64,000 nt of DNA, taken from contig NZ_JALMEW010000002.1 in NCBI RefSeq assembly GCF_023094245.1, positions 248,001 through 312,000 of the forward strand, read 5' to 3'. Both the position numbers and the translations under genes were made by a program. Each line of letters starts with the position of its first letter. Positions within the stretch are counted from its first letter, which is position 1. Below, in pieces: positions 1 to 64,000 of the stretch. This DNA is from Halomonas getboli (GTDB lineage: Bacteria; Pseudomonadota; Gammaproteobacteria; Pseudomonadales; Halomonadaceae). Below the pieces are notes generated by a model. That model was given only the letters and a program-made list of their open reading frames with translations. It was not told where the DNA came from and searched no databases.

Positions 1-1
1 C

Positions 2-937
2 CGTGTCAGCTGGATTGAGGAAGGAAAAACACAACCGAACAAGGTCACGGACTATTATCGATTAGCATACCGTGGAATGCTTTCACAGTCCGGAGAAAGA
101 ACCTTAATCCCTTCTATCCTTCCGAAAGGCTGCGGACATATTCATGGTGCGCAAACAACAGCATTCAAGAACAATCTGACCTTAATTAAGCAAGCTTTAT
201 TTTGTACTTCTCTGGCAGGAGATTTTTACACAAAGACAACGGGAAGGAGCAACCTAATGGCCACTTGGTCTGCATTCCCGTTACTAGAAAAAGTTCCTCA
301 GGCCTCAACGAGGCTATTATCATTAAACTGTCTAACCAACCATTATTCAGAACTCTGGCAGTCCTGCTGGCAGGACGCTTTTAAGCAAGCCCAATGGGCC
401 AGCGATAGCCCGCTGCTGGATCATGACTTCTTTGCCAATCTGACGCCGGAGTGGCAGCGACATTGCGCGCTACGCAACGACTACGCCCGCCGTCAGGCCC
501 TGGTGGAAATCGACGTATTGGTCGCCCAGACACTGGGCATGACCCTGGAAGAACTCAAGACCATTTATCGCGTGCAGTTCTACGTCATGCGCCAAAATGA
601 AGCCGACACCTGGTATGACGCCCGCGGCCGCATCATCTTCACCCCCAGCAAGGGCCTCGCCGGCGTCGGCCTGCCCCGCAAGGCCAACAAGAAGGAACTG
701 GAGCAGGACATTCACTACTCCATCGAATCCCCGGAGCGCACCGACTACAACATCGCCCTCGGCTGGGAAGACGTGAAAGACATGCAGGAAGGCGTCGTCC
801 GTAAGACCTGGCTCGACGACACCCTCCCCGACGGCCCCTGGGAAACCACCATCGAATACCACGCTCCCTTCACCCGCCCGGATCGGGAGAAGGACTATGA
901 AAAAGCGTGGGAAATCTTTGAGCAATCCAAGGCATGA
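2..937 (+). CDS. Defence-associated DNA methyltransferase, C-terminal part (partial)
   Basis: The reading frame is open from base 2, so the gene starts upstream of the window and only about 311 C-terminal residues are seen. The visible part contains the motif KGLAGVGLPRK and the ending DREKDYEKAWEIFE, which I associate with the C-terminus of large Eco57I/PglX-like adenine methyltransferases found in DISARM-type loci (DrmMI). The catalytic SAM-binding and NPPY-type motifs would lie off the left edge, so activity cannot be judged. In such systems the methylase marks host DNA as self. It is followed 62 bases later by an acidic protein gene and then a DrmD-like ATPase on the same strand, which supports the defence assignment. 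The internal ATG at 77 is not the start, because the frame upstream reads through with similar composition. Confidence 0.75.
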   Translation, partial: RVSWIEEGKTQPNKVTDYYRLAYRGMLSQSGERTLIPSILPKGCGHIHGAQTTAFKNNLTLIKQALFCTSLAGDFYTKTTGRSNLMATWSAFPLLEKVPQASTRLLSLNCLTNHYSELWQSCWQDAFKQAQWASDSPLLDHDFFANLTPEWQRHCALRNDYARRQALVEIDVLVAQTLGMTLEELKTIYRVQFYVMRQNEADTWYDARGRIIFTPSKGLAGVGLPRKANKKELEQDIHYSIESPERTDYNIALGWEDVKDMQEGVVRKTWLDDTLPDGPWETTIEYHAPFTRPDREKDYEKAWEIFEQSKA

Positions 938-999
938 TCTTGGAACATCGAGCATAGGAAACCATTCCCAACTGTCTCCAATGGAGGAGAGGGGATAAG

Positions 1000-2673
<1,674 letters not shown>

Positions 2674-2810
2674 CCAGAAGTCATCTCCATGAGCGGAGCA
2701 TCACTGGCGCCCCCTCGAATAATTACCAACAAGGCAACAAAAAAGCTGTCCTTGATACTAATGATCTGATGGAAAAAATCTCGCGAACCCATTAATGCAG
2801 GAACCAGAAG

Positions 2811-5666
2811 ATGTCGATACCCACCAAAACACCTGTCCTTGGCGCAAGAGCAAGTATCACAATACCGTCGGGTGAAGAAGAGACCTGCCGGGTTCTCCAG
2901 TCTGTCACCGGAGGCAATACACCACGTTCGCAGGTGAAGTTGAAGTCTCGCAAGGAGCCACTTTGGGTAGAGACATCATCACTGCGTTCCGGCTACAAAT
3001 CCGGCATGCATGTCCAGGCGACCGGGTCGAGGGAAGCCAGGAAGTTCGGTGAAGGAATCATTGTACAAACGAAACTGGAATCTCACCTCCACCTCCACCT
3101 GACCGAATTCCCGGAAAGCCAGACAAGGCGATGGCTGCCCTGGTATGTTCTTAAACCCTGCCCAAGCGTAAAACAGCGATTTCTCGTTGGTCATCAGGAT
3201 AGCTTCTCGACTGCTGAAAGATGTCGACTTCGAATACTTGCACGACTCTTTCAGAATTGGCAGCAGAATACCGGTGCGTTATCTGACCTGGATATTGACC
3301 CCCTTCCCCATCAGATCCACCTCGTCCACCACATCCTAAATTCAGGTAATTACAACTGGCTTATCGCAGATGATGTAGGGCTTGGAAAGACTATCGAAGC
3401 TGGAATGCTCATCTATGCGCTACGCCAAAGAAAGGAAGCACGGCGTGTGCTGATCATCACACCTTCCGGACTGACGACACAGTGGCAGGAAGAGATGTCA
3501 AACCGCTTCAATTTACGAGATTTCCGAATTTATGGGCGTGATTTTGTCATTCAGAAAGCGTCCCACTGGCAAGATCACGCCCACGACTATGTCATAGGAT
3601 CCATGGACCTTTTCAAGCAGGATCACCACCGGGAGATGCTGCTCCACGCCGCCCCTTGGGATATCGTGCTAGTCGATGAGGCCCACCGGCTTTCCAGAAG
3701 ACAATACGGCATGAAACTCGACTCCTCGGATCGCTTCAACCTGCTACACGCGCTTCGCGAAAACGAAAAAGCGGATAACCTGATACTGCTCACCGCCACT
3801 CCCCACCAAGGAATGCAAGACAAGTTCATTGCTTTACTTGAACTGCTTCGCCCTGAACTCAAGGAAGAATTTCGCCTACTAGACCTCAACCGCAGCCTTC
3901 TCGGAGAGATGGTCATAAGAAATTACAAGTCAGACGTCACTGACAAGAAGGGAAACTTCATATTTCGTGGAAAGAAAACGCATTCCATCACTGTCGAAAG
4001 CAGCCAGGAAAGCCATGACTTCGACAGGTCTATGCAAAGTTATCTCAAACTAGGGTACAGCGCGGGAGAAAATCTAGGAAAAACCGGAAATGCCATTGGC
4101 TTCGTGATGACAGTATACAGGAAGCTAGCCGCTTCCAGTGTCGCAGCCATCCATCAAGCTCTGATTAATCGACTGCACAGGCTGGACAATGAAAAGGGCA
4201 ACAGCTTTGACATTGCACAGAAAAAAGAGGATAGCCGATATCAAGGGGAGGAAGAAGAAGCACAAGTTGCACTTCTACCAGGCAACGAAGAGGAATTCTT
4301 TTCAGGCGAAAGAGAACTTCTGGAAGAGCTCATCTCGTCTGCTGAAAGGCTCAAGGAAAAAGACCTGAAACTGAATAGCCTCATGGACACCATTATCCAC
4401 AAAATACTTAACAACTCTCCCGGAGAACGCATCCTGATATTCACTGAATATCGTGCCACTCAAAAATACTTGAAAACAGCCCTCAGGGAAAAATTTGGCC
4501 CTGACACAGTTCAACTTATCCATGGCGGCATGTCACTGGACGAACGGTCAGAAGCGATACACTCCTTCCAGAATCTCGGACAGTTCCTCATCTCTACCGA
4601 AGCAGGAGGCGAAGGAATAAACCTTCATCACAACTGCCACATCATGATCAACTACGACCTTCCCTGGAATCCGATGCGGCTTGTACAGCGGATAGGTCGC
4701 CTCTATCGCTATGGGCAGAAAGAGCCTGTCACGGTTCTTAACATCAACTCCAAAGGCTCCCTGGATGATGACATCATAACAATCATGTATGAACGCCTTC
4801 ATCAAGTAGTGGAGGACATGGCTCAGGTTCAGGGTGATGAGTTCAACGAGGGTCTCAAGGACGACATACTTGGTGAAATCTCTGACATCGCCAACCTGGA
4901 AGACATTATCAACAACTCGCGCCAGCAGAATATTCAGCGAACTCAAGAGCGGATTGAGGAAGCACTCGAGCGTGCCCGCAATGCTGCCAGCCTTCAACGC
5001 GACCTCTTCGAGCATGTTTCAAGCTTTGATGCAAACGCCTTCAGCCAACAAATCGTAGTGACCAATGATCACTTGAAGTCATTTGTATCAGGAATGTGTC
5101 GCCTCTTGGAAATCGAAGTAGATTACCACTATCTGAGAGGAGCGGCCTGGAGGCTTAGACTCCCTCAATGGATCAAGAACAGGCTTCACATGTCTCGATC
5201 AGTGATTTCCATTACCTTTAACAGGCCGCTATCCCGAGACCGAGATGACCTTGAGCTCATCAGTTATGGTAGCGCTTTCTTCAAAGCACTGATTGAAATG
5301 GCATTAGACACTGACTTCGGTGGAAAACATGCCATGACAAGCATGAATACCACCCAGGCTCAGGGTGCAATCCTGGCCACTATGCTGCGCTGGCAAAACG
5401 AGGCAGGAAGGCGGATGAGCGAAGAGTTCTCGATCTTTCTCGATGACGGAAAAGATATCAAACTCAACCCCCCTTCCATCCAGGAGTGGCTACTTGATGA
5501 GGCAACAGATGAGGCTTACGAGCCTCGGGATATGGAGATGGCGAAACAGACCTATGAGAGACTGAAAAAGCATTGCTCCTGGCGAATGTCCCATCATTCC
5601 AGGACAAGCCTGCTTCCGGAACGATTTGATCCCGTCTCCGCCATGTGGGTTCTGAACAATCCCTAA
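2811..5666 (+). CDS. DrmD-like SNF2-family helicase/ATPase
   Basis: 951-residue superfamily 2 ATPase of the SNF2/HepA type. After an N-terminal domain of about 165 residues, motif I is DVGLGKTIEAG near residue 188, motif II is VDEAHRL near 287, motif III is LTATPHQG, and the second RecA lobe ends with STEAGGEGINLHH and QRIGRLYRYGQ near residues 600-635. A long C-terminal region (about 680-951) with coiled-coil-like charged helices follows. This order and length match DrmD of class 1 DISARM, an ATP-driven DNA translocase thought to help act on incoming DNA. It lies downstream of the methyltransferase on the same strand, as expected for a DISARM-related operon. Base composition is less GC-rich than the host-type genes further right. 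A plain HepA/RapA-like role is less likely given the context. Confidence 0.85.
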   Translation: MSIPTKTPVLGARASITIPSGEEETCRVLQSVTGGNTPRSQVKLKSRKEPLWVETSSLRSGYKSGMHVQATGSREARKFGEGIIVQTKLESHLHLHLTEFPESQTRRWLPWYVLKPCPSVKQRFLVGHQDSFSTAERCRLRILARLFQNWQQNTGALSDLDIDPLPHQIHLVHHILNSGNYNWLIADDVGLGKTIEAGMLIYALRQRKEARRVLIITPSGLTTQWQEEMSNRFNLRDFRIYGRDFVIQKASHWQDHAHDYVIGSMDLFKQDHHREMLLHAAPWDIVLVDEAHRLSRRQYGMKLDSSDRFNLLHALRENEKADNLILLTATPHQGMQDKFIALLELLRPELKEEFRLLDLNRSLLGEMVIRNYKSDVTDKKGNFIFRGKKTHSITVESSQESHDFDRSMQSYLKLGYSAGENLGKTGNAIGFVMTVYRKLAASSVAAIHQALINRLHRLDNEKGNSFDIAQKKEDSRYQGEEEEAQVALLPGNEEEFFSGERELLEELISSAERLKEKDLKLNSLMDTIIHKILNNSPGERILIFTEYRATQKYLKTALREKFGPDTVQLIHGGMSLDERSEAIHSFQNLGQFLISTEAGGEGINLHHNCHIMINYDLPWNPMRLVQRIGRLYRYGQKEPVTVLNINSKGSLDDDIITIMYERLHQVVEDMAQVQGDEFNEGLKDDILGEISDIANLEDIINNSRQQNIQRTQERIEEALERARNAASLQRDLFEHVSSFDANAFSQQIVVTNDHLKSFVSGMCRLLEIEVDYHYLRGAAWRLRLPQWIKNRLHMSRSVISITFNRPLSRDRDDLELISYGSAFFKALIEMALDTDFGGKHAMTSMNTTQAQGAILATMLRWQNEAGRRMSEEFSIFLDDGKDIKLNPPSIQEWLLDEATDEAYEPRDMEMAKQTYERLKKHCSWRMSHHSRTSLLPERFDPVSAMWVLNNP

Positions 5667-5845
5667 CCTTGAACTCAGGAGAAAAGCATACCCATAAGCG
5701 CATGATAGATTCATCAATCCCAAAAACGACGAAACCCCGGCATATCACTCTGAGGTTTTATCCGTCCTCGACAGGAAGGCTACCTTTTTCCTGTAAATTT
5801 TCTTAGCATCTTGCACCTGAGCAAAGGAGTGCCCAAGGAGTCCAT
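5667..5845. other. Intergenic gap within defence operon
   Basis: 179 bases separate the SNF2 gene from the YprA-family helicase. I see no gene or clear hairpin. An AAAGGAG-like ribosome-binding sequence lies before the helicase ATG. GC content rises after this gap, so it may be a junction between parts of the operon with different histories. Confidence 0.5.
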
Positions 5846-8800
5846 ATGCTACCAAGCCTCGTCGCCCATGAACTGCAGCTGAGCCTGCACGACTACCTGC
5901 GTGCGGCCTTTCCGATCTCCACGCCAAGCTTTCGCGGTGAGGGGGCACAAGGCGAGACGGCACTGATCGACCGCTTCCTGGATACTTCCGGCAAGTTGCT
6001 GAAGGGCCCTTATCTGTCGTTGGGTCTGCCCTTTCGCCGCGATGATCAATCGCCGCCTTTTCAGCATATCGATCCGGGGTTTCCACCCTTTCGCCACCAG
6101 CAGCAGGCCTTTCAGCGGCTTAGTGGCAAGGTGAAGCAATCCACACTGGTAGCCACGGGCACCGGTTCGGGCAAGACGGAGTGCTTCCTGCTACCGATTC
6201 TTGAACATTGCTGTGCGTTCCGGGCCGACCCGTCCATCACCGAGAAACGCGGTATCAAGGCGTTGATCATCTACCCGATGAATGCCCTGGCGACGGATCA
6301 GGCCCGGCGCATGGCCAGACTGGTCAGTGAGCTGGATACCCGGATCACCGTGGGCCTGTTCACCGGCGATGAGGTGGAGTCTCCCAGCCGGTCGATGTCC
6401 GTCGATAGCGTGATCACCGATAAGGAGACGCTGCGCGATAACCCGCCGGATATCCTGCTGACCAACTACAAGATGCTCGATTTCCTGCTCATGCGGCCCA
6501 AGGACCAGGCCCTGTGGCGTTTCAACACGCCGGGCATGCTCCGCTATCTGGTGGTGGATGAGCTGCATACCTTCGATGGTGCCCAGGGCACCGATCTGGC
6601 CTGCCTGATCCGGCGCCTGCGTGACCGCCTGTCGATCGGCGATGAAATGGCCTGTGTGGGCACCTCGGCAACCATCGGCGACGCCTCGGCCTCGGAGCAG
6701 CTGATGCGTTATGCAGAGGAGATCTTCGCCACGGATTTTGGTGATGAGAGCCTGGTACTGGAGGATCGGCTGTCCGCCACCGAGTATCTCGAACATGCAC
6801 AGGCGAAGCATGGCGACCTGGCCTTCCACCATTGGCCAGCGGATATCGCGGCACGTCGGCAGTTGGATCCGCAACGCTTCGAGCAGCCTTCCACCTTTCT
6901 GGCGGCCGCCTTCGAGCAGTGGTTCATCGAGGGTAGCGTCCCGGTCGAAACCGACGTGCATGCCCTGCGCGATGCCGAGCACCCGTCGCATTCACGGGCC
7001 CTGGTCGCACTGGGCCGAGACCTCAAGCGCCACGAGGCATTTCATCACCTGTTGCGTGAGAGCCAGGGTGTCACCGATCTGGGCGCTTTGCTGAAGCGCT
7101 GGAAGCGCGAACGCCAATGGAGCGGTGAACCGCATGTGGTGCTTTACAGCCTGTTGGCGCTGATCTCGGCGGCCCGCGAGGCCGTGCCGCGCGAGGATGA
7201 CGAGCCGCTGCTGGCCCCGCTGCTGACGGTACGGCTGCAACTCTGGCTGCGCGAGCTGTCGCGCATGGTGGCCAGTGTGGGCGATACTCCCGAGCTGCGC
7301 TTTGCCGATGACGATCCCCAGGGCCGCCCGGCCCCCGGCCAGACGGAAACGGACGGCCAGTCACTCCACCTGCCACTGGTGCATTGCCGGGACTGCCATA
7401 ACGCGGCCTGGGGGATCCTGAAGGCCGAAGACAGCCCCCACATCAAGAACGATCTGGCGGCCTTCTATCGCGAGTATTTCCAGAGAGGGCCCAATGTCTG
7501 TCTGCTATATCCGCTGGCGGATTCGGCACCGCCAGCGCAGCGAGAAGGTCAGGTCAAGCAGCTCTGTTCGAGTTGCCGGGCGCTGACCCATGGCGATGCC
7601 CAAGGCAACTGCCCGACCTGCGGCGCCGGTACGCTGCTGCGGGTCTGGCAGCCGGTATTGCAGGAGCGGGAACAGGATAAGCTGGTCAGCAAGACCGACC
7701 ACTGCCCGTACTGCCACTCCCACGGTGGCCTGTCGATCCTGGGTTTTCGTGCCGCCTCACTCTCCAGCACCCTTCTGGCTCGGCTGTACCAGTCTCCCTA
7801 TAACGATGACCGCAAGGCCATCGCCTTCTCCGATAGCGTGCAGGACGCCGCTCACCGCGCCGGCTTCTTCGAAGCACGAACCTGGCGGCAGGCGCTGCGT
7901 CAGGCGATGAATGGCTGGCTGGCCAGCCAGGGACAGACGCTACCGCTGGATCAACTCGGCCAGGCGTTTGCCGAGGCAATGCGTCGCCAGGCCGGCAGTG
8001 ACGCCGATTTCGTGGGCCGCTGGCTGGCCCCCAATATGGCCTGGCTGCGGGATGCCGACTATCTGCAGCGTGAGGACGCATTGCCGGCCGACAGCGACCT
8101 GCCCGACCTGGTGCGTCGGCGGCTCGACTGGGAACTGCATACCGAGCTAGGGCTGCGCAGCCAGATCGGCCGTACCCTGGAGCGCCAGGGGCGCGTCACC
8201 CTCAGCGTAGATACGCCCCTGCTGGAAGCCGCCGCCGAGCGGCTGGCCAACGACTGGGCCCAGGAGCTGCCGGGCATCGGTGAGGTCAGCCGCGAGCAGA
8301 CAACACGCTTTTTGCTTGGCGTGCTGCATCGCATGCGCACCCGCGGCGCCTTTGCGCACCCGGAAGTGGAAGGCTATGTACGCAATGGCGGCAACACCTT
8401 TATCTTTCGCAACACACCCTGGCTGCCCAATTACGGCCCCCGATCCGCCCCGCCGGCCTTTTTGACCCAGGACTCGGTCTCGAAGAACTTCGACAGCATC
8501 GGCGGCCAGCAGCGCGGTGGGGGCCACTGGTACAAGAGCTGGTTTCTCAAACAACTGGACGCCGACCAGGTGCTGACCCATGACGTGGCCCAAGCCTATC
8601 AGCTGACCCTGCGGACACTGGAGCGCATCGGACTGTTGAGAGTGGTCGCAACGCCCCAAGGACGCTCCATCTGGGGGCTGGAACGCCCACACTGGCATGC
8701 CGTGACCCAGCCGCTGCCCATGCGCTGCAATGTCTGTGGCCAGCGATCCCAGGTGGCTCATGAACAGTCCGAGCACTGGGAAGGCATGGCCTGCCTGCAA

Positions 8801-11800
8801 CCCCAGTGTGCCGGCGAGCTGGGCCGGGCCAAGGCATTCAAGTGGGCACTGCCGGCCTCCAAGAATTCACCCACGCGACTGGTCAGCCACGAGCATACCG
8901 GCCTGCTGTACAGCGACGAACGCGCCCAGGTCGAGCGCTCCTTCATCAGCGGCCAGCGGCCCTGGGATATCAATCTGCTTTCGGCCACGCCGACGCTGGA
9001 GATGGGCATCGATATCGGCAACCTGTCGTCGGTGCTGCTGTGCTCGACACCGCCTTCCCAGGCCAATTATCTGCAACGCATCGGCCGGGCCGGCCGCCGC
9101 GACGGCAATGCGCTGAATGTCACCATCGCCAATGCCGCGCCTCATGATCTGTACTTTTACGCCGAGCCCAAGGAAATGATGGCAGGCAGCGTGCAGCCGC
9201 CAGGGGTATTTCTGCGGGCCACGGCGGTGCTGGAGCGCCAGTTGATGGCTTTCGCCTTCGATCACTGGGTAGCCGAGGCCGCGCGTGACAACACCCTGGA
9301 CGAGAGCATGCTGCCCACCCGCCTTTCGGTGGTGCTCGACAACATGCGCCGCGGCGACAAGACGGGCTTTCCACACAGCCTGCTGACCTTCATCGATCGC
9401 CATCAGCACTGGCTGTTCGAGCAGTTTTGCGCGCTCTTCCCGGCCCTGGATGATGAGGCCCGCCGCCACCTGCATGACTACTTCAGCGATGACGCAAGCA
9501 TCAAAGGCAGCCTGCGCTACCGCATCAACAACCGGCTTCACGAAAAGGCCCGTCAACGCCAGAGCTGGCGCGATACCATCCGGGCACACAACAAGCAGCT
9601 CGAGCGCTTGCGCCAGCAGCCCGAGGATGAAGCCATCCGTGAAGCGATCGAGGCCGTGGAGAGCGAGAAGCGGGCCCTGCAGGAGATGGCGAAGCGCCTC
9701 GACGCCCAGCACACCCTCAATTTCTTCACCGATGAGGGGCTGCTGCCCAACTACGCCTTCCCGGAAGAAGGCGTTACCCTCAATGGCGTGGTGATCCGTT
9801 CGGTTCGCCAGGCGCAGCACGACACCAGTGCTTCCGGAAGCGATGCTCGGCCTGTCGGGAACGACAAGACCGCGAAGTCCTATGAGGTGGTGAGTTACGA
9901 CTTTCAACGCCCTGCCCAGAATGCGCTGGTCGAGCTGGCGCCGGATAACACCTTCTATGCCGTTGGCCGGGCCTTGAAGATCGACCAGGTCAACATGCGC
10001 CTGAGCGATGTGGAAACCTGGCGGCTATGCAACCACTGCCACTTCAGCGAGCAGATCGACCAGGGCGACCGGCATGGTGCCTGCCCGCGATGCGGCAGCC
10101 CGCAGTGGGCGGATGGTGCCCAGAAGCAGCAGCTCCTCAGGCTGCGAGAGGTGACCGCCACGGTACGCGATCGCGACAGCCGAATCGGTGATGACAGCGA
10201 GCAGCGCGAGCCATCCTTTCATGTTCGCCAGTTGCTGACGGATATCGCGCCCAACAGCGCGCGCTTTGCCTATCGCATCGATGACCCGGAGTGCCCGTTC
10301 GGCTTCGAGTATATTCCCCAGGCGCGCTTTCGCGAGATCAACTTCGGCCGTCATGACGACAAGGCACCGTCATTCAAGGTGGCCGGCGAGGAGCGCCCGC
10401 GAGCCGGCTTTCGTGTCTGCAAGCACTGCGGCAAGGTGCAGCGACCGAAGATGAAGGCCAATGAACGGCATCAGCGCTTCTGCAAACTGGCACAGCGCGG
10501 TGCCGTCGAACAGGAAGAGGATTTTCTGGACAGCTTGTTCCTGTATCGCGAGCTGTCCTCTGAGGCCTTGCGCCTGCTATTGCCGCTTTCGGATATTGCC
10601 ATGTCCGATACGGCGCGCCACTCACTGATTGCGGCCCTGCACCTGGGGCTGAAGCAGCACTTCCATGGCAATGTGGACCACCTGAAGGTCTCCGAGCAGC
10701 AGACGCCGAGCCAGGGTAGCGCGCCCTCTCGCCATTACCTGGTGCTCCATGACAGTGTGCCGGGGGGCACCGGCTACCTGAAGGAACTGATGCAATCCCC
10801 GGATACCCTGCTGGCAATGTTGCAGACCGCCTTCGAACATCTTGATGGGTGTGACTGCCAGCACGATGAACAGCTCGATGGCTGTTATCGCTGCCTGCTT
10901 GCCTACCGCGAAAGCCGCCACATGGTACATATCTCTCGACGGCGGGCCATGGAATTGCTGGAGCGGATTCTGAGCCGGCGTGATGCGCTGATCGCCATTG
11001 ATGGCCTGGATCATGTCGACCTCAACGCCCTGGTGGAAAGCGAGCTGGAACAACGCTTCATCGATGCTCTTGCCAATCGGGAAACCGGTATCCGCCTCCT
11101 CCCGGAGCTGTACGAGGGAACCCCGGGGTGGCGCCTGACGCTGGAAACCGGGCGACGCGAAGATGGGACACCACGGCTGGCCAGCTGGCTTGTGGAGCCC
11201 CAGCGCAACCTGGGAGCGGCCGACGGCGTCACGCGGGACACGCGGCCGGACTTCGTGCTATGGCCCGCCAGCGACAGCCAGCAACAGGCCCGTCCGGTGG
11301 CGCTCTATCTGGATGGCTTCCAGTATCACCACGACCAGTTGGATGACGATACGGCCAAGCGCCAGGCGGTACTGGCATCGGGACGTTTTCATGTCTGGAC
11401 GCTGGGCTGGCGTGATCTGGAAGGCACCGATCTGGATTTACCACTCTGGCAACGCCAGCCAACCGGTCACCTGGGGAATTTCTATCCGAAGACTGCTGAA
11501 AAGCTCGGCACCACCAGCCGTCATGCTGGCTTGGAAGATCTCAAGGAAAGCTCTCTGAACTGGCTGCTGGCCTATCTGCGCGATCCCCTCGATACAGCGC
11601 AGCGTCTGGCCCAAGCGGCTCTCGGCCAGGCCTTCCACTGGCTGGATCAGCGCACGCTTCAAGACCCCGGGTTGCGCCAGAGTATCGACCTAGAACTGGC
11701 CGAAAACGCCCCGGTCGCGGTGCGACATGCGCTACTGCCGGAGTCCGCTACCATCCTGCTCGGCGGCGTCATGAATGCGCTCGGCAACAGCGAAGATGCC

Positions 11801-12430
11801 AACGCCCCGGCCAGCAGCGAAATCACCTTGAGCATTCCCTTTGATGCCCTGCAAAACGCTAATCGACTGCCCGTTGAGCTGCATTTTCACTTGAGCCTGG
11901 ATGACCGCCACCTGCCCGATAATACCGAGGGCGAAGCCCGCTGGCGGGCCTTCTGGCATGCCGCCAATTTGCTGCAATTCGCGCCACGCTTTTCCATGTG
12001 CTCGGTTCAGGGCGTGGCCCGCCAGGTCGTCAGCGATACGGTGGCCGAATGCACGGCGCTGAAGACGGCTATCAAGGGGTCGCAGGACGAGTCGTCGACC
12101 TCCCAGAACAGCACAGCGGCCACGGCCGAGTGGCAGGCGTTGATTGACCAGGAGCTGACGCTGCTGCCACGCGAATGGCTGACCAGCCTGGCGCAACGAG
12201 GTTTGCCGGTACCAACGCCGGGGCTGGATGTGCTGGATGCATCCGGTGAAGCCTCGATCACCTTGGAGCTGGCCTGGGAGTCCGCGAAAGTCGCAGTAGC
12301 ATTGGAGGACGACCTGCCCGCCGACTGGCAGTCCGCACTGTCTGACTGGCGACTGGTCACGACACATGACAACGCCACCATCGAGACACTGATCGGCTGG
12401 TTGAGCACTGAGACAAGGAGTGAGCCATGA
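5846..12430 (+). CDS. YprA-family DEAD/DEAH helicase with DUF1998 and C-terminal nuclease-like region
   Basis: 2194 residues, far longer than housekeeping YprA (about 750). The helicase core has motif I TGTGSGKTEC near residue 104, VVDELHTFDGAQGTD near 236, GTSATIGD near 272, and in lobe 2 TLEMGIDIGNL near 1050 and QRIGRAGRRDG near 1076. The two lobes are separated by a long insert with CxxC pairs (CRDCH, CSSCR, CPTCG, CPYCH, CNVCG). Further cysteine pairs (CNHCH, CPRCG, CKHCG) and DSVPGGTGYLKEL with CDCQ and CYRC near 1635-1690 mark a DUF1998 zinc module, as in DrmB, DruE and YprA. Residues about 1800-1860 (RPDFVL, ALYLDGFQYH, later Lys) resemble a PD-(D/E)XK or Vsr-like nuclease core. It overlaps the next gene by four bases, so the two are translationally coupled. 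It is the likely central motor of a DISARM/Druantia-related system. Confidence 0.88.
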   Translation: MLPSLVAHELQLSLHDYLRAAFPISTPSFRGEGAQGETALIDRFLDTSGKLLKGPYLSLGLPFRRDDQSPPFQHIDPGFPPFRHQQQAFQRLSGKVKQSTLVATGTGSGKTECFLLPILEHCCAFRADPSITEKRGIKALIIYPMNALATDQARRMARLVSELDTRITVGLFTGDEVESPSRSMSVDSVITDKETLRDNPPDILLTNYKMLDFLLMRPKDQALWRFNTPGMLRYLVVDELHTFDGAQGTDLACLIRRLRDRLSIGDEMACVGTSATIGDASASEQLMRYAEEIFATDFGDESLVLEDRLSATEYLEHAQAKHGDLAFHHWPADIAARRQLDPQRFEQPSTFLAAAFEQWFIEGSVPVETDVHALRDAEHPSHSRALVALGRDLKRHEAFHHLLRESQGVTDLGALLKRWKRERQWSGEPHVVLYSLLALISAAREAVPREDDEPLLAPLLTVRLQLWLRELSRMVASVGDTPELRFADDDPQGRPAPGQTETDGQSLHLPLVHCRDCHNAAWGILKAEDSPHIKNDLAAFYREYFQRGPNVCLLYPLADSAPPAQREGQVKQLCSSCRALTHGDAQGNCPTCGAGTLLRVWQPVLQEREQDKLVSKTDHCPYCHSHGGLSILGFRAASLSSTLLARLYQSPYNDDRKAIAFSDSVQDAAHRAGFFEARTWRQALRQAMNGWLASQGQTLPLDQLGQAFAEAMRRQAGSDADFVGRWLAPNMAWLRDADYLQREDALPADSDLPDLVRRRLDWELHTELGLRSQIGRTLERQGRVTLSVDTPLLEAAAERLANDWAQELPGIGEVSREQTTRFLLGVLHRMRTRGAFAHPEVEGYVRNGGNTFIFRNTPWLPNYGPRSAPPAFLTQDSVSKNFDSIGGQQRGGGHWYKSWFLKQLDADQVLTHDVAQAYQLTLRTLERIGLLRVVATPQGRSIWGLERPHWHAVTQPLPMRCNVCGQRSQVAHEQSEHWEGMACLQPQCAGELGRAKAFKWALPASKNSPTRLVSHEHTGLLYSDERAQVERSFISGQRPWDINLLSATPTLEMGIDIGNLSSVLLCSTPPSQANYLQRIGRAGRRDGNALNVTIANAAPHDLYFYAEPKEMMAGSVQPPGVFLRATAVLERQLMAFAFDHWVAEAARDNTLDESMLPTRLSVVLDNMRRGDKTGFPHSLLTFIDRHQHWLFEQFCALFPALDDEARRHLHDYFSDDASIKGSLRYRINNRLHEKARQRQSWRDTIRAHNKQLERLRQQPEDEAIREAIEAVESEKRALQEMAKRLDAQHTLNFFTDEGLLPNYAFPEEGVTLNGVVIRSVRQAQHDTSASGSDARPVGNDKTAKSYEVVSYDFQRPAQNALVELAPDNTFYAVGRALKIDQVNMRLSDVETWRLCNHCHFSEQIDQGDRHGACPRCGSPQWADGAQKQQLLRLREVTATVRDRDSRIGDDSEQREPSFHVRQLLTDIAPNSARFAYRIDDPECPFGFEYIPQARFREINFGRHDDKAPSFKVAGEERPRAGFRVCKHCGKVQRPKMKANERHQRFCKLAQRGAVEQEEDFLDSLFLYRELSSEALRLLLPLSDIAMSDTARHSLIAALHLGLKQHFHGNVDHLKVSEQQTPSQGSAPSRHYLVLHDSVPGGTGYLKELMQSPDTLLAMLQTAFEHLDGCDCQHDEQLDGCYRCLLAYRESRHMVHISRRRAMELLERILSRRDALIAIDGLDHVDLNALVESELEQRFIDALANRETGIRLLPELYEGTPGWRLTLETGRREDGTPRLASWLVEPQRNLGAADGVTRDTRPDFVLWPASDSQQQARPVALYLDGFQYHHDQLDDDTAKRQAVLASGRFHVWTLGWRDLEGTDLDLPLWQRQPTGHLGNFYPKTAEKLGTTSRHAGLEDLKESSLNWLLAYLRDPLDTAQRLAQAALGQAFHWLDQRTLQDPGLRQSIDLELAENAPVAVRHALLPESATILLGGVMNALGNSEDANAPASSEITLSIPFDALQNANRLPVELHFHLSLDDRHLPDNTEGEARWRAFWHAANLLQFAPRFSMCSVQGVARQVVSDTVAECTALKTAIKGSQDESSTSQNSTAATAEWQALIDQELTLLPREWLTSLAQRGLPVPTPGLDVLDASGEASITLELAWESAKVAVALEDDLPADWQSALSDWRLVTTHDNATIETLIGWLSTETRSEP

Positions 12431-14592
12431 GCGAGATCACCGTCGCGATTTCCCAGGAATTCCTCGAGGCATACGCGCAGATCCCACGTCGCAAGCAGGG
12501 CAAGGTGATGAACATGGTCACCAAGTTTCGCGAGAACCCACGTTCGCCCGGCCTCAATTACGAGACCCTGACCACCCCCGATCCCAATCTGCGTTCGATC
12601 CGTGTCGATGTCGAATATCGGGCCATCGTGCTCAAGCCGGAACAGGGTAATGTCTATGTGCTGCTGTGGGTCGACAAGCACGATGAAGCCTACGCCTGGG
12701 CCTCCCGCCACAAGATCGATATCCACCCGCAGACCGGCAGCCTGCAGATCCTTTCCTCGGCCACCGAAAAGGCGGCGGAAGAGCCCGGGGAAGCACCGGC
12801 CGCTCAACAGGAGACATTGGAAGTCGACGAGACGACGCCGCTTTGCCAGGCCAGGGATCACGAACTCTTGCGACTGGGCGTGCCGGAGTCGCTGATCACG
12901 GACGTGCAACAGGTGACGACACTGTCGGCGCTCGAGGCACTGGCCCCGCGCCTGCCCGCTGAGGCTCAGGAGGCCCTGATGTTTCTTGCCCAGGGCGAGC
13001 CACTACAAGAGGTGCTGGAAACCTATGGGGTGTCGGATACTCATGATCCGGTCGACCGCCAGGACTTCGCTGCCGCGCTGCAACGCCCGGACAGTCAGCG
13101 GCGTTTCCGCGTGGTCGAGGAAGAGCAGGAGCTGGAGCACATGCTGCAGGCTCCGCTCTCGCACTGGCGTGTCTTCCTGCATCCCAGCCAGCGCCAGCTG
13201 GTGGAACGCCACTGGAACGGTGCCGTGCGAGTGCTGGGTGGTGCCGGCACCGGCAAGACCGTGGTGGCCATGCATCGCGCCCGTTGGCTGGCACGGCGAC
13301 TGATCGATGACATGGCCGACGACGGACTGAGCCGCATTCTGGTCACGACCTTTACCCGCAATCTGGCGACGGACATCGAGCACCAATTGCGCGAGCTTTG
13401 CCATGACGACGAGATGGCACGTATCGAGGTCGTCAACATCAATCGTCTGGTATCGCGTCTCGTCGCCCGCGACGGCGCCCCTCGGTTGGTCTACCCCTCA
13501 GACAAGGGCTACCAGGAGGCCTGGAAGCGCGCCATGCAATCCCGCTCCAGCGACCCTGACCTGCCGACTTCCTTCTATGAGGAGGAATTCCAGCAGGTGG
13601 TGCTGCCCCAGCATGTCGTGACCCGCCAGGATTACTTTCGTGCCTCCCGCGCCGGGCGCGGCGTGGCACTCAACCGCCGACAGCGTGCCGCCATATGGCC
13701 CGTCTTTGAGGAAATGCGCGCTCAGCTCAGCCATGCGCGCCTGCGCCCGTTCGAGGATGGCGTATTCGAGGCGATCGACATGATCGAGAATGGCGACCTG
13801 ACGTCGGACTGGTCACACGTCATCGTCGATGAAGCGCAGGATTTCGGTGCCGAAACGCTGAAGCTGCTGCGACACCTGGTGCCGGAGGCCCGGGATGATC
13901 TCTTCATCGTGGGCGACGGTCACCAGCGCATATATGGCCGACGGGCCTCGCTCTCGAAGTGCGGCATCAATATTCGCGGACGCGGCAAGAAACTGCGCAT
14001 CAACTACCGCACCACCGAACAAACGCGGCGCTTTGCCGTGGCCCTGCTGGAAGGCCTGGCCATCGACGACCTGGATGAGGGCAGCGACGGGCAGCAGGAC
14101 TATCGCTCGCTGTTGCAGGGCGATATGCCGGAAGTGACGCACTACGCGGACTTCGAGGCCGAGATGGACGCCCTGGCCGAACATCTGAAAGCGCATCTGG
14201 CCGCCCATGACGAGGAGGCCGTCGAGAGTCGCGGCGCTGATTGCTGCGTCACCGCTCGTACGCAGAAACTGCTGGGCGACATCCATCAGGCGCTGCAGGC
14301 GCGCGACATCCCCACCCGGGCGGTGTCGCGCGACAAGCCGGATGACCCCGAGCAGGAAGGCGTTCGCCTTGCCACCCTTCACCGCGTCAAAGGGCTAGAG
14401 TTCCGCGAGATGCACATTGCCTGCGTCAACGACGGAGTGATTCCCGCGAAGCACACAGGCCGAACCGAAGATCCGGTGGAGCGGCGCCATCGCGAACTCA
14501 ACGAACGGGCCCTGCTTCATGTGGCAGCAACACGCGCCATCGAGCGTCTTTTCGTTTCAAGCAGCGGCACGGCCAGCTCGTTTCTTTCGTAG
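12427..14592 (+). CDS. UvrD/Rep-type superfamily 1 helicase with N-terminal RelE-like domain
   Basis: 721 residues. Residues 1-95 resemble a RelE/ParE toxin fold: helices with IPRRKQGKV, then LRSIRVDVEYRAIVL and VLLWVDKHDEAYAWA. They are followed by an acidic linker and a UvrD-type core: motif I GGAGTGKT near residue 271, VDEAQDF near 467, GDGHQRIYG, INYRTTEQTRR, HRVKGLEF near 652 and VAATRA near 699. No C-terminal nuclease is visible and the protein ends soon after motif VI. The start ATG overlaps the YprA stop codon. Proteins of this architecture are known, but the job of the RelE-like part is not; it may bind nucleic acid rather than cleave mRNA. Likely a partner helicase of the YprA protein. 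It is the last gene of the operon, and the next gene converges on it. Confidence 0.87.
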   Translation: MSEITVAISQEFLEAYAQIPRRKQGKVMNMVTKFRENPRSPGLNYETLTTPDPNLRSIRVDVEYRAIVLKPEQGNVYVLLWVDKHDEAYAWASRHKIDIHPQTGSLQILSSATEKAAEEPGEAPAAQQETLEVDETTPLCQARDHELLRLGVPESLITDVQQVTTLSALEALAPRLPAEAQEALMFLAQGEPLQEVLETYGVSDTHDPVDRQDFAAALQRPDSQRRFRVVEEEQELEHMLQAPLSHWRVFLHPSQRQLVERHWNGAVRVLGGAGTGKTVVAMHRARWLARRLIDDMADDGLSRILVTTFTRNLATDIEHQLRELCHDDEMARIEVVNINRLVSRLVARDGAPRLVYPSDKGYQEAWKRAMQSRSSDPDLPTSFYEEEFQQVVLPQHVVTRQDYFRASRAGRGVALNRRQRAAIWPVFEEMRAQLSHARLRPFEDGVFEAIDMIENGDLTSDWSHVIVDEAQDFGAETLKLLRHLVPEARDDLFIVGDGHQRIYGRRASLSKCGINIRGRGKKLRINYRTTEQTRRFAVALLEGLAIDDLDEGSDGQQDYRSLLQGDMPEVTHYADFEAEMDALAEHLKAHLAAHDEEAVESRGADCCVTARTQKLLGDIHQALQARDIPTRAVSRDKPDDPEQEGVRLATLHRVKGLEFREMHIACVNDGVIPAKHTGRTEDPVERRHRELNERALLHVAATRAIERLFVSSSGTASSFLS

Positions 14593-14638
14593 CAAACCAC
14601 TCGATCCCTGCCGGGCGCAAAGCGTGGGCCGGAGCGGG

Positions 14639-15718
14639 TCAGCCGCCGCACAGCCGGTCGCTGGCGCGGATGTCGGCGAGGCGCCCGGCGGCGATGCCGT
14701 CGATGCGCGTGAGCTCGCCGCTGCCTGCCCAGGGCCGACCGGCCACGATGGCCTCGGCGCGGGCCGGGCCGATATGCGGCAGGCTCTCGAGTGCGGCGCG
14801 CGGGCTGGCGTTGAGATCGATGCAGCCGGCCGTCGCGCCGAGAGAGGCGTCGCCGGCATCGGCAACCACGCCGGCGCCGGGCGGCAGCGATGCCAGCTCG
14901 CCCTGATGCAGCGCCAGATAGACCGGCGCGTGATCGGAGACGTGCTCGCGGGCCTCGCCGTGCTCGAGCCCGGTCAGCGACGGATAGCGCAGCATGCCGA
15001 GCATCGAGGGGCTCAGCCGATCGGGACGATACCAGATGTTGTCGTAGGGGCTGGCGTAGCGCCCCGCCGTGGTGCCGAGGGTGGTGGGCTCGCCGTTCAG
15101 CGCCGGCACCGCGCCGAGGGCCCTGAGCGGCGCCCAGGCGGGATCGTCCGGCGCCAGGTTGAAGTCGCCCATCAGCAGCCGTGGGGTGTCGGGATAGGCC
15201 TCGTCGAGCCATTGCCAGTAGTCGGCCAGGGCCTCGACCTCGGGCCGACGATCGGCGAGACCGTCACCGTAGACCACGTGCATCGTGGCGGCGACGAAGG
15301 TGTCGCCGCTCTCTCGATCGCGGAACGTCGCCGAGAAGGGCTCGCGGGCGAAGACGTCGCGGCTGTCGATGAAAAGCGCGCCGCCGCCAAGCGATGCGAC
15401 GCGCGACTCGCGCCACAGGAAGCCGTAGTGCTCCCGGTAGCGGCTGCGCCCCACCGCGTGGCTGGCCATCGACGACCAGTCCTCGCCGGACACGGCCTCG
15501 AGCTCGCGCTCCAGCCGCGCCAGCGCCTCGCCGTCCATCAACTCCTGCACCGCCAGCAGGTCGAAGCGCCCGGCCACCCGGGCCACCAGATCGAGCCGTT
15601 TGTCGTTGTTCCAGCCCAGATGTTCGAGGTTCCAGCTGCCGATCACCGCGGCGCCGGCCAGGCCCGGAAAAACGGCCAGAGCCAGTGTAAGAAAACCTGC
15701 CAAGACAAGACGTTGCAT
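14639..15718 (-). CDS. Secreted endonuclease/exonuclease/phosphatase-family protein with helix-hairpin-helix tail
   Basis: 359 residues from the ATG at 15718, chosen because GGAGGGG lies five bases upstream; a Met four codons earlier overlaps that site. A signal peptide (about residues 1-23, ending LAGAA) suggests export. EEP-fold motifs are GSWNLEHLGW, LAVQELMDGE, LLMGDFNLAPDD and VSDHAPVYL, giving the Asn, Glu, Asp and His residues of the metal-dependent phosphoesterase site. The last 60 residues (NASPRAALESLPHIGPARA) form a ComEA-like helix-hairpin-helix, a DNA-binding element. The protein is therefore probably an extracellular or periplasmic nuclease, perhaps for scavenging phosphate or nucleotides from DNA. 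It is a single gene converging on the defence operon and marks the return to host-type sequence. Confidence 0.85.
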   Translation of the reverse strand: MQRLVLAGFLTLALAVFPGLAGAAVIGSWNLEHLGWNNDKRLDLVARVAGRFDLLAVQELMDGEALARLERELEAVSGEDWSSMASHAVGRSRYREHYGFLWRESRVASLGGGALFIDSRDVFAREPFSATFRDRESGDTFVAATMHVVYGDGLADRRPEVEALADYWQWLDEAYPDTPRLLMGDFNLAPDDPAWAPLRALGAVPALNGEPTTLGTTAGRYASPYDNIWYRPDRLSPSMLGMLRYPSLTGLEHGEAREHVSDHAPVYLALHQGELASLPPGAGVVADAGDASLGATAGCIDLNASPRAALESLPHIGPARAEAIVAGRPWAGSGELTRIDGIAAGRLADIRASDRLCGG

Positions 15719-15853
15719 GCACCCCTCCATGTCGGAAAGGCGCCATCCTGCCGGTCGGAGAAGACGACATCAATATCAGAGGCCACCAATATGCGATCGA
15801 CAGTCGGGGGCTGTTAGGCTGGACGCTCGTCATTCACGGAAGGGACGACCGTC

Positions 15854-16891
15854 ATGCTCGCCATCCTGATCTGGAGCCTCGTGGCCGTGGTGGCCACCGC
15901 CATCGTCTGGCGCGGCAGCGGCCTGCTGGAAACCAGCAGCGAGCGGCTGGCGGCCCACTACCGCCTGCCGGACATCGTCCAGGGCGCCATCGTGGTGGCC
16001 GTGGGCTCGAGCTTCCCGGAACTCTCCACCACGGTGATCTCGACCCTGGTGCACGGCGAGTTCGAGCTCGGCGTGGCGGCGATCGTCGGCTCGGCGCTGT
16101 TCAACATCCTGGTGATCCCCGCCGTCTCCGGCCTGGCCAGCCCTCACCCGCTGAAGGCCAACCGCGACCTGGTCTACAAGGAGGCCCAGTTCTACATGAT
16201 CGCGGTGGCGGTGCTGACCCTGACCTTCGCCTTCGCCGCCATCTATCATCCCGCCGAGGCGGCAGGCGGCGCCATCAGCGGCGAGCTGACCCGCGGCCTG
16301 GCGCTGATGCCGGTGGCCCTCTACGGGCTCTACCTGTTCGTGCAGTATCAGGACACGCTCGACCACGAGGGCGAGGCCGCGGTCGGCGACGTACATCCGG
16401 GTCGCGAATGGGCCCGGCTGGGGCTGTCGCTGGCGGTGATCGTGATCGGCGTGGAAGGGCTGGTGCGCGCGGCGATCCAGTTCGGCGAGATCTTCGACAC
16501 CCCGAGCTTCCTGTGGGGCATCACCGTGGTCGCCGCCGGCACCTCGATCCCCGATGCCTTCGTCTCGATCCGCGCCGCCCGCCAGGGTCGCGGCGTCACC
16601 GGCATCGCCAACGTGCTGGGCAGCAACACCTTCGACCTGCTGGTGTGCATCCCCGCCGGGGTGCTGATCGCCGGCACCGCCATGGTCAACTTTTCCATCG
16701 CCGCGCCGATGATGGCGGTGCTCACCGCCGCCACGGTGGCGCTGTTTTTGATGATGCGCACCGGCATGGTGCTGACGAAGCTCGAATGCGCGGTACTGCT
16801 GGCGCTCTACGTCGGCTTCCTGGCATGGATCGGGATGGAGACGTTCGGGGTGGTGGACCTGGTGCCCAGCCTGCCGCCGCCGCAGGCGTAG
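15854..16891 (+). CDS. Calcium/sodium exchanger family (CaCA) membrane protein
   Basis: 345 residues, almost entirely hydrophobic, with about ten transmembrane segments. The two alpha-repeats typical of the CaCA superfamily are visible: VGSSFPELSTT near residue 55, and AGTSIPDAFVS followed by GSNTFDLLV near residues 235-260. These form the ion-binding sites of inner-membrane Ca2+/Na+ or cation/H+ antiporters such as YrbG. The family role is exchange of cations against the Na+ or H+ gradient. The substrate cannot be fixed from sequence. It stands alone between a divergent nuclease gene and a convergent cysK. Confidence 0.85.
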   Translation: MLAILIWSLVAVVATAIVWRGSGLLETSSERLAAHYRLPDIVQGAIVVAVGSSFPELSTTVISTLVHGEFELGVAAIVGSALFNILVIPAVSGLASPHPLKANRDLVYKEAQFYMIAVAVLTLTFAFAAIYHPAEAAGGAISGELTRGLALMPVALYGLYLFVQYQDTLDHEGEAAVGDVHPGREWARLGLSLAVIVIGVEGLVRAAIQFGEIFDTPSFLWGITVVAAGTSIPDAFVSIRAARQGRGVTGIANVLGSNTFDLLVCIPAGVLIAGTAMVNFSIAAPMMAVLTAATVALFLMMRTGMVLTKLECAVLLALYVGFLAWIGMETFGVVDLVPSLPPPQA

Positions 16892-16926
16892 GGAGCGCCG
16901 CGGCGGCGCCGGAGTGCGAGAGCGAT

Positions 16927-16950
16927 CCCGGCGGCCGGGCGGCCGCCGGG
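16927..16950. terminator. GC-rich hairpin between convergent genes
   Basis: A perfect 10-base-pair inverted repeat (CCCGGCGGCC with GGCCGCCGGG, four-base loop) lies between the exchanger and cysK, which converge here. There is no clear T-run on either side, so termination function is only probable from position. Confidence 0.4.
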
Positions 16951-16982
16951 ACTGAGGCCGGGAATGGGGCTGGAAACGCGAC

Positions 16983-17954
<972 letters not shown>

Positions 17955-17978
17955 GGATCGTTCCTTGTGATGGGCGTG

Positions 17979-19013
17979 TTAACGGGCGGCGTCGAAGCCG
18001 GTCAGCACGTTGACGGCGTTGATGCCGATTTCCTTGACCGCGTAGCCGCCCTCGAGCAGGAAGGTCGTGGGCAGTCCCGCGCCGGCCAGTCGCCGACCGA
18101 GTTCGGTGAAGTCGTCGCTGGTCAGCTTGAAGGCGCTGATGGGGTCGTGCTCGAAGGCGTCGACGCCGAGCGAGACCACCAGCAGCTCGCAGCCGGCCTG
18201 GCGAATGCGCACCAGGGCATCGTCGAGCGCCCGGGACCAGGCCTCGAAGCCCGTTCCCGGCGCCATCGGATAGTTGAGGTTGAAGCCCTCCCCTCGCCCG
18301 CGGCCGGTTTCATCGGCGTGGCCCAGGAAGTAGGGGAAGCAGGTGCGCGGGTCGCCATGCAGCGAGGCGAACAGCACGTCGTCGCGCTCGTAGAAGATCT
18401 GCTGGGTGCCGTTGCCGTGGTGGAAGTCGACGTCCAGCACCGCTACGCGCCGTTTCCCGCTGTCCAGCGCATGCTGGGCGGCGATGGCGGCGTTGTTGAA
18501 GAAGCAGTAGCCGCCGAACTGGTCGCTGGCGGCATGGTGGCCGGGCGGCCGGCACAGCCCGAAGCAAGGCTCGCCGCTGGCCAGGGTATGGGCAACGGCC
18601 GACAGCGCGATGTCCTTGCTGGCCAGGGCGGCCTCGAAGGTGCCCTCGCAGATCGCGGTATCGGCGGACATCGCATAGTGGCCGAGGCGGCCGTCGATGT
18701 GCTCGGGAATGCGATCGTCGCGCAGCGTGCGGGTCGGCCACATCCAGGCGATCGCCTCACCGCGCTTGCCCGCCGCCTGCCAGTCGTCCCAGCAGGTCGC
18801 GATGAAGTCCACGTAGCCGCGGTCGTGCACCGCCAGCACCGGCTCGAGGCCAAACGCCTCGGGGGCGCGCACCTCGCCGAGCCCGACCTCGCGCACGCGC
18901 CCGAGCACCAGCTCCACCCGCTCGGGGCACTCGTAGGGCGTCACCAGCTCGCCGCCGTCGAGTTCGGTACGGGCACGGCGCAGGCCGGTGTCATCACTGT
19001 GGAAGGTCAACAT
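17979..19013 (-). CDS. Histone deacetylase / acetylpolyamine amidohydrolase family protein
   Basis: 344 residues. Zinc-hydrolase motifs of the class II HDAC-like family are visible: RPPGHHA near residue 147, DVDFHHGNGTQ near 193 (zinc ligands Asp and His), SLGVDAFEHDP near 276 and LEGGYAV near 320. Bacterial members remove acetyl groups from polyamines or other amides in the cytoplasm. The region contains an amino-acid/amine catabolic cluster 1.1 kb away, so a substrate such as an acetylated polyamine fits but is inferred. It shares its strand with cysK 24 bases downstream. Confidence 0.85.
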   Translation of the reverse strand: MLTFHSDDTGLRRARTELDGGELVTPYECPERVELVLGRVREVGLGEVRAPEAFGLEPVLAVHDRGYVDFIATCWDDWQAAGKRGEAIAWMWPTRTLRDDRIPEHIDGRLGHYAMSADTAICEGTFEAALASKDIALSAVAHTLASGEPCFGLCRPPGHHAASDQFGGYCFFNNAAIAAQHALDSGKRRVAVLDVDFHHGNGTQQIFYERDDVLFASLHGDPRTCFPYFLGHADETGRGRGEGFNLNYPMAPGTGFEAWSRALDDALVRIRQAGCELLVVSLGVDAFEHDPISAFKLTSDDFTELGRRLAGAGLPTTFLLEGGYAVKEIGINAVNVLTGFDAAR

Positions 19014-19135
19014 GTCGCGAGGGCTCCTGCCAGGATCGTGAAGCAGAGGTTCAACGACGACGCACGGAATCGCATCGTCACCGGACCGCTAGCATGCCAC
19101 CGCCGCGGCCCCGGCGACACCCTCGGCACCCCGCC

Positions 19136-20047
19136 TCACTGCGGATAGCGCTGCAGCAGCTCCCGGCCGCTGGCCCGGATGAACTCCAGCGCCCGCGCCT
19201 GCTTCCAGTCGTCGCGATAGACCAGCCCGAAGCCGAAATCGATCTCCGGGCGGAACGGCAGCATTACGACCTCGTCGCGATGCGCCAGCTGGTCGACGGC
19301 GGTGATCGGATTCATCACGCTGATGCCGACGCCGTTCGCCACCAGGGCGCTGATGGCGCCGATATTGGCCTCGGTCTTGCCGGCGATGTGGATGCCGTGC
19401 TGCGTGGCCAGATTCAGCAGCGGGTCGGCCCCGACATTGGGCTGGTTGCCGATCACCAGATACTCGTCCCGGAGATCGTCGATGGTCACCTCGCGGCGCG
19501 TCGCGAGCGCGTGGCTCTTCGGCACCAGACACCGCGCATGGGTCGTCAGCCACTCCTCGACCCGCAGCACCCGGGAGCTCACCGGCAGCGTCACGAAACC
19601 GATATCGGCATGGCCGGACTCGACCTCCCGCAGCACCTCGTGACTCGACATCATGTCGAAGCTGATGCTGAAGCCCCGATTGTCCTCGAGCAGCGTGGCG
19701 ATCAGCTGCGGCACGAAGCCGAAGGCCAGCCCCGGAATGGCGGCGATGCGCAGTCGCGAGGTGCCGAACTCCTTGAGCGCCAGCACGCTGTGGCGCAGCT
19801 CCTCGATATTGCCCATCAGCCGCAGGATCTCCTCGTATAGCTCCCGCGCCTCGGGCGTGGCCACCAGCCGGTTCTTCTCGCGCAGGAACAGCGAGAGCCC
19901 CAGATTCTGCTCCAGCTGCGACAGCGAGCGGCTGACGCCGGACTGGGTGATGCCCAGAGTCCGCGCCGCCTGGGAGGCGCTGCCGGCCTCGAACAGGGTC
20001 TTGAAGATGGCGAGCGCCTTGAGGGAATGGATATTGACGTCAGGCAT
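19136..20047 (-). CDS. LysR-family transcriptional regulator
   Basis: 303 residues with an N-terminal winged helix-turn-helix (ASQAARTLGITQSGVSRSL near residue 26) and a type 2 periplasmic-binding-like effector domain from about residue 95. It is divergent from the aminotransferase gene across 106 bases, the usual layout for a LysR regulator and its target. It therefore probably controls the aminotransferase-CoA-transferase-deacylase-thiolase cluster in response to a pathway substrate. The effector is unknown. Confidence 0.9.
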   Translation of the reverse strand: MPDVNIHSLKALAIFKTLFEAGSASQAARTLGITQSGVSRSLSQLEQNLGLSLFLREKNRLVATPEARELYEEILRLMGNIEELRHSVLALKEFGTSRLRIAAIPGLAFGFVPQLIATLLEDNRGFSISFDMMSSHEVLREVESGHADIGFVTLPVSSRVLRVEEWLTTHARCLVPKSHALATRREVTIDDLRDEYLVIGNQPNVGADPLLNLATQHGIHIAGKTEANIGAISALVANGVGISVMNPITAVDQLAHRDEVVMLPFRPEIDFGFGLVYRDDWKQARALEFIRASGRELLQRYPQ

Positions 20048-20153
20048 GATTCGAAGTCATAGAATTCGGTAAAAACATCATATATTGAAATAGCATAACG
20101 TGCCTACCTAGACTGGCGATATCCCGACAACACAACCACAACGGACCGATACC
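20048..20153. promoter_or_regulatory. Divergent LysR/aminotransferase control region
   Basis: 106-base AT-rich region between the divergent lysR and aminotransferase genes. It includes TATATTGAAATA and nearby AT-rich half-sites that could be LysR operator sequence and overlapping promoters. I infer its role from layout; no single site stands out with certainty. Confidence 0.45.
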
Positions 20154-21524
20154 ATGACCACCTCTCCCCTGTTCTATCAGGCCGGTCCCGCCATGCCGGA
20201 AGTCAGTCACGGCCAGGGCGTCTTCCTCTGGGACACCCGGGGAAAGGAGTATCTCGACGGCTGCTCCGGGGCGATTTCCTGCAACCTCGGCCACGGCCGC
20301 CAGGACATCCGCGATGCCATGACGGCTCAGCTCGACCGCGTCGCCTTCACCTATCGCACCCAGTTCGAGAACGCGCCGGCCATGGCGCTGGGCAACGCCC
20401 TGGTCGAGATGACCGAAGGCGCGCTAAAGAAGGTGTTCTTCGTCTCCAGCGGCTCCGAGGCGGTGGAGTCCGCGCTCAAGCTGGCCCGCCAGTACTTCAC
20501 CGCTCGCGGCGAGCCCCAGCGCCGTCGCTTCGTCTCGCTGCGCCCGTCCTATCACGGCAGCACCCTCGGCGCGCTCGGCGTCACCGGCTACCAGCCGCTG
20601 GAAGCGCCCTTCGCCGACATCACCTCGGGCTCGCTCAAGGTGCCCGGCCCGGACTTCTATCGTCAGCCGGAGGCGGACCGCGAGACCCACGTGCGCCGCG
20701 TGCTCGACGAGACCCGCGAACGGATCGAGACCGCCGGCGGCGACACCGTCATCGCCATCGTCGTCGAGCCGGTCGGCGGCGCCAGCACCGGCGCCCGGCT
20801 GGTCGACCGGGCCTACCTGGAGGGGCTGCGCGAGCTGTGCGACGAGTTCGGTTGCCTGCTGATCTTCGACGAGGTGCTGTGCGGTGTGGGCCGCACCGGC
20901 CGCTGGTTCGCCTATCAGCACTGGGGCGTGGTGCCGGACCTGCTGACCACCGCCAAGGGCCTGGGCGCCGGCTACTACCCGGTGGGTGCGCTGCTGTGCC
21001 GCGAGGACATCGTCGACACCGTGATGGCCGGCGGCGGCTTCCAGCACGGCCACACCTATGCCGGCAATCCGCTGGCCTGCGCCACCGGCCTGGCCGCCGT
21101 CCAGGCGATTCGCCGCGAGGGCCTGATGGACAACGTCAACGCCCGCGGCCGCCAGCTGCAGCAGGGGCTCGAGGCCCTCAAGGCCCGCCATGACTGGATC
21201 GGCGACGTGCGCGGCCTCGGCCTGCTGTGGGGCGTGGAGCTGGTCATGGACCCGGTCGGGAAGACGCCCTTCCCCGCCGAGGCCAACCTCTTCGCCCGCG
21301 TCACGGCACTGGCCAAGGAGGAAGGGCTGCTCATCTACCCGCGCCGCACCCTGGACGGCCGCGCCGGCGATCACTTCCTGGTCAGTCCGCCGTTCACCAT
21401 CGACGAGGACGAGACCGCGCTGCTGCTCGAGCGCCTGGGGCGCGCCCTCGACCGGCTCGACCGCGAAGTGGCGCCGCTGCGCGACGCCCACGCCACGCCC
21501 TCCGCTCACGGCATCACAGGCTGA
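20154..21524 (+). CDS. Class III PLP-dependent aminotransferase
   Basis: 456 residues, fold type I. FVSSGSEAVESALKLAR near residue 98 binds the PLP phosphate, FDEVLCGVGRTGRW near 238 carries the PLP-pyridine aspartate, and TTAKGLGAGYYPVG near 263 contains the Schiff-base lysine. The family moves amino groups from omega-, beta- or diamino compounds to a keto acid. It is the first gene of a run on this strand with CoA-transferase subunits six bases later. This suggests that it makes a keto acid which is then activated with CoA. The substrate is not determined by sequence. Confidence 0.9.
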   Translation: MTTSPLFYQAGPAMPEVSHGQGVFLWDTRGKEYLDGCSGAISCNLGHGRQDIRDAMTAQLDRVAFTYRTQFENAPAMALGNALVEMTEGALKKVFFVSSGSEAVESALKLARQYFTARGEPQRRRFVSLRPSYHGSTLGALGVTGYQPLEAPFADITSGSLKVPGPDFYRQPEADRETHVRRVLDETRERIETAGGDTVIAIVVEPVGGASTGARLVDRAYLEGLRELCDEFGCLLIFDEVLCGVGRTGRWFAYQHWGVVPDLLTTAKGLGAGYYPVGALLCREDIVDTVMAGGGFQHGHTYAGNPLACATGLAAVQAIRREGLMDNVNARGRQLQQGLEALKARHDWIGDVRGLGLLWGVELVMDPVGKTPFPAEANLFARVTALAKEEGLLIYPRRTLDGRAGDHFLVSPPFTIDEDETALLLERLGRALDRLDREVAPLRDAHATPSAHGITG

Positions 21525-21530
21525 TCTCCC

Positions 21531-22232
21531 ATGACACGGCTCAATCACAAGCACACCACGCTCGAGGCGGCGATCGCCGCCATTCCCGACGGCGCCTCGA
21601 TCATGGTCGGCGGCTTCGGCACGCCGGGCACGCCCTGCGCACTGCTCGACGAACTGCTGACCCAGGGCCAGAAACGCCTGACGCTGATCAAGAACGACGC
21701 CAACGAGCCGGACATCGGCATCGGCCCGCTGATCCGCGCCGGCCGCGTCGAGCGGCTGATCACCTCGCACATCGGTCTCAACCGGGTCGCCATCGAGGAG
21801 ATGAACCAGGGCCACCTCGCCGTGGAGATCCACCCCCAGGGGCTGCTGGCCGAGAAGATCCGCTGCGCCGGCGCCGGCCACTACGGTTTCCTGACCGATA
21901 TCGGCCTGGGCACCGAGATCGGCGAGGGCCGCCGCGAGATCGACTGCGACGGCCGGACCTGGGCGATCGAACCCGCCATCCGCGCCGACTTCGCCCTGGT
22001 GCACGCCGACCTGGCCGATGCCTACGGTAACCTCGTCTATCGCGGCACCGCGATCAACTTCAATCCGCTGATGGCCATGGCCGCCGACCGCGTCATCGCC
22101 CAGGCCTATCGAGTCGAGGCGCCCGGCCGGCTGGCACCGGCCTCCATCCACACGCCCTGCGCCTTCGTCAGCCAGGTCGTGCAGGTCGACCCCGCCGCCG
22201 ACCAACAGGGAGGCCACGCCCATGCCGTCTGA
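21531..22232 (+). CDS. 3-oxoacid CoA-transferase, subunit A
   Basis: 233 residues with the alpha-subunit glycine-rich motif MVGGFGTPGTP near residue 24 and ADLADAYGNLVYRG near 164. Together with subunit B it transfers CoA from a donor acyl-CoA to a 3-keto or short-chain acid. It sits six bases after the aminotransferase and overlaps subunit B by 11 bases, so the two subunits are translationally coupled. Confidence 0.92.
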   Translation: MTRLNHKHTTLEAAIAAIPDGASIMVGGFGTPGTPCALLDELLTQGQKRLTLIKNDANEPDIGIGPLIRAGRVERLITSHIGLNRVAIEEMNQGHLAVEIHPQGLLAEKIRCAGAGHYGFLTDIGLGTEIGEGRREIDCDGRTWAIEPAIRADFALVHADLADAYGNLVYRGTAINFNPLMAMAADRVIAQAYRVEAPGRLAPASIHTPCAFVSQVVQVDPAADQQGGHAHAV

Positions 22233-22875
22233 CCAGGAACGCATCCTCGCCCGCGCCGCCCGGGAGGTTTCCCACGGCCAGATCGTCAACCTCGGCATCG
22301 GCCTGCCCACCCGGCTGTTCCACTACCTGCCGCCGGACATGGAGGTGCTGGTGCACTCCGAGAACGGCGTGCTGGGCTGCCAGCCCCTCGCGCCCGATGC
22401 CGAGCCCGACCTCGAGATGATCGACTCCGGCGGCGCCTATATCGGCACCCGGCCCGGGGCCAGCGTCTTCGACAGCGCCCTGTCCTTCGCCATGATCCGC
22501 CGCAGCCGGGTCGACGTGACCTTCATGGGCGCCTTCGAGGTCGACCAGCAGGGCAACCTCGCCAACTGGAAGATTCCCGGCAAGTTCTCGCCCGGCATCG
22601 GCGGCGCCATGGAGCTGGCGCAGAAGGTCCGGCGGCTGGTGGTGCTCTGCTCGCACAACGACAAGCACGGCAATGCCAAGATCCTGCGCCAGTGTCGGCT
22701 GCCGCTGACGGCGCGGCGCTGCGTCTCGATCATCATCACCGAGAAGGCGGTGATGAACGTGACCGAGGCGGGCCTCGAGGTCGTGGACATCGCCGAGGGG
22801 CTCGACGTGGCCTCGCTGCGCGCGGCCACCGAGGCCGAACTGATCATCGACGAACACCGGCTGGGGAGGTTCTGA
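22222..22875 (+). CDS. 3-oxoacid CoA-transferase, subunit B
   Basis: 217 residues. The catalytic glutamate that forms the acyl-CoA thioester intermediate is E47 in HSENGVLG; NLGIGLPT near residue 23 is the family signature. It partners subunit A encoded just upstream. The stop codon overlaps the start of the deacylase gene, which continues the operon. Confidence 0.93.
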   Translation: MPSDQERILARAAREVSHGQIVNLGIGLPTRLFHYLPPDMEVLVHSENGVLGCQPLAPDAEPDLEMIDSGGAYIGTRPGASVFDSALSFAMIRRSRVDVTFMGAFEVDQQGNLANWKIPGKFSPGIGGAMELAQKVRRLVVLCSHNDKHGNAKILRQCRLPLTARRCVSIIITEKAVMNVTEAGLEVVDIAEGLDVASLRAATEAELIIDEHRLGRF

Positions 22876-24155
22876 TGCTGAATGCCACCGAAACGCGGCT
22901 GCTCGAGCGCTGCGAGGCGCTGATGGACACCACCCTCGACCTGACCCGCGACCTGGTGCGCGGCTACAGCGTGCTGGGCCAGGAACGCGGCGCGCTCGAC
23001 ACCATGGAACAGTGGTTCGAGCGGCTCGACCTGCCGGCCGAGCGCGTCGCCCTGGATGCCCCGGGCTTCGCCGATCATCCCCACCGCGCGCCCACCGCGT
23101 GGTCGAGCGAGGGCCGCTACAACCTGGTCACCCGGCTGAACCCGGACGCCGACAGGCCCCATCTGGTGCTCAACGGCCATCTCGACGTGGTGCCCGCCGA
23201 GCCCACCGACATGTGGACGCGGCCGCCCTGGGAGCCCTGGGAGCAGGACGGCTGGCTGTACGGTCGCGGCGCCGGCGACATGAAGGCCGGCATCGCCGCC
23301 ATGGTGATGGCCGTGCAGGCAGTGCGCGAGAGCGGCATCGAGATCGACTTCCCGCTGACCCTGCAGACCGTGATCGAGGAGGAGTGCACCGGCAACGGCG
23401 CGCTGGCCTGCCTGCATCAGGGCTACAGCGGCGACTTCGTGCTGATCCCCGAGCCCTTCGGCGCCCAGATCTACAGCGGCCAGGTGGGCGTGCTGTGGTT
23501 CCGCCTGCGCGTCGACGGCGTGCCGGCCCATGTGCTGGACACCCGCGCCGGCAGCAACGCCATCGAGACCCTGCAAGGCTACCTGCCGGCCTTCAAGGCG
23601 CTGGAGGACGAGATCAACGCCCTGCCCCGACCGGCGCCCTACGACGCCCTGGAACACCCCTTCAACCTCAGCATCGGCAAGATCGAGGGCGGCAACTGGG
23701 CCTCCAGCGTACCGGCCCACGCCATCCTCGAGGGCCGCGTCGGCTTCCCGCCGGGCCTGAGTGCCGACGAGGTGATGGCGCGGGTGCGCGAGGTCGTCGC
23801 CACACACCACCGTGCGTTGGACGACGGCAGCCCCGCGCCGCGGGTCGAGTTCCACGGCTTTCGCTCCGAGGGCCACCTGGTCGACCTCGAGACGCCCGGG
23901 ATCCGCCTGCTGTCGCGCTGCCACGAGGATCTCGTCGGCGCGCCGCCGGCCCACTACCTCTCGACCTGCACCACCGACCTGCGCGCCTTCCACGTCTCGG
24001 GCGGCATCAACGGCACCTGCTACGGCCCGGTCGCCCAGCGCATCCACGGCGTCGACGAATGCGTCGAGATCGACTCCATCCGCCGGGTGCTGACCACCTA
24101 CGCCCTGTTCATCCATCGCTGGGCCACCGGCGACACCGCGCGGAGCCCCTCATGA
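22875..24155 (+). CDS. M20-family ArgE/DapE-type deacylase
   Basis: 426 residues from the ATG at 22875, which follows a GGGGAGG ribosome-binding site and overlaps the previous stop. The frame is open further upstream but that part overlaps subunit B. Metal-site motifs are NGHLDVVPAE near residue 98 and GRGAGDMKAG near 133, followed by the catalytic-glutamate region EEECTGNGA near 172. Such enzymes hydrolyse N-acyl amino acids to the amino acid and a carboxylate. Its place between CoA-transferase and thiolase suggests that the pathway starts from, or passes through, an N-acylated amine. Confidence 0.88.
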   Translation: MLNATETRLLERCEALMDTTLDLTRDLVRGYSVLGQERGALDTMEQWFERLDLPAERVALDAPGFADHPHRAPTAWSSEGRYNLVTRLNPDADRPHLVLNGHLDVVPAEPTDMWTRPPWEPWEQDGWLYGRGAGDMKAGIAAMVMAVQAVRESGIEIDFPLTLQTVIEEECTGNGALACLHQGYSGDFVLIPEPFGAQIYSGQVGVLWFRLRVDGVPAHVLDTRAGSNAIETLQGYLPAFKALEDEINALPRPAPYDALEHPFNLSIGKIEGGNWASSVPAHAILEGRVGFPPGLSADEVMARVREVVATHHRALDDGSPAPRVEFHGFRSEGHLVDLETPGIRLLSRCHEDLVGAPPAHYLSTCTTDLRAFHVSGGINGTCYGPVAQRIHGVDECVEIDSIRRVLTTYALFIHRWATGDTARSPS

Positions 24156-25330
24156 ATGCCGCCTATCTCGTCGACTTCGCGCGCAGCGCCTTCACCCGCG
24201 CCCATCCCCGCAAGCCGGAGGTGGACGCCTGGTCAGACACCCGCGGCGACGTGCTGCTCGGCCGGGTGATCGACGCCCTGCTGGAACGCAACGCAGTCGA
24301 GGGCGACGCCATTCAGGACCTCGGCATCGGCTGTGCCCTGCCGGTGAAGGAGCAGTGGAGCTTCGGCGGCCGCTATCCGCTGTGGCTCTCGCGGCTCGGC
24401 AACGGCTGCCCCTCGCGGCTGTTCGACCAGCAGTGCGGCTCCGGCCTGGCGGCGCTGCGCGGCACGGTGCGCGAGATCCAGGCCGGCGCCATCCAGGCCG
24501 GCATGGCCGGTGGCTTCGAGAACATGTCACGGGTGCCGATGGGCCCGAGCCTGTTCAAGGAAGGCGTGCTGACGGTGCCCGAGGCCCTGCAGGGCAAGGA
24601 CGACCTCGACCTGAGCGTGGCCATGAACATGGGCCTGACCGCCGAGCGCCTGGCCCGGGAGAGCGGCATCACCCGGGAGGCCATGGACGCCTTCGCCCTG
24701 CGCTCCCATCAGCGGGCCGGGCTGGCCGAGCGGGAAGGCTGGTTCGACGGCGAGCGCCTGTCGCTGACCAACGCCGCCGGCGAGTCCGTCGAGCGCGATG
24801 CCAACATCCGCCCCGACACCAGCCTTTCGCGGCTGGCCGAGCTCGACCCGGCCTTCCTCGAGGGCGGCCGGGTCACCCCCGGCAACAGCTCGCCGCTGAC
24901 CTCCGGTGCCGGCGCCGCCCTGGTGATGTCCGAGAGCGCCCTGGCGCATCACGGGCTTGCGCCCATGGCGCGGGTGGTCGAGGTGGTCGACTGCGGCGTG
25001 ATGCCGGAGCGCATGGGTGCCGGCGCGGCGGTCGCCATCGAGCGCGTGCTCGCCGCCACCGGCCTCGGCATCGACGACATCGACGCCTGGGAGATCAACG
25101 AGGCCTTCAGCGCCGTGCCGCTCTATGCCATCGACACCCTGGGGCTCGACCCCGAGCGCGTCAACGTGTTCGGCGGCGCCTTGGCCCTGGGCCATCCCCT
25201 CGGCGCCACCGGCATCCGCCTGGCCGGCACCCTCGCTCGCACGCTGCAACACCAAAAAGGGCGCTACGGCTGCGCGGCGGCCTGCATCGGCGGCGGCCAG
25301 GGCATCGCCATGATCCTCGAACGAGCATGA
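24152..25330 (+). CDS. Acetyl-CoA acyltransferase (thiolase)
   Basis: 392 residues from the ATG at 24152 that overlaps the previous stop by four bases. The nucleophilic cysteine lies in [10 protein letters not shown] near residue 94, with [14 protein letters not shown] and CIGGGQG giving the other catalytic His and Cys near the C-terminus. It cleaves a 3-ketoacyl-CoA with free CoA, or runs in reverse. As the last catabolic gene before the transporter it would split the CoA ester formed by the CoA-transferase. Confidence 0.92.
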
Positions 25331-25448
25331 CGCGCGCAGGCAACGGCCTGCACCGCTACCCCTGCCCCACAGTCAGGAGGTGATCGCCACCCCCCGCATC
25401 GAGAACGTCGAAAGCGTCATCCAGCAGATCCATAAATTAATCACCTAG

Positions 25449-25504
25449 ACTCATAGCGCCAGACCCATAACGCCAAATCCATCACGCTAACTCCATAACA
25501 AGCA
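25449..25504 (+). repeat. Four 14-base imperfect direct repeats upstream of ABC transporter
   Basis: Four head-to-tail 14-base units, each built on CCATAACGCCAA (ACTCATAGCGCCAG, ACCCATAACGCCAA, ATCCATCACGCTAA, CTCCATAACAAGCA). A related partial unit (ATCCATAAATTAAT) lies at 25428. The array ends just before the substrate-binding protein ATG at 25514. The array may bind a regulator; no family is recognised. Confidence 0.7.
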
Positions 25505-25513
25505 GGCAATAAC

Positions 25514-26317
25514 ATGACAAAGCACAACAAGCCGTTCCACCGTCCCGTCATCGGCGCCCTGGCACTGCTCGGCGCCCTGTCTCTGGCCAGCTTGCCGGCC
25601 CAGGCCCGGGACCTTCCCGAGATCCAGGACGATGTCTTCCAGGTGGCCAATTCCGGTGCCTACCCACCGTTCAGCTTCGTCGATACTCAGGGCAACCTGG
25701 TCGGCTTCGACGTGGATATCGCCAAGGCGCTGGCGGACAAGATGGGCGTCGAGGTCAATATCCAGACATCGCCCTGGAATGGCATCGTCGCCGCCCTGGC
25801 CGGGGGCCGTTTCGATGCCTGCATCTGCAGCATGAGTGCTACCGAGGAGCGTCGGAAGGCCGTCGACTTCACCGATCCCTACTACCGCTCGGGGCTCTCC
25901 ATCTGGGTGCAGGAAGAGACCGATGACGTCTCCAGCATCGCGGACTTCGAGGGCAAGCGAGTGGGCTCGACCCTCGGCGAGACGGGTAACCAGTGGGCCA
26001 CCGAGCACGCCGAAGGCCGGTGGCGCAACCAGACCTTCCAGGGGCTGCCCGACATGCTCAATGCCCTCACCACCGGTCGCATCGACGTCATGGTCGCCGA
26101 TGACATTCCCGTCTATGTCGCGCTCAACGAGGACGATATCGCCATCAAGCAGGTCGACGTGGGCGATCTGCCTCGCTTCCCGGCCGCCATCGCCGTCCAG
26201 AAAGGCTCTCCGCAGCTCAAGGAGGCGCTCAACGAGGCGCTGGCGGAGATCCGGGCGGATGGCACCTATCAGGACATCGTCGACAAGTGGATCGGCGCAG
26301 GCGTCGAATTCAACTGA
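25514..26317 (+). CDS. Polar amino-acid ABC transporter, periplasmic substrate-binding protein
   Basis: 267 residues with a signal peptide (residues 1-31, ending LPAQA). The family-3 binding-protein fold is shown by ANSGAYPPFSFVD near residue 45, GFDVDIAKALADKMG near 64 and GGRFDACICSM near 98. It captures an amino acid or related amine in the periplasm for the two permeases downstream. The upstream catabolic genes suggest that the ligand is the substrate they degrade. Confidence 0.92.
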   Translation: MTKHNKPFHRPVIGALALLGALSLASLPAQARDLPEIQDDVFQVANSGAYPPFSFVDTQGNLVGFDVDIAKALADKMGVEVNIQTSPWNGIVAALAGGRFDACICSMSATEERRKAVDFTDPYYRSGLSIWVQEETDDVSSIADFEGKRVGSTLGETGNQWATEHAEGRWRNQTFQGLPDMLNALTTGRIDVMVADDIPVYVALNEDDIAIKQVDVGDLPRFPAAIAVQKGSPQLKEALNEALAEIRADGTYQDIVDKWIGAGVEFN

Positions 26318-26394
26318 CGGGATCGACACAGCAGGGCAACAGCCCTGCTGCCCCCCACCCTTCCTGACAACACGACAACAGGAAAGAAGGGATC

Positions 26395-27051
26395 ATGGAC
26401 TTCAATCTGATGATCGAGATCACGCCGCTGCTGATCAAGGCGGCGTGGGTGACCGTGGACATCTCCGCACGCGCCCTGTTCTTCGGTTTCTTCATCGCCT
26501 CGGTACTGGTGTTTTTTCGCACCTCGCGCATCACACCCGTTCGCTGGCTGGCACGCGCCTATATCAGCGTGGTGCGCGGCACGCCCTATTTCGTGCAGCT
26601 GCTGCTGGTCTTCTACGGTGGCCCCGCCGTCGGCCTGCGCCTGGACCCCTTCACCTGTGGCGTGGTAGTGGGGGCCTTCAATATCGGGGCCTACATGAGC
26701 GAAGCCATTCGCGGCGCCATCGAATCGGTGGAAAGTGGCCAGAACGAGGCGGCGCGCTCCCTGGGCTTCGGTCGCCTGGAAACCCTGAGGTATATCATCC
26801 TGCCCCAGGCCGCCGGGCTGATGATTCGCTCGATCGGCGTACTGGCCATCATCCTGGTCAAGAACTCCTCGCTGGTATCGATCATCTCGGTGATCGAGCT
26901 GACCTATCAAGCCCAGCGCCTGATCGGCTCCACCTACAAGCCTCTGGAAGTCTTCACGCTCAGCGCCCTGATGTACATCGTCATCATCTATGCGGTCATG
27001 GGCATCGTGGAATTCCTCTATCGCCGAGCCACACGCTACACCTTCCTGTAA
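26395..27051 (+). CDS. Polar amino-acid ABC transporter permease 1
   Basis: 218 residues, about five membrane helices. The cytoplasmic coupling (EAA) loop reads NEAARSLGFGRLETLRYI. It is of the HisM/GlnP type and forms the inner-membrane channel with the second permease. It lies 77 bases after the binding-protein gene, with AGGAAAGAAGGG before the ATG. Confidence 0.92.
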   Translation: MDFNLMIEITPLLIKAAWVTVDISARALFFGFFIASVLVFFRTSRITPVRWLARAYISVVRGTPYFVQLLLVFYGGPAVGLRLDPFTCGVVVGAFNIGAYMSEAIRGAIESVESGQNEAARSLGFGRLETLRYIILPQAAGLMIRSIGVLAIILVKNSSLVSIISVIELTYQAQRLIGSTYKPLEVFTLSALMYIVIIYAVMGIVEFLYRRATRYTFL

Positions 27052-27096
27052 CGCATACAGGGCGCCTTAGCTGACCACAACAAGAAGGATTGCCCC

Positions 27097-27750
27097 ATGG
27101 AATTCGATTTCAGCCCCGTCATCGAGTACCTGCCTACCCTGCTTCAGGGCGTCGGCGTCACCCTGCTGATCGGCCTGGCCGTTGCCGTGATGTCGGTAAT
27201 CGGTGGCCAGATCGTGGCGGTCATCACGCTATATACCCGCAAGATGGTGAACTGGCCACTGCGCTTCTTCATCTGGCTGTTCATGACCACACCACTGCTG
27301 CTGCAGCTCTACTTTCTTTACTTCGGCCTCGGCGAACTGATCCTGATACCGGCCATCGTGGTGGGGATTCTTGGCCTTGGCTTTCATTACATGGCCTACA
27401 ACGCCGATATCTTCATTGCCACTATCCGATCGGTCTCGAGCGGACAGTACGAGGCCTCTCGTTCGCTGGGTTTCGGACACGTGAAAACGCTGTTCTACGT
27501 GATCCTTCCCCAGGCCTTCTATCGCGCCCTGCCCCAGCTGAGCAACAACATGATCATCATGGTCAAGGATATCTCGGTGCTGTCCGCCATCGGCATCGGA
27601 GAGATGGTGTATGTCTCGCAGTATGCCATCAGCGTGACCTTCCGACCCTTCGAGTTCTACATCACCATCGCCGTCATCTACTACCTGATCAATCTGATGA
27701 TGGAAGCCGGCCAGACGTGGATCGAGCGTCGTGCCGCCTATCGCCGCTAA
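27097..27750 (+). CDS. Polar amino-acid ABC transporter permease 2
   Basis: 217 residues of the same family as permease 1, with the EAA loop YEASRSLGFGHVKTLFYVI. The two probably form a heterodimer. The ATPase gene follows after only 12 bases. Confidence 0.92.
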   Translation: MEFDFSPVIEYLPTLLQGVGVTLLIGLAVAVMSVIGGQIVAVITLYTRKMVNWPLRFFIWLFMTTPLLLQLYFLYFGLGELILIPAIVVGILGLGFHYMAYNADIFIATIRSVSSGQYEASRSLGFGHVKTLFYVILPQAFYRALPQLSNNMIIMVKDISVLSAIGIGEMVYVSQYAISVTFRPFEFYITIAVIYYLINLMMEAGQTWIERRAAYRR

Positions 27751-27762
27751 CGAGGACGCGAC

Positions 27763-28542
27763 ATGACACAGTCGACAGAGACCCCGATGGTCGAGCTCAA
27801 GGGGGTCAAGAAACGCTTCGGTGACCTGGAGGTGCTCAAGGGCATCGACCTGAGGGTCGACCGCGGCAAGATCATCTCCATCATCGGACCATCGGGCTCG
27901 GGGAAGAGCACGTTACTGCGCTCGATCAACAATCTGGAGGTGATCGACGAAGGCAGCATCCTGCTGGATGGCGTACAGGTCAACCGTCCCGACCTCAAGG
28001 GCCTGGCCTTCGAGAGACATATCAATCATATCCGCCAGAACATGGGCATGGTGTTTCAGCACTTCAATCTGTTTCCCCATCTCTCGACATTGGACAACGT
28101 GACCCTGGCGCCCAGAAAGCTCAAGGGCATGAATGCCGGCAGCGCCCGTGAACTGGGCATGGAGTTGCTCGAGCGCGTGGGCCTGGCGGACAAGGCACGG
28201 TCCTACCCCAGCTCTCTCTCCGGGGGACAGAAGCAGCGCGTAGCCATCGCCCGGGCACTGGCCATGCAGCCCAAGGTCATGCTCTTCGACGAGGCCACGT
28301 CGGCGCTGGATCCCGAGCTGGTCGAGGAGGTGAACCGCGTCATGAAGGGGCTCGCCGAGGAGCACATGACCATGCTGATCGTCACCCACGAGATGGCTTT
28401 CGCGCGCGACGTCTCCGACTGGGCGATGTTCATGGATGGCGGCGTCGTGGTCGAGGCCAACACCCCGGATCACCTGTTCAGCCATCCCGAGCAGGAACGT
28501 ACCCAGCACTTCCTGCGCAAGCACCTGGGCGCCCAGGCCTGA
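27763..28542 (+). CDS. Polar amino-acid ABC transporter ATP-binding protein
   Basis: 259 residues with Walker A GPSGSGKST near residue 43, signature LSGGQKQR near 149, Walker B VMLFDEATSALDPE near 172 and the switch histidine in VTHEMAF. It powers import through the two permeases. The GlnQ/HisP-type subfamily matches the binding protein. Confidence 0.95.
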   Translation: MTQSTETPMVELKGVKKRFGDLEVLKGIDLRVDRGKIISIIGPSGSGKSTLLRSINNLEVIDEGSILLDGVQVNRPDLKGLAFERHINHIRQNMGMVFQHFNLFPHLSTLDNVTLAPRKLKGMNAGSARELGMELLERVGLADKARSYPSSLSGGQKQRVAIARALAMQPKVMLFDEATSALDPELVEEVNRVMKGLAEEHMTMLIVTHEMAFARDVSDWAMFMDGGVVVEANTPDHLFSHPEQERTQHFLRKHLGAQA

Positions 28543-28639
28543 CGAGGCACCCGCCCCAGCAGATTCAGAACACACCAGGACCCCCTCCGGCCGATCCCGC
28601 GATCGGTCGACGGTATCTTATGCCTTGAAGGAGCCATAC

Positions 28640-30097
28640 GTGCACGATACGACGCCCCACGATGCATCCCTACGCCCCTCGTTTCTCGGAGCCCTGAGCT
28701 GCATCGGCTTCCTGTGTTTCATGATGTTCGCCCAGATCTTCCTCCTCGGTGAGGACTGGGTCACCCATATCTCGCTGATCCTGGCGATCGTGGTCTGCGC
28801 GATCATCGCGCTGCTCTCGGGCTTTCGCTGGCATGACGTCCAGAAGGGCATCCTTTACGGCTGCGAGATCGCCATGCTGCCGATGCTGATCCTGATGATG
28901 GTCGGCGTGCTGGTGGCCAGCTGGATCGCCTCGGGCACCATCCCGTCGCTGGTGTACTACGGCCTGACGCTGATCGATCCGTCCTACTTCCTGTTCACCA
29001 CCGTGATCGTGTGTTCGATCGCCTCGCTGGTGACGGGCAGCTCCTGGACCACTGCCGCCACCTTCGGCGTGGCCTTCATGGGCATCGGCGGCGGCCTGGA
29101 GATCCCGCCCGCCATGACCGCCGGCGCGGTCATCTCGGGCGCTATCTTCGGCGACAAGATCTCCCCGGTCTCCGACTCCACCAACCTGGCGGCCGGCATC
29201 GCCGAGGCCAACCTGTTCGACCATATTCGCTCGATGTTCTACACCACCGGCCCCGCCCTGATCATCTCGGCGGCGCTGTTCTTCGTCATCGGCCTGGGTC
29301 ACGACACCGGCGGTATCGATACCCCCCAGACCGACCAGCTGCTGCAGGGCATCCAGGCCAACTACTCGGTCAGCCTGCTGGCCTTCCTGCCGCCGCTGGT
29401 CGTGGTGGTGCTGGCCTACAGCCGCGTCAATGCGCTCGCCGTGATGGTCATCGGCAGCCTGGTCGGCGCCGCCATGGCCGTCGGCGTGCAGGGCGTGGCG
29501 ATCGGCGACATGATGAACTACATGAACTACGGCTACGTCTCCGAGACCGGTATCGAGGCAGTGGACAGCCTGCTCAGCCGCGGCGGCCTGCAGGAGATGA
29601 TGTGGACCATCTCGCTGGGCTTCATCGGCCTGAGCCTCGGCGGCCTACTGGAAAAGACCCGCATGCTCGAGGTGCTGCTCGACCGGATGGGCAAGCTGGT
29701 CAGCCACTCCCGGGGCCTGATCGTGACCCACGTGTTCGCGTCGCTGGCCACCAACCTGTTCTCCGCCAGCCAGTACATCGCCATCATCATCCCGGGCCGC
29801 ATGCTGGTGCCGGCCTACCGGCGTCTCAGGATCCTGCCGTCGGTGTGCTCGCGCACCTGCGAGGACTCGGCCACCGTGACCTCGCCGCTGGTCCCCTGGG
29901 GCCTGGGCGGCGCCTACTACATGGGCGTACTCGATGTCTCGGCATGGGACTACATGGGCTGGACCTTCCTGGCCCTGATCACCCCCGTGATCGCCATCCT
30001 CTATGCGATGTTCAACGTCTTCATCTGGCGGGAAGGCGAGCGCAACGACGTCAACGCCTATGAACAGGAACACCGGGAGACGGCGCAGCCCGGCTGA
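28640..30097 (+). CDS. NhaC-family Na+/H+ antiporter
   Basis: 485 residues from a GTG start preceded by GAAGGAG; the frame is open further upstream but that part overlaps the ATPase gene. About eleven to twelve hydrophobic segments and the motifs TGSSWTTAATFG and GDKISPVSDSTNLAA are typical of NhaC. Members exchange Na+ for H+, or organic acids and amines against ions. It follows the ABC transporter by 97 bases and ends at a strong terminator. It may therefore serve the same pathway, for example by exporting a product or supporting Na+-coupled uptake. Confidence 0.88.
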   Translation: MHDTTPHDASLRPSFLGALSCIGFLCFMMFAQIFLLGEDWVTHISLILAIVVCAIIALLSGFRWHDVQKGILYGCEIAMLPMLILMMVGVLVASWIASGTIPSLVYYGLTLIDPSYFLFTTVIVCSIASLVTGSSWTTAATFGVAFMGIGGGLEIPPAMTAGAVISGAIFGDKISPVSDSTNLAAGIAEANLFDHIRSMFYTTGPALIISAALFFVIGLGHDTGGIDTPQTDQLLQGIQANYSVSLLAFLPPLVVVVLAYSRVNALAVMVIGSLVGAAMAVGVQGVAIGDMMNYMNYGYVSETGIEAVDSLLSRGGLQEMMWTISLGFIGLSLGGLLEKTRMLEVLLDRMGKLVSHSRGLIVTHVFASLATNLFSASQYIAIIIPGRMLVPAYRRLRILPSVCSRTCEDSATVTSPLVPWGLGGAYYMGVLDVSAWDYMGWTFLALITPVIAILYAMFNVFIWREGERNDVNAYEQEHRETAQPG

Positions 30098-30121
30098 GCA
30101 CTGCCGTACCATCACCACGCC

Positions 30122-30154
30122 AAAAGGGCATCGTGCACGGCACGATGCCCTTTT
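30122..30154. terminator. Strong bidirectional hairpin terminator
   Basis: A perfect 15-base inverted repeat (AAAAGGGCATCGTGC, three-base loop, then its complement ending in CCCTTTT) lies between the NhaC gene and the convergent amidase. The A-run and T-run flanks allow termination in both directions. Confidence 0.9.
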
Positions 30155-30180
30155 CGTTGACCCCCTGGAAAGTCGTGCCA

Positions 30181-31326
30181 TCAGGCGTGCAGCGGATAGC
30201 GCTCGAAATAGTCGCCGATGCTCTGGTGGAGGGCCTCCGCCAGGGCCTGCTGGTGGCCATCGGTCAGCAGCCGCTGGCAGTCCTGATGATTGGACATGAA
30301 GCCGTTCTCGACCAGGATCGACGGGATCTCCGGCGACTTGAGCACGGCGAAGCCAGCGGCATTGACGCGGTCATTGTGCAGATTGGTGGTCTGCGACAGG
30401 TGGTGCAGCATCGTCTTGGCCAGGTCGCGACTGGACGCGAGCGTACTGCTCATGGACAGGTCCAGCAGGATGTCCTGCACCTCGGGGTCCTGGCTGTAGA
30501 TGCGACTCTGGCGGGTCGAGGCGTAGCGGTCGGCGCTGTTCTCGCTCTCGGCCAGCCAGCGCGCCTCCGCCGAGCCGGCGTCGTCCGCCCCCAGCACGTA
30601 GACAGAGGCCCCGGAGGCGCTCGTGCGCGGCGCCGAATCGGCGTGCAGCGAGACGAACATGTCCGCCTGGCGGTCCCGGGCGATCAGCACCCGCTCGTGC
30701 AAGGGAATGAAGGTGTCGTCGTCTCGCGTCATGATAGGCCGGAAGCGCGCATCCGCTTCGAGGCGGCGGCACAACTTGGCGGCGATACCGAGCGCCACGA
30801 ACTTCTCGTAGTGATCCGAGGCGCTGATGCAGCCCGGATCACGCCCGCCGTGGCCGGCATCGATGGCGATCACCGCCGGCCGCGGGCCGTCGTCGGCCGC
30901 CTTCGCTTCTCCCATCAATGCCATGATCGGATCGCCCTCGCCGAGCTGGACCACCAGCCGTTTGAGGCCACGGCCCGCGTCCTGCATCGTCACCCGGGTC
31001 GGCACCGAACGTGCCAGATCCACCACCAGCCGAACGCCGTCCTGCCGCGCACCGGTTCGCACGCGCTTGACGATCGTCCCGCTCGTTTCCACCGTGTGTG
31101 TCGGCAGGACACGATCGATCCGCTTGAGGTCGATCACGAAGCGCGGCGGGCCATCGAGGCTGAACGATCGGTAATCGGCTTCCTCGGGCAGCTCGATCGT
31201 CAGCGTCGCCGAGCCACCGCTCGACGACAGGCTGTAGCGGTTGGCGCGACGCTCATCGGCCAGCGCCAGAGAAGAGGGAAACAGCGACAGCACGGCCAGC
31301 GCACCGAGAAAGCGCCTTCTTTCCAT
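30181..31326 (-). CDS. N-acetylmuramoyl-L-alanine amidase (AmiC-like, exported)
   Basis: 381 residues from the ATG at 31326, chosen because the protein then begins MERRRFLGALAVL, a twin-arginine-like export signal; an in-frame ATG lies five codons upstream. An AMIN-type beta-rich domain covers about residues 28-150. The amidase_3 catalytic domain follows, with zinc-ligand motifs AIDAGHGGRDPG near 173, YEKFVALG and SLHADS, and catalytic ILVENGFMSN near 350. It cleaves peptide stems from glycan strands in the periplasm during cell separation. A Zur-like operator lies about 85 bases upstream, so it may be made mainly under zinc starvation. Confidence 0.9.
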   Translation of the reverse strand: MERRRFLGALAVLSLFPSSLALADERRANRYSLSSSGGSATLTIELPEEADYRSFSLDGPPRFVIDLKRIDRVLPTHTVETSGTIVKRVRTGARQDGVRLVVDLARSVPTRVTMQDAGRGLKRLVVQLGEGDPIMALMGEAKAADDGPRPAVIAIDAGHGGRDPGCISASDHYEKFVALGIAAKLCRRLEADARFRPIMTRDDDTFIPLHERVLIARDRQADMFVSLHADSAPRTSASGASVYVLGADDAGSAEARWLAESENSADRYASTRQSRIYSQDPEVQDILLDLSMSSTLASSRDLAKTMLHHLSQTTNLHNDRVNAAGFAVLKSPEIPSILVENGFMSNHQDCQRLLTDGHQQALAEALHQSIGDYFERYPLHA

Positions 31327-31422
31327 CGGGCCAGACTCCATTTCTGCAAGCGATCCTTGACTCTCAAACGTCCGCAGACGCCGAGCGCTGCCCGTGCATC
31401 GGCGGCATCCGCAGCGAAAAAA

Positions 31423-31437
31423 TGTTATCTTATAACA
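31423..31437 (-). promoter_or_regulatory. Zur-like operator overlapping promoter of amidase
   Basis: The palindrome TGTTAT-CTT-ATAACA inside an AT-rich patch matches the core of the gammaproteobacterial Zur box (ATGTTATANTATAACAT). On the minus strand it overlaps a TATAAG -10-like element upstream of the zinc amidase. Zur control of duplicate zinc enzymes, including amidases, is known in Pseudomonas; here it is inferred from the site. Confidence 0.65.
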
Positions 31438-31660
31438 GCGCGTGCCGGCGACCAACGCCCCGTCGGCTCACGGCGCCGTCGGCGCAGGCCTCAGACCATG
31501 GTCGAAGCAAAACGTGCCCCAGGCGCTCACGTCTTGGCAAACCATGGAGAACACATGCGCGCGGCCACGCCTGGCCTCGGACGAAGACGGCGAAGCGAAG
31601 GATAAGGCGGAACAGGAAAGAGGGCTCGGCGGGAAAAAATACGGCCCAAAATGGAGGCGG

Positions 31661-31762
31661 CCCCAAAAGCCACATCCCGGCACACGCATCCATCACTACC
31701 GTTGCTCCCTTCCGGGCCTGGCGGGGTTCGCGACTTAGCATTGCGGGAGGACCTGAGGGGCC
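31661..31762 (-). ncRNA. ffs: 4.5S RNA (signal recognition particle RNA)
   Basis: On the minus strand the sequence folds into the single hairpin of bacterial SRP RNA: ends GGCCCC and GGGGCC pair, and the conserved apical domain contains GTCCTCCCGCAATGCTAAG, CAGGCCCGGAAGGGAGCA and GTGCCGGGATGTGG in the expected order. It binds Ffh and targets membrane proteins to FtsY and the translocon. Exact ends are set by the closing stem and may be off by a few bases. Confidence 0.95.
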
Positions 31763-31839
31763 ACCACAGCGGGCATCTGACATGCCATTTGGTTCAGACA
31801 CTTCTCTGAGCAGGATCAGGGAGTTGCCGAACGCCGCGC

Positions 31840-31868
31840 ACTATACCAAGCGACCGGCGGCGCAGCAA
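31840..31868 (-). promoter_or_regulatory. Sigma-70 promoter of 4.5S RNA
   Basis: On the minus strand TTGCTG and TATAGT are separated by 17 bases. The predicted start, near 31833, is about 70 bases before the closing stem of the 4.5S RNA. A long 5' leader must therefore be removed, or the mature RNA is longer than drawn. Confidence 0.65.
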
Positions 31869-32009
31869 GGAGCGATTGCCGAATCGTGACGTGCGTGGAT
31901 GTCCATCAACGCGTCAACTGCACAGGAACGACTATGGTGTGGTTAGCTCGTCTCCTTGCCGTCGCCGACGGCGAGGGCCAATTCGTGAATCGCCGATCGG
32001 AGGCATCCC

Positions 32010-33233
32010 ATGAAGAAAGATCCCAACAAGGGCTATATCGCGCTGCTGGGCTGGAGCCTGAATGCCATCGAAGCCGCCGAGAACTTCGACCGACGCTATG
32101 TGGTGGTGGCCCCGGACTGGGCCGAGGAGTACTGCCAGCAGCACGACATCCCCTACCTCTCCTGGAACTTCGAGCGCCTGAACGACCGCTCGATGGAGAT
32201 CGCCGAGACGCTCAAGGAGATGGGCGTGAACGTGGCCATCCCGCTGTTCGAGGAAACCGTGGAATGGGCCGGCGCCATCAATTCGGTGCTGCTCGACAGC
32301 CCACGGCTATACGGCCAGTCGCTGCTGCTGCGCGACAAGGCGCTGATGAAGCGCCGCGCCCAGCTCGGCGGCATCCGCGTCGGCATCTTCGAGGAGGCCC
32401 ATGACAAGGACGATGTCATCCGCTTTCTCAAGCGCGTCAACCAGACCCTGCTCAAGCTCGACGGCGACCCCAACGACCCCATTCACCTCAAGGCCTTCGA
32501 CAAGGCCGGCTGCCTGGGCCATCGGGTGATCCGCACGCCGGACGAGGTCGACACCATTCCCGACGAGGAATTCCCGGTGCTGATGGAATCGCATCTGGAC
32601 GGCTGGGAATTCGCCGTGGAGGCCTGGATCCACGACGGCAAGATCGCCTTCCTCAACATCTCGGAATACGTGACCCTGGGCTATTCGGTGTTCGTGCCCG
32701 CCTCGCCGGAGCTCGAGCGCTATCGTCCCCAGATCACCGCCCAGATCGAGAAGCTGATCAAGGCCTTCGATATCTCCTTCGGCCTGATTCACCCCGAGTA
32801 CTTCGTCACCAGCGACGGCGAGATGTACTTCGGCGAGGTTGCCTACCGGCCGCCGGGCTTCAAGGTCTTCGAGCTGCTCGAACGGGTCTACGGCTTCAAT
32901 GCCTATCAGGCCAGCATGCTGGTCTTCGACCCCAAGACCACGGCCGAGGAAGTCGCCGCCTTCTTCCCCAAGGAGGTCGTCGATGCCGACGGCTACGCCG
33001 GCTGCTTTGGGGTCTATCCGCGCCTGCGCGTGGTCAGCCAGCTGGAGATTCCCGAGGAGGTCGAGGACGACGCCTACTTCGAATCTCACGAGCTGACGCC
33101 GCCGATGCAGGAGACCGTCACCAAGCGCACCGCCTTCGGCACCCACTGGGGCCTGGTGTACTTCAAGGGCGACGATCCCCATCGCATGCGCGACCTGCTC
33201 AAGCGTATGGAAGAACTTGATTTCTATGTCTGA
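32010..33233 (+). CDS. ATP-grasp family ligase-like protein
   Basis: 407 residues. Features of the ATP-grasp fold are visible: a central LLKLDGDPNDPIHLKAFDKA nucleotide-binding strand and loop near residue 148, FPVLMESHLDGWEFAVEAWI near 188, and the metal-binding strand FGEVAYRPPG near 275. ATP-grasp enzymes join a carboxylate to an amine or thiol through an acylphosphate. The substrate is unknown. The next gene starts 45 bases later and has a cysteine-peptidase-like C-terminal half, so the two probably act together. ATG follows GGAGGCATCCC. Confidence 0.8.
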   Translation: MKKDPNKGYIALLGWSLNAIEAAENFDRRYVVVAPDWAEEYCQQHDIPYLSWNFERLNDRSMEIAETLKEMGVNVAIPLFEETVEWAGAINSVLLDSPRLYGQSLLLRDKALMKRRAQLGGIRVGIFEEAHDKDDVIRFLKRVNQTLLKLDGDPNDPIHLKAFDKAGCLGHRVIRTPDEVDTIPDEEFPVLMESHLDGWEFAVEAWIHDGKIAFLNISEYVTLGYSVFVPASPELERYRPQITAQIEKLIKAFDISFGLIHPEYFVTSDGEMYFGEVAYRPPGFKVFELLERVYGFNAYQASMLVFDPKTTAEEVAAFFPKEVVDADGYAGCFGVYPRLRVVSQLEIPEEVEDDAYFESHELTPPMQETVTKRTAFGTHWGLVYFKGDDPHRMRDLLKRMEELDFYV

Positions 33234-33278
33234 TGGGGGCGTCATGGACGTCATCCCGCAGAATGACGAGGAGTCGGT

Positions 33279-35294
33279 GTGACCCATCCCCCCGCGCCAA
33301 CTGGCGACGACAAGCTGACAGGCCTGCTGGCCCGACTGGACGAGGCCACGACCCTGCTGGCCCAGGCCCGGGACTTCGCCAAGCCGGGCAAGCTGCCACG
33401 GGTACTCGACACGGCCCGCCGCGTGCTGCTGCAGGAGGGCGGCGCCGCGGCGGTCGAATCCCGCACCGCGGCCATGGAGGCCGCCGGGGTCTTCGAGGGC
33501 TCGGACTGGGCCACGCCCCAGTTCCTGGTGCCCTCGCTGACCACCCAGGCACTGAAGAGCGCCGATGCCAACACCGTGGTGATCGAGGCGCTCAGCGAGC
33601 TCAGGCTGCTGGCGGTGGCCAGGGGCGACGTCCGCCACGCGCTGATCTCGTCGGAGCAGGCCCACCACTACCTGACCCAGGTGATGGCCCTGAACCTGTG
33701 GCTGCTGTTCGGCGCGCCCAGCGAGGCCGAACGCGAAACCCAGGGCCGCCTGGCCGAGCTGCCGCGGCGGCTGTTCGCCCATCTGGCCCAGCGCATCGGC
33801 TACGAGCACATCATCGACCGACTGATCGGCGAGATCTGGCGCATCCTCCAGCAGCGCCCGATCCAGGTCGGTCCGGTCAAGCAGATGATCACCCAGATCG
33901 CCATCTGCCAGGCCGACCCGGCGATCGATCTGGGCATCAGCGGCCAGGGCGCCGACCGCCTGGTCAGTTCGCTGTTCGGCCCCACCCACGCCTGCCGCGA
34001 GGACCCGGGCCTCGAGGTCTATCGCCAGCGCCTGACCGGCATGGATCCCACCGCCCTGCAGGCCGAGGCCACCGGCTTCGCCCGGGCGATGCACGATACC
34101 GGCCTGGTCTCACCCTATCACCCGGTACTGCTGCGCCACCTGCTGGACAACGGCGACACCCTGATCGGCGACGCGCTGGGGCTCTCCTCGACCGGCCGCG
34201 ACTGCCTGCTGTGCTATCGAGAACTGGTGCATGCGCTGATCCGCGGCGGGCTTCACCCCGATACCGCCCAGGCCGTCTACGGCCTGGCGCTGACGCTCGA
34301 GCGCGGCATCCTCTACCAGCCACCGGTGGCGCCGGCGCTGTGGCGCCAGCTGGGTCTGGCCCTGTCGGACTGGTCTCAGGCGCGGCTCGATCTGGCCTTC
34401 GGCGCTGCCGTCTCGCCGCGGGCGCGGCTGCTGGAGGGCGTACTGTGCATGCTCGGCCTGCCGCTGGGCGTCGGCCAGGGCAACAATCCCACCTGCCAGT
34501 CGGCCCGGGCGCTGTCGATGTGGGCCTACAACGACCCGGACTACCTGCTGCAGATGGTGGCCTGGGCCGCCCGCGACGACGAGATCATCATGCACTTCGA
34601 GGGCCAGCCGATCTCATCGATGGCCAGCACCGGCGGCGTGGCCACCGAGCTGCCCATGGACCTGGACCCGGTATCGCTGATCGTGGTCCCGCATCTTGAC
34701 CGCATCTACGCCGAGATGGGCCGACGCTGCATCGGCCGCGAGGGCGATCCCCACCGCTGGGTCAATCCGGAGTTCCACGGCTGGTGGTCGGGGCGCGGCT
34801 TTCGCATCAACGTCGACGTGGCCAGCGGCCAGCTGGTCGATCTCGACGGCTTCCTGCGCCACTTCTATGCCAGCTATCACCCCGGCTACAACGGCAACCA
34901 GCCGATCATCCATCCGCAGCCGGCGGGCATCGCGGTCACCGACAGCGCCGCCCGTTTCATCGGCTGGCACGCCATCACCCTGCTGCGGGTCAGCCTCGAT
35001 CCCGGCGGCGAGACCCGCGTCTACTTCTACAACCCCAACAACGACAGCGGCCAGGACTGGGGCGACGGCGTGCGGGTCAGCACCGCCGGCCACGGCGAGC
35101 GCTTCGGCGAGGCCTCGCTGCCCTTCGAGCAGTTCGCCTCGCGGCTCTACATCTTCCACCACGACCCGCTCGAGCCCGGTGAGCCGGCGCGCATCGACCA
35201 GGCCGAGCTGGACCGGGTGATCGGCTACCTGCAGCGCAGCTGGGGCGCCGACCGCCTGCCGCCGGGCGGTCTGCAGGCCGAACCGGGCGGCTGA
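33279..35294 (+). CDS. Protein of unknown function with papain-like Cys-His-Asn arrangement
   Basis: 671 residues from a GTG start preceded by GAGGAG. I do not recognise the family. Residues 1-350 are mostly helical and may form a scaffold or binding region. The C-terminal half has GQGNNPTCQSARALSMW with C406, IGWHAITLLRV with H564 and VYFYNPNNDSG with N585. This Gln-Cys, His, Asn order with strand context resembles C1/C39-type cysteine peptidases or transglutaminase-fold enzymes, but that is inference from pattern only. It lies 45 bases after the ATP-grasp gene on the same strand, suggesting a ligase/peptidase or amidase pair. No signal peptide or membrane helix is seen. Confidence 0.7.
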   Translation: MTHPPAPTGDDKLTGLLARLDEATTLLAQARDFAKPGKLPRVLDTARRVLLQEGGAAAVESRTAAMEAAGVFEGSDWATPQFLVPSLTTQALKSADANTVVIEALSELRLLAVARGDVRHALISSEQAHHYLTQVMALNLWLLFGAPSEAERETQGRLAELPRRLFAHLAQRIGYEHIIDRLIGEIWRILQQRPIQVGPVKQMITQIAICQADPAIDLGISGQGADRLVSSLFGPTHACREDPGLEVYRQRLTGMDPTALQAEATGFARAMHDTGLVSPYHPVLLRHLLDNGDTLIGDALGLSSTGRDCLLCYRELVHALIRGGLHPDTAQAVYGLALTLERGILYQPPVAPALWRQLGLALSDWSQARLDLAFGAAVSPRARLLEGVLCMLGLPLGVGQGNNPTCQSARALSMWAYNDPDYLLQMVAWAARDDEIIMHFEGQPISSMASTGGVATELPMDLDPVSLIVVPHLDRIYAEMGRRCIGREGDPHRWVNPEFHGWWSGRGFRINVDVASGQLVDLDGFLRHFYASYHPGYNGNQPIIHPQPAGIAVTDSAARFIGWHAITLLRVSLDPGGETRVYFYNPNNDSGQDWGDGVRVSTAGHGERFGEASLPFEQFASRLYIFHHDPLEPGEPARIDQAELDRVIGYLQRSWGADRLPPGGLQAEPGG

Positions 35295-35318
35295 CCGGGC
35301 CGTCCGCTGTGGCATAAT
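35291..35318 (+). promoter_or_regulatory. Likely promoter of tlyA
   Basis: CTGACC and CATAAT are separated by 16 bases, overlapping the stop codon of the upstream gene and about 40 bases before the tlyA ATG. This suggests that tlyA can be transcribed independently. Confidence 0.45.
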
Positions 35319-35360
35319 GGCGGCCCTGCATTCCCCCTCTTCGACCGTCAGGACCGCCCC

Positions 35361-36116
35361 ATGCCACGCCTCGACCAGCTGCTCCTTCTGAAGGGACTGG
35401 CGCGCTCGCGCACCCGCGCCCAGCGCCTGATCCGCCACGGCCGCGTGAGCCTCACAGGCGGCGGCCGGGTGCTGACCAAGCCCGGCGAGAAGCTGCCCGA
35501 CACCACCGAGCTGAGCGTCGAGGACGACCCGGAGGAGCGCTACGTATCGCGCGCCGGGCTCAAGCTGGAGGCGGTGCTGGAGGCCCTGGCGCTGACGCTC
35601 GAGGGCCGCACGGTGCTCGACGTCGGCCAGTCCACCGGCGGCTTCAGCGACTGCGCGCTGCGCCACGGCGCGGCGCATGTGATCGGCGTCGAGGTCGGCC
35701 ACGACCAGCTCGCCGACGAGCTGCGCGACGAGCCGCGCCTGACCTGCCTGGAGGGGCTCAACGCCCGTGCCATGCGCAGCGACCCGCGTCTGGTCGCCGC
35801 GCTGGCCGAGCATCCGGCCGAGGTGGCGGTGATGGATGTGTCCTTCATCTCGCAGACGCTGATCCTGCCGGAACTCGGCGTCCTGCTGCCCGAAGGCGGC
35901 GAGCTGGTGTCGCTGGTCAAGCCGCAGTTCGAGGTCGGCCCCGAGGGCGTCAACGCCCGCGGGCTGGTCACGGACCCCGCACGCTATGCCGAGGTGGAGG
36001 CACGCATCCGCGAGGCCAGCGCGGACGCCGGCTTCGCCATCGAACACTGGCAGGAGAGCCCGATCCGCGGCGGCGACGGGAATAGAGAGTTCCTGCTCTA
36101 CGCCCGCCGGAGCTAA
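35361..36116 (+). CDS. tlyA: TlyA-family rRNA 2'-O-methyltransferase
   Basis: 251 residues. An N-terminal S4 RNA-binding domain (LLLLKGLARSRTRAQRLIRH, residues about 5-65) is followed by an FtsJ-like SAM domain with VLDVGQSTGGFSDCAL near 92, VAVMDVSFIS near 155 and SLVKPQFEVG near 193. The family methylates ribose in 16S and 23S rRNA in mycobacteria; in Gram-negative bacteria the target is less clear. Length is normal. Confidence 0.9.
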   Translation: MPRLDQLLLLKGLARSRTRAQRLIRHGRVSLTGGGRVLTKPGEKLPDTTELSVEDDPEERYVSRAGLKLEAVLEALALTLEGRTVLDVGQSTGGFSDCALRHGAAHVIGVEVGHDQLADELRDEPRLTCLEGLNARAMRSDPRLVAALAEHPAEVAVMDVSFISQTLILPELGVLLPEGGELVSLVKPQFEVGPEGVNARGLVTDPARYAEVEARIREASADAGFAIEHWQESPIRGGDGNREFLLYARRS

Positions 36117-36342
36117 CCGAAAAGTATCTGCGCTCGGCTATACGGCGTTAACAATCATCTCGAACGCGAGCCCGGTCAAAGTCCTCATTTACGGCTCGTA
36201 AACTCCGGCTTATGACTCGTGACATCCTGTCACTCGCTCTTCGAGCAGCGAAGCTGCCCAAATCGGCAATCCCTGCCGATTTGTCGTTGCTTTTTGCCTT
36301 GTCTAGCCTTCGCTCGAAGACTTTTCCGATACTGAAGGGGCT
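36117..36342. other. Intergenic gap between convergent tlyA and mscK-like genes
   Basis: 226 bases with no gene. It contains several short inverted repeats, including CTTCG-CGAAG near 36240 and the hairpin annotated at 36260. Nothing else is recognised. Confidence 0.5.
36260..36295 (+). terminator. Probable terminator downstream of tlyA
   Basis: The inverted repeat AAATCGGCA-ATCCC-TGCCGATTT is followed by GTCGTTGCTTTTT on the plus strand. The T-run is eight bases away from the stem, so the call is moderate. Confidence 0.45.
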
Positions 36343-39300
36343 TTAGCGCCCGGCGTCGCCTCCGCCGTCTCCCGCCTCCAGCTCGCCCGGATCGCCGTTC
36401 GCGCCGGGCGGCGGATGGGCGGGCGCCTCGCCCGAGCCGCGGCTCGGCACCCGCGCCTCGCGGCCCCGGTCGTCGCGCAGCCACACGTCCATCTGATTGA
36501 AGGCGATCTCCAGGCCGTGCTCGGCGAACAGCTCGCCGACCCGGCCGTTGATCTCGTCGGTGGCCAGCAGCCGGTCGCCCAGGCTGTTGACGAAGATGCG
36601 CAGCTCGAACTCCAGGCTGCTTTCGCCGTAGCGCATGAACAGCACCTGGGGCTCGGGGTCGGCCAGCACCCGGGCGTTCTCCTCGGCGACCCGGTGCAGC
36701 AGCCGCTGCACCAGTCGATGATCGGAACCGTAGGCCACCCCGTAGGTCAGGATCACCCGGGTGATGCTGTCCGACAGCGACCAGTTGATCAGCTGGTCGG
36801 TGACGAACGTCTTGTTGGGAATGATGATCTCCTTGCGATCGAAGTCGGTCACCGTGGTGGCGCGGATGCGGATGCGGTTGACCGTGCCGGTGAGGTTGCC
36901 CAGCGTGATGGTGTCACCGATGCGCACCGGACGCTCGAACAGGATGATCAGCCCCGAGATGAAGTTGGCGAAGATCTCCTGCAGCCCGAAGCCGAGACCC
37001 ACGCCGAGGGCCGCCACCAGCCACTGCAGCTTGCTCCAAGAGACCCCGAGCGTGCCCAGCGCCCAGACCACGCCGGTACCGATGATCACGTAGGACAGCA
37101 GCGAGCTGATCGCGTAGGCGCTGCCCTGCTTGAGCTCCAGGCGCGACAGCACCATCACCTCCAGGAGCCCCGGCAGGTTGCGCGCCATGATCAGCGTCAG
37201 CGCCACCACCAGCAGCGCCACGCAGAGGTCGGCCACCGAGATCGAGGTGCCCACCAGCTCACCGCCCTGCTGGCCCTCGCCGCCGAGAATCATCACCTGC
37301 TCGAGATAGCCGAACACCGTCAGCAGGTCGGCCCACACCAGGTAGAGGATGACCAGGAAGCCCAGCATCAGGATCAGCTTGGACAGGCGCAGCGACTGCT
37401 GGTTGACCTGCTGCATGTCCAGCGGCGGCTCCTCGACGACCTCGACGCCGTGCTCGCCGTTCTCGGCCTCATGAGCCAGCGCCCGGCGCCGGGCCAGCGC
37501 CCGCCGATAGGCCAGCCGCCGCGCCGCCACGGCCAGCCCGCGCACCACCGCCGCCTCGACCAGGATCCAGATGCCCAGCAGGTCCAGGGTGATCACGAAC
37601 CGCCCCACCAGGCTGAGCGCGGTGTAGGCATAGCCGAAGATCACCAGCCCGCCCAGCACCAGGGGCACCATCGCCATCGCCAGGCCCAGCAGCAGGCGGA
37701 ACAGCTTGACGCCGAAGAACGGCGTATGGGCCAGAATCAGCCGCGCCAGCGCCAGGCTCATGCCTACCAGACCGACCAGCAGCAGCAGCAGCGCCAGCGG
37801 GCGCTGGGTCAGGTCGATGTCGACGTCGCGGGCCTGGGTGCCCACGAACAGCACCGGCACAAGCGCCAGCCCCAGCCACCACAGCCAGCGGCGCAGCCGC
37901 GCCACATAGCCGCTCGGCCAGTGAAAATGGTGGATGGCCACGCCGTCGGACACCAGCAGCCGTCGCATCCAGGCGATCATCGCCCAGGCCAGGGCCAGAT
38001 AAAGCAGCGCCGAGCCAATGCTGACCGCCAGCCCGACGCCCCCGAAGATCATCGCCAGCGCCACCGCCACCAGGCACAGCGGCCCCGGCAGCGCCAGCAG
38101 CGCCTCCAGCGCGATGGCCTGTGGCGTATGACCCTGGCTGTCCTGGCGCAGATGCCCGATCTCGTCGTGCAGACGCGCCAGATGGCGGGACAGCGGCCGG
38201 CGCAGCGCCAGCAGCACGCCGGCGAGCAGCAGCACCGGCGAGGCCAGCAGCGCCCCGGCATCGGGCCAACGCCAATGGACCGGCAGGGCGCGACGCCACT
38301 CCCCCTCGCCCCATTCAACGCTCAGATGGCTCGGCAAGCGGGTCAGCCAGCTCAGGTCCAGCGGGCGGGCGTTGGCGATCCAGAACAGCTGCTCGTCGAT
38401 GGTGCCGCGCAGCTCGCGGCTGGTCTCGACCAGCTGCTGCTGGTTGAGCTGCAGCTCGATGGCCGCGGTCAATAACTCGCCGTAGGTCGGCTCGAGCCGG
38501 TCAAGCAGCTCTCGCCGGGCGCGCAGCAGCTGCACCAGGGACTCGCTGACGGCCTCGGAGGCTTGAGCGCCGGCCTCCTCGAGGCGCCGATCGGCCTGCT
38601 GTTCGGGATCCTGCAGGCGCTCGCGCTGACGGGCGAGCTCGAACTGCTTCAGCCGCAGGTCGGCGATTTCCTCCTTGAGACCATCGGTGGACTCGATGCT
38701 CGGCAGGGCGCGGCGCTGTTCGCGCAGAATCCGCGACAGCAGCGGGCTGCCGCGGATCGCCTCGATATGCTCGGACAGTCCGCGCTGCAGCTGACGCACC
38801 CGCTCGAGCTGACGCCGCGCCTCCTGGCCCTGACGCTCCAGTTCGTTGGCCCGACTGGTCGCCCGCAGCAGCTCGAGGCTCATGTCGCGATTGGCCTGAC
38901 GCGCTTCCAGGATCTGGGGATGCTTGGCCACGCCCTCCGGCTCGTCCCCGACGGCCTCGGCGACGGCCTGCTCCGACTGCTCGCGGCGACGCTGCTCGAG
39001 CGAGGCCTGCAGCGCCTGAACACGCGCTTCGAGCCGCGCCACCCGCAGCTTGTAGAGGTCACGCTGCTGCTGGGCCAGCTCCCGAAAGCGCGAATTGGTG
39101 GCCAGCTCGCGCCGATGCAGCGCCAATCGTCGCTCGGCCAGCGCCCGCGCCACGAGATGCTGTATCCGCTGCGGGGCATCCTTCGCCGCCTCGCGGGCCG
39201 ACAGCGCTTCGAGGGCGCGTCGATGTTCTTCCATCGCCGCGGAGGCTTCGCTGATTCCCTGCTGGGCACGCTCGGGTAGCGTCTGAGTGCCGAGCAGCCG

Positions 39301-39771
39301 GGTCTCCACCTCGGCGAGGCGATCCTGGGCTTCCTCGAGGTCATCGGTGGCCGTCTCCAGGCGCGCGGTCAGGGTATCGAAGTCCAGCCCCGCCAGCGCC
39401 TCCTGATCCGGCACTTCCCGCGGCGTGTCCTGCAGGCTCGCCAGCGACTCCCGCGCCTGGTTCAATGCCTGGGGCGCCTGCTCGGCGCGCTTCTCCAGGT
39501 CGGCCAGCTGTGCCTCGACGTCGTCCAGGGCCTCGAGCCCGGCGATCGCCGACTGCAGGGCATCGATCGCCTGCTGCGCCGCAGCATCGGCGGTCTTGCC
39601 CTCTTCAGGACGAAGCGAGGCGAGCCGCTCCTCGAGGTCGGCACGTTCGGGAAGCTCGTCGGTCTGGGCAGCGACCGGGATCGCCGCCGACAGCGTCAAC
39701 AGCGCGAGCAGGCAGCAAAGAATGTGAAAGCGGACGAGCCGCCGACAGCGCGGAAAAGCGATCACTGGCAC
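36343..39771 (-). CDS. MscK/KefA-type mechanosensitive channel
   Basis: 1142 residues, the size of MscK/YbdG-like multi-helix channels. A signal peptide (residues 1-35, ending PVAAQ) is followed by a long periplasmic region of coiled-coil helices (about 40-480), then about ten membrane helices. The MscS pore and beta domain follow near residues 900-1090: LGVGLGFGLQEIFANFISG and GDTITLGNLTGTV. The C-terminus is Pro/Gly-rich. These channels release solutes at hypo-osmotic shock, a clear need for a halophile. It is divergent from pldA across 148 bases. Confidence 0.9.
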   Translation of the reverse strand: MPVIAFPRCRRLVRFHILCCLLALLTLSAAIPVAAQTDELPERADLEERLASLRPEEGKTADAAAQQAIDALQSAIAGLEALDDVEAQLADLEKRAEQAPQALNQARESLASLQDTPREVPDQEALAGLDFDTLTARLETATDDLEEAQDRLAEVETRLLGTQTLPERAQQGISEASAAMEEHRRALEALSAREAAKDAPQRIQHLVARALAERRLALHRRELATNSRFRELAQQQRDLYKLRVARLEARVQALQASLEQRRREQSEQAVAEAVGDEPEGVAKHPQILEARQANRDMSLELLRATSRANELERQGQEARRQLERVRQLQRGLSEHIEAIRGSPLLSRILREQRRALPSIESTDGLKEEIADLRLKQFELARQRERLQDPEQQADRRLEEAGAQASEAVSESLVQLLRARRELLDRLEPTYGELLTAAIELQLNQQQLVETSRELRGTIDEQLFWIANARPLDLSWLTRLPSHLSVEWGEGEWRRALPVHWRWPDAGALLASPVLLLAGVLLALRRPLSRHLARLHDEIGHLRQDSQGHTPQAIALEALLALPGPLCLVAVALAMIFGGVGLAVSIGSALLYLALAWAMIAWMRRLLVSDGVAIHHFHWPSGYVARLRRWLWWLGLALVPVLFVGTQARDVDIDLTQRPLALLLLLVGLVGMSLALARLILAHTPFFGVKLFRLLLGLAMAMVPLVLGGLVIFGYAYTALSLVGRFVITLDLLGIWILVEAAVVRGLAVAARRLAYRRALARRRALAHEAENGEHGVEVVEEPPLDMQQVNQQSLRLSKLILMLGFLVILYLVWADLLTVFGYLEQVMILGGEGQQGGELVGTSISVADLCVALLVVALTLIMARNLPGLLEVMVLSRLELKQGSAYAISSLLSYVIIGTGVVWALGTLGVSWSKLQWLVAALGVGLGFGLQEIFANFISGLIILFERPVRIGDTITLGNLTGTVNRIRIRATTVTDFDRKEIIIPNKTFVTDQLINWSLSDSITRVILTYGVAYGSDHRLVQRLLHRVAEENARVLADPEPQVLFMRYGESSLEFELRIFVNSLGDRLLATDEINGRVGELFAEHGLEIAFNQMDVWLRDDRGREARVPSRGSGEAPAHPPPGANGDPGELEAGDGGGDAGR

Positions 39772-39919
39772 CTCGACAAGGCGAACTCATGGGCGTGTCA
39801 GCGGATTGTCGTCGTCTCGGGGCGGCAAGACAATCGGCCGGCGGGCGATGACTGGCCGTTGACTTGCCCAGCGGGCATGATAGAAGAACGCTTCCACCTA
39901 GACAGGGTAGCCGCTCCCC

Positions 39920-40996
39920 ATGGCTCCACGCTTTATCGTCCCCTTGACCGCCGCCGTGCTGAGCGCCGGCCTGGCCGGTCAGGCACAGGCCCAGACACAG
40001 GCTCCGCTCGACGATGCCGAACGCCAGGCCATTCGCGACCGCATCCAGTCCCTGCAGGACGAGATCGGCGAGCTGCGCGCGCGCCTGACCCGGACGGCCG
40101 ACGTCGAGGACGCCGCGCCGGCAGGCGCCGAACCGACCGACGACACCACGCCCACGGAGGAAGCCACGAATTCGCCGCAGCTCGGTGCCTCGGTGGCCGA
40201 GCGGCGCCTGCTGGAAGAGGAATCCGCCGGCAATCCGTTCGCGATCACCGCCCACCATCGCAACTATCTGTTGCCGTTCAGCTATAGCCGCTCTCCCAAC
40301 CAGGAGACCTTCAACGAGATCGACCACGGCGCCAGCCCCGATCGGATGGAGGTGAAGTTCCAGTTCAGCGCCAAGTTCAAGCTCGCCGAGGACCTGGTCT
40401 TCAATCGCGGCGATCTCTACTTTGCCTACACCCAGCGCAGCTGGTGGCAGGCCTACAATTCCGATGCCTCCTCGCCCTTCCGCGAGACCAACTACGAGCC
40501 GGAGGTCTTCGTCGACTTCGACAACGACTGGACGCTGGCCGGCTGGACCAATATCGACAATCGGCTCTCGCTCAATCACCAGTCCAACGGCCGCTCGGGC
40601 GACCTGTCGCGCAGCTGGAACCGCCTGATCCTGACCAGCACCTTCATCAACGATGACTGGGCGATCTCGATGTCGCCCTACTGGCGCCTGCCGGAAACCG
40701 AAGGTCAGGACGACAACCCCGACATTCACAAGTACATGGGGTACGCCGACGTCACCGTGGCCCGGAAGCTGTTCGATGACCAGGAAGCCAGCCTGCTGTG
40801 GCGCGGCAACCCCGACAGCGGACACATGGGCGCCCAGCTCGACTATTCCTGGCCGCTGTTCGGCAAGATCCGCGGCCATGTCCAGTTCTACCAGGGCTAC
40901 GGCGAGAGCCTGATCGACTACGACCGCAGCACGCAGCGCCTGAGCCTCGGCTTCAGCCTCAACCCGCTGTTTTCCACCGGTACCTTCTCGCAGTGA
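39920..40996 (+). CDS. pldA: Outer-membrane phospholipase A
   Basis: 358 residues with a signal peptide (residues 1-24) and a short coiled coil near 30-60. The OMPLA beta-barrel follows. The catalytic His-Ser pair is in LNHQSNGRSGDLSRSWNR near residue 217, with the Asn partner expected upstream in the barrel. It hydrolyses phospholipids that reach the outer leaflet. YRGQ-like Gly/Tyr-rich strands and a final aromatic-ending strand fit barrel assembly. Single gene. Confidence 0.9.
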   Translation: MAPRFIVPLTAAVLSAGLAGQAQAQTQAPLDDAERQAIRDRIQSLQDEIGELRARLTRTADVEDAAPAGAEPTDDTTPTEEATNSPQLGASVAERRLLEEESAGNPFAITAHHRNYLLPFSYSRSPNQETFNEIDHGASPDRMEVKFQFSAKFKLAEDLVFNRGDLYFAYTQRSWWQAYNSDASSPFRETNYEPEVFVDFDNDWTLAGWTNIDNRLSLNHQSNGRSGDLSRSWNRLILTSTFINDDWAISMSPYWRLPETEGQDDNPDIHKYMGYADVTVARKLFDDQEASLLWRGNPDSGHMGAQLDYSWPLFGKIRGHVQFYQGYGESLIDYDRSTQRLSLGFSLNPLFSTGTFSQ

Positions 40997-41071
40997 TCTG
41001 CCGCAGATCATGACGCTCCGCGGAGACGACTGCTATGCTGGGCCTGTCACGCACCGTCAGAGGATGACCCG

Positions 41072-41404
41072 ATGACCGATCACACCTCCCGTACCCGTGA
41101 GTCCACCGAACAGCTCAAGGAAGATCTGCAGCACCTCTCGCAGACCGTCGAAGAGCTGGTCAACGCCACCGCCGACGACTCCCGCCACAACATCAAGGAG
41201 CTGCGCGAGCGCGCAGAGAAGCGCCTCAGCGAGACCCGCGCCCGGCTCGAGGCTCGCGGCGAACGCGCCTACCGCGACGCGCGCGAGAGCGTGACCCAGC
41301 AGGCCGACGCCTGCGACCGCTACGTCCGCGACAATCCCTGGACCAGCATCGGCATCGGCGCCGCCGTCGGCGTGGTCGTCGGCATGCTGATCGGGCGGCG
41401 CTGA
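41072..41404 (+). CDS. DUF883 (YqjD/ElaB-like) inner-membrane-anchored protein
   Basis: 110 residues: a charged helical coiled coil (residues 1-85) and one C-terminal membrane helix with a glycine-zipper sequence (GIGAAVGVVVGMLIG). E. coli YqjD and ElaB of this family bind stationary-phase ribosomes at the membrane. It overlaps the next gene by one base, and together with it and a third gene reproduces the yqjD-yqjE-yqjK order. Confidence 0.88.
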   Translation: MTDHTSRTRESTEQLKEDLQHLSQTVEELVNATADDSRHNIKELRERAEKRLSETRARLEARGERAYRDARESVTQQADACDRYVRDNPWTSIGIGAAVGVVVGMLIGRR

Positions 41405-41799
41405 TGTCGGAGAGCCAGGGACCGGCTCAGCGGCTGTTTGGCGCCGGCAAGCGGCTGCTGGGCAGCCTGCTTGCCACCGGCGAGACGCGTCTGCGCCTCG
41501 CCGTGCTGGAACTCGAGGAGGAGCGCGCGCGGCTCATCACCCTGCTGCTGCTGGCCGGCATCAGCCTGCTGCTGCTTCTGCTGGGGCTCGGCGCGCTGAC
41601 CACCCTGATCATCGTTGCCTTCTGGGACAGCTATCGGCTGGCCGCCATCGGCGGCTGTGCCGCGGTGCTGCTGATCGGCGGCCTGGGGCTGGCGGGCTGG
41701 GTGTTGCACCTGGCCCGGCGCCGCACCCTGCTGGTCGACACCCTCAAGCATCTGGCGCTGGACCGCGAGCTGATGGAGACCCGAAGCGAGGAGCGCTGA
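41404..41799 (+). CDS. YqjE-like membrane protein (phage holin family superfamily)
   Basis: 131 residues with two membrane helices (about 40-62 and 72-95) between charged ends. This length and position after a YqjD homologue are typical of YqjE. The biochemical role is unknown. Translation is coupled with the upstream gene through a one-base overlap. Confidence 0.85.
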   Translation: MSESQGPAQRLFGAGKRLLGSLLATGETRLRLAVLELEEERARLITLLLLAGISLLLLLLGLGALTTLIIVAFWDSYRLAAIGGCAAVLLIGGLGLAGWVLHLARRRTLLVDTLKHLALDRELMETRSEER

Positions 41800-41802
41800 C
41801 CG

Positions 41803-42096
41803 ATGACCAAAGCCGAGCGCCGAGCCCGCAAGGCGGCCCTGGAGGCCGCTATCGAACAGCAGCGCCTCGACCTGCTGGTCGAGGCCGAGCACTGGCACCA
41901 GGCCGCCCGCCCGCTCGAGGCCGGCTGGCAATCCCTCCAGCGCTATCGGCTGCCTGCCGTGGGCGGCGGCGCGCTGCTGCTGTGGTGGTCGCTGCGTCAC
42001 CCCGCGGCGGCCAAGCGACTGGCCCGGCGCTCGCTGTTCGTGGCGGTCACCGCGCGGCGCCTGAAGCAGCTGCAGCGCTTACTGCCCCTCCCCTAG
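41803..42096 (+). CDS. YqjK-like small protein
   Basis: 97 residues, very rich in Ala, Leu and Arg, with one weak hydrophobic stretch (LPAVGGGALLLWWSLRH). It follows the YqjE-like gene by three bases. The assignment rests mainly on position in the yqjDEK-like operon. Confidence 0.7.
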   Translation: MTKAERRARKAALEAAIEQQRLDLLVEAEHWHQAARPLEAGWQSLQRYRLPAVGGGALLLWWSLRHPAAAKRLARRSLFVAVTARRLKQLQRLLPLP

Positions 42097-42192
42097 GCCC
42101 GTCTGACAGCGATTATCATCCCGCCGTAACACACTGACATGGCAGGCCTGTTATGATTTTGTTTCGACCTCGTGACGGAACGACGACAGGAC

Positions 42193-42936
42193 ATGGACTC
42201 CATGCGCATGCTGGCGCTGTATAGCATCAAGGGCGGCGTCGGCAAGACGGCCTCGGCCGTGAATCTGGCCGCGGAGGCCGCCCGAGCGGGATACCGCGTG
42301 CTGCTCTGGGACCTCGATCCCCAGGCGGCCACCAGCTTCTACCTGCGCGTCAAGCCCAAGGTCCGCGGCGGCGTGGACAAGCTGGTCAAGGGCAAGGCCG
42401 CCTTCGACAAGGTGATCCGCGCCACCCAGATCGAGGGGCTCGACCTGCTGCCGGCGGCGCTGGCCTCGCGCGAGATGGACGCCCTGCTGGCAAAGCGCGG
42501 CGCGAGCCACCTGCGTCAGATCCTCAAGCCGGTGCGCGACGACTACGATCTGGTGATCCTCGACTGCCCGCCCAGCCTCTCGCACCTGTCGGAGAACATC
42601 TTCTCCAGCGTCGACGCCCTGCTGGTGCCGGTGGTGCCCACGGTGCTGTCGCTGCGTACCCTGGACCAGCTCCAGGACTTCCTCGACGATCACGACATCG
42701 CCTGCACGCTTTGGCCCTTCATCACCCTCGCCGACCGCCGCCGGACCCTGCACCGCGAGGTCATGGAAGGCTTCCACGAGCGCTGGCCGCTGCGGCTGTC
42801 GATCGATATTCCTTCGGCCAGCGCGGTGGAACGCATGGGCCTGGAGCGCGCCCCGGTGCGCGATTACGCCCCGCGCAGCGCCGCGGCCAGGGCCTATACC
42901 GCGCTGTGGCGAGAGATCGATCAGCGTCTGCACTGA
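42193..42936 (+). CDS. Orphan ParA-family ATPase
   Basis: 247 residues from the ATG at 42193; a GTG at 42172 and an ATG at 42202 are alternatives and no ribosome-binding site is decisive. The deviant Walker A motif is IKGGVGKTASAVN near residue 12, followed by LLWDLDPQAATS and the Walker B VILDCPPSL. The family dimerises on ATP to position DNA or protein complexes. No ParB gene or parS site is seen next to it, and the next gene converges on it. Its cargo is therefore unknown. Confidence 0.88.
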   Translation: MDSMRMLALYSIKGGVGKTASAVNLAAEAARAGYRVLLWDLDPQAATSFYLRVKPKVRGGVDKLVKGKAAFDKVIRATQIEGLDLLPAALASREMDALLAKRGASHLRQILKPVRDDYDLVILDCPPSLSHLSENIFSSVDALLVPVVPTVLSLRTLDQLQDFLDDHDIACTLWPFITLADRRRTLHREVMEGFHERWPLRLSIDIPSASAVERMGLERAPVRDYAPRSAAARAYTALWREIDQRLH

Positions 42937-42960
42937 GACAGGCACACCAACCCGACACCC

Positions 42961-43914
42961 TCAGTCGCCGCGCATGGCGGCGATCGCTGCCTCCAGCCGT
43001 GCCGACCGCGTCGTCTCGCGAGCGGCTTCCAGGGCGCGATCGTAGTGGACCAGACGACGCTCACGGTTGGCCCGCGCCAGCCCCATGAAGCCGCGCAGAT
43101 GACGCGGTGCCGAGGCCCGGGCCTGCTTCCCACCGGCCGCCAGCGCAAGGCGTGCCCGCGCCTCCTCGTCGGCATGGGCGGCCGCCGCCGCCTCGAGCGC
43201 CGGCTCGCGTACTAGATCGTCATGCAACACGCCGAAGGCATCCTGAAACGCCTTCATGGCCTCTTCTGCCTCCTCGAAGATCGGCGCTTCATCCTTCCAG
43301 GGCCTCAGCAGGTAGCGGATGCGCTTGCCGGTAATGCGCGGGCGATGCAGGGCCTCGCGCTCGTCTGCAGAGCCGATGGCGGCGAGCTCCGCGGTCAGGG
43401 TCTCGTGCAGGGCGGACAGTTCCCGGGCCGTCGCCACGCCGAAGCGCGGCCCGCCACTCTGCTTGGCCAATACAGCGAGGGTCTTGCCGAGCTCGCGATC
43501 GAGGGCCGGGAAACCGGCCTCCAGCACGCAGCGGGCCTCGGCGTAATCGGCCTCGACCCGGGGCACCAGGCGCTCGGCCCACCAGTCGATGGCACCACGC
43601 TCGGCGTTGCCCAGTGCCGGCCGCTCCGATTCGAGCCAGGCCAGCATCACCTCGCCGTCGCGGGCCTCATTGGTGGCGCGGGCCAGGTCGCGCAGGCGCT
43701 TGCGCTGGGCCTTGGGAATCGCCACGCCCGGATAGCCGCGATAGGCCTTAAGCCAGGAGCGCAGCCGACGCAGCGCCACCCGGAAATCGTGCAGCCCCTC
43801 GCTGTCGTCGGGCGCCTCGATGCGCGGCCAGGCCTCGCGGGCCTTGGCCAGCAGCTCCAGGCCCTGCCGACCGACCACGCGACTCAGGCGCTTGCGATGC
43901 AGCGGCTTGCTCAT
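42961..43914 (-). CDS. CHAD-domain protein
   Basis: 317 residues of conserved helices rich in His, Arg and Lys (LHDFRVALRRLRSWLKAYRG near residue 40, RITGKRIRYLLRP near 195), the pattern of the CHAD domain. CHAD proteins bind inorganic polyphosphate through basic residues. No CYTH triphosphatase domain is fused. Single gene, convergent with parA-like. Confidence 0.88.
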   Translation of the reverse strand: MSKPLHRKRLSRVVGRQGLELLAKAREAWPRIEAPDDSEGLHDFRVALRRLRSWLKAYRGYPGVAIPKAQRKRLRDLARATNEARDGEVMLAWLESERPALGNAERGAIDWWAERLVPRVEADYAEARCVLEAGFPALDRELGKTLAVLAKQSGGPRFGVATARELSALHETLTAELAAIGSADEREALHRPRITGKRIRYLLRPWKDEAPIFEEAEEAMKAFQDAFGVLHDDLVREPALEAAAAAHADEEARARLALAAGGKQARASAPRHLRGFMGLARANRERRLVHYDRALEAARETTRSARLEAAIAAMRGD

Positions 43915-44021
43915 GGCGACCTCCCTCCAGGGCGAGCGATGCTCCCAGTATAGGCCGACCTAAGCCGTTGATAGATCGAAGAGATAGAGCGACGCGAGGA
44001 GTCTCGCCCCGGAAGAGACGC

Positions 44022-45197
44022 CTAGAGGGACTGGCCGCAGGCCACGCCCGACGCCCAAGCCCACTGGAAGTTGTAGCCGCCGAGCTGGCCGGTGACGTCC
44101 AGCACCTCGCCGATGAAGCGCAGCTGCGGCAGGCCATTGACCTCGAAGGTCTTCGACGACAGCGACCGGGTGTCGACGCCGCCCATGGTGACCTCGGCGG
44201 TGCGCCAGCCCTCGGTGCCGGCGGGCTTGATCCGCCAGTCGTTGAGGCGCGCGGCCCAGGCCTCGAGATCGGCGTTGGAGCGCTCGGCCATGGGGCCATC
44301 GCCGCCGTGCCACTCGACCAGTGCCTGGGCCAGGCGCCGCGGCAGGCGCTCGCCCAGCCAGGTGGAGAGCCGCCGCTTGGGCGACTCGCGGCGCGCGGCC
44401 GCCAGCGCCTCGAAGGCCGGCTCGCCGGGCAGCAGGTCGATGGCGAGCTCGTCGCCGGGGTGCCAGTGGCTCGACGCCTGCAGCAGCGCCGGCCCGGACA
44501 GCCCGCGGTGGGTGAACAGCATCGGCTCGCGGTATTCACCGTCGCGGCAGCGCGCCACCACCTCGGTGGAGAGCCCGGACAGCGCCGCGGTACGCTCCTT
44601 CCAGGCCGAGGTCAGGGTGAAGGGCACCAGGGCGGCGCGGGTATCGGTCACCTCGAGGCCGAACCGGCGGGCGATCTCGTAGCCGAAGCCGGTGGCGCCG
44701 AGAGTCGGAATCGACAGCCCGCCGGTGGCCACCACCACCGCCCCGGCGTCGATGCGCCCGACGGAGGTCTCGATTCGCATGCCCTCGCCCTGGCGCTCGA
44801 GCGCGTCGACCGACGTCTTGAGGCGGATCTCGACGCCGGCCCAGTCGCACTCGGTGAGCAGTACCGCCAGCAGGTCCTTGGCCGAGTCGGCGCAGAACAG
44901 CTGGCCCGGCGCCTTCTCCACGTGCTCCAGGCCGTGGCGCTCGACCAGCTCGACGAAGTGCTCCGGCCGATAGCGCTTGAGCGCCGAGATGCAGAAGTGC
45001 GGGTTGTTGGAGAAGAAGTTCGCCGGGGAGGTGTCGAGATTGGTGAAGTTGCAGCGCCCGCCGCCGGACATCAGGATCTTCTTGCCGGCCTTGTTGGCAT
45101 GATCGATGACCAGCACCGAACGCCCGGCATAGCCGGCGGTCAGCGCGCACATCAAGCCGGCGGCGCCGGCGCCGATAATCACCACGTCATACTTCAT
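44022..45197 (-). CDS. BaiN/HI0933-family FAD-dependent oxidoreductase
   Basis: 391 residues from the ATG at 45197, which begins MKYDVVIIGAGAAGLM, so the FAD-binding GxGxxG sits at the N-terminus as usual; GGAG lies upstream. The frame is open further but that part is unconvincing. GGGRCNFTNLD near residue 43 and the C-terminal GEVLDVTGQLGGYNFQWAWASG are signatures of the HI0933/YhiN family. The substrate is unknown; some relatives reduce bile-acid or other enone substrates. Confidence 0.9.
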   Translation of the reverse strand: MKYDVVIIGAGAAGLMCALTAGYAGRSVLVIDHANKAGKKILMSGGGRCNFTNLDTSPANFFSNNPHFCISALKRYRPEHFVELVERHGLEHVEKAPGQLFCADSAKDLLAVLLTECDWAGVEIRLKTSVDALERQGEGMRIETSVGRIDAGAVVVATGGLSIPTLGATGFGYEIARRFGLEVTDTRAALVPFTLTSAWKERTAALSGLSTEVVARCRDGEYREPMLFTHRGLSGPALLQASSHWHPGDELAIDLLPGEPAFEALAAARRESPKRRLSTWLGERLPRRLAQALVEWHGGDGPMAERSNADLEAWAARLNDWRIKPAGTEGWRTAEVTMGGVDTRSLSSKTFEVNGLPQLRFIGEVLDVTGQLGGYNFQWAWASGVACGQSL

Positions 45198-45493
45198 GCC
45201 ACTGCGCTCCCCGTGCCGCCGCGCCTCGTCTCGCGCGGACGCCCGCCAGTCAAAAGGGCGACATGGTACCAGAGGGCGACGCCACGAGCCCGCGACGTGT
45301 CGCCTCGCGCAACGCCCCGTTGCCGGCCGGAGAACGAGTTGCGAAAACATTGTGCAAGGCACGCCGCGTTGACATCCTGACGCTCGGCTTGAGGCATGCT
45401 GTCGCCATCCGTCGACAGGGCTTCGCCCCTGATATCGACGCCCACTCGACACTCACGTTAGCGGGGCCGCCGCCCTCTTTGCGGACACTGATC

Positions 45494-46630
45494 ATGATCC
45501 ACGCTCTTCTCTCGCGCCGCGCCCGGCGACCCGGTCTGGCCACACTGACCCTGCTGCTCGGCGCGCTCTCGCCGGCGCTGCCACCCCTGACACCGTCTGC
45601 CCTGGCTCAGCCCGCCGGCCTGCCGCCGACGCCGGTGATCGGCGCCGAGGCCACCCGACAGGCCTGGTCCGACCCGCTGGAGTCGCTCGGCACCCTGGCC
45701 GCCAACGAGAGCGTGACGCTCTCGGCCACGGTCACCGATACCGTCACGGCAATCAACTTCGAGGGCGGCGAGACGGTCAGCCGCGGCGACGTGCTGGTCG
45801 AGCTGTCCGACGCCGAGGAACGGGCGTCGCTGCGCGAGGCTCAGGCGCTGCGCATCGAGCGCCAGAACGCGGTCAATCGCCTGGCCCAGCTGCAGGAACG
45901 CAACCTGGCGCCCCGCGCCGACATCGAGGACAGCCGCGCCCAGCTGCAGCAGGTGGACGCCACCATCGAGGGGCTGCGCGCGCGGCTCGACGACTATCAC
46001 GTCACCGCGCCCTTCGACGGCGTGGTCGGCGTGCGCGACATCAGCGTGGGGGCGCTGGTCACCCCTGGCGACGAGCTCGCCACCCTCGACGACGTCTCGC
46101 GCATGAAGCTCGACTTCGAGGTGCCCGAGGTGCAGCTCGGCTCGCTGGCCGAGGGTCTCGCCCTGAGCGCCACCACCGCCGCCTATCCCGAGCGCGTGTT
46201 CGAGGGCGAGATCGCCACCATCGATTCCCGAGTCGACCCGGTCAGCCGCAGCATCGGCGTGCGCGCCATCCTCGACAACGACGAGCGCCTGCTGCGCCCC
46301 GGCATGCTGATGCGCGTCACCCTCGACCGCCGCCCGCGCCAGACGCTGGTGATCCCGGAGTCCGCGGTGGTCGCCGAGGGGCGTCGCCAGTCGGTGTGGG
46401 TGATCACCTCTCGCGAGGAAGGCAGCGTGGAGCGCCGCGAGATCACCGTGGGGGCTCGCCGCCGCGGCGAGGTGGAGGTCACCGAGGGCCTGGACCCTGG
46501 CAACCTGGTGGTCAGCCACGGCGCCGACCGCCTGCACGACGCCTCGACGGTCGAGCTGATCGGCATCGCCGACGACGCCACCAGCGTCAGCGACATTCTT
46601 CGCGCGACCCGCGACGGAGATGACGCCTGA
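45494..46630 (+). CDS. RND efflux periplasmic adaptor (membrane fusion protein)
   Basis: 378 residues from the ATG at 45494 with a signal peptide (residues 1-38). Lipoyl-like halves (ESLGTLAANESVTLSATV near 58 and YHVTAPFDGVVGVRDISVG near 165) flank a short helical hairpin, followed by beta-barrel and membrane-proximal domains. It bridges the inner-membrane pump to an outer-membrane channel. Its stop overlaps the pump's start by one base. No outer-membrane factor is encoded nearby, so a TolC-like protein elsewhere is presumably used. Confidence 0.92.
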   Translation: MIHALLSRRARRPGLATLTLLLGALSPALPPLTPSALAQPAGLPPTPVIGAEATRQAWSDPLESLGTLAANESVTLSATVTDTVTAINFEGGETVSRGDVLVELSDAEERASLREAQALRIERQNAVNRLAQLQERNLAPRADIEDSRAQLQQVDATIEGLRARLDDYHVTAPFDGVVGVRDISVGALVTPGDELATLDDVSRMKLDFEVPEVQLGSLAEGLALSATTAAYPERVFEGEIATIDSRVDPVSRSIGVRAILDNDERLLRPGMLMRVTLDRRPRQTLVIPESAVVAEGRRQSVWVITSREEGSVERREITVGARRRGEVEVTEGLDPGNLVVSHGADRLHDASTVELIGIADDATSVSDILRATRDGDDA

Positions 46631-49600
46631 TGCGCCTGTCCGACGTCTCCGTCCAGCGCCCGGTGCTGGCCATCGTCATGGCCGCGCTGATCGTCGCCTT
46701 CGGCCTGCTGGCCCTGACCCGCCTGCCGTTGCAGGAATATCCCACCATTGATCCGCCGATCGTCAGCATCCGCACCTCCTATCCGGGCGCCAACGCCGAG
46801 GTGGTCGAGACCCGAATCACCCAGGTGCTGGAGGAACGCATCGCCGGCATCGCCGGGATCGAGGTGATCTCCTCCACCAGCAGCGACGGCAACTCCAACA
46901 TCACCATCGAGTTCGGACTGGACACCGACATCGACGCCGCCGCCAACGACGTGCGAGATCGCATCTCCGGCGCCGCCGACAACCTGCCCGAGGAGGCCGA
47001 CCCGCCCGAGGTGCGCAAGGAAGACACCAGCTCCGAGATGGTGATGTGGCTGATGCTCTCCGGCGAGGGCTACACCACCGCCGAGCTGACCGACTACGCC
47101 GAGCGCTACCTGGTCGACGGCTTCTCGGTACAGGAAGGCGTCTCCGGCGTGTACGTCGGCGGCGGCCGCGAGTACGCCATGCGCGTGTGGCTCGACAACG
47201 ACGCCCTCGCCGCCCGCGGACTGGCGGTCAGCGACGTCGAGGACGCCCTGCGCGAGGAGAACGTCGAGCTGCCGGGCGGCGCCGTGGAATCCGCCGACCG
47301 TCAGTTCATCGTGCGCCTGCCACGCAGCTTCGCCACCCCTGAGGACTTCCGCGAGCTGGTGCTCGACCGCGGCGACGGCGGCTATCTGGTGCGCCTGGCC
47401 GACGTGGCCCGGGTCGAGCTCGGCACCGTCGAGGAACGCTCGCTGTTCCGCGGCAACGGCCAGACGGTGGTCGGCCTGGGCATGATCAAGCAGTCCACCG
47501 CCAACGTCATGGCGCTCTCCGACGCGGTGCGCGCCGAGGCCGAGCGGATCGGGCCGCGGCTGCCCGAGGGCATGAGCCTGGCGGTCAACTACGACGCCTC
47601 CACCTTCGTCTCCGGCGCCATCCGCGAGGTGGTCAGCACGCTGCTGATCGCCATCGGCCTGGTGGTGGTGGTGATCTTCGTGTTCCTCGGCAACCTGCGC
47701 ACCACCCTGGTGCCGGCGGTCACGGTGCCAGTGACGCTGATCGGCACCTTCGCCGCCCTGGCGGCCATGGGCTTCACCATCAACCTGCTGACCCTGCTGG
47801 CGCTGGTGCTGGCCATCGGCCTGGTGGTGGACGACGCCATCGTGATGCTCGAAAACATCCACCGGCGCATGCATCTCTACGGCGAGTCGCCGCTGGTGGC
47901 CGCCTACCGCGGCGCGCGCCAGCTGGCCTTCGCGGTGATCGCCACCAGCCTGGTGCTGATCGCCGTGTTCGTGCCGCTGAGCTTCATCCAGGGCGACGTC
48001 GGCAAGCTGTTCACCGAGTTCGCCCTGACGCTCTCGGCGGCGGTGGCCATCTCCACCCTGCTGGCCCTGACGCTGAGTCCGATGATGGCCTCCAAGATCC
48101 TCTCGCCGAGCCTGCACGAGGGACGCCTGGCCCACTGGGTCGACGGCGGCCTGCACTGGGCCCAAGGGCTCTACCGGCGCTGTCTGGAGGCGGTGCTGCG
48201 GCTGCGCTGGCTGGTGGTGGCAGGCTTCGCGGGGCTGGTCGCGGCGATCGCCTGGCTCTACCCCCAGCTGCCGGCGGAATACACCCCGCAGGAGGACCGC
48301 GGCACCTTCTTCGTGCTGATCAACGGCCCGCCCGGCGCCACCTTCTCCTACATGGAAGACTACATGGACGAGGTGGAGGCCCGGCTGCTGCCGCTGCGCG
48401 AGGGCGGCGAGGTCGAGGACGTGATGATCATGTCGCCCCGCGGCCGCGGGCGTACCGAGAACTTCAACTCCGGCTTCGCCATCGTCGGCCTCGCCGACTG
48501 GGACGAGCGCGGCCCGGCCGGGCCGGTGCTCAACCAGGTGCGCCGAGAGCTGGCCGAGCTGCCCGGCATCCGCGCCTTCCCGATCATGCCCCAGGGCTTC
48601 GGCGGCGGCAGCGAGCAGGGCCTGCAGTTCGTGCTCGGCGGCGGCAGCTACGAGCAGCTGGTAGCCTGGCGCGATGCGCTGATGGACCACATCCGCCAGG
48701 ACAATCCGGGGCTTCTGAACCTCGAGAGCGACTACGAGGAGAACCAGCCTCAGCTCAGCGTGAACATCGACTACAACCGCGCGGCGGACCTCGGCGTCAC
48801 CGTCAGCGAGATCGGCCGCACCCTGGAGACACTGCTCGGCGGGCGCACCGTCACCCGCTTCACCGACGAGGGCGAGGAGTACGACGTCATTCTCGAGAGC
48901 GAGCGCGGCGCGACGCCCACCCCCGGGGCCCTGGAAAGCCTGCGGGTGCGCTCGGCGCGCACCGGCGAACTGATTCCGCTGTCGAGCCTGGTCGAGATCG
49001 AGAGCTTCGCCGGGCCCAGCGAGCTCAACCGCTACAATCGCCTGCGGGCGATCACCGTCCAGGCGGACCTGGCCGACGGCTACTCCATGGGCGAGGCGCT
49101 GGCCTATCTGGAGAACGCCGTGGACGAGGTACTGCCACCGGGCGTGCAGACTGACGTCAAGGGCGCCGCCCGGGACTATCGAGAATCCAGCGGCGCCACC
49201 ACCTTCCTGCTGGTGCTCGGCACCCTGGTGGTGTTCCTGGTGCTGGCCGCCCAGTTCGAGAGCTTCATCCACCCGCTGGTGATCATGCTCACCGTGCCGC
49301 TGGCGATCGGCGGCGCCCTGCTCGGCCTGTGGCTGACCGGGCAGTCGCTGAACATCTACAGCCAGGTGGGGCTGGTGATGCTGGTCGGCCTGGCGGCCAA
49401 GAACGGCATCCTGATCGTGGAATTCGCCAACCAGCTGCGCGATGAGGGCACGGCCTTCCGCGAGGCGCTGATGCACGCCGCCATGACCCGGCTGCGGCCG
49501 ATCGTGATGACCTCGGCCACCACCATCGCCGGCTCGGTGCCGCTGATTCTCTCCAGCGGCGCCGGCGCCGAGACGCGCCTGGTGATCGGCACCGTGATCT

Positions 49601-49743
49601 TCACCGGCGTGACCGCGGCGACCTTCTTCACCCTGTTCGTGGTGCCGGTGGCCTACGACCTGCTGGCCCGGCGCACCGGATCGCCCGGCGACGTCGCCCG
49701 CCAGCTGGAACGCGAGCTGGACGACCAGCCGGCTCGCCACTGA
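46630..49743 (+). CDS. RND-family efflux pump, inner-membrane subunit
   Basis: 1037 residues, the normal RND length, with twelve membrane helices and two large periplasmic loops. LRLPLQEYPTIDPP near the N-terminus and LALVLAIGLVVDDAIVMLEN in helix 4 contain the proton-relay aspartates; GLAAKNGILIVEFANQLR in helix 10 is the matching conserved segment. It is of the HAE1 (AcrB/MexF-like) group, but its substrate is unknown. It is driven by the proton gradient and works with the adaptor encoded just upstream. Confidence 0.93.
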   Translation: MRLSDVSVQRPVLAIVMAALIVAFGLLALTRLPLQEYPTIDPPIVSIRTSYPGANAEVVETRITQVLEERIAGIAGIEVISSTSSDGNSNITIEFGLDTDIDAAANDVRDRISGAADNLPEEADPPEVRKEDTSSEMVMWLMLSGEGYTTAELTDYAERYLVDGFSVQEGVSGVYVGGGREYAMRVWLDNDALAARGLAVSDVEDALREENVELPGGAVESADRQFIVRLPRSFATPEDFRELVLDRGDGGYLVRLADVARVELGTVEERSLFRGNGQTVVGLGMIKQSTANVMALSDAVRAEAERIGPRLPEGMSLAVNYDASTFVSGAIREVVSTLLIAIGLVVVVIFVFLGNLRTTLVPAVTVPVTLIGTFAALAAMGFTINLLTLLALVLAIGLVVDDAIVMLENIHRRMHLYGESPLVAAYRGARQLAFAVIATSLVLIAVFVPLSFIQGDVGKLFTEFALTLSAAVAISTLLALTLSPMMASKILSPSLHEGRLAHWVDGGLHWAQGLYRRCLEAVLRLRWLVVAGFAGLVAAIAWLYPQLPAEYTPQEDRGTFFVLINGPPGATFSYMEDYMDEVEARLLPLREGGEVEDVMIMSPRGRGRTENFNSGFAIVGLADWDERGPAGPVLNQVRRELAELPGIRAFPIMPQGFGGGSEQGLQFVLGGGSYEQLVAWRDALMDHIRQDNPGLLNLESDYEENQPQLSVNIDYNRAADLGVTVSEIGRTLETLLGGRTVTRFTDEGEEYDVILESERGATPTPGALESLRVRSARTGELIPLSSLVEIESFAGPSELNRYNRLRAITVQADLADGYSMGEALAYLENAVDEVLPPGVQTDVKGAARDYRESSGATTFLLVLGTLVVFLVLAAQFESFIHPLVIMLTVPLAIGGALLGLWLTGQSLNIYSQVGLVMLVGLAAKNGILIVEFANQLRDEGTAFREALMHAAMTRLRPIVMTSATTIAGSVPLILSSGAGAETRLVIGTVIFTGVTAATFFTLFVVPVAYDLLARRTGSPGDVARQLERELDDQPARH

Positions 49744-49867
49744 GGCGACACCGGCAGGCAGGAGCCCGGCGCCGGGCTCCTGCTTCCCTCCGGGCGTGAG
49801 CGGCGTTCCACGGACGAGCGGCTATGCTGCAAGGCAGGCACGATCATCCATGCGAGGAGCCCCGCAC

Positions 49868-50266
49868 ATGCTCGAACTTTTGCCCTCGGGCGCCGCCCAT
49901 GTGGTGGCGATGAAGGTCAGCGGCCGCGTCACCGCCCCGGATCTGCAGGTCGCCATCGATGCCATCGAGGCGACCAAGAAGACCCAGCCCCTCGTCAGCC
50001 TCTACACCGAGATCGACGAGATGCGCTGGATGACCTTCACCGCCTTCCTGCGCGATCTCGGCTATGGCCTGACCCAGATCGGCGATCTCAACCGCTACTA
50101 TCGCGCCGCGGTGCTCAGCGACAGGCACTGGGTGCGCCACCTGACGCGGCTGGAGAACCATCTGTTCAAGTCGATGGAAATCCGCACCTTCACCGTCCGC
50201 CACAAGCCGGACGCCCTGGAATGGGTCAGCCACTTGCCCGGACCGCCTGCCAGACACACGGCCTGA
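49868..50266 (+). CDS. SpoIIAA-like/STAS-fold protein
   Basis: 132 residues from the ATG at 49868, chosen because CGAGGAG lies eight bases upstream; an in-frame ATG 18 bases earlier lacks a good site. The pattern of strands and helices (MLELLPSGAAHVVAMKVSGR, LVSLYTEIDEMRWM, IRTFTVRHKPDALEWV) matches the SpoIIAA-like family (DUF3478). The molecular role is not established. Confidence 0.8.
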   Translation: MLELLPSGAAHVVAMKVSGRVTAPDLQVAIDAIEATKKTQPLVSLYTEIDEMRWMTFTAFLRDLGYGLTQIGDLNRYYRAAVLSDRHWVRHLTRLENHLFKSMEIRTFTVRHKPDALEWVSHLPGPPARHTA

Positions 50267-50800
50267 CCTCCTCGTTGGGCTCGGGAAGCCAGGAAAACCA
50301 TCAGCGATACACCATAAAAAGCGCCCCCACGAGGGGGGCCAAGCAGGGAAAGTAATCGTTCGGGGCCGTGGAGAGCCCACAGGAGGATCGGGACCGGCCG
50401 GTGCGAGCGCACCAACCCTGGCATGTTCCGGAGCCTCCCTGCCCCGGCCTGCCCGGTTTGACTCGAACCGGGCATCACGCCATGAGCTCATCATGGCCCG
50501 TGGGCCCTGCCGTGACCGCACGGTATCGACGCCACGGCGCGTAAGAGATAGCGGACACCGAGGCGACGCTCGGCGAACCGCCGGGTCAGCCACAGCGACA
50601 TCGCGCGGACGCAGCCTCTTTCCTCCCCTCTCAGATATCCCGGCTCGACATCCATCGAGCACCAGCGGTTGATGAGGCGCCGGCGGTCGACGACACTGCC
50701 CCGACACGTTGCCCGCCATCGCATCGCGGCGGCCGTGTGAGGATCGCCCGCCTTCCTCATTTTCGGCGCCATCATTTCCAGCACCAGCCCGGGAGCACGC
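50267..50800. other. 534-base gap with structured, possibly transcribed sequence
   Basis: No convincing coding region on either strand. Between about 50315 and 50490 there is a minus-strand terminator-like hairpin and further inverted repeats, including CCCGGTT-CGAGTCA-AACCGGG (50458-50478). This suggests an unannotated small RNA or leader on the minus strand. The rest up to the cytochrome gene shows nothing recognisable. Confidence 0.45.
50316..50339 (-). terminator. Terminator-like hairpin, minus strand
   Basis: On the minus strand GCCCCC-loop-GGGGGC is followed directly by GCTTTTTATGG, a good intrinsic terminator. No minus-strand gene precedes it, which points to a small RNA ending here. 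Confidence 0.6.
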
Positions 50801-51454
50801 ATGAACCTCTGGCACGGACTCTCCATCGGCGGCGTGGCGGTCGCCCTCGGCGCCGGCACCTTCATCTACAGCGGCCTCTACAACGTCTCGGCGCAGGAGG
50901 AGCACCTGCCTGTCGTCGAATGGGCGTTGCACACCACCATGCGCCAGTCCGTGGACGCACGCGCCGAATCCATCGAGACGCCCGATCTGACGGACACGGC
51001 GAAGATCCGCCAGGGCGCCAGCGCCTACGAGTCGCTGTGCGCGGCCTGTCACCTGACGCCGGGCATGGACGACACCGTGCTGCGCCAGGGCCTCAACCCC
51101 ATGCCGCCCAACCTGACCGAGCCCGGTGACGTCCCCCCCGAAGAACAGTTCTGGATCATCGACAACGGCATCAAGATGACCGGCATGCCCAGCTGGGGCG
51201 CCACCCATGAAGACCAGGAGCTCTGGGAGCTGGTCGCCTTCCTGCAGGAGATGCCATCGCTCTCCGAACGGCAGTACGAGGCGCTGTTACAGGATGACGG
51301 GCAAGGCACGGCAACTGCCTCGAGCGGCACGCCCCGGGCCGACGACGGTCACGATCACGAGCATGGCGACATGAGTGCCATGAGCGACGCCCACGATGAA
51401 AGCGAGCCCGAATCGGCGCCGGCCGACGACGGCCACGCGCACCACGACCATTGA
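50801..51454 (+). CDS. Membrane-anchored c-type cytochrome with His-rich tail
   Basis: 217 residues. Residues 1-30 form an uncleaved or signal membrane segment. One haem c site CAACH lies near residue 85, and MTGMPSWG near 129 gives the likely axial methionine. The cytochrome domain ends near residue 160 and is followed by an Asp/His-rich tail with several HDH and HAHH groups, a probable metal-binding extension. It transfers electrons on the periplasmic side; the partner oxidase is not in this window. Confidence 0.85.
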   Translation: MNLWHGLSIGGVAVALGAGTFIYSGLYNVSAQEEHLPVVEWALHTTMRQSVDARAESIETPDLTDTAKIRQGASAYESLCAACHLTPGMDDTVLRQGLNPMPPNLTEPGDVPPEEQFWIIDNGIKMTGMPSWGATHEDQELWELVAFLQEMPSLSERQYEALLQDDGQGTATASSGTPRADDGHDHEHGDMSAMSDAHDESEPESAPADDGHAHHDH

Positions 51455-51529
51455 GACGGTTCCCCGGACAGCACCGGGGCTTTTGCTTTAGGCTGGAGAT
51501 CGATTCGCGACGAAACGACAGGGAACGTC

Positions 51530-52282
51530 ATGTTCGAATGGATCTCGCAGCATCAGGGCGTGCTCAACGTCATCATCAGCCTGGGCACGCTGTTTCTCTC
51601 GCTGGTCTATGCGCAGCTGCTCTACTGGGGCTTTCGCCGCCAGCGACGACCGCGGCTGCTGATCAACCGCGGCAAGAAGCGCGACATCGAGGCGCTGTGC
51701 ATCATCAGCAACATGAGCGCCGAATCGATCTTCCTCGAGTACATCGTCGCCGACCTCGAGACCTCGCAGGGCACGCTCACGGTCGACGTGACGGACCGCG
51801 AGCAGCAGTACAGCGAAGGCGACGAAGCGCGCGGCGATGGCAAGCATCACGACGATGACCGGGATCACGACGACGATGATCGCGACCATCGCCGCGGCAA
51901 GAGCGGTCACCGTCACGACACCCGCCAGGGCCCGCTGGATTCCGGCGACTTCCTGCACATCGGCACCTTCTCCGGGCTGATCGCGAGCATCGCCGAGCTG
52001 GAAGGCATCGAGATGGCCGGCCATCAGCCGGCGGGCGATCTGCAGTTCCACAGCCTGACGATCCGGCTGATCGGCATCTACGGGCCGGAGGACATGCCGG
52101 TCGGCGCCGAGCGCACCTTCCGACTGAGCTTCCACGCCGATCAGTGCACCCTGCTGCCCGCCAGCTGGGACACCAAGCGCCTCTCTTCCTGGGGCCAGCG
52201 GCGCCGGCTCAGGCGCATGATCCAGCGGCTCAGCGCCCAGCGCACGGATCGGCTCGTCGGCCTGGCGGATCACGACGGCTGA
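51530..52282 (+). CDS. Membrane-anchored protein of unknown function
   Basis: 250 residues. One membrane helix near residues 8-32 (NVIISLGTLFLSLVYAQLLYW) is followed by a basic stretch, a beta-rich domain and an unusual Asp/His/Arg-rich linker (about residues 95-135, with HHDDDRDHDDDD). A second beta-rich part follows (about 140-220) and then a basic tail. I do not recognise the family. ATG follows CAGGGAACGTC. Confidence 0.75.
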   Translation: MFEWISQHQGVLNVIISLGTLFLSLVYAQLLYWGFRRQRRPRLLINRGKKRDIEALCIISNMSAESIFLEYIVADLETSQGTLTVDVTDREQQYSEGDEARGDGKHHDDDRDHDDDDRDHRRGKSGHRHDTRQGPLDSGDFLHIGTFSGLIASIAELEGIEMAGHQPAGDLQFHSLTIRLIGIYGPEDMPVGAERTFRLSFHADQCTLLPASWDTKRLSSWGQRRRLRRMIQRLSAQRTDRLVGLADHDG

Positions 52283-52310
52283 CGCGCCACCGGCCAATCC
52301 TCTTCCCCGC

Positions 52311-52479
52311 CTATTCCCGCTCGGCCCCGGACTCCGGAAAAATGCCGAACTCGCCCACCGTCTCCGCCAGCTTGCGGTGCAGTGCCATCAGCCCGCCTGA
52401 TCCGACGCCTCCCGGCGCAGGAGCCCGGCTCCTTCGGCATCACCGGCATCTGCAGTCCGGTGTGCGACAGCGCCTGCAT
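52311..52479 (-). pseudogene. Remnant of an unidentified coding sequence
   Basis: On the minus strand one frame reads MQALSHTGLQMPVMPKEPG. After an apparent frameshift another frame reads LMALHRKLAETVGEFGIFPE and stops at 52311. The two pieces look like the eroded 3' end of one gene. The family is not recognised. Confidence 0.35.
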
Positions 52480-52488
52480 GAGCTGACA

Positions 52489-53397
52489 TCACCGCGGCCA
52501 GGGCAGCGGTTCCAGCGTCGCGAAGGTCTCGACCAGGTGATCGGCGAGCGCCTTGACCCGGCGCGGCTGCGTCCGGGCCGGCGGGAACAGCAGCTGCACC
52601 GGGGCCGGTTGAGCCGCATGGCCCTGCAGCAGCTCGATCAACCGGCCGCGACGGATATCCTCCGCCACGTCCAGCTCCGACTTGAGCACGACCCCCAGGC
52701 CTTCCAGCCCCCATTGGCGGACCATCGCCCCGTCGTTGGCGACGCGATTACCGCTGACCGTCACGATCTGGGGCCCCGCCGGCGTCTCGAAGCGCCACTC
52801 GTTATCGAGGTTCTGTCCGAAACGCATCATCAGGCAGTTGTGCGAGCGGAGATCGGCGGGCTCGTGCGGCACGCCGTGGGCCTCGAGATAGGCCGGTGAC
52901 GCACACACCAGCCGCCGGGCGTCACCCAGCGAGCGCACCCTCAGGGTGCTGTCCATGATCGCGCCGAAACGCAGGGCCAGATCGATGCCCTCTCCCACGA
53001 TGTCGACGTAGCCATCCGACAGCAGCAGTTCGACCCGGATGCCGGGATGCGTGGCCTGAAACTCGGTCAGGGCATGGGAGATCAGATGGCGCCCCCTGTC
53101 GCTCGGCGCGCTCAGGCGGATCGTCCCGGTCAGGGTTTCGGCACCGTGACGAATGCGGGTATCCAGATCGCCCACGCCGTTCAACAGCTCCCGGGCGCCC
53201 TCGACCAGGGTGCGCCCCTCCTCGGTCAGGCTGATGGCGCGCGTGGTGCGGTTAAGCAACACCACTCCGTAGTGCGTCTCCAGCGCGGCCAGTCGTTCCG
53301 AGACCGTCGTCGGCGACAGACCGACCTCCCGCCCGGCCGCCGTCAGGCTGCCCTTCTCCACGATGGTCAGGAACAGCGCGATGTTATCAAGCAGCAT
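52489..53397 (-). CDS. LysR-family transcriptional regulator
   Basis: 302 residues with an N-terminal helix-turn-helix (LTAAGREVGLSPTTVSERLA near residue 18) and a LysR effector-binding domain (GTIRLSAPSDRGRHL near 90). It is of the DNA-binding type that often regulates a divergent oxidoreductase. The quinone-oxidoreductase-like gene starts 149 bases away on the other strand and is the likely target. Confidence 0.92.
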   Translation of the reverse strand: MLLDNIALFLTIVEKGSLTAAGREVGLSPTTVSERLAALETHYGVVLLNRTTRAISLTEEGRTLVEGARELLNGVGDLDTRIRHGAETLTGTIRLSAPSDRGRHLISHALTEFQATHPGIRVELLLSDGYVDIVGEGIDLALRFGAIMDSTLRVRSLGDARRLVCASPAYLEAHGVPHEPADLRSHNCLMMRFGQNLDNEWRFETPAGPQIVTVSGNRVANDGAMVRQWGLEGLGVVLKSELDVAEDIRRGRLIELLQGHAAQPAPVQLLFPPARTQPRRVKALADHLVETFATLEPLPWPR

Positions 53398-53546
53398 TTT
53401 TCGGATTCACCGGAATATGTTTGCGATCACAGGCCGTTTTTCCGCCTGCAGGACATGCCTAGGATACGTCACGACATATCACGCCGCGGCGACCAGCGTG
53501 CTCGGTCCGCCCGGCATCGCCCAAGACAGGAACGGAGAGCGACCCC

Positions 53547-54563
53547 ATGAAAGCCATTGGCTACTACGAGACCGGCGCCATCGACCGCGATGACGCCCTG
53601 GTCGATATCGAATGCGAGACGCCGACCGCCTCCGGCCATGACCTGCTGGTCAAGGTAGCGGCCGTTTCCGTCAATCCGATCGACTACAAGATCCGCCAGA
53701 GCCGCGCCCCGAACGAGGGCCAGGCCGCCGTGCTCGGCTGGGATGCCGTCGGCGAGGTCGTCGCGGTGGGCGAGCATGCCTCTCGCTTTTCCCCGGGCGA
53801 CAGGGTCTGGTATGCCGGTGATATCAGCCGGGCCGGCGCCAACAGCGAATTTCACCTGGTCGATGAGCGCATCGTCGGGCATGCCCCCAGATCCGTGTCG
53901 GCCGCACAGGCCGCGGCGCTGCCGCTGACCACCCTGACCGCCTTCGAGATGCTGTTCGATCGCCTGCGCATCAGCGAGCCGGTCCCCGGCGCGGCGCCGG
54001 CGGTACTCATCATCGGCGGCGCCGGTGGCGTGGGTTCGATCGCCATCCAGCTGCTGCGGGCCCTGACCGACATGACCGTGATTGCCACGGCGTCTCGCCC
54101 GGAAACACAGGCATGGGTCAGTCATCTGGGCGCCCACCATGTCATCGACCATCGCCAGCCGCTGCCGCCTCAGATCGAGGCGCTGGGCATCGGCCAGCCC
54201 GGCTTCGTGTTCTCGACCACCCATTCCGGGCAATACACCGACCAAGTGGTGGACCTGATCGCGCCCCAGGGTCGCTTCGGCCTGATCGATGATCCCGAGA
54301 CGCTGAACGTGCTGCCGTTCAAGAGCAAGGCCGTCTCCATCCACTGGGAGCTGATGTTCACTCGTGCGCTCTTCACCACTGCCGACATCGATCGTCAGGG
54401 CAGGATCCTCGACAAGGTGGCGGCGATGCTGGACAGCGCCATGATCCAGTCCACCGCCACGGACACTTTCGGCACGATCAATGCGGCGAACCTCAAGCGC
54501 GCACATGCGCTGCTGGAGAGCGGCAAGGCCAAGGGCAAGATCGTGCTCGAAGGCTTCGCGTAA
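53547..54563 (+). CDS. Zinc-type alcohol dehydrogenase-like / quinone oxidoreductase (MDR superfamily)
   Basis: 338 residues. The GroES-like part has VSVNPIDYKIRQ near residue 36 and GWDAVGEVVAVG near 62; the Rossmann part has LIIGGAGGVGSIAIQLLRAL near 152. The zinc-ligand cysteines of true alcohol dehydrogenases are absent, so it is probably an NADPH-dependent enone or quinone reductase. The divergent LysR gene likely controls it, perhaps in response to an electrophile. Confidence 0.88.
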   Translation: MKAIGYYETGAIDRDDALVDIECETPTASGHDLLVKVAAVSVNPIDYKIRQSRAPNEGQAAVLGWDAVGEVVAVGEHASRFSPGDRVWYAGDISRAGANSEFHLVDERIVGHAPRSVSAAQAAALPLTTLTAFEMLFDRLRISEPVPGAAPAVLIIGGAGGVGSIAIQLLRALTDMTVIATASRPETQAWVSHLGAHHVIDHRQPLPPQIEALGIGQPGFVFSTTHSGQYTDQVVDLIAPQGRFGLIDDPETLNVLPFKSKAVSIHWELMFTRALFTTADIDRQGRILDKVAAMLDSAMIQSTATDTFGTINAANLKRAHALLESGKAKGKIVLEGFA

Positions 54564-54722
54564 GCGCTCGATGAGATTCCCCCGCCGCGTTCGCGGAGTT
54601 ACATAACCATGAAAAAATAATCTTGCTAACAAAAATCCCGCTGAAGTAAGGTGGCCACACGTCAGCATCTTCGCGATGCCTCCACTTCATCCAGCATCCG
54701 CCGAGATGCCAAGGAGAGACTC

Positions 54723-55046
54723 ATGACCACCCTGACAGCCGTCAACGACAGCAATTACGCCCGGGAAGTGATCGACAGCCGCGAGCCGGTGCTGGTCAAG
54801 TTCTGGGCACCGTGGTGCGGACCCTGCAAGATGCTCGACCCGGTCGTCGAGTCCATCGCCGAGGAGCGGGACTCTGCCCTCAAGGTCGTCACCATCAACG
54901 TCGACGAGGCGCCCGACCTGGCCGCCAGGAATGGCGTGCGAGGCCTGCCGACCGTCGCCCTCTTCAAGGGCGGGGAAAAGGCCGAAGCCCTCACCGGCGT
55001 ACAGCCCAAGGAAAGCTTCGATGCCCTGATCGCGCGCCACGCCTGA
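54723..55046 (+). CDS. Thioredoxin
   Basis: 107 residues from the ATG at 54723, preceded by AAGGAG six bases upstream. The active site is WAPWCGPCK near residue 27 and the cis-proline loop is GLPTVALF near 72. It is a cytoplasmic disulfide reductase of normal length, followed by a strong terminator. It could be a second thioredoxin besides TrxA; this cannot be told from one window. Confidence 0.93.
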   Translation: MTTLTAVNDSNYAREVIDSREPVLVKFWAPWCGPCKMLDPVVESIAEERDSALKVVTINVDEAPDLAARNGVRGLPTVALFKGGEKAEALTGVQPKESFDALIARHA

Positions 55047-55074
55047 GGCGAGCGCGGCGGGACGCCAACGCGAC

Positions 55075-55103
55075 AGCGGGGCCCATGCGGGCCCCGCTTT
55101 TTT
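55075..55103 (+). terminator. Intrinsic terminator of thioredoxin gene
   Basis: A perfect 10-base-pair stem AGCGGGGCCC-ATGC-GGGCCCCGCT is followed by six T bases. Confidence 0.92.
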
Positions 55104-55165
55104 CTGCCTTGTGCCTTCCCGCCGCTTTCTTCTCCCTGGCTCCATCCCCACTTATCCCCGCTTCG

Positions 55166-56956
55166 TCACGGCGACGTCGAGCGCTTCTGCTCATGACGCT
55201 TGTGGGCATACATCGCCGCGTCGGCGCGCTGCATCAGCGCATCGAGATCCAGCGTGCGCGACTCGTCGAAGCCGATCCCGATGCTGACGCCCACCCGGAT
55301 CGCCGTATCATCCGAGAGCCGGATCGGCTGGCGAATCGCGCTTTCCAGACGTTGCTTCAGCGCCTCGGCCTCCTCCAGCCCGCTCAGGTCTTCGCACAGC
55401 ACCAGGAACTCGTCGCCGCCGATGCGGGCGCAGTGGTCGTGCTGGCGTATCTGGTGGCGCAGCCGCCCGGCGATGACCTGGATGACGCTGTCGCCCGTGG
55501 CGTGGCCGAAGCGGTCGTTGATCGGCTTGAAGTCGTCGAGATCCAGCATCAGCACTGCCAGGGGACTGCCGCTCGTCTCGCTTCGCCGCCAGGCCGCCGC
55601 CGCGCGATCGGCCAGGCCGGTGCGGTTCAACAGCCCGGTCAGGGTGTCCTGGCGGGCCATCACCTCGAGCGCCGCGGTGCGCTCGGCGACACGTTTCTCG
55701 AGAATCGCTTCCTGGGTCTTCAGCGACGCCACCAGCTGCGCCTGAGCCTTCTCCTTCTGGCGCTTGAGCGTATTGAAGCGCGCCGCCAGGGCGAAGGACA
55801 GCAGCAGCATCTCCAGCGCCGACCCCGCCTGGATGCCGTACAGCGTGAAGACGTTCGAGGGAATGATGCCCAGGTTGCGCAGGGCGAAGATCGACGCCCC
55901 CACCAGCAGGAAGGCCCAGGCCAGCACGAACAGCCTGGCGCCCGGCACGCGGCGGTAAGCGCAGGTGATGGCGCAGGCCAGCAACGACAGGCAGGTCACC
56001 AGCCCGACCATATCCATCAGCTGCAGAGCGCCGCGACGCGGCAGCAGGCCAGCGCCGAACATGCCCGCCAGGCACGCCACCAGCAGCCAGCGCAGGGACC
56101 GGTGCCAGCGCGGCGCATAGCAGCGAGTATTCAGAAACTGTCGGGCGAAGAGCGTGCCCAACGCCGCCGAAAGCGTGAAACCAAGGGTGACGAGGCGCGC
56201 GGTCGCCTCGCCCAGCCCGCCCCACAGCAGCAGCGGCCCGAGGCCGTTGGCGGTAATGACCGCCACGCAGAAGCTGCCGACGAACAGCGCATAGAGCAGG
56301 AACACGCGCTCCTGCAGCCCGACGAACAGCAGCAGGTTATAGGCGCCCAGCGCCACCAGCAGGCCGACGTAGGCGGAGAGCCAGAACATCTCCCGGTCGT
56401 TGGCGATCTGGAAGGCCTCGCGGCTCAGCAGCTCGACGCCGAGCGCCATGCTGCCCGCGCTTTCCACCCGGGCCAGCAGCGTGGCGCTCTCGCCAGCCTC
56501 GAGGTTCAGCGGAAAGGCCGGAAGACGATGTGCCATCGCCCGCCGCTCGGGCGGCACCACCAGCCCGCTTCGCCACTCCTCGATGATCGCGCCATCCTGC
56601 ACCCGATAGAGCGAGACGTGTTCCAGCAGCGGATAGACGAAGCGCAGCACGGCCTCGCTCGCACCGTGCGCCCCGCCCGAGACCCTCAAGCGCAGCCAGA
56701 CCGGATGGCCGGTGTAGCCGATGCTCAGGTCAGTCCTGGTCTCGACCGGCCGGAAGGCATCCTCCCGGCCGACCAGCTCCTTTGCCGTCAGCTGCCCTCC
56801 CGGATCGGCCAGCATGGCGACGCTCTGGATGGTCGGCGGTGGCCCCGACGATGCCATGGCGCCGGTGGCGAGCGAGAACAGCAGCACCATGGCTGCCAGC
56901 AACGGGCGCAGGCCGCACGGCAGCGGGATGTTCGGGCAGGAAGAGCGCAGGATCAT
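55166..56956 (-). CDS. Diguanylate cyclase with 7TMR-DISM sensor
   Basis: 596 residues. A signal peptide is followed by a periplasmic beta-rich 7TMR-DISM extracellular domain (about 35-175) and seven membrane helices (about 185-385). A coiled coil then leads to a GGDEF domain from about 430. The active-site loop is intact (RIGGDEFLVL), and an RQHD inhibitory I-site lies five residues before it. It should make c-di-GMP in response to a periplasmic ligand, with product inhibition. Single gene. Confidence 0.92.
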   Translation of the reverse strand: MILRSSCPNIPLPCGLRPLLAAMVLLFSLATGAMASSGPPPTIQSVAMLADPGGQLTAKELVGREDAFRPVETRTDLSIGYTGHPVWLRLRVSGGAHGASEAVLRFVYPLLEHVSLYRVQDGAIIEEWRSGLVVPPERRAMAHRLPAFPLNLEAGESATLLARVESAGSMALGVELLSREAFQIANDREMFWLSAYVGLLVALGAYNLLLFVGLQERVFLLYALFVGSFCVAVITANGLGPLLLWGGLGEATARLVTLGFTLSAALGTLFARQFLNTRCYAPRWHRSLRWLLVACLAGMFGAGLLPRRGALQLMDMVGLVTCLSLLACAITCAYRRVPGARLFVLAWAFLLVGASIFALRNLGIIPSNVFTLYGIQAGSALEMLLLSFALAARFNTLKRQKEKAQAQLVASLKTQEAILEKRVAERTAALEVMARQDTLTGLLNRTGLADRAAAAWRRSETSGSPLAVLMLDLDDFKPINDRFGHATGDSVIQVIAGRLRHQIRQHDHCARIGGDEFLVLCEDLSGLEEAEALKQRLESAIRQPIRLSDDTAIRVGVSIGIGFDESRTLDLDALMQRADAAMYAHKRHEQKRSTSP

Positions 56957-57189
56957 GCAGCATGAGCCTCGGAGGCGCCGGCAGGCCGGATAGTGAAAGG
57001 CTACTCATGGAGGGGCCGAACAGGCAAACCGGGGGCTCAACGGCAAGGTGAGCAAGGACGTTTTTCGCCATGCGACACACGCCAGATCAATGTTTTGGAA
57101 GGAGCCCGTTTGCGCACAGTGTTCTTTCAGTGACAGGCGCTTCGGGGTGGTCAAGACTCAGGCGAATGCTCTTGAAGGAGAGTTCCCCC

Positions 57190-57429
57190 ATGCAGCTTCT
57201 CGTCGTCAGCTACACCCCGGGCAGCTACCTGCTGCATTGCCTGGAAGCCGAGGAAATCCCTAGCGTCGGCAGCATGATCGAAGCCGAGCGCGTTAGGGGC
57301 CGAGTGCTCAGCGCCGAGCTTTTCACCAATGTTCAGGGCTGTGAAGGCGCGGTGATCGTCGATGACCTCACCGTCAGCCAAGCGGCCGAACTCTGGCCTG
57401 CCGCGGGTTCCGTGCGGGGGGCGGAATAA
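57190..57429 (+). CDS. Small protein of unknown function
   Basis: 79 residues from the ATG at 57190, preceded by GAAGGAGAG. The sequence (MQLLVVSYTPGSYLLHCLEA) is not recognised. Codon use is like the host genes. It lies at the edge of the phage-remnant island. Confidence 0.6.
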   Translation: MQLLVVSYTPGSYLLHCLEAEEIPSVGSMIEAERVRGRVLSAELFTNVQGCEGAVIVDDLTVSQAAELWPAAGSVRGAE

Positions 57430-57491
57430 GGCCGGCCGGTCAGTCGTGACAGCTGTTCTCCCCTATCGAAGCTCCGCTGACTTCTGAAACG

Positions 57492-57812
57492 GTGCCGAGC
57501 CCCCGCGAGCTCATCGCCGGCAGCGACGACAAGCCCAAGCGCCGCCCTACCGACGACACAAAGGACGACGCCCTCGCCGCCGCCCAGAGCGAATGGCAGC
57601 GCCTCCAGCGAGGTGGCGCCTCGTTCACCCTCGACCTCGCCGAAATGCCGCCCCGAGCTCTACCCCGAGACCCCTGTCACCCTCAGCGACCGCGCGCTGA
57701 CCAGCTCGGTGGAGATGGAGGTAAGGAGCGGCTAGGCCAAGCGCCTCATTCACGCTCGACTTCGTTGAAAGCTGACCGAGCTCTACTACGAATATCCGGT
57801 CATGCGGAGTGG
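57492..57812 (+). pseudogene. Decayed phage late-control protein D remnants, partly duplicated
   Basis: AAAQSEWQRLQRGGASFTLD and, after a frameshift, ELYPETPVTL match the C-terminal region of P2-like tail protein D. A second copy of the same patch follows about 125 bases later (ASFTLDFVES, then a stop), with aligned bases GAGCTCTAC in both. The gene is broken by frameshifts and stops. It is a relic of a P2-type prophage. Confidence 0.6.
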
Positions 57813-57899
57813 CTGAATAGAGAGAACGGTGCCATGTCATAGTTAGTAGCGGGTGCTGAACACTCCCCCATTTCCAAGAAGAAACTTCAAGGAGAAAAC

Positions 57900-59159
57900 T
57901 CAACCAAAGCTAAGCATATTGAAAAATGAATTTTTAAAAACACTCCACATACTCAGAGCGTCAAATCCACCATCCAAGCTCACTTTATCCGCCTCTGGCA
58001 GAAAGGAGTTAAATATCACATGTGCAGCAACAAGACCAACCACAACCAATAAAACCAGAGATACAAAAATTAGCTTTTGCATGCAAATCCGATGCAACAA
58101 AGAAACAAAAACACTGTCAAACATTCGCTCAATGGTCGGATATTCTGCGGAAATCTTTTCTCTCTGACGAACAACTTCTGACTTGATAGCATTAATTGAG
58201 CACCACTGGTTAAAAATCAGCGCAAGAACAATTAATGAAAACATCCAGCATCCAAAAAGCACGCCTTGATTTATAAGCATCTGGCTATCACTTTTGTCTG
58301 CATCTTTCATTTGGGTAGCAACTATCACGGTTGCCACTGGTATGCTGAGAACCTGATTCTGAATGCTTGAGAATATGTCATGAATTCTTTTAGTAAAGTC
58401 GAGCTTGGCATCTTGAACCTTCCCCTTAACAAGCTCATAGGAAAAGCCGGAACAAAAAATCCTATAGCCTTCTCTTGCATTATCCTCGATGTCAGAAAAT
58501 CGACTTAGCATTTTAGAGAACCTATCTTCCTTAGGCACGCCAGATACCAAAGAAATGATAGCCGAGGACATTATTTCTTTCTTCTGATCCTCATGAACAT
58601 CACCTTCGAAAAAAGAAGAAATAAACCCTATATCAAAATTCAAACCCTCTAAATCATGGGAAGTATAAACGATAGGTATGGAAACCTTTCCAGAATCAAC
58701 AAACACCAACTCCTTATTTTCTTTATCAAAATAATCTGAGGCTTTCCCGAGTGACTGAATAAAGTCCAGCATCTTCCTATACTGCACTATCAAGTATGGC
58801 GGATTACTATCATTTTTCGAAAAGCCTTCCGAAACCAAAAAATAGTCGCTTGGCTCCTTAATAACTCCCGCCTTAAAAAGGGCATCAATATCCCAAGCCA
58901 ATATCCCTAAACCTGGCCTGGGCTGCGACACCCTTAGCTCAACAGCGTCACCAATCTTAAGATTGTCAGGATCTCCCTTAGTTATGGTTATTCCAGAATC
59001 TTCGGAATTTTTCTCACTGAGCGCCAGTGACAAAAGTTCTACTTGCCCCTCCTCTTCAAGAGTCAATTCGTAGCGCTGTGGTTGCTCAGACTTACCTCTA
59101 CTGCTTAAATCCAGCATTTTGTAAATCTCAACAAGATCATCAAAGCTAATCTGCCGCAT
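57900..59159 (-). CDS. Membrane protein of unknown function, partner of nucleoid-associated-like protein
   Basis: 419 residues. Residues 1-265 look soluble and mixed alpha/beta (YLIVQYRKMLDFIQSLG near 122). Hydrophobic segments lie at about 269-284, 296-317 and 362-385, with a short charged helix between the last two, so the soluble domain is membrane-anchored from its C-terminus. I do not recognise the family. It starts two bases after the stop of the upstream gene, so the two are translationally coupled. Both are strongly AT-rich compared with all neighbours, which indicates recent transfer. The layout, a DNA-binding-type protein with a membrane protein, recalls Kiwa but the sequences are not recognised as KwaA or KwaB. 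Confidence 0.75.
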   Translation of the reverse strand: MRQISFDDLVEIYKMLDLSSRGKSEQPQRYELTLEEEGQVELLSLALSEKNSEDSGITITKGDPDNLKIGDAVELRVSQPRPGLGILAWDIDALFKAGVIKEPSDYFLVSEGFSKNDSNPPYLIVQYRKMLDFIQSLGKASDYFDKENKELVFVDSGKVSIPIVYTSHDLEGLNFDIGFISSFFEGDVHEDQKKEIMSSAIISLVSGVPKEDRFSKMLSRFSDIEDNAREGYRIFCSGFSYELVKGKVQDAKLDFTKRIHDIFSSIQNQVLSIPVATVIVATQMKDADKSDSQMLINQGVLFGCWMFSLIVLALIFNQWCSINAIKSEVVRQREKISAEYPTIERMFDSVFVSLLHRICMQKLIFVSLVLLVVVGLVAAHVIFNSFLPEADKVSLDGGFDALSMWSVFKNSFFNMLSFG

Positions 59160-59161
59160 GA

Positions 59162-60265
59162 TCAGGACCTCGAAGTCTCTCGCCTTAGACTCTCGATCAA
59201 GTGAGGAGGAACATCAGAAAGCTTAATACTATTATCTTCTAACAGCTGAATATTCCCAGCAGCGATGGCCTCTCTATCAAAGCTGAGGATCCAGTGCTGT
59301 GACTTACCTCGGAATTTCACCAAGCCGAAGAGCCCTCTTTTGTTCGGAACAAAGCCATCGCTAATCGGAGTTTCACTCTCGGCCAAAGCGGTTTTAAGAG
59401 CCTCAGGTTCACGAGGCCACACAACATTAGAAAACTCCTCAAGGTGCAATTCTAGGCTTTCATCAGCCATCGCTCTACAGTATTCATCTACTTTCTTGAA
59501 AAAATCATCTCGCTGCTGATCCGATAGCGGCTCACCGTCGACTTTCACTGTTGACGCAAATTTCTCAACAACACTGGTCAACGACTGAGTGTCGTTCAAA
59601 TTTGAAATAGAAGAGTCGCATGCCAGAAACCTTTTGAAATAATCCGCGACGTCCCCCGTACCTTTGAGAAAGCTTAAATAGCGATCTTCTTCATTTCTCC
59701 AAGCAGTGACATTTATTTGTCCCGCAAAGCGCAAACCCTTCAGATTTAGAAAGCCAACCTCTTCTAACTCATCGCCTCTATCTTCTTCCTCGTTGAGTGC
59801 AATGGCGTACTCATCATTTATAATAGCAACTAAGAGATAGTCTTTCTTTGCATGAGAAAATTGCGCGACAAACACGTGCCCACCGGTAGAAGCACTGGAC
59901 CGCCTAGCTTCAGCAGCTAATGCATGCGCCATTTTCACGCTAAACGTTTTAAAGTCAAGCTCACGATCAACGAAGTACCTTTTTACATATACTTGAGAGC
60001 GATTCTCCTCGACCTTTCCATTAAAATAACCAAATGACTTCGAGGGCTTTGATGAATATATTTCATACAGCTGATCAACCAGCTTTTGTGCCAGCTTTGT
60101 TTTTGCTAGAGGCTTTGACCTAGGCTTAACCGTAACATTTTCACTTACGTGCTTATCTTTTCGGAGCTCGTGCGTAATAAGATGATGAAGATCTGTCTTG
60201 GCAAGATAATCCTCATCAGAATCACTCACATCCTGACCTTCGGCTTCCACAGTATTCAAACTCAT
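59162..60265 (-). CDS. YejK/NdpA-like nucleoid-associated family protein
   Basis: 367 residues, AT-rich. Motifs of the 37-kDa nucleoid-associated family (NA37) are visible: HVFVAQFSHAKKDYLLVAII near residue 130, LNLKGLRFAGQINVTAW near 173, and DRYLSFLKGTGDVADYF near 194 followed by FLAC, close to the YLSFIKG...DYF block of YejK. Housekeeping YejK is usually a single core gene; this copy sits in a phage-remnant island, in an operon with a membrane protein. It is therefore probably an accessory relative that binds nucleic acid, with a role in defence or element maintenance inferred only. Start ATG follows CAGGGTG. Confidence 0.78.
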   Translation of the reverse strand: MSLNTVEAEGQDVSDSDEDYLAKTDLHHLITHELRKDKHVSENVTVKPRSKPLAKTKLAQKLVDQLYEIYSSKPSKSFGYFNGKVEENRSQVYVKRYFVDRELDFKTFSVKMAHALAAEARRSSASTGGHVFVAQFSHAKKDYLLVAIINDEYAIALNEEEDRGDELEEVGFLNLKGLRFAGQINVTAWRNEEDRYLSFLKGTGDVADYFKRFLACDSSISNLNDTQSLTSVVEKFASTVKVDGEPLSDQQRDDFFKKVDEYCRAMADESLELHLEEFSNVVWPREPEALKTALAESETPISDGFVPNKRGLFGLVKFRGKSQHWILSFDREAIAAGNIQLLEDNSIKLSDVPPHLIESLRRETSRS

Positions 60266-60283
60266 AACACACCCTGCAATTCA

Positions 60284-60311
60284 ATTATTTTGGTTAATCG
60301 AAATTCATCAA
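60284..60311 (-). promoter_or_regulatory. Possible promoter of the NA37/membrane-protein operon
   Basis: On the minus strand TTGATG and AATAAT are separated by 16 bases, with a very short leader to the ATG at 60265. An alternative -35 TTGACC lies ten bases upstream. Confidence 0.35.
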
Positions 60312-60317
60312 AAGAGG

Positions 60318-60686
60318 TCAATTTCCCTGAAGAAATATTGCGTCACTTCTAGCCCTGTGAATGACCACGCCCCGACACGCCGACTGCCGGGCGAAGAACG
60401 ACTCTTTCGGCCCTGAGGTGCGCATCAGCCGGAAGCGCCCGCCGATCCGGTGGCTACGGCACAGGCGCAGACTGTCCTCACCCTGCACCACCACCAGATC
60501 GCCATGTTGGACCAGGCGCGCCTCGTCGATCACCAGCACGTCGCCCTCGATGATCTCGCCGTCCACGCCGGCGTCGTCGCCCACCTCCACGAGGTAGCAG
60601 CTCGGCGTTAGCCGCCGAGCGTCCAGGTCTTCGAGCACGGGATGGTCATGACCCGGCAGCACCGGGCCGAGGTAATGGAGTCGCAT
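60318..60686 (-). CDS. UmuD-like S24-fold protein with degenerate active site
   Basis: 122 residues with the UmuD layout (LTPSCYLVEVGDDAGVDGEI, then GDVLVIDEARLVQHGDLVVV, then GVVIHRARS). The catalytic serine of the GDSM motif is replaced (GDDA) and the lysine position reads SLRLC with Arg instead of Lys. So self-cleavage is not expected. It has no helix-turn-helix. It may be a dead relic or an adaptor or binding module. No umuC follows. It is one of several phage-derived or SOS-type genes in the island. Confidence 0.7.
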   Translation of the reverse strand: MRLHYLGPVLPGHDHPVLEDLDARRLTPSCYLVEVGDDAGVDGEIIEGDVLVIDEARLVQHGDLVVVQGEDSLRLCRSHRIGGRFRLMRTSGPKESFFARQSACRGVVIHRARSDAIFLQGN

Positions 60687-60695
60687 AGGCCAGGA

Positions 60696-61031
60696 TCAGT
60701 CGAAGCTAAACTCGCTGCGGTTGTTACCGGCGGATACTTCCATCTGCACGCAGCTCTCCAGCAGGCTATAGCTGCCCGGGCCGCCTACGCTGGCCACGTC
60801 TTGGCAATGGCTCTGGATGTTCGACGGCAGGCCCGACCACTGGCCCTTGAGACCGTTATAGGCGGACTGCTCCATGTCGATGCAGCTGTTGTACAGCATG
60901 TTGCTGGAGTCGCCGCTAATGCTGGCCACCTGCCCACAGTGAGCCTCGACATCGAAGCGCGGAATGTCAGCTGCAAAAGCAGATCCAGCAAAGAAAGCCA
61001 GGCCAGCGCCCAGCAGTGCCATAGATTTCAT
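60696..61031 (-). CDS. Small secreted protein with two Cys-containing repeats
   Basis: 111 residues with a signal peptide (residues 1-20, ending GSAFA). The mature part contains two similar units, AHCGQVASISGDSSNMLYNS and SHCQDVASVGGPGSYSLLES, each closed by Cys and a Met-Glu pair. The four cysteines probably form two disulfides in the periplasm. Function unknown. Confidence 0.7.
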   Translation of the reverse strand: MKSMALLGAGLAFFAGSAFAADIPRFDVEAHCGQVASISGDSSNMLYNSCIDMEQSAYNGLKGQWSGLPSNIQSHCQDVASVGGPGSYSLLESCVQMEVSAGNNRSEFSFD

Positions 61032-61046
61032 CGCCCCACCTCCCTA

Positions 61047-61394
61047 TCAGGCCGCTTCCACCATCGGCTCCGGCATCAGCGCCCCATAGTCGAATTCCGT
61101 ATTCTCCGGCTCCGCACTGTTCAGGGCAGCACCGAACACAGCCAGGCCGATAAAGTAGACGATCGGCGATACCACCAGGGTGCAGATCAGTTGGGTGATA
61201 CCGGTGCCGGTCCGGCCCCGCGTAATCACCACGATGGCGATGATGAAGGCCACCAGGTTCAGCGGCGCGCCCAGGAACAGTCCCAGGCCGGGGAACGGCA
61301 CCAGGAAGCATACCCAGGCGATCAGCAGCAGAATCCACACTGCCTTGATCGGCGCTCCCTTGCCGTTGTTGGTTTCCGATTCCAAGTTGCTCAT
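61047..61394 (-). CDS. Small membrane protein of unknown function
   Basis: 115 residues with three hydrophobic segments (about 18-36, 40-57 and 68-88) and an acidic C-terminus. It has the look of a superinfection-exclusion or island membrane protein, but no family is recognised. It is on the same strand as the secreted-protein gene 15 bases downstream. Confidence 0.6.
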   Translation of the reverse strand: MSNLESETNNGKGAPIKAVWILLLIAWVCFLVPFPGLGLFLGAPLNLVAFIIAIVVITRGRTGTGITQLICTLVVSPIVYFIGLAVFGAALNSAEPENTEFDYGALMPEPMVEAA

Positions 61395-61458
61395 TCCCTT
61401 CTCCTTGCGTATCGCCCCTGCCGGGGCTGTTGTGGACTGGCGGTCTAGGCCGCCTTGG

Positions 61459-61868
61459 TCACGAGATCCGCCCGATGCGGACCTCGCAGCGCCCCAGGAT
61501 CTCCACCTCCCGCATTTGCTCGGGCGGGATCATCTCGGGCCGATAGTGCTCGTTGTCGCTGATCAGCAGCCAGGCGCCGCTTGCGACGCGCTGCCCGCGC
61601 TTGATACGTCGCTCGCCGTGCACGAGCAGCAAGAACACCCCTTCCGTGTGCGGATCGCGGCTACTGCGATCCACCAGCACCCAGTCGCCGTCGGCCAGGG
61701 TGCCGTCCATCGAGTCGCTGCGGACCTTGCTTGGACCAGATCGAGGCCCTGGGCGGCGAGCTGCTCGGTGGGGAAGTACATGGTGGATTCGACTTCCTCC
61801 CGCTCGAGCGAACGGCCATCGCCGGCGGCGTGGATGCATTCGAGAAGAAAGCGCGCCTCAACCACCAA
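61459..61868 (-). pseudogene. Frameshifted S24-family phage repressor
   Basis: The N-terminal part in one frame (FLLECIHAAGDGRSLEREEV, then STMYFPTEQLAAQGLDL) continues after a shift near 61735 in another frame as SKVRSDSMDGTLADGDWVLV with the catalytic Ser and a later Lys (RRIKRG). This is the C-terminal part of a C2/CI-type repressor. The DNA-binding N-terminus is missing or decayed. Confidence 0.6.
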
Positions 61869-62072
61869 CGTCCACTCACAACACTTAGGACGACACTACC
61901 TAAGAGAGATGCGGCTGTCATGCCTGAATTAGCGATCACCGACCAAGGTGAGTGTGGCTGCGGATTGTGCGAGGGTCTGTAAGGACAGTCGTCCAGAGGA
62001 ATGCCGCTAGGGGCCGGGGAATCTGTGCACTGGGATGCGAGAAGGTGTAGCGCTTTGGGGAGGCACAAACGC
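61869..62072. other. Gap between phage repressor remnant and tRNA terminator
   Basis: About 200 bases with no supported gene. It presumably holds eroded phage repressor and integration-end sequence. I see no clear direct copy of the tRNA 3' end here. Confidence 0.4.
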
Positions 62073-62104
62073 AAGAAAGCCGCTGATCTCTCAGCGGCTT
62101 TCTT
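62073..62104 (-). terminator. Terminator downstream of tRNA-Ser
   Basis: The perfect 14-base inverted repeat AAGAAAGCCGCTGA with TCAGCGGCTTTCTT (four-base loop) lies just past the tRNA 3' end; its T-rich arm terminates the minus-strand transcript. Confidence 0.85.
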
Positions 62105-62112
62105 AGAATTCG

Positions 62113-62200
62113 TGGCGGAGGGGGAGGGATTCGAACCCTCGAAGCCTTTCGACTTACACACTTTCCAGGCGTGCTCCTTCGACCACTCGGACACCCCTCC
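62113..62200 (-). tRNA. tRNA-Ser (anticodon GGA)
   Basis: 88 bases on the minus strand including encoded CCA. The acceptor stem GGAGGGG pairs with CCCCTCC, the anticodon loop is CTGGAAA (anticodon GGA, reads UCC/UCU), a long variable arm follows and the T-loop is TTCGAAT. The 3' end points into the phage-remnant island, as expected for an integration site. Confidence 0.97.
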
Positions 62201-62322
62201 GCATTTTGGCTCTCGAACCGTTTGACTTGCTGCCTTTGCCTCGAGAACGGGGCGTATATTATCCACTTAAGTCCGTGTACGCAAGTGGTTTTTTCGTTTT
62301 CTTGCTGATCGGGCCCGGTGGC

Positions 62323-62826
62323 TCAGCGTGCCGGGCGCACGGCGTAGTCGCCGCGGGCCTGGAGGCACAGGGTCTCGCCGCAGTACAGGCGCTGCACCAG
62401 GGCGATGCGCCCCCTGCCCCGCTCCGCCAGACGCTCCTCGAGGCGCGCCGGGCCGTGCTCGCTTTCCGGCGTGCAGACCAGCCGATAGTCACCGGTCACC
62501 GGCGCCAGGAAGCGCTGGCTGGCCTCGGCCACCACCACATCACGGTCAACACCATGTCGCCGCAGCCAGAGCGTGGCCCAGCACCAGCCGAGCAGCGTGG
62601 TCTGGGCGGTCAGGGCGCCGCCGAAGCCGGTGCCCTTGTCGTTGAGGCTCGGGGCGATGGCGAGCCGCCATTCCAGCGCATCGCCGTCGCGCCGCATGGC
62701 CTCGATGCCGAGATGCTCGACCATTGGGATGGCGTCGCACAGCCAGGTCAGGAAGGCCGCCGGATCGTCTTCCGCGCCCGCCGACGGCAGCGGCAGGCGC
62801 GGATGGGGCACGCCGAGCTCGCGCAT
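62323..62826 (-). CDS. YiiD_C-type thioesterase-like protein
   Basis: 167 residues from the ATG at 62826, preceded by GGAG six bases upstream; the open frame continues upstream but overlaps the neighbour. Hot-dog fold features include LAIAPSLNDKGTGFGGALTA near residue 55 and a hydrophobic helix after it. This matches the YiiD C-terminal putative thioesterase domain. It is two bases downstream of the nitroreductase gene, so co-transcribed. Confidence 0.82.
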   Translation of the reverse strand: MRELGVPHPRLPLPSAGAEDDPAAFLTWLCDAIPMVEHLGIEAMRRDGDALEWRLAIAPSLNDKGTGFGGALTAQTTLLGWCWATLWLRRHGVDRDVVVAEASQRFLAPVTGDYRLVCTPESEHGPARLEERLAERGRGRIALVQRLYCGETLCLQARGDYAVRPAR

Positions 62827-62828
62827 GC

Positions 62829-63389
62829 TTAGCTCCAGCGCTCGACGAAGGCGTCGAGGTCGTGCTCGGGCACCGGGCGGTGGCGGCCGCCGACCTGCCC
62901 CAGATAAAGGAAGCCGACCAGCTCGTCCTGCTCGGCCAGGCCGAGCCCCTCGCGCACGGTGGCGTCGAAGGCGTACTTGCCGGTGCGCCACATGGCGCCC
63001 AGGCCCTGGGCGTGCGCGGCCAGCAGCAGGCCGTGGGCGGCGCAGCCGGCGGAGATCACCTGCTCGACCCGCGGCACCTTGGGCTCGTCCGGCACGACCC
63101 TGGCAACCACGGCGATGATCATCGGCGCGCGCTTGGGCTTCTTGCGCGCACCCTCGAGCACGGCCTCCGGGGCATCGGGATTCTCGACCCGCTCGGCCTC
63201 GGCGAACAGCTCGCCGAGGCGGTCGAGCCCGTCGCCGGAGAACTCGATGAAGCGCCAGGGCCGGAGCTCCTTGTGGTCCGGGGCGCGCAGTGCGGCCCGA
63301 TACATCGCCTCGAGCTGTTCCGCGTTCGGGGCCGGGGCCATCAGCTTGCCCATGGAGCTGCGTTGTTGCAGCAGCGTCATCGCATCCAT
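62829..63389 (-). CDS. YdjA-like nitroreductase-family flavoprotein
   Basis: 186 residues from the ATG at 63389, chosen because AAGGAG lies six bases upstream; an in-frame ATG 17 codons earlier has no such site. QQRSSMGKL near residue 8 and APDHKELRPWRFI near 35 are FMN-binding signatures of the YdjA group, with GLGAMWRTGKYAFD near 130. It reduces nitro or quinone compounds with NAD(P)H. It forms an operon with the thioesterase-like gene. Confidence 0.9.
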   Translation of the reverse strand: MDAMTLLQQRSSMGKLMAPAPNAEQLEAMYRAALRAPDHKELRPWRFIEFSGDGLDRLGELFAEAERVENPDAPEAVLEGARKKPKRAPMIIAVVARVVPDEPKVPRVEQVISAGCAAHGLLLAAHAQGLGAMWRTGKYAFDATVREGLGLAEQDELVGFLYLGQVGGRHRPVPEHDLDAFVERWS

Positions 63390-63483
63390 CGGTGTCTCCT
63401 TGCCGAGGTCAGACGAGAAAGGTTCTCGATACTCTATCAAGCCGCTCGATTGCTGTCGCGCCAGGCCTGGTGGCGGGAACGCC

Positions 63484-64000
63484 CTACTGTCTCGCCAGAC
63501 GCAGCGGGGTCGGCGGCCGCTCGCCGGGGGTGCCGCGCCAGGGGCTGATGTCGAGGCCGCCGCGGCGCACGTAGCGCGCCAGCACGAGCAGCCGCTCGGG
63601 CCTGGCCCGCTCCATCAGGTCCATGAAGATGTGCTCGACGCAGTGCTCATGGAAATCCTGATGCTGGCGATAGCCGATCAGATAGCGCAGCAGGCCGTCG
63701 CGGTCGAGGCGCGGCCCGCGGTAGCGGATCATCACGCTGCCCCAGTCGGGCTGGCCGGTGACCGGGCAGTTGGACTTGAGCAGGTGGGAGTGCAGCGTTT
63801 CCTCGACGATCTCGTCGCCGGTGGTCAGGTGCTCGGCGCTGGGCGTGTAGTCCTCGACCTCGATGTCACGCTCGTCGATGCACTCCCCCGGCAGGCGGCG
63901 CGGGGCGAGCGCCTCGTCGTCGACGCCGAATAGCTCCACGGCCACCGGCGCACCGGCCGCGGAGGAGAGGTCGCGCTCCATGATCGCCCGGGCCTCGTCC
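63484..64000 (-). CDS. queF: NADPH-dependent 7-cyano-7-deazaguanine reductase, partial
   Basis: About 172 C-terminal residues; the gene continues past the right edge. It makes preQ1 from preQ0 in queuosine synthesis. The thioimide-forming cysteine lies in LKSNCPVTGQPDWGSV, and the substrate-binding EHCVEHIFMDL follows. Family and length suggest the long, two-domain (E. coli YqcD-type) QueF. Confidence 0.95.
   Translation of the reverse strand, partial: DEARAIMERDLSSAAGAPVAVELFGVDDEALAPRRLPGECIDERDIEVEDYTPSAEHLTTGDEIVEETLHSHLLKSNCPVTGQPDWGSVMIRYRGPRLDRDGLLRYLIGYRQHQDFHEHCVEHIFMDLMERARPERLLVLARYVRRGGLDISPWRGTPGERPPTPLRLARQ

Follow-up and report, generated by a model that had tools for sequence, protein, structure and literature searches.

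A gene pair distantly related to the anti-phage unit DS-1 at a variable tRNA-Ser site in Halomonas getboli

The gene pair and its place beside a tRNA-Ser gene

Within a 64,000-nucleotide stretch of Halomonas getboli DNA (the window), two adjacent genes, here called A and B, lie near a tRNA-Ser gene. They and the features around them are as follows.

57900 to 59159, minus strand: gene B, ATG start, 419 amino acids, three C-terminal hydrophobic segments
59162 to 60265, minus strand: gene A, ATG start, 367 amino acids, NA37/YejK family, first gene of the pair
60318 to 60686, minus strand: S24-like ORF, separated from A by 52 bases on its upstream side (PF00717, E 1.9e-4, slightly below the cut-off)
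61459 to 61839, minus strand: S24 part of a repressor, a remnant with the N-terminal part absent (PF00717, E 1.2e-13)
62076 to 62126, no strand assigned: likely attachment site, comprising the tRNA-Ser 3' end and the bases after it (blastn)
62113 to 62200, minus strand: tRNA-Ser(GGA), marking the right-hand edge of the variable stretch (ARAGORN)

The ORF coordinates place 2 bases between A and B. The A protein matches the Pfam NA37 family (PF04245) with an E-value of 2.7e-57 and 195.1 bits, above the gathering score of 24.6 bits, and its profile matches the solved YejK structure 9be2 (E 6.4e-64). Its score against the NCBIfam YejK equivalog (NF001557) is 171.7 bits, below the curated cut-off of 341. 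No Pfam family was found above the cut-off for B, and a Pfam scan of 61 members of its family gave weak, scattered matches alone, with at most four members per family. The hydrophobic segments of B comprise residues 262-280 (weak), 298-316 and 364-382; averaging over the 61 sequences gives these three peaks again. GC content is 0.400 in B and 0.439 in A, compared with 0.645 in the window and approximately 0.625 on both flanks. An earlier first-pass annotation had described a YejK-like NA37 protein and a 419-residue protein with three C-terminal hydrophobic segments, separated by two bases and much more AT-rich than their surroundings, and this description is borne out in each particular. Searches for a promoter or terminator of the pair's own gave pattern matches no better than those in shuffled sequence.

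The tRNA-Ser(GGA) gene marks the same border in six other genomes (G023, G025, G047, G054, G055 and G056). In G047, a second copy of the sequence at 62076-62126 lies 9.7 kb from the first (blastn); because the main G047 match begins at 62094, the repeat amounts to about 33 bases. This repeat at the 3' end of the tRNA gene is likely an attachment site, present in a single copy in the window, where no second copy was found. The site of one relative, G025, whose flanks are 96-97% (right) and 91% (left) identical to those of the window, has about 2.1 kb where the window holds 5.0 kb (57044 to 62056), and the G025 insert has no match to the pair. The stretch is therefore variable. At the same tRNA gene, G056 carries a very different pair (A 22% and B 18% identical) together with part of the repressor remnant seen in the window; G054 carries other cargo, with PADLOC matches to cll (E 3.2e-17) and capP (E 2.3e-20). 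The site thus appears as a variable spot across the genus (window 62076-62200, relatives L170-L175).

We read the S24 domain at 61459-61839 as being of the phage-repressor type. This remnant also adjoins the pair in G056 and in Vreelandella hamiltonii, and other cargo in G054. Two small ORFs that lack a family lie between it and the S24-like ORF, and no integrase was found in a Pfam scan among the ORFs around the pair. The pair had earlier been placed in a tRNA-Ser island with phage remnants; the tRNA gene is where that account put it, and the phage remnants are limited to one repressor piece and one weak S24-like ORF.

Vreelandella hamiltonii is the nearest carrier found (A 77.9% identical; B 70.2% over residues 45-417, a contig break falling inside B). 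There, the pair occupies a different chromosomal place, adjoining what we take to be dusA, and the repressor remnant lies immediately upstream of A. An operon that includes the S24-like gene at 60318-60686 was considered and rejected, as gene order differs in V. hamiltonii: a degraded relative of this gene sits downstream of B (tblastn, L027), so it is no fixed part of an operon. In the same genome, a reverse transcriptase ORF (L027:1800-2579, minus strand; RVT_1, E 1e-11) lies 0.6 kb beyond B, after the degraded S24-like gene.

The pair might also be a decaying leftover, two genes that happen to have stayed intact within a phage remnant and serve no purpose in their host. The truncated repressor next to it and the single attachment-site copy found speak for this explanation, and truncated B remnants do occur elsewhere (L009, L016, L088 and L089). 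Nevertheless, both ORFs in the window are full length, and the pair is kept in V. hamiltonii at another chromosomal place with 78% (A) and 70% (B) protein identity. We regard decay as very improbable.

Another lower-GC stretch (48-57%) occupies window positions 1-6000. Its ORFs at 77-937 and 1000-2673 lack a Pfam family and are followed by an SNF2/DEAD-type helicase at 2811-5666, a layout that could be that of a defence operon.

Relation to DS-1 and to other known systems

Both proteins match the NCBIfam families of the anti-phage unit DS-1. B matches DS1_2_antiphage (NF053869) with 73.6 bits and an E-value of 1.6e-20, and A matches DS1_1_antiphage (NF053868) with 56.1 bits and an E-value of 3e-15; the curated cut-offs, 315 and 330, respectively, are not reached. 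When the window's families were aligned by hhalign with the named DS-1 proteins and their kin, the result was 99.5% for A (311 columns) and 99.0% for B (255 columns). The named DS-1 is that of E. coli TUM1226 (WP_000355468.1 and WP_000150292.1), both proteins of which are above the NCBIfam cut-offs. They are annotated as 'nucleoid-associated anti-phage protein' followed by 'anti-phage protein', and their genes lie within a prophage, flanked by holin on one side and by antiterminator Q on the other. This unit was found through L126, and was not matched through L127 or L129 DNA.

In E. coli and in the window alike, an NA37 gene is followed on the same strand, after 2 bases, by a membrane-type gene; both proteins are homologous, and both pairs reside on mobile DNA. 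The differences are nonetheless considerable. Identity to E. coli DS-1 is 17.4% for A and 15.7% for B. In an unrooted tree of 86 paired and five resident NA37 proteins, four DS-1 relatives form one clade (branch values 99/93), and the next larger group adds four rows (99/94), whereas the window's A belongs to a separate group of 65 rows (98/91), in which its nearest kin are from Oryzomicrobium, Polaromonas and a viral contig (95/84). Two N-terminal CxxC motifs are present in A of three of the four DS-1 rows and absent from the 82 other rows, that of the window included. Finally, at a threshold of 1.2, the B protein of E. coli DS-1 has one hydrophobic segment and that of the window three.

Judged by these sequence comparisons, the pair is a distant clade of DS-1, with the same two genes in the same order and the same kind of setting, below the curated cut-offs and devoid of the CxxC motifs. 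Because the match is distant, we treat it as a divergent branch of DS-1, not as an equivalog of any known unit. The first-pass annotation had called the pair the best candidate in the window for an undescribed system, and held that a close match of both proteins to a named system would refute novelty. "Undescribed" was too strong, since both proteins are homologous to DS-1; at 16-17% identity, however, the match is not a close one. PADLOC (2023) gave no match to A or B at E-values up to 1, nor to the second protein of the named DS-1.

The DefensePredictor study (Science 2026; PMC13092281) reports 42 validated units called DS and counts a 'YejK nucleoid-associated domain' as one of the domains whose part in defence it newly validated. 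The names used by NCBIfam suggest that DS-1 is the unit with this domain. The available part of that text holds no description of the DS-1 partner or mechanism, and among open-licence papers, as far as their searchable text goes, it is the only one that we recognised as dealing with an NA37 or nucleoid-associated protein and a membrane partner in phage defence. In that literature, DS-1 features solely as one validated E. coli unit. Part of the distribution described below may already be known, as Figure 3D of the same study treats the spread of homologues (PMC13092281).

Several other systems resemble the pair in layout. Housekeeping YejK/NdpA belongs to the same protein family as A, and the window's genome has a second NA37 gene on another contig (C11, 235 bits), where the surrounding 4 kb contain no B. 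Kiwa consists of a membrane protein and a DNA-associated protein, and its proposed mechanism is that a membrane disturbance is sensed and a DNA-acting partner responds. Kiwa was nevertheless rejected: profile comparison gave probabilities of 4.1% for KwaB (PF16162) and 0.7% for KwaA, with profiles of four and three sequences, and PADLOC found no match, in agreement with the first-pass judgement that neither protein is recognisable as Kiwa. In three Kiwa loci compared, the membrane-type ORF, which we take to be KwaA, comes first, unlike the NA37-first order of the pair. Homology to RexAB was likewise not supported (0.2% for A compared with lambda RexA, 3.5% for B compared with lambda RexB), in what is a weak test, since the targets were single lambda sequences. 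No relationship to RdgC was found by sequence.

Pairing, spread and neighbourhood of the family

Genome and viral loci were collected by means of peptide patterns conserved in the B proteins of six relatives, and locus counts consequently favour the window's clade. When profiles of both families were applied, 61 of the 64 genome loci, 29 of the 30 viral contigs and 13 of the 15 plasmid or phage records had A immediately upstream of B. The last set comprises 15 of 16 matches (all but H14) and counts one pair twice, as L011 and L018. Chance pairing is rejected by these numbers. The co-occurrence of the two families, which the earlier reading had put up for checking, is thus conserved, and its picture of a DNA-binding-family protein and a membrane protein joined as a two-gene unit on mobile DNA is supported. 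Unpaired cases comprise two contig edges (L027 and L118), a truncated copy (L016), and a single 208-amino-acid Cupriavidus remnant (L009, L088 and L089). This remnant (L009:4526-5152), the C-terminal part of B with no A, has the same score in three Cupriavidus records and could represent either decay or a reused membrane part. No relatives were found with B-only patterns in genome contigs or with A-only patterns in viral contigs.

The two genes overlap in 78 of 84 measured pairs (gap below zero). Spacing exceeds 60 bases in eight paired loci, of which five are overlaps of 86-89 bases and one is an overlap of 203 bases (L055), lengths that depend on the start codon chosen; the remaining two (L084 and L117) have broken frames. 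B is divided into two ORFs in L057.

Members of a pair are also inherited together. Pairwise distances among A proteins correlate with those among B proteins across 86 pairs (r = 0.931), a value reached in none of 2000 permutations; the nearest neighbour is the same for A and B in only 54 of the 86. For 50 of the 64 carrier genomes, NA37 genes were counted: 46 have a single one, which is the paired gene in all 46, and four, from Vreelandella, Yersinia, Serratia and Pseudomonas, have two. A survey of the class of a Methylobacterium carrier, which given this genus is Alphaproteobacteria, detected NA37 in one of 240 genomes, namely, the carrier itself.

The family occurs in alpha-, beta- and gammaproteobacteria, on plasmids and in temperate phages, and it is rare. 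The window's pair is found in 3 of 195 relatives and 4 of 369 genomes of the class, its own genome being counted in both. The DS1_2 model has matches in 2 of the same 369 genomes; in the order to which Yersinia pekkanenii belongs, it matches 19 of 295 genomes, three of these above the model's cut-off. Within E. coli, a second pair, distinct from the named DS-1, was detected in 39 of 5426 genomes when DNA similarity had to extend over 70% of the query.

Some relatives are cargo of temperate phages. DS-1 and the second E. coli pair each adjoin antiterminator Q in a prophage and are read in the direction opposite to the surrounding phage genes; the second pair is flanked on its other side by a small ORF, a gene for a methyltransferase and essD, a lysis gene. 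In the window's own family, the ORFs that follow the pair in one genome (G110) presumably encode lysis and terminase functions. Of 137 ORFs listed around viral pairs, we compared 102, from 14 of the 30 viral contigs, with PHROGs. Two PHROGs of Q-like antiterminators were matched by six of these flanking ORFs each, two of repressors by four each, and two of Rz spanins by three and two. The prophage of the second E. coli pair also carries SLATT_5 and reverse transcriptase genes (L121:2334-4233) near an integrase at dusA, perhaps a second defence cargo.

Presence on mobile elements could also indicate a role other than defence. As a regulatory or maintenance module of such elements, A would compact or silence element DNA and B would tether it to the membrane for segregation or to control transfer or excision. 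Pairs on plasmid and phage records are compatible with such a role, and mobile NA37 proteins with regulatory duties are known: NdpA2 regulates the integrative element PAPI-1 (PMC8565334), and an ndpA gene lies in an element at tRNA-Met in Acidithiobacillus (PMC10561277). However, in the portion of the report consulted, NdpA2 of PAPI-1 works with the RHH protein TprA and not with a B protein (PMC8565334), one type of pair occurs in so small a fraction of E. coli genomes, and the homologue DS-1 is named as anti-phage. We therefore rate a non-defence module as rather improbable. A defence role would, in turn, explain why NA37 proteins reside on mobile elements.

The neighbours of chromosomal pairs are suggestive of defence, and only suggestive. 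Eighty-six flanking ORFs match 63 PADLOC families (E 1e-10), as against 15 for 86 control ORFs from the same genomes, a contrast that is overstated because families and not proteins are counted, and one HamA-like and one HamB-like protein match many models. Among the flank matches listed are HamA, HamB, HEC-05, IetA (twice), DpdF and SoFic; control matches include mad3, mad8, SoFic, PDC-S14, SspH and others. The comparison required a 17-kb control stretch in the same genome and used 14 of the 64 genome loci. Twenty were tried, of which four had no control stretch and two were short. To make the two sets equal in size, ORFs were chosen by hand from the middle of each stretch (86 of 144 in flanks, 86 of 175 in controls). 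The enrichment near known defence genes that the first-pass annotation had asked for is seen only in the family counts, with matches in the controls as well.

A possible DNA-binding sensor and membrane effector

Thirteen positions are invariant in 61 B proteins: L9, Y232, F239, H260, Q267, Q269, P274, Q283, K285, G303, N317, Q318 and R357. Twelve of them lie from residue 232 on, and 11 lie within 232-318, around the first two hydrophobic segments. P274 is present in all 86 aligned B proteins, DS-1 included, and is the sole 100% position among those listed at 85% or more. Pfam scans of B and of the 61 members revealed no enzyme family. Because the invariant residues gather at the hydrophobic segments and no enzyme family was found, we read B as a membrane effector and A as a DNA-binding sensor; the weakness of the first hydrophobic segment counts against this reading of B.

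Our preferred interpretation, to which we assign a probability of roughly 0.55, is that the two genes form an anti-phage module belonging to the DS-1 superfamily and working in the manner of RexAB, with A as a DNA-binding sensor that signals to B as a membrane effector. RexAB, too, is a two-gene unit of temperate phages that combines a DNA-binding protein with a membrane protein, and a sensor and effector of these kinds have been proposed for lambda RexA and RexB (PMC12894663). For RexAB of P. putida (RexABpp), this has been demonstrated in part: RexA is a DNA binder, and overproduction of RexA leads to membrane damage by RexB (PMC12894663). The supposed working mode would be the same, although no sequence relationship of A and B to the RexAB proteins was found.

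According to this proposal, temperate phages, plasmids and islands would carry the pair as cargo. A would bind double-stranded DNA (DNA binding has been reported for YejK) and would act as the infection sensor, probably responding to replicating or topologically unusual phage DNA. That A senses topology is a guess by analogy with the reported contact of YejK with, and its action on, topoisomerase IV (PMC10561277). B would be an inner-membrane protein whose N-terminal half lies in the cytosol, and upon a signal from A its membrane hairpin (residues approximately 260-318, with the invariant P274) would open or rearrange. The compromised membrane would then stop growth of the infected cell, thereby preserving the resident prophage or the host population.

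The same anatomy, an NA37 protein and a membrane protein, would also suit the reverse order of events, as proposed for Kiwa. B would sense a membrane disturbance, and A would hold incoming DNA at the membrane and block its replication or transcription, still as a DS-1-type anti-phage unit. B residues 1-230, which precede the hydrophobic segments, could hold A, and this order accords with A being related to a nucleoid protein for which an action on topoisomerase IV has been reported (PMC10561277). On the other hand, no sequence relationship to KwaA or KwaB was found, and conservation in B is strongest in the membrane hairpin and its approach rather than in the N-terminal half, which fits a membrane output better. 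We thus consider the reverse order unlikely and retain the order from sensor A to effector B. The question of whether a nucleoid-type protein can serve as the infection sensor of a membrane effector, in a RexAB-like manner with other parts, is made answerable by 86 diverse pairs with few near-invariant residues, P274 of B foremost, that are available for testing.

The NA37 tree also bears on the housekeeping proteins, whose role in Gammaproteobacteria has long been puzzling. The five resident YejK proteins form one group within the diversity of the paired proteins (88/86). Because the tree is unrooted, this position fits either loss of B in the YejK lineage or a root on the YejK branch. It is conceivable, if a long shot, that the two-gene module of an NA37 and a membrane protein is ancestral, that YejK/NdpA is its solitary descendant, and that the module senses the topology of replicating phage DNA, the property that connects YejK with topoisomerase IV, and reports to a membrane pore. 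In the same tree, a pair from a Candidatus Yonathbacteria metagenome-assembled genome (L036) groups with Burkholderiales, which may reflect a binning error or contamination, or a recent transfer.
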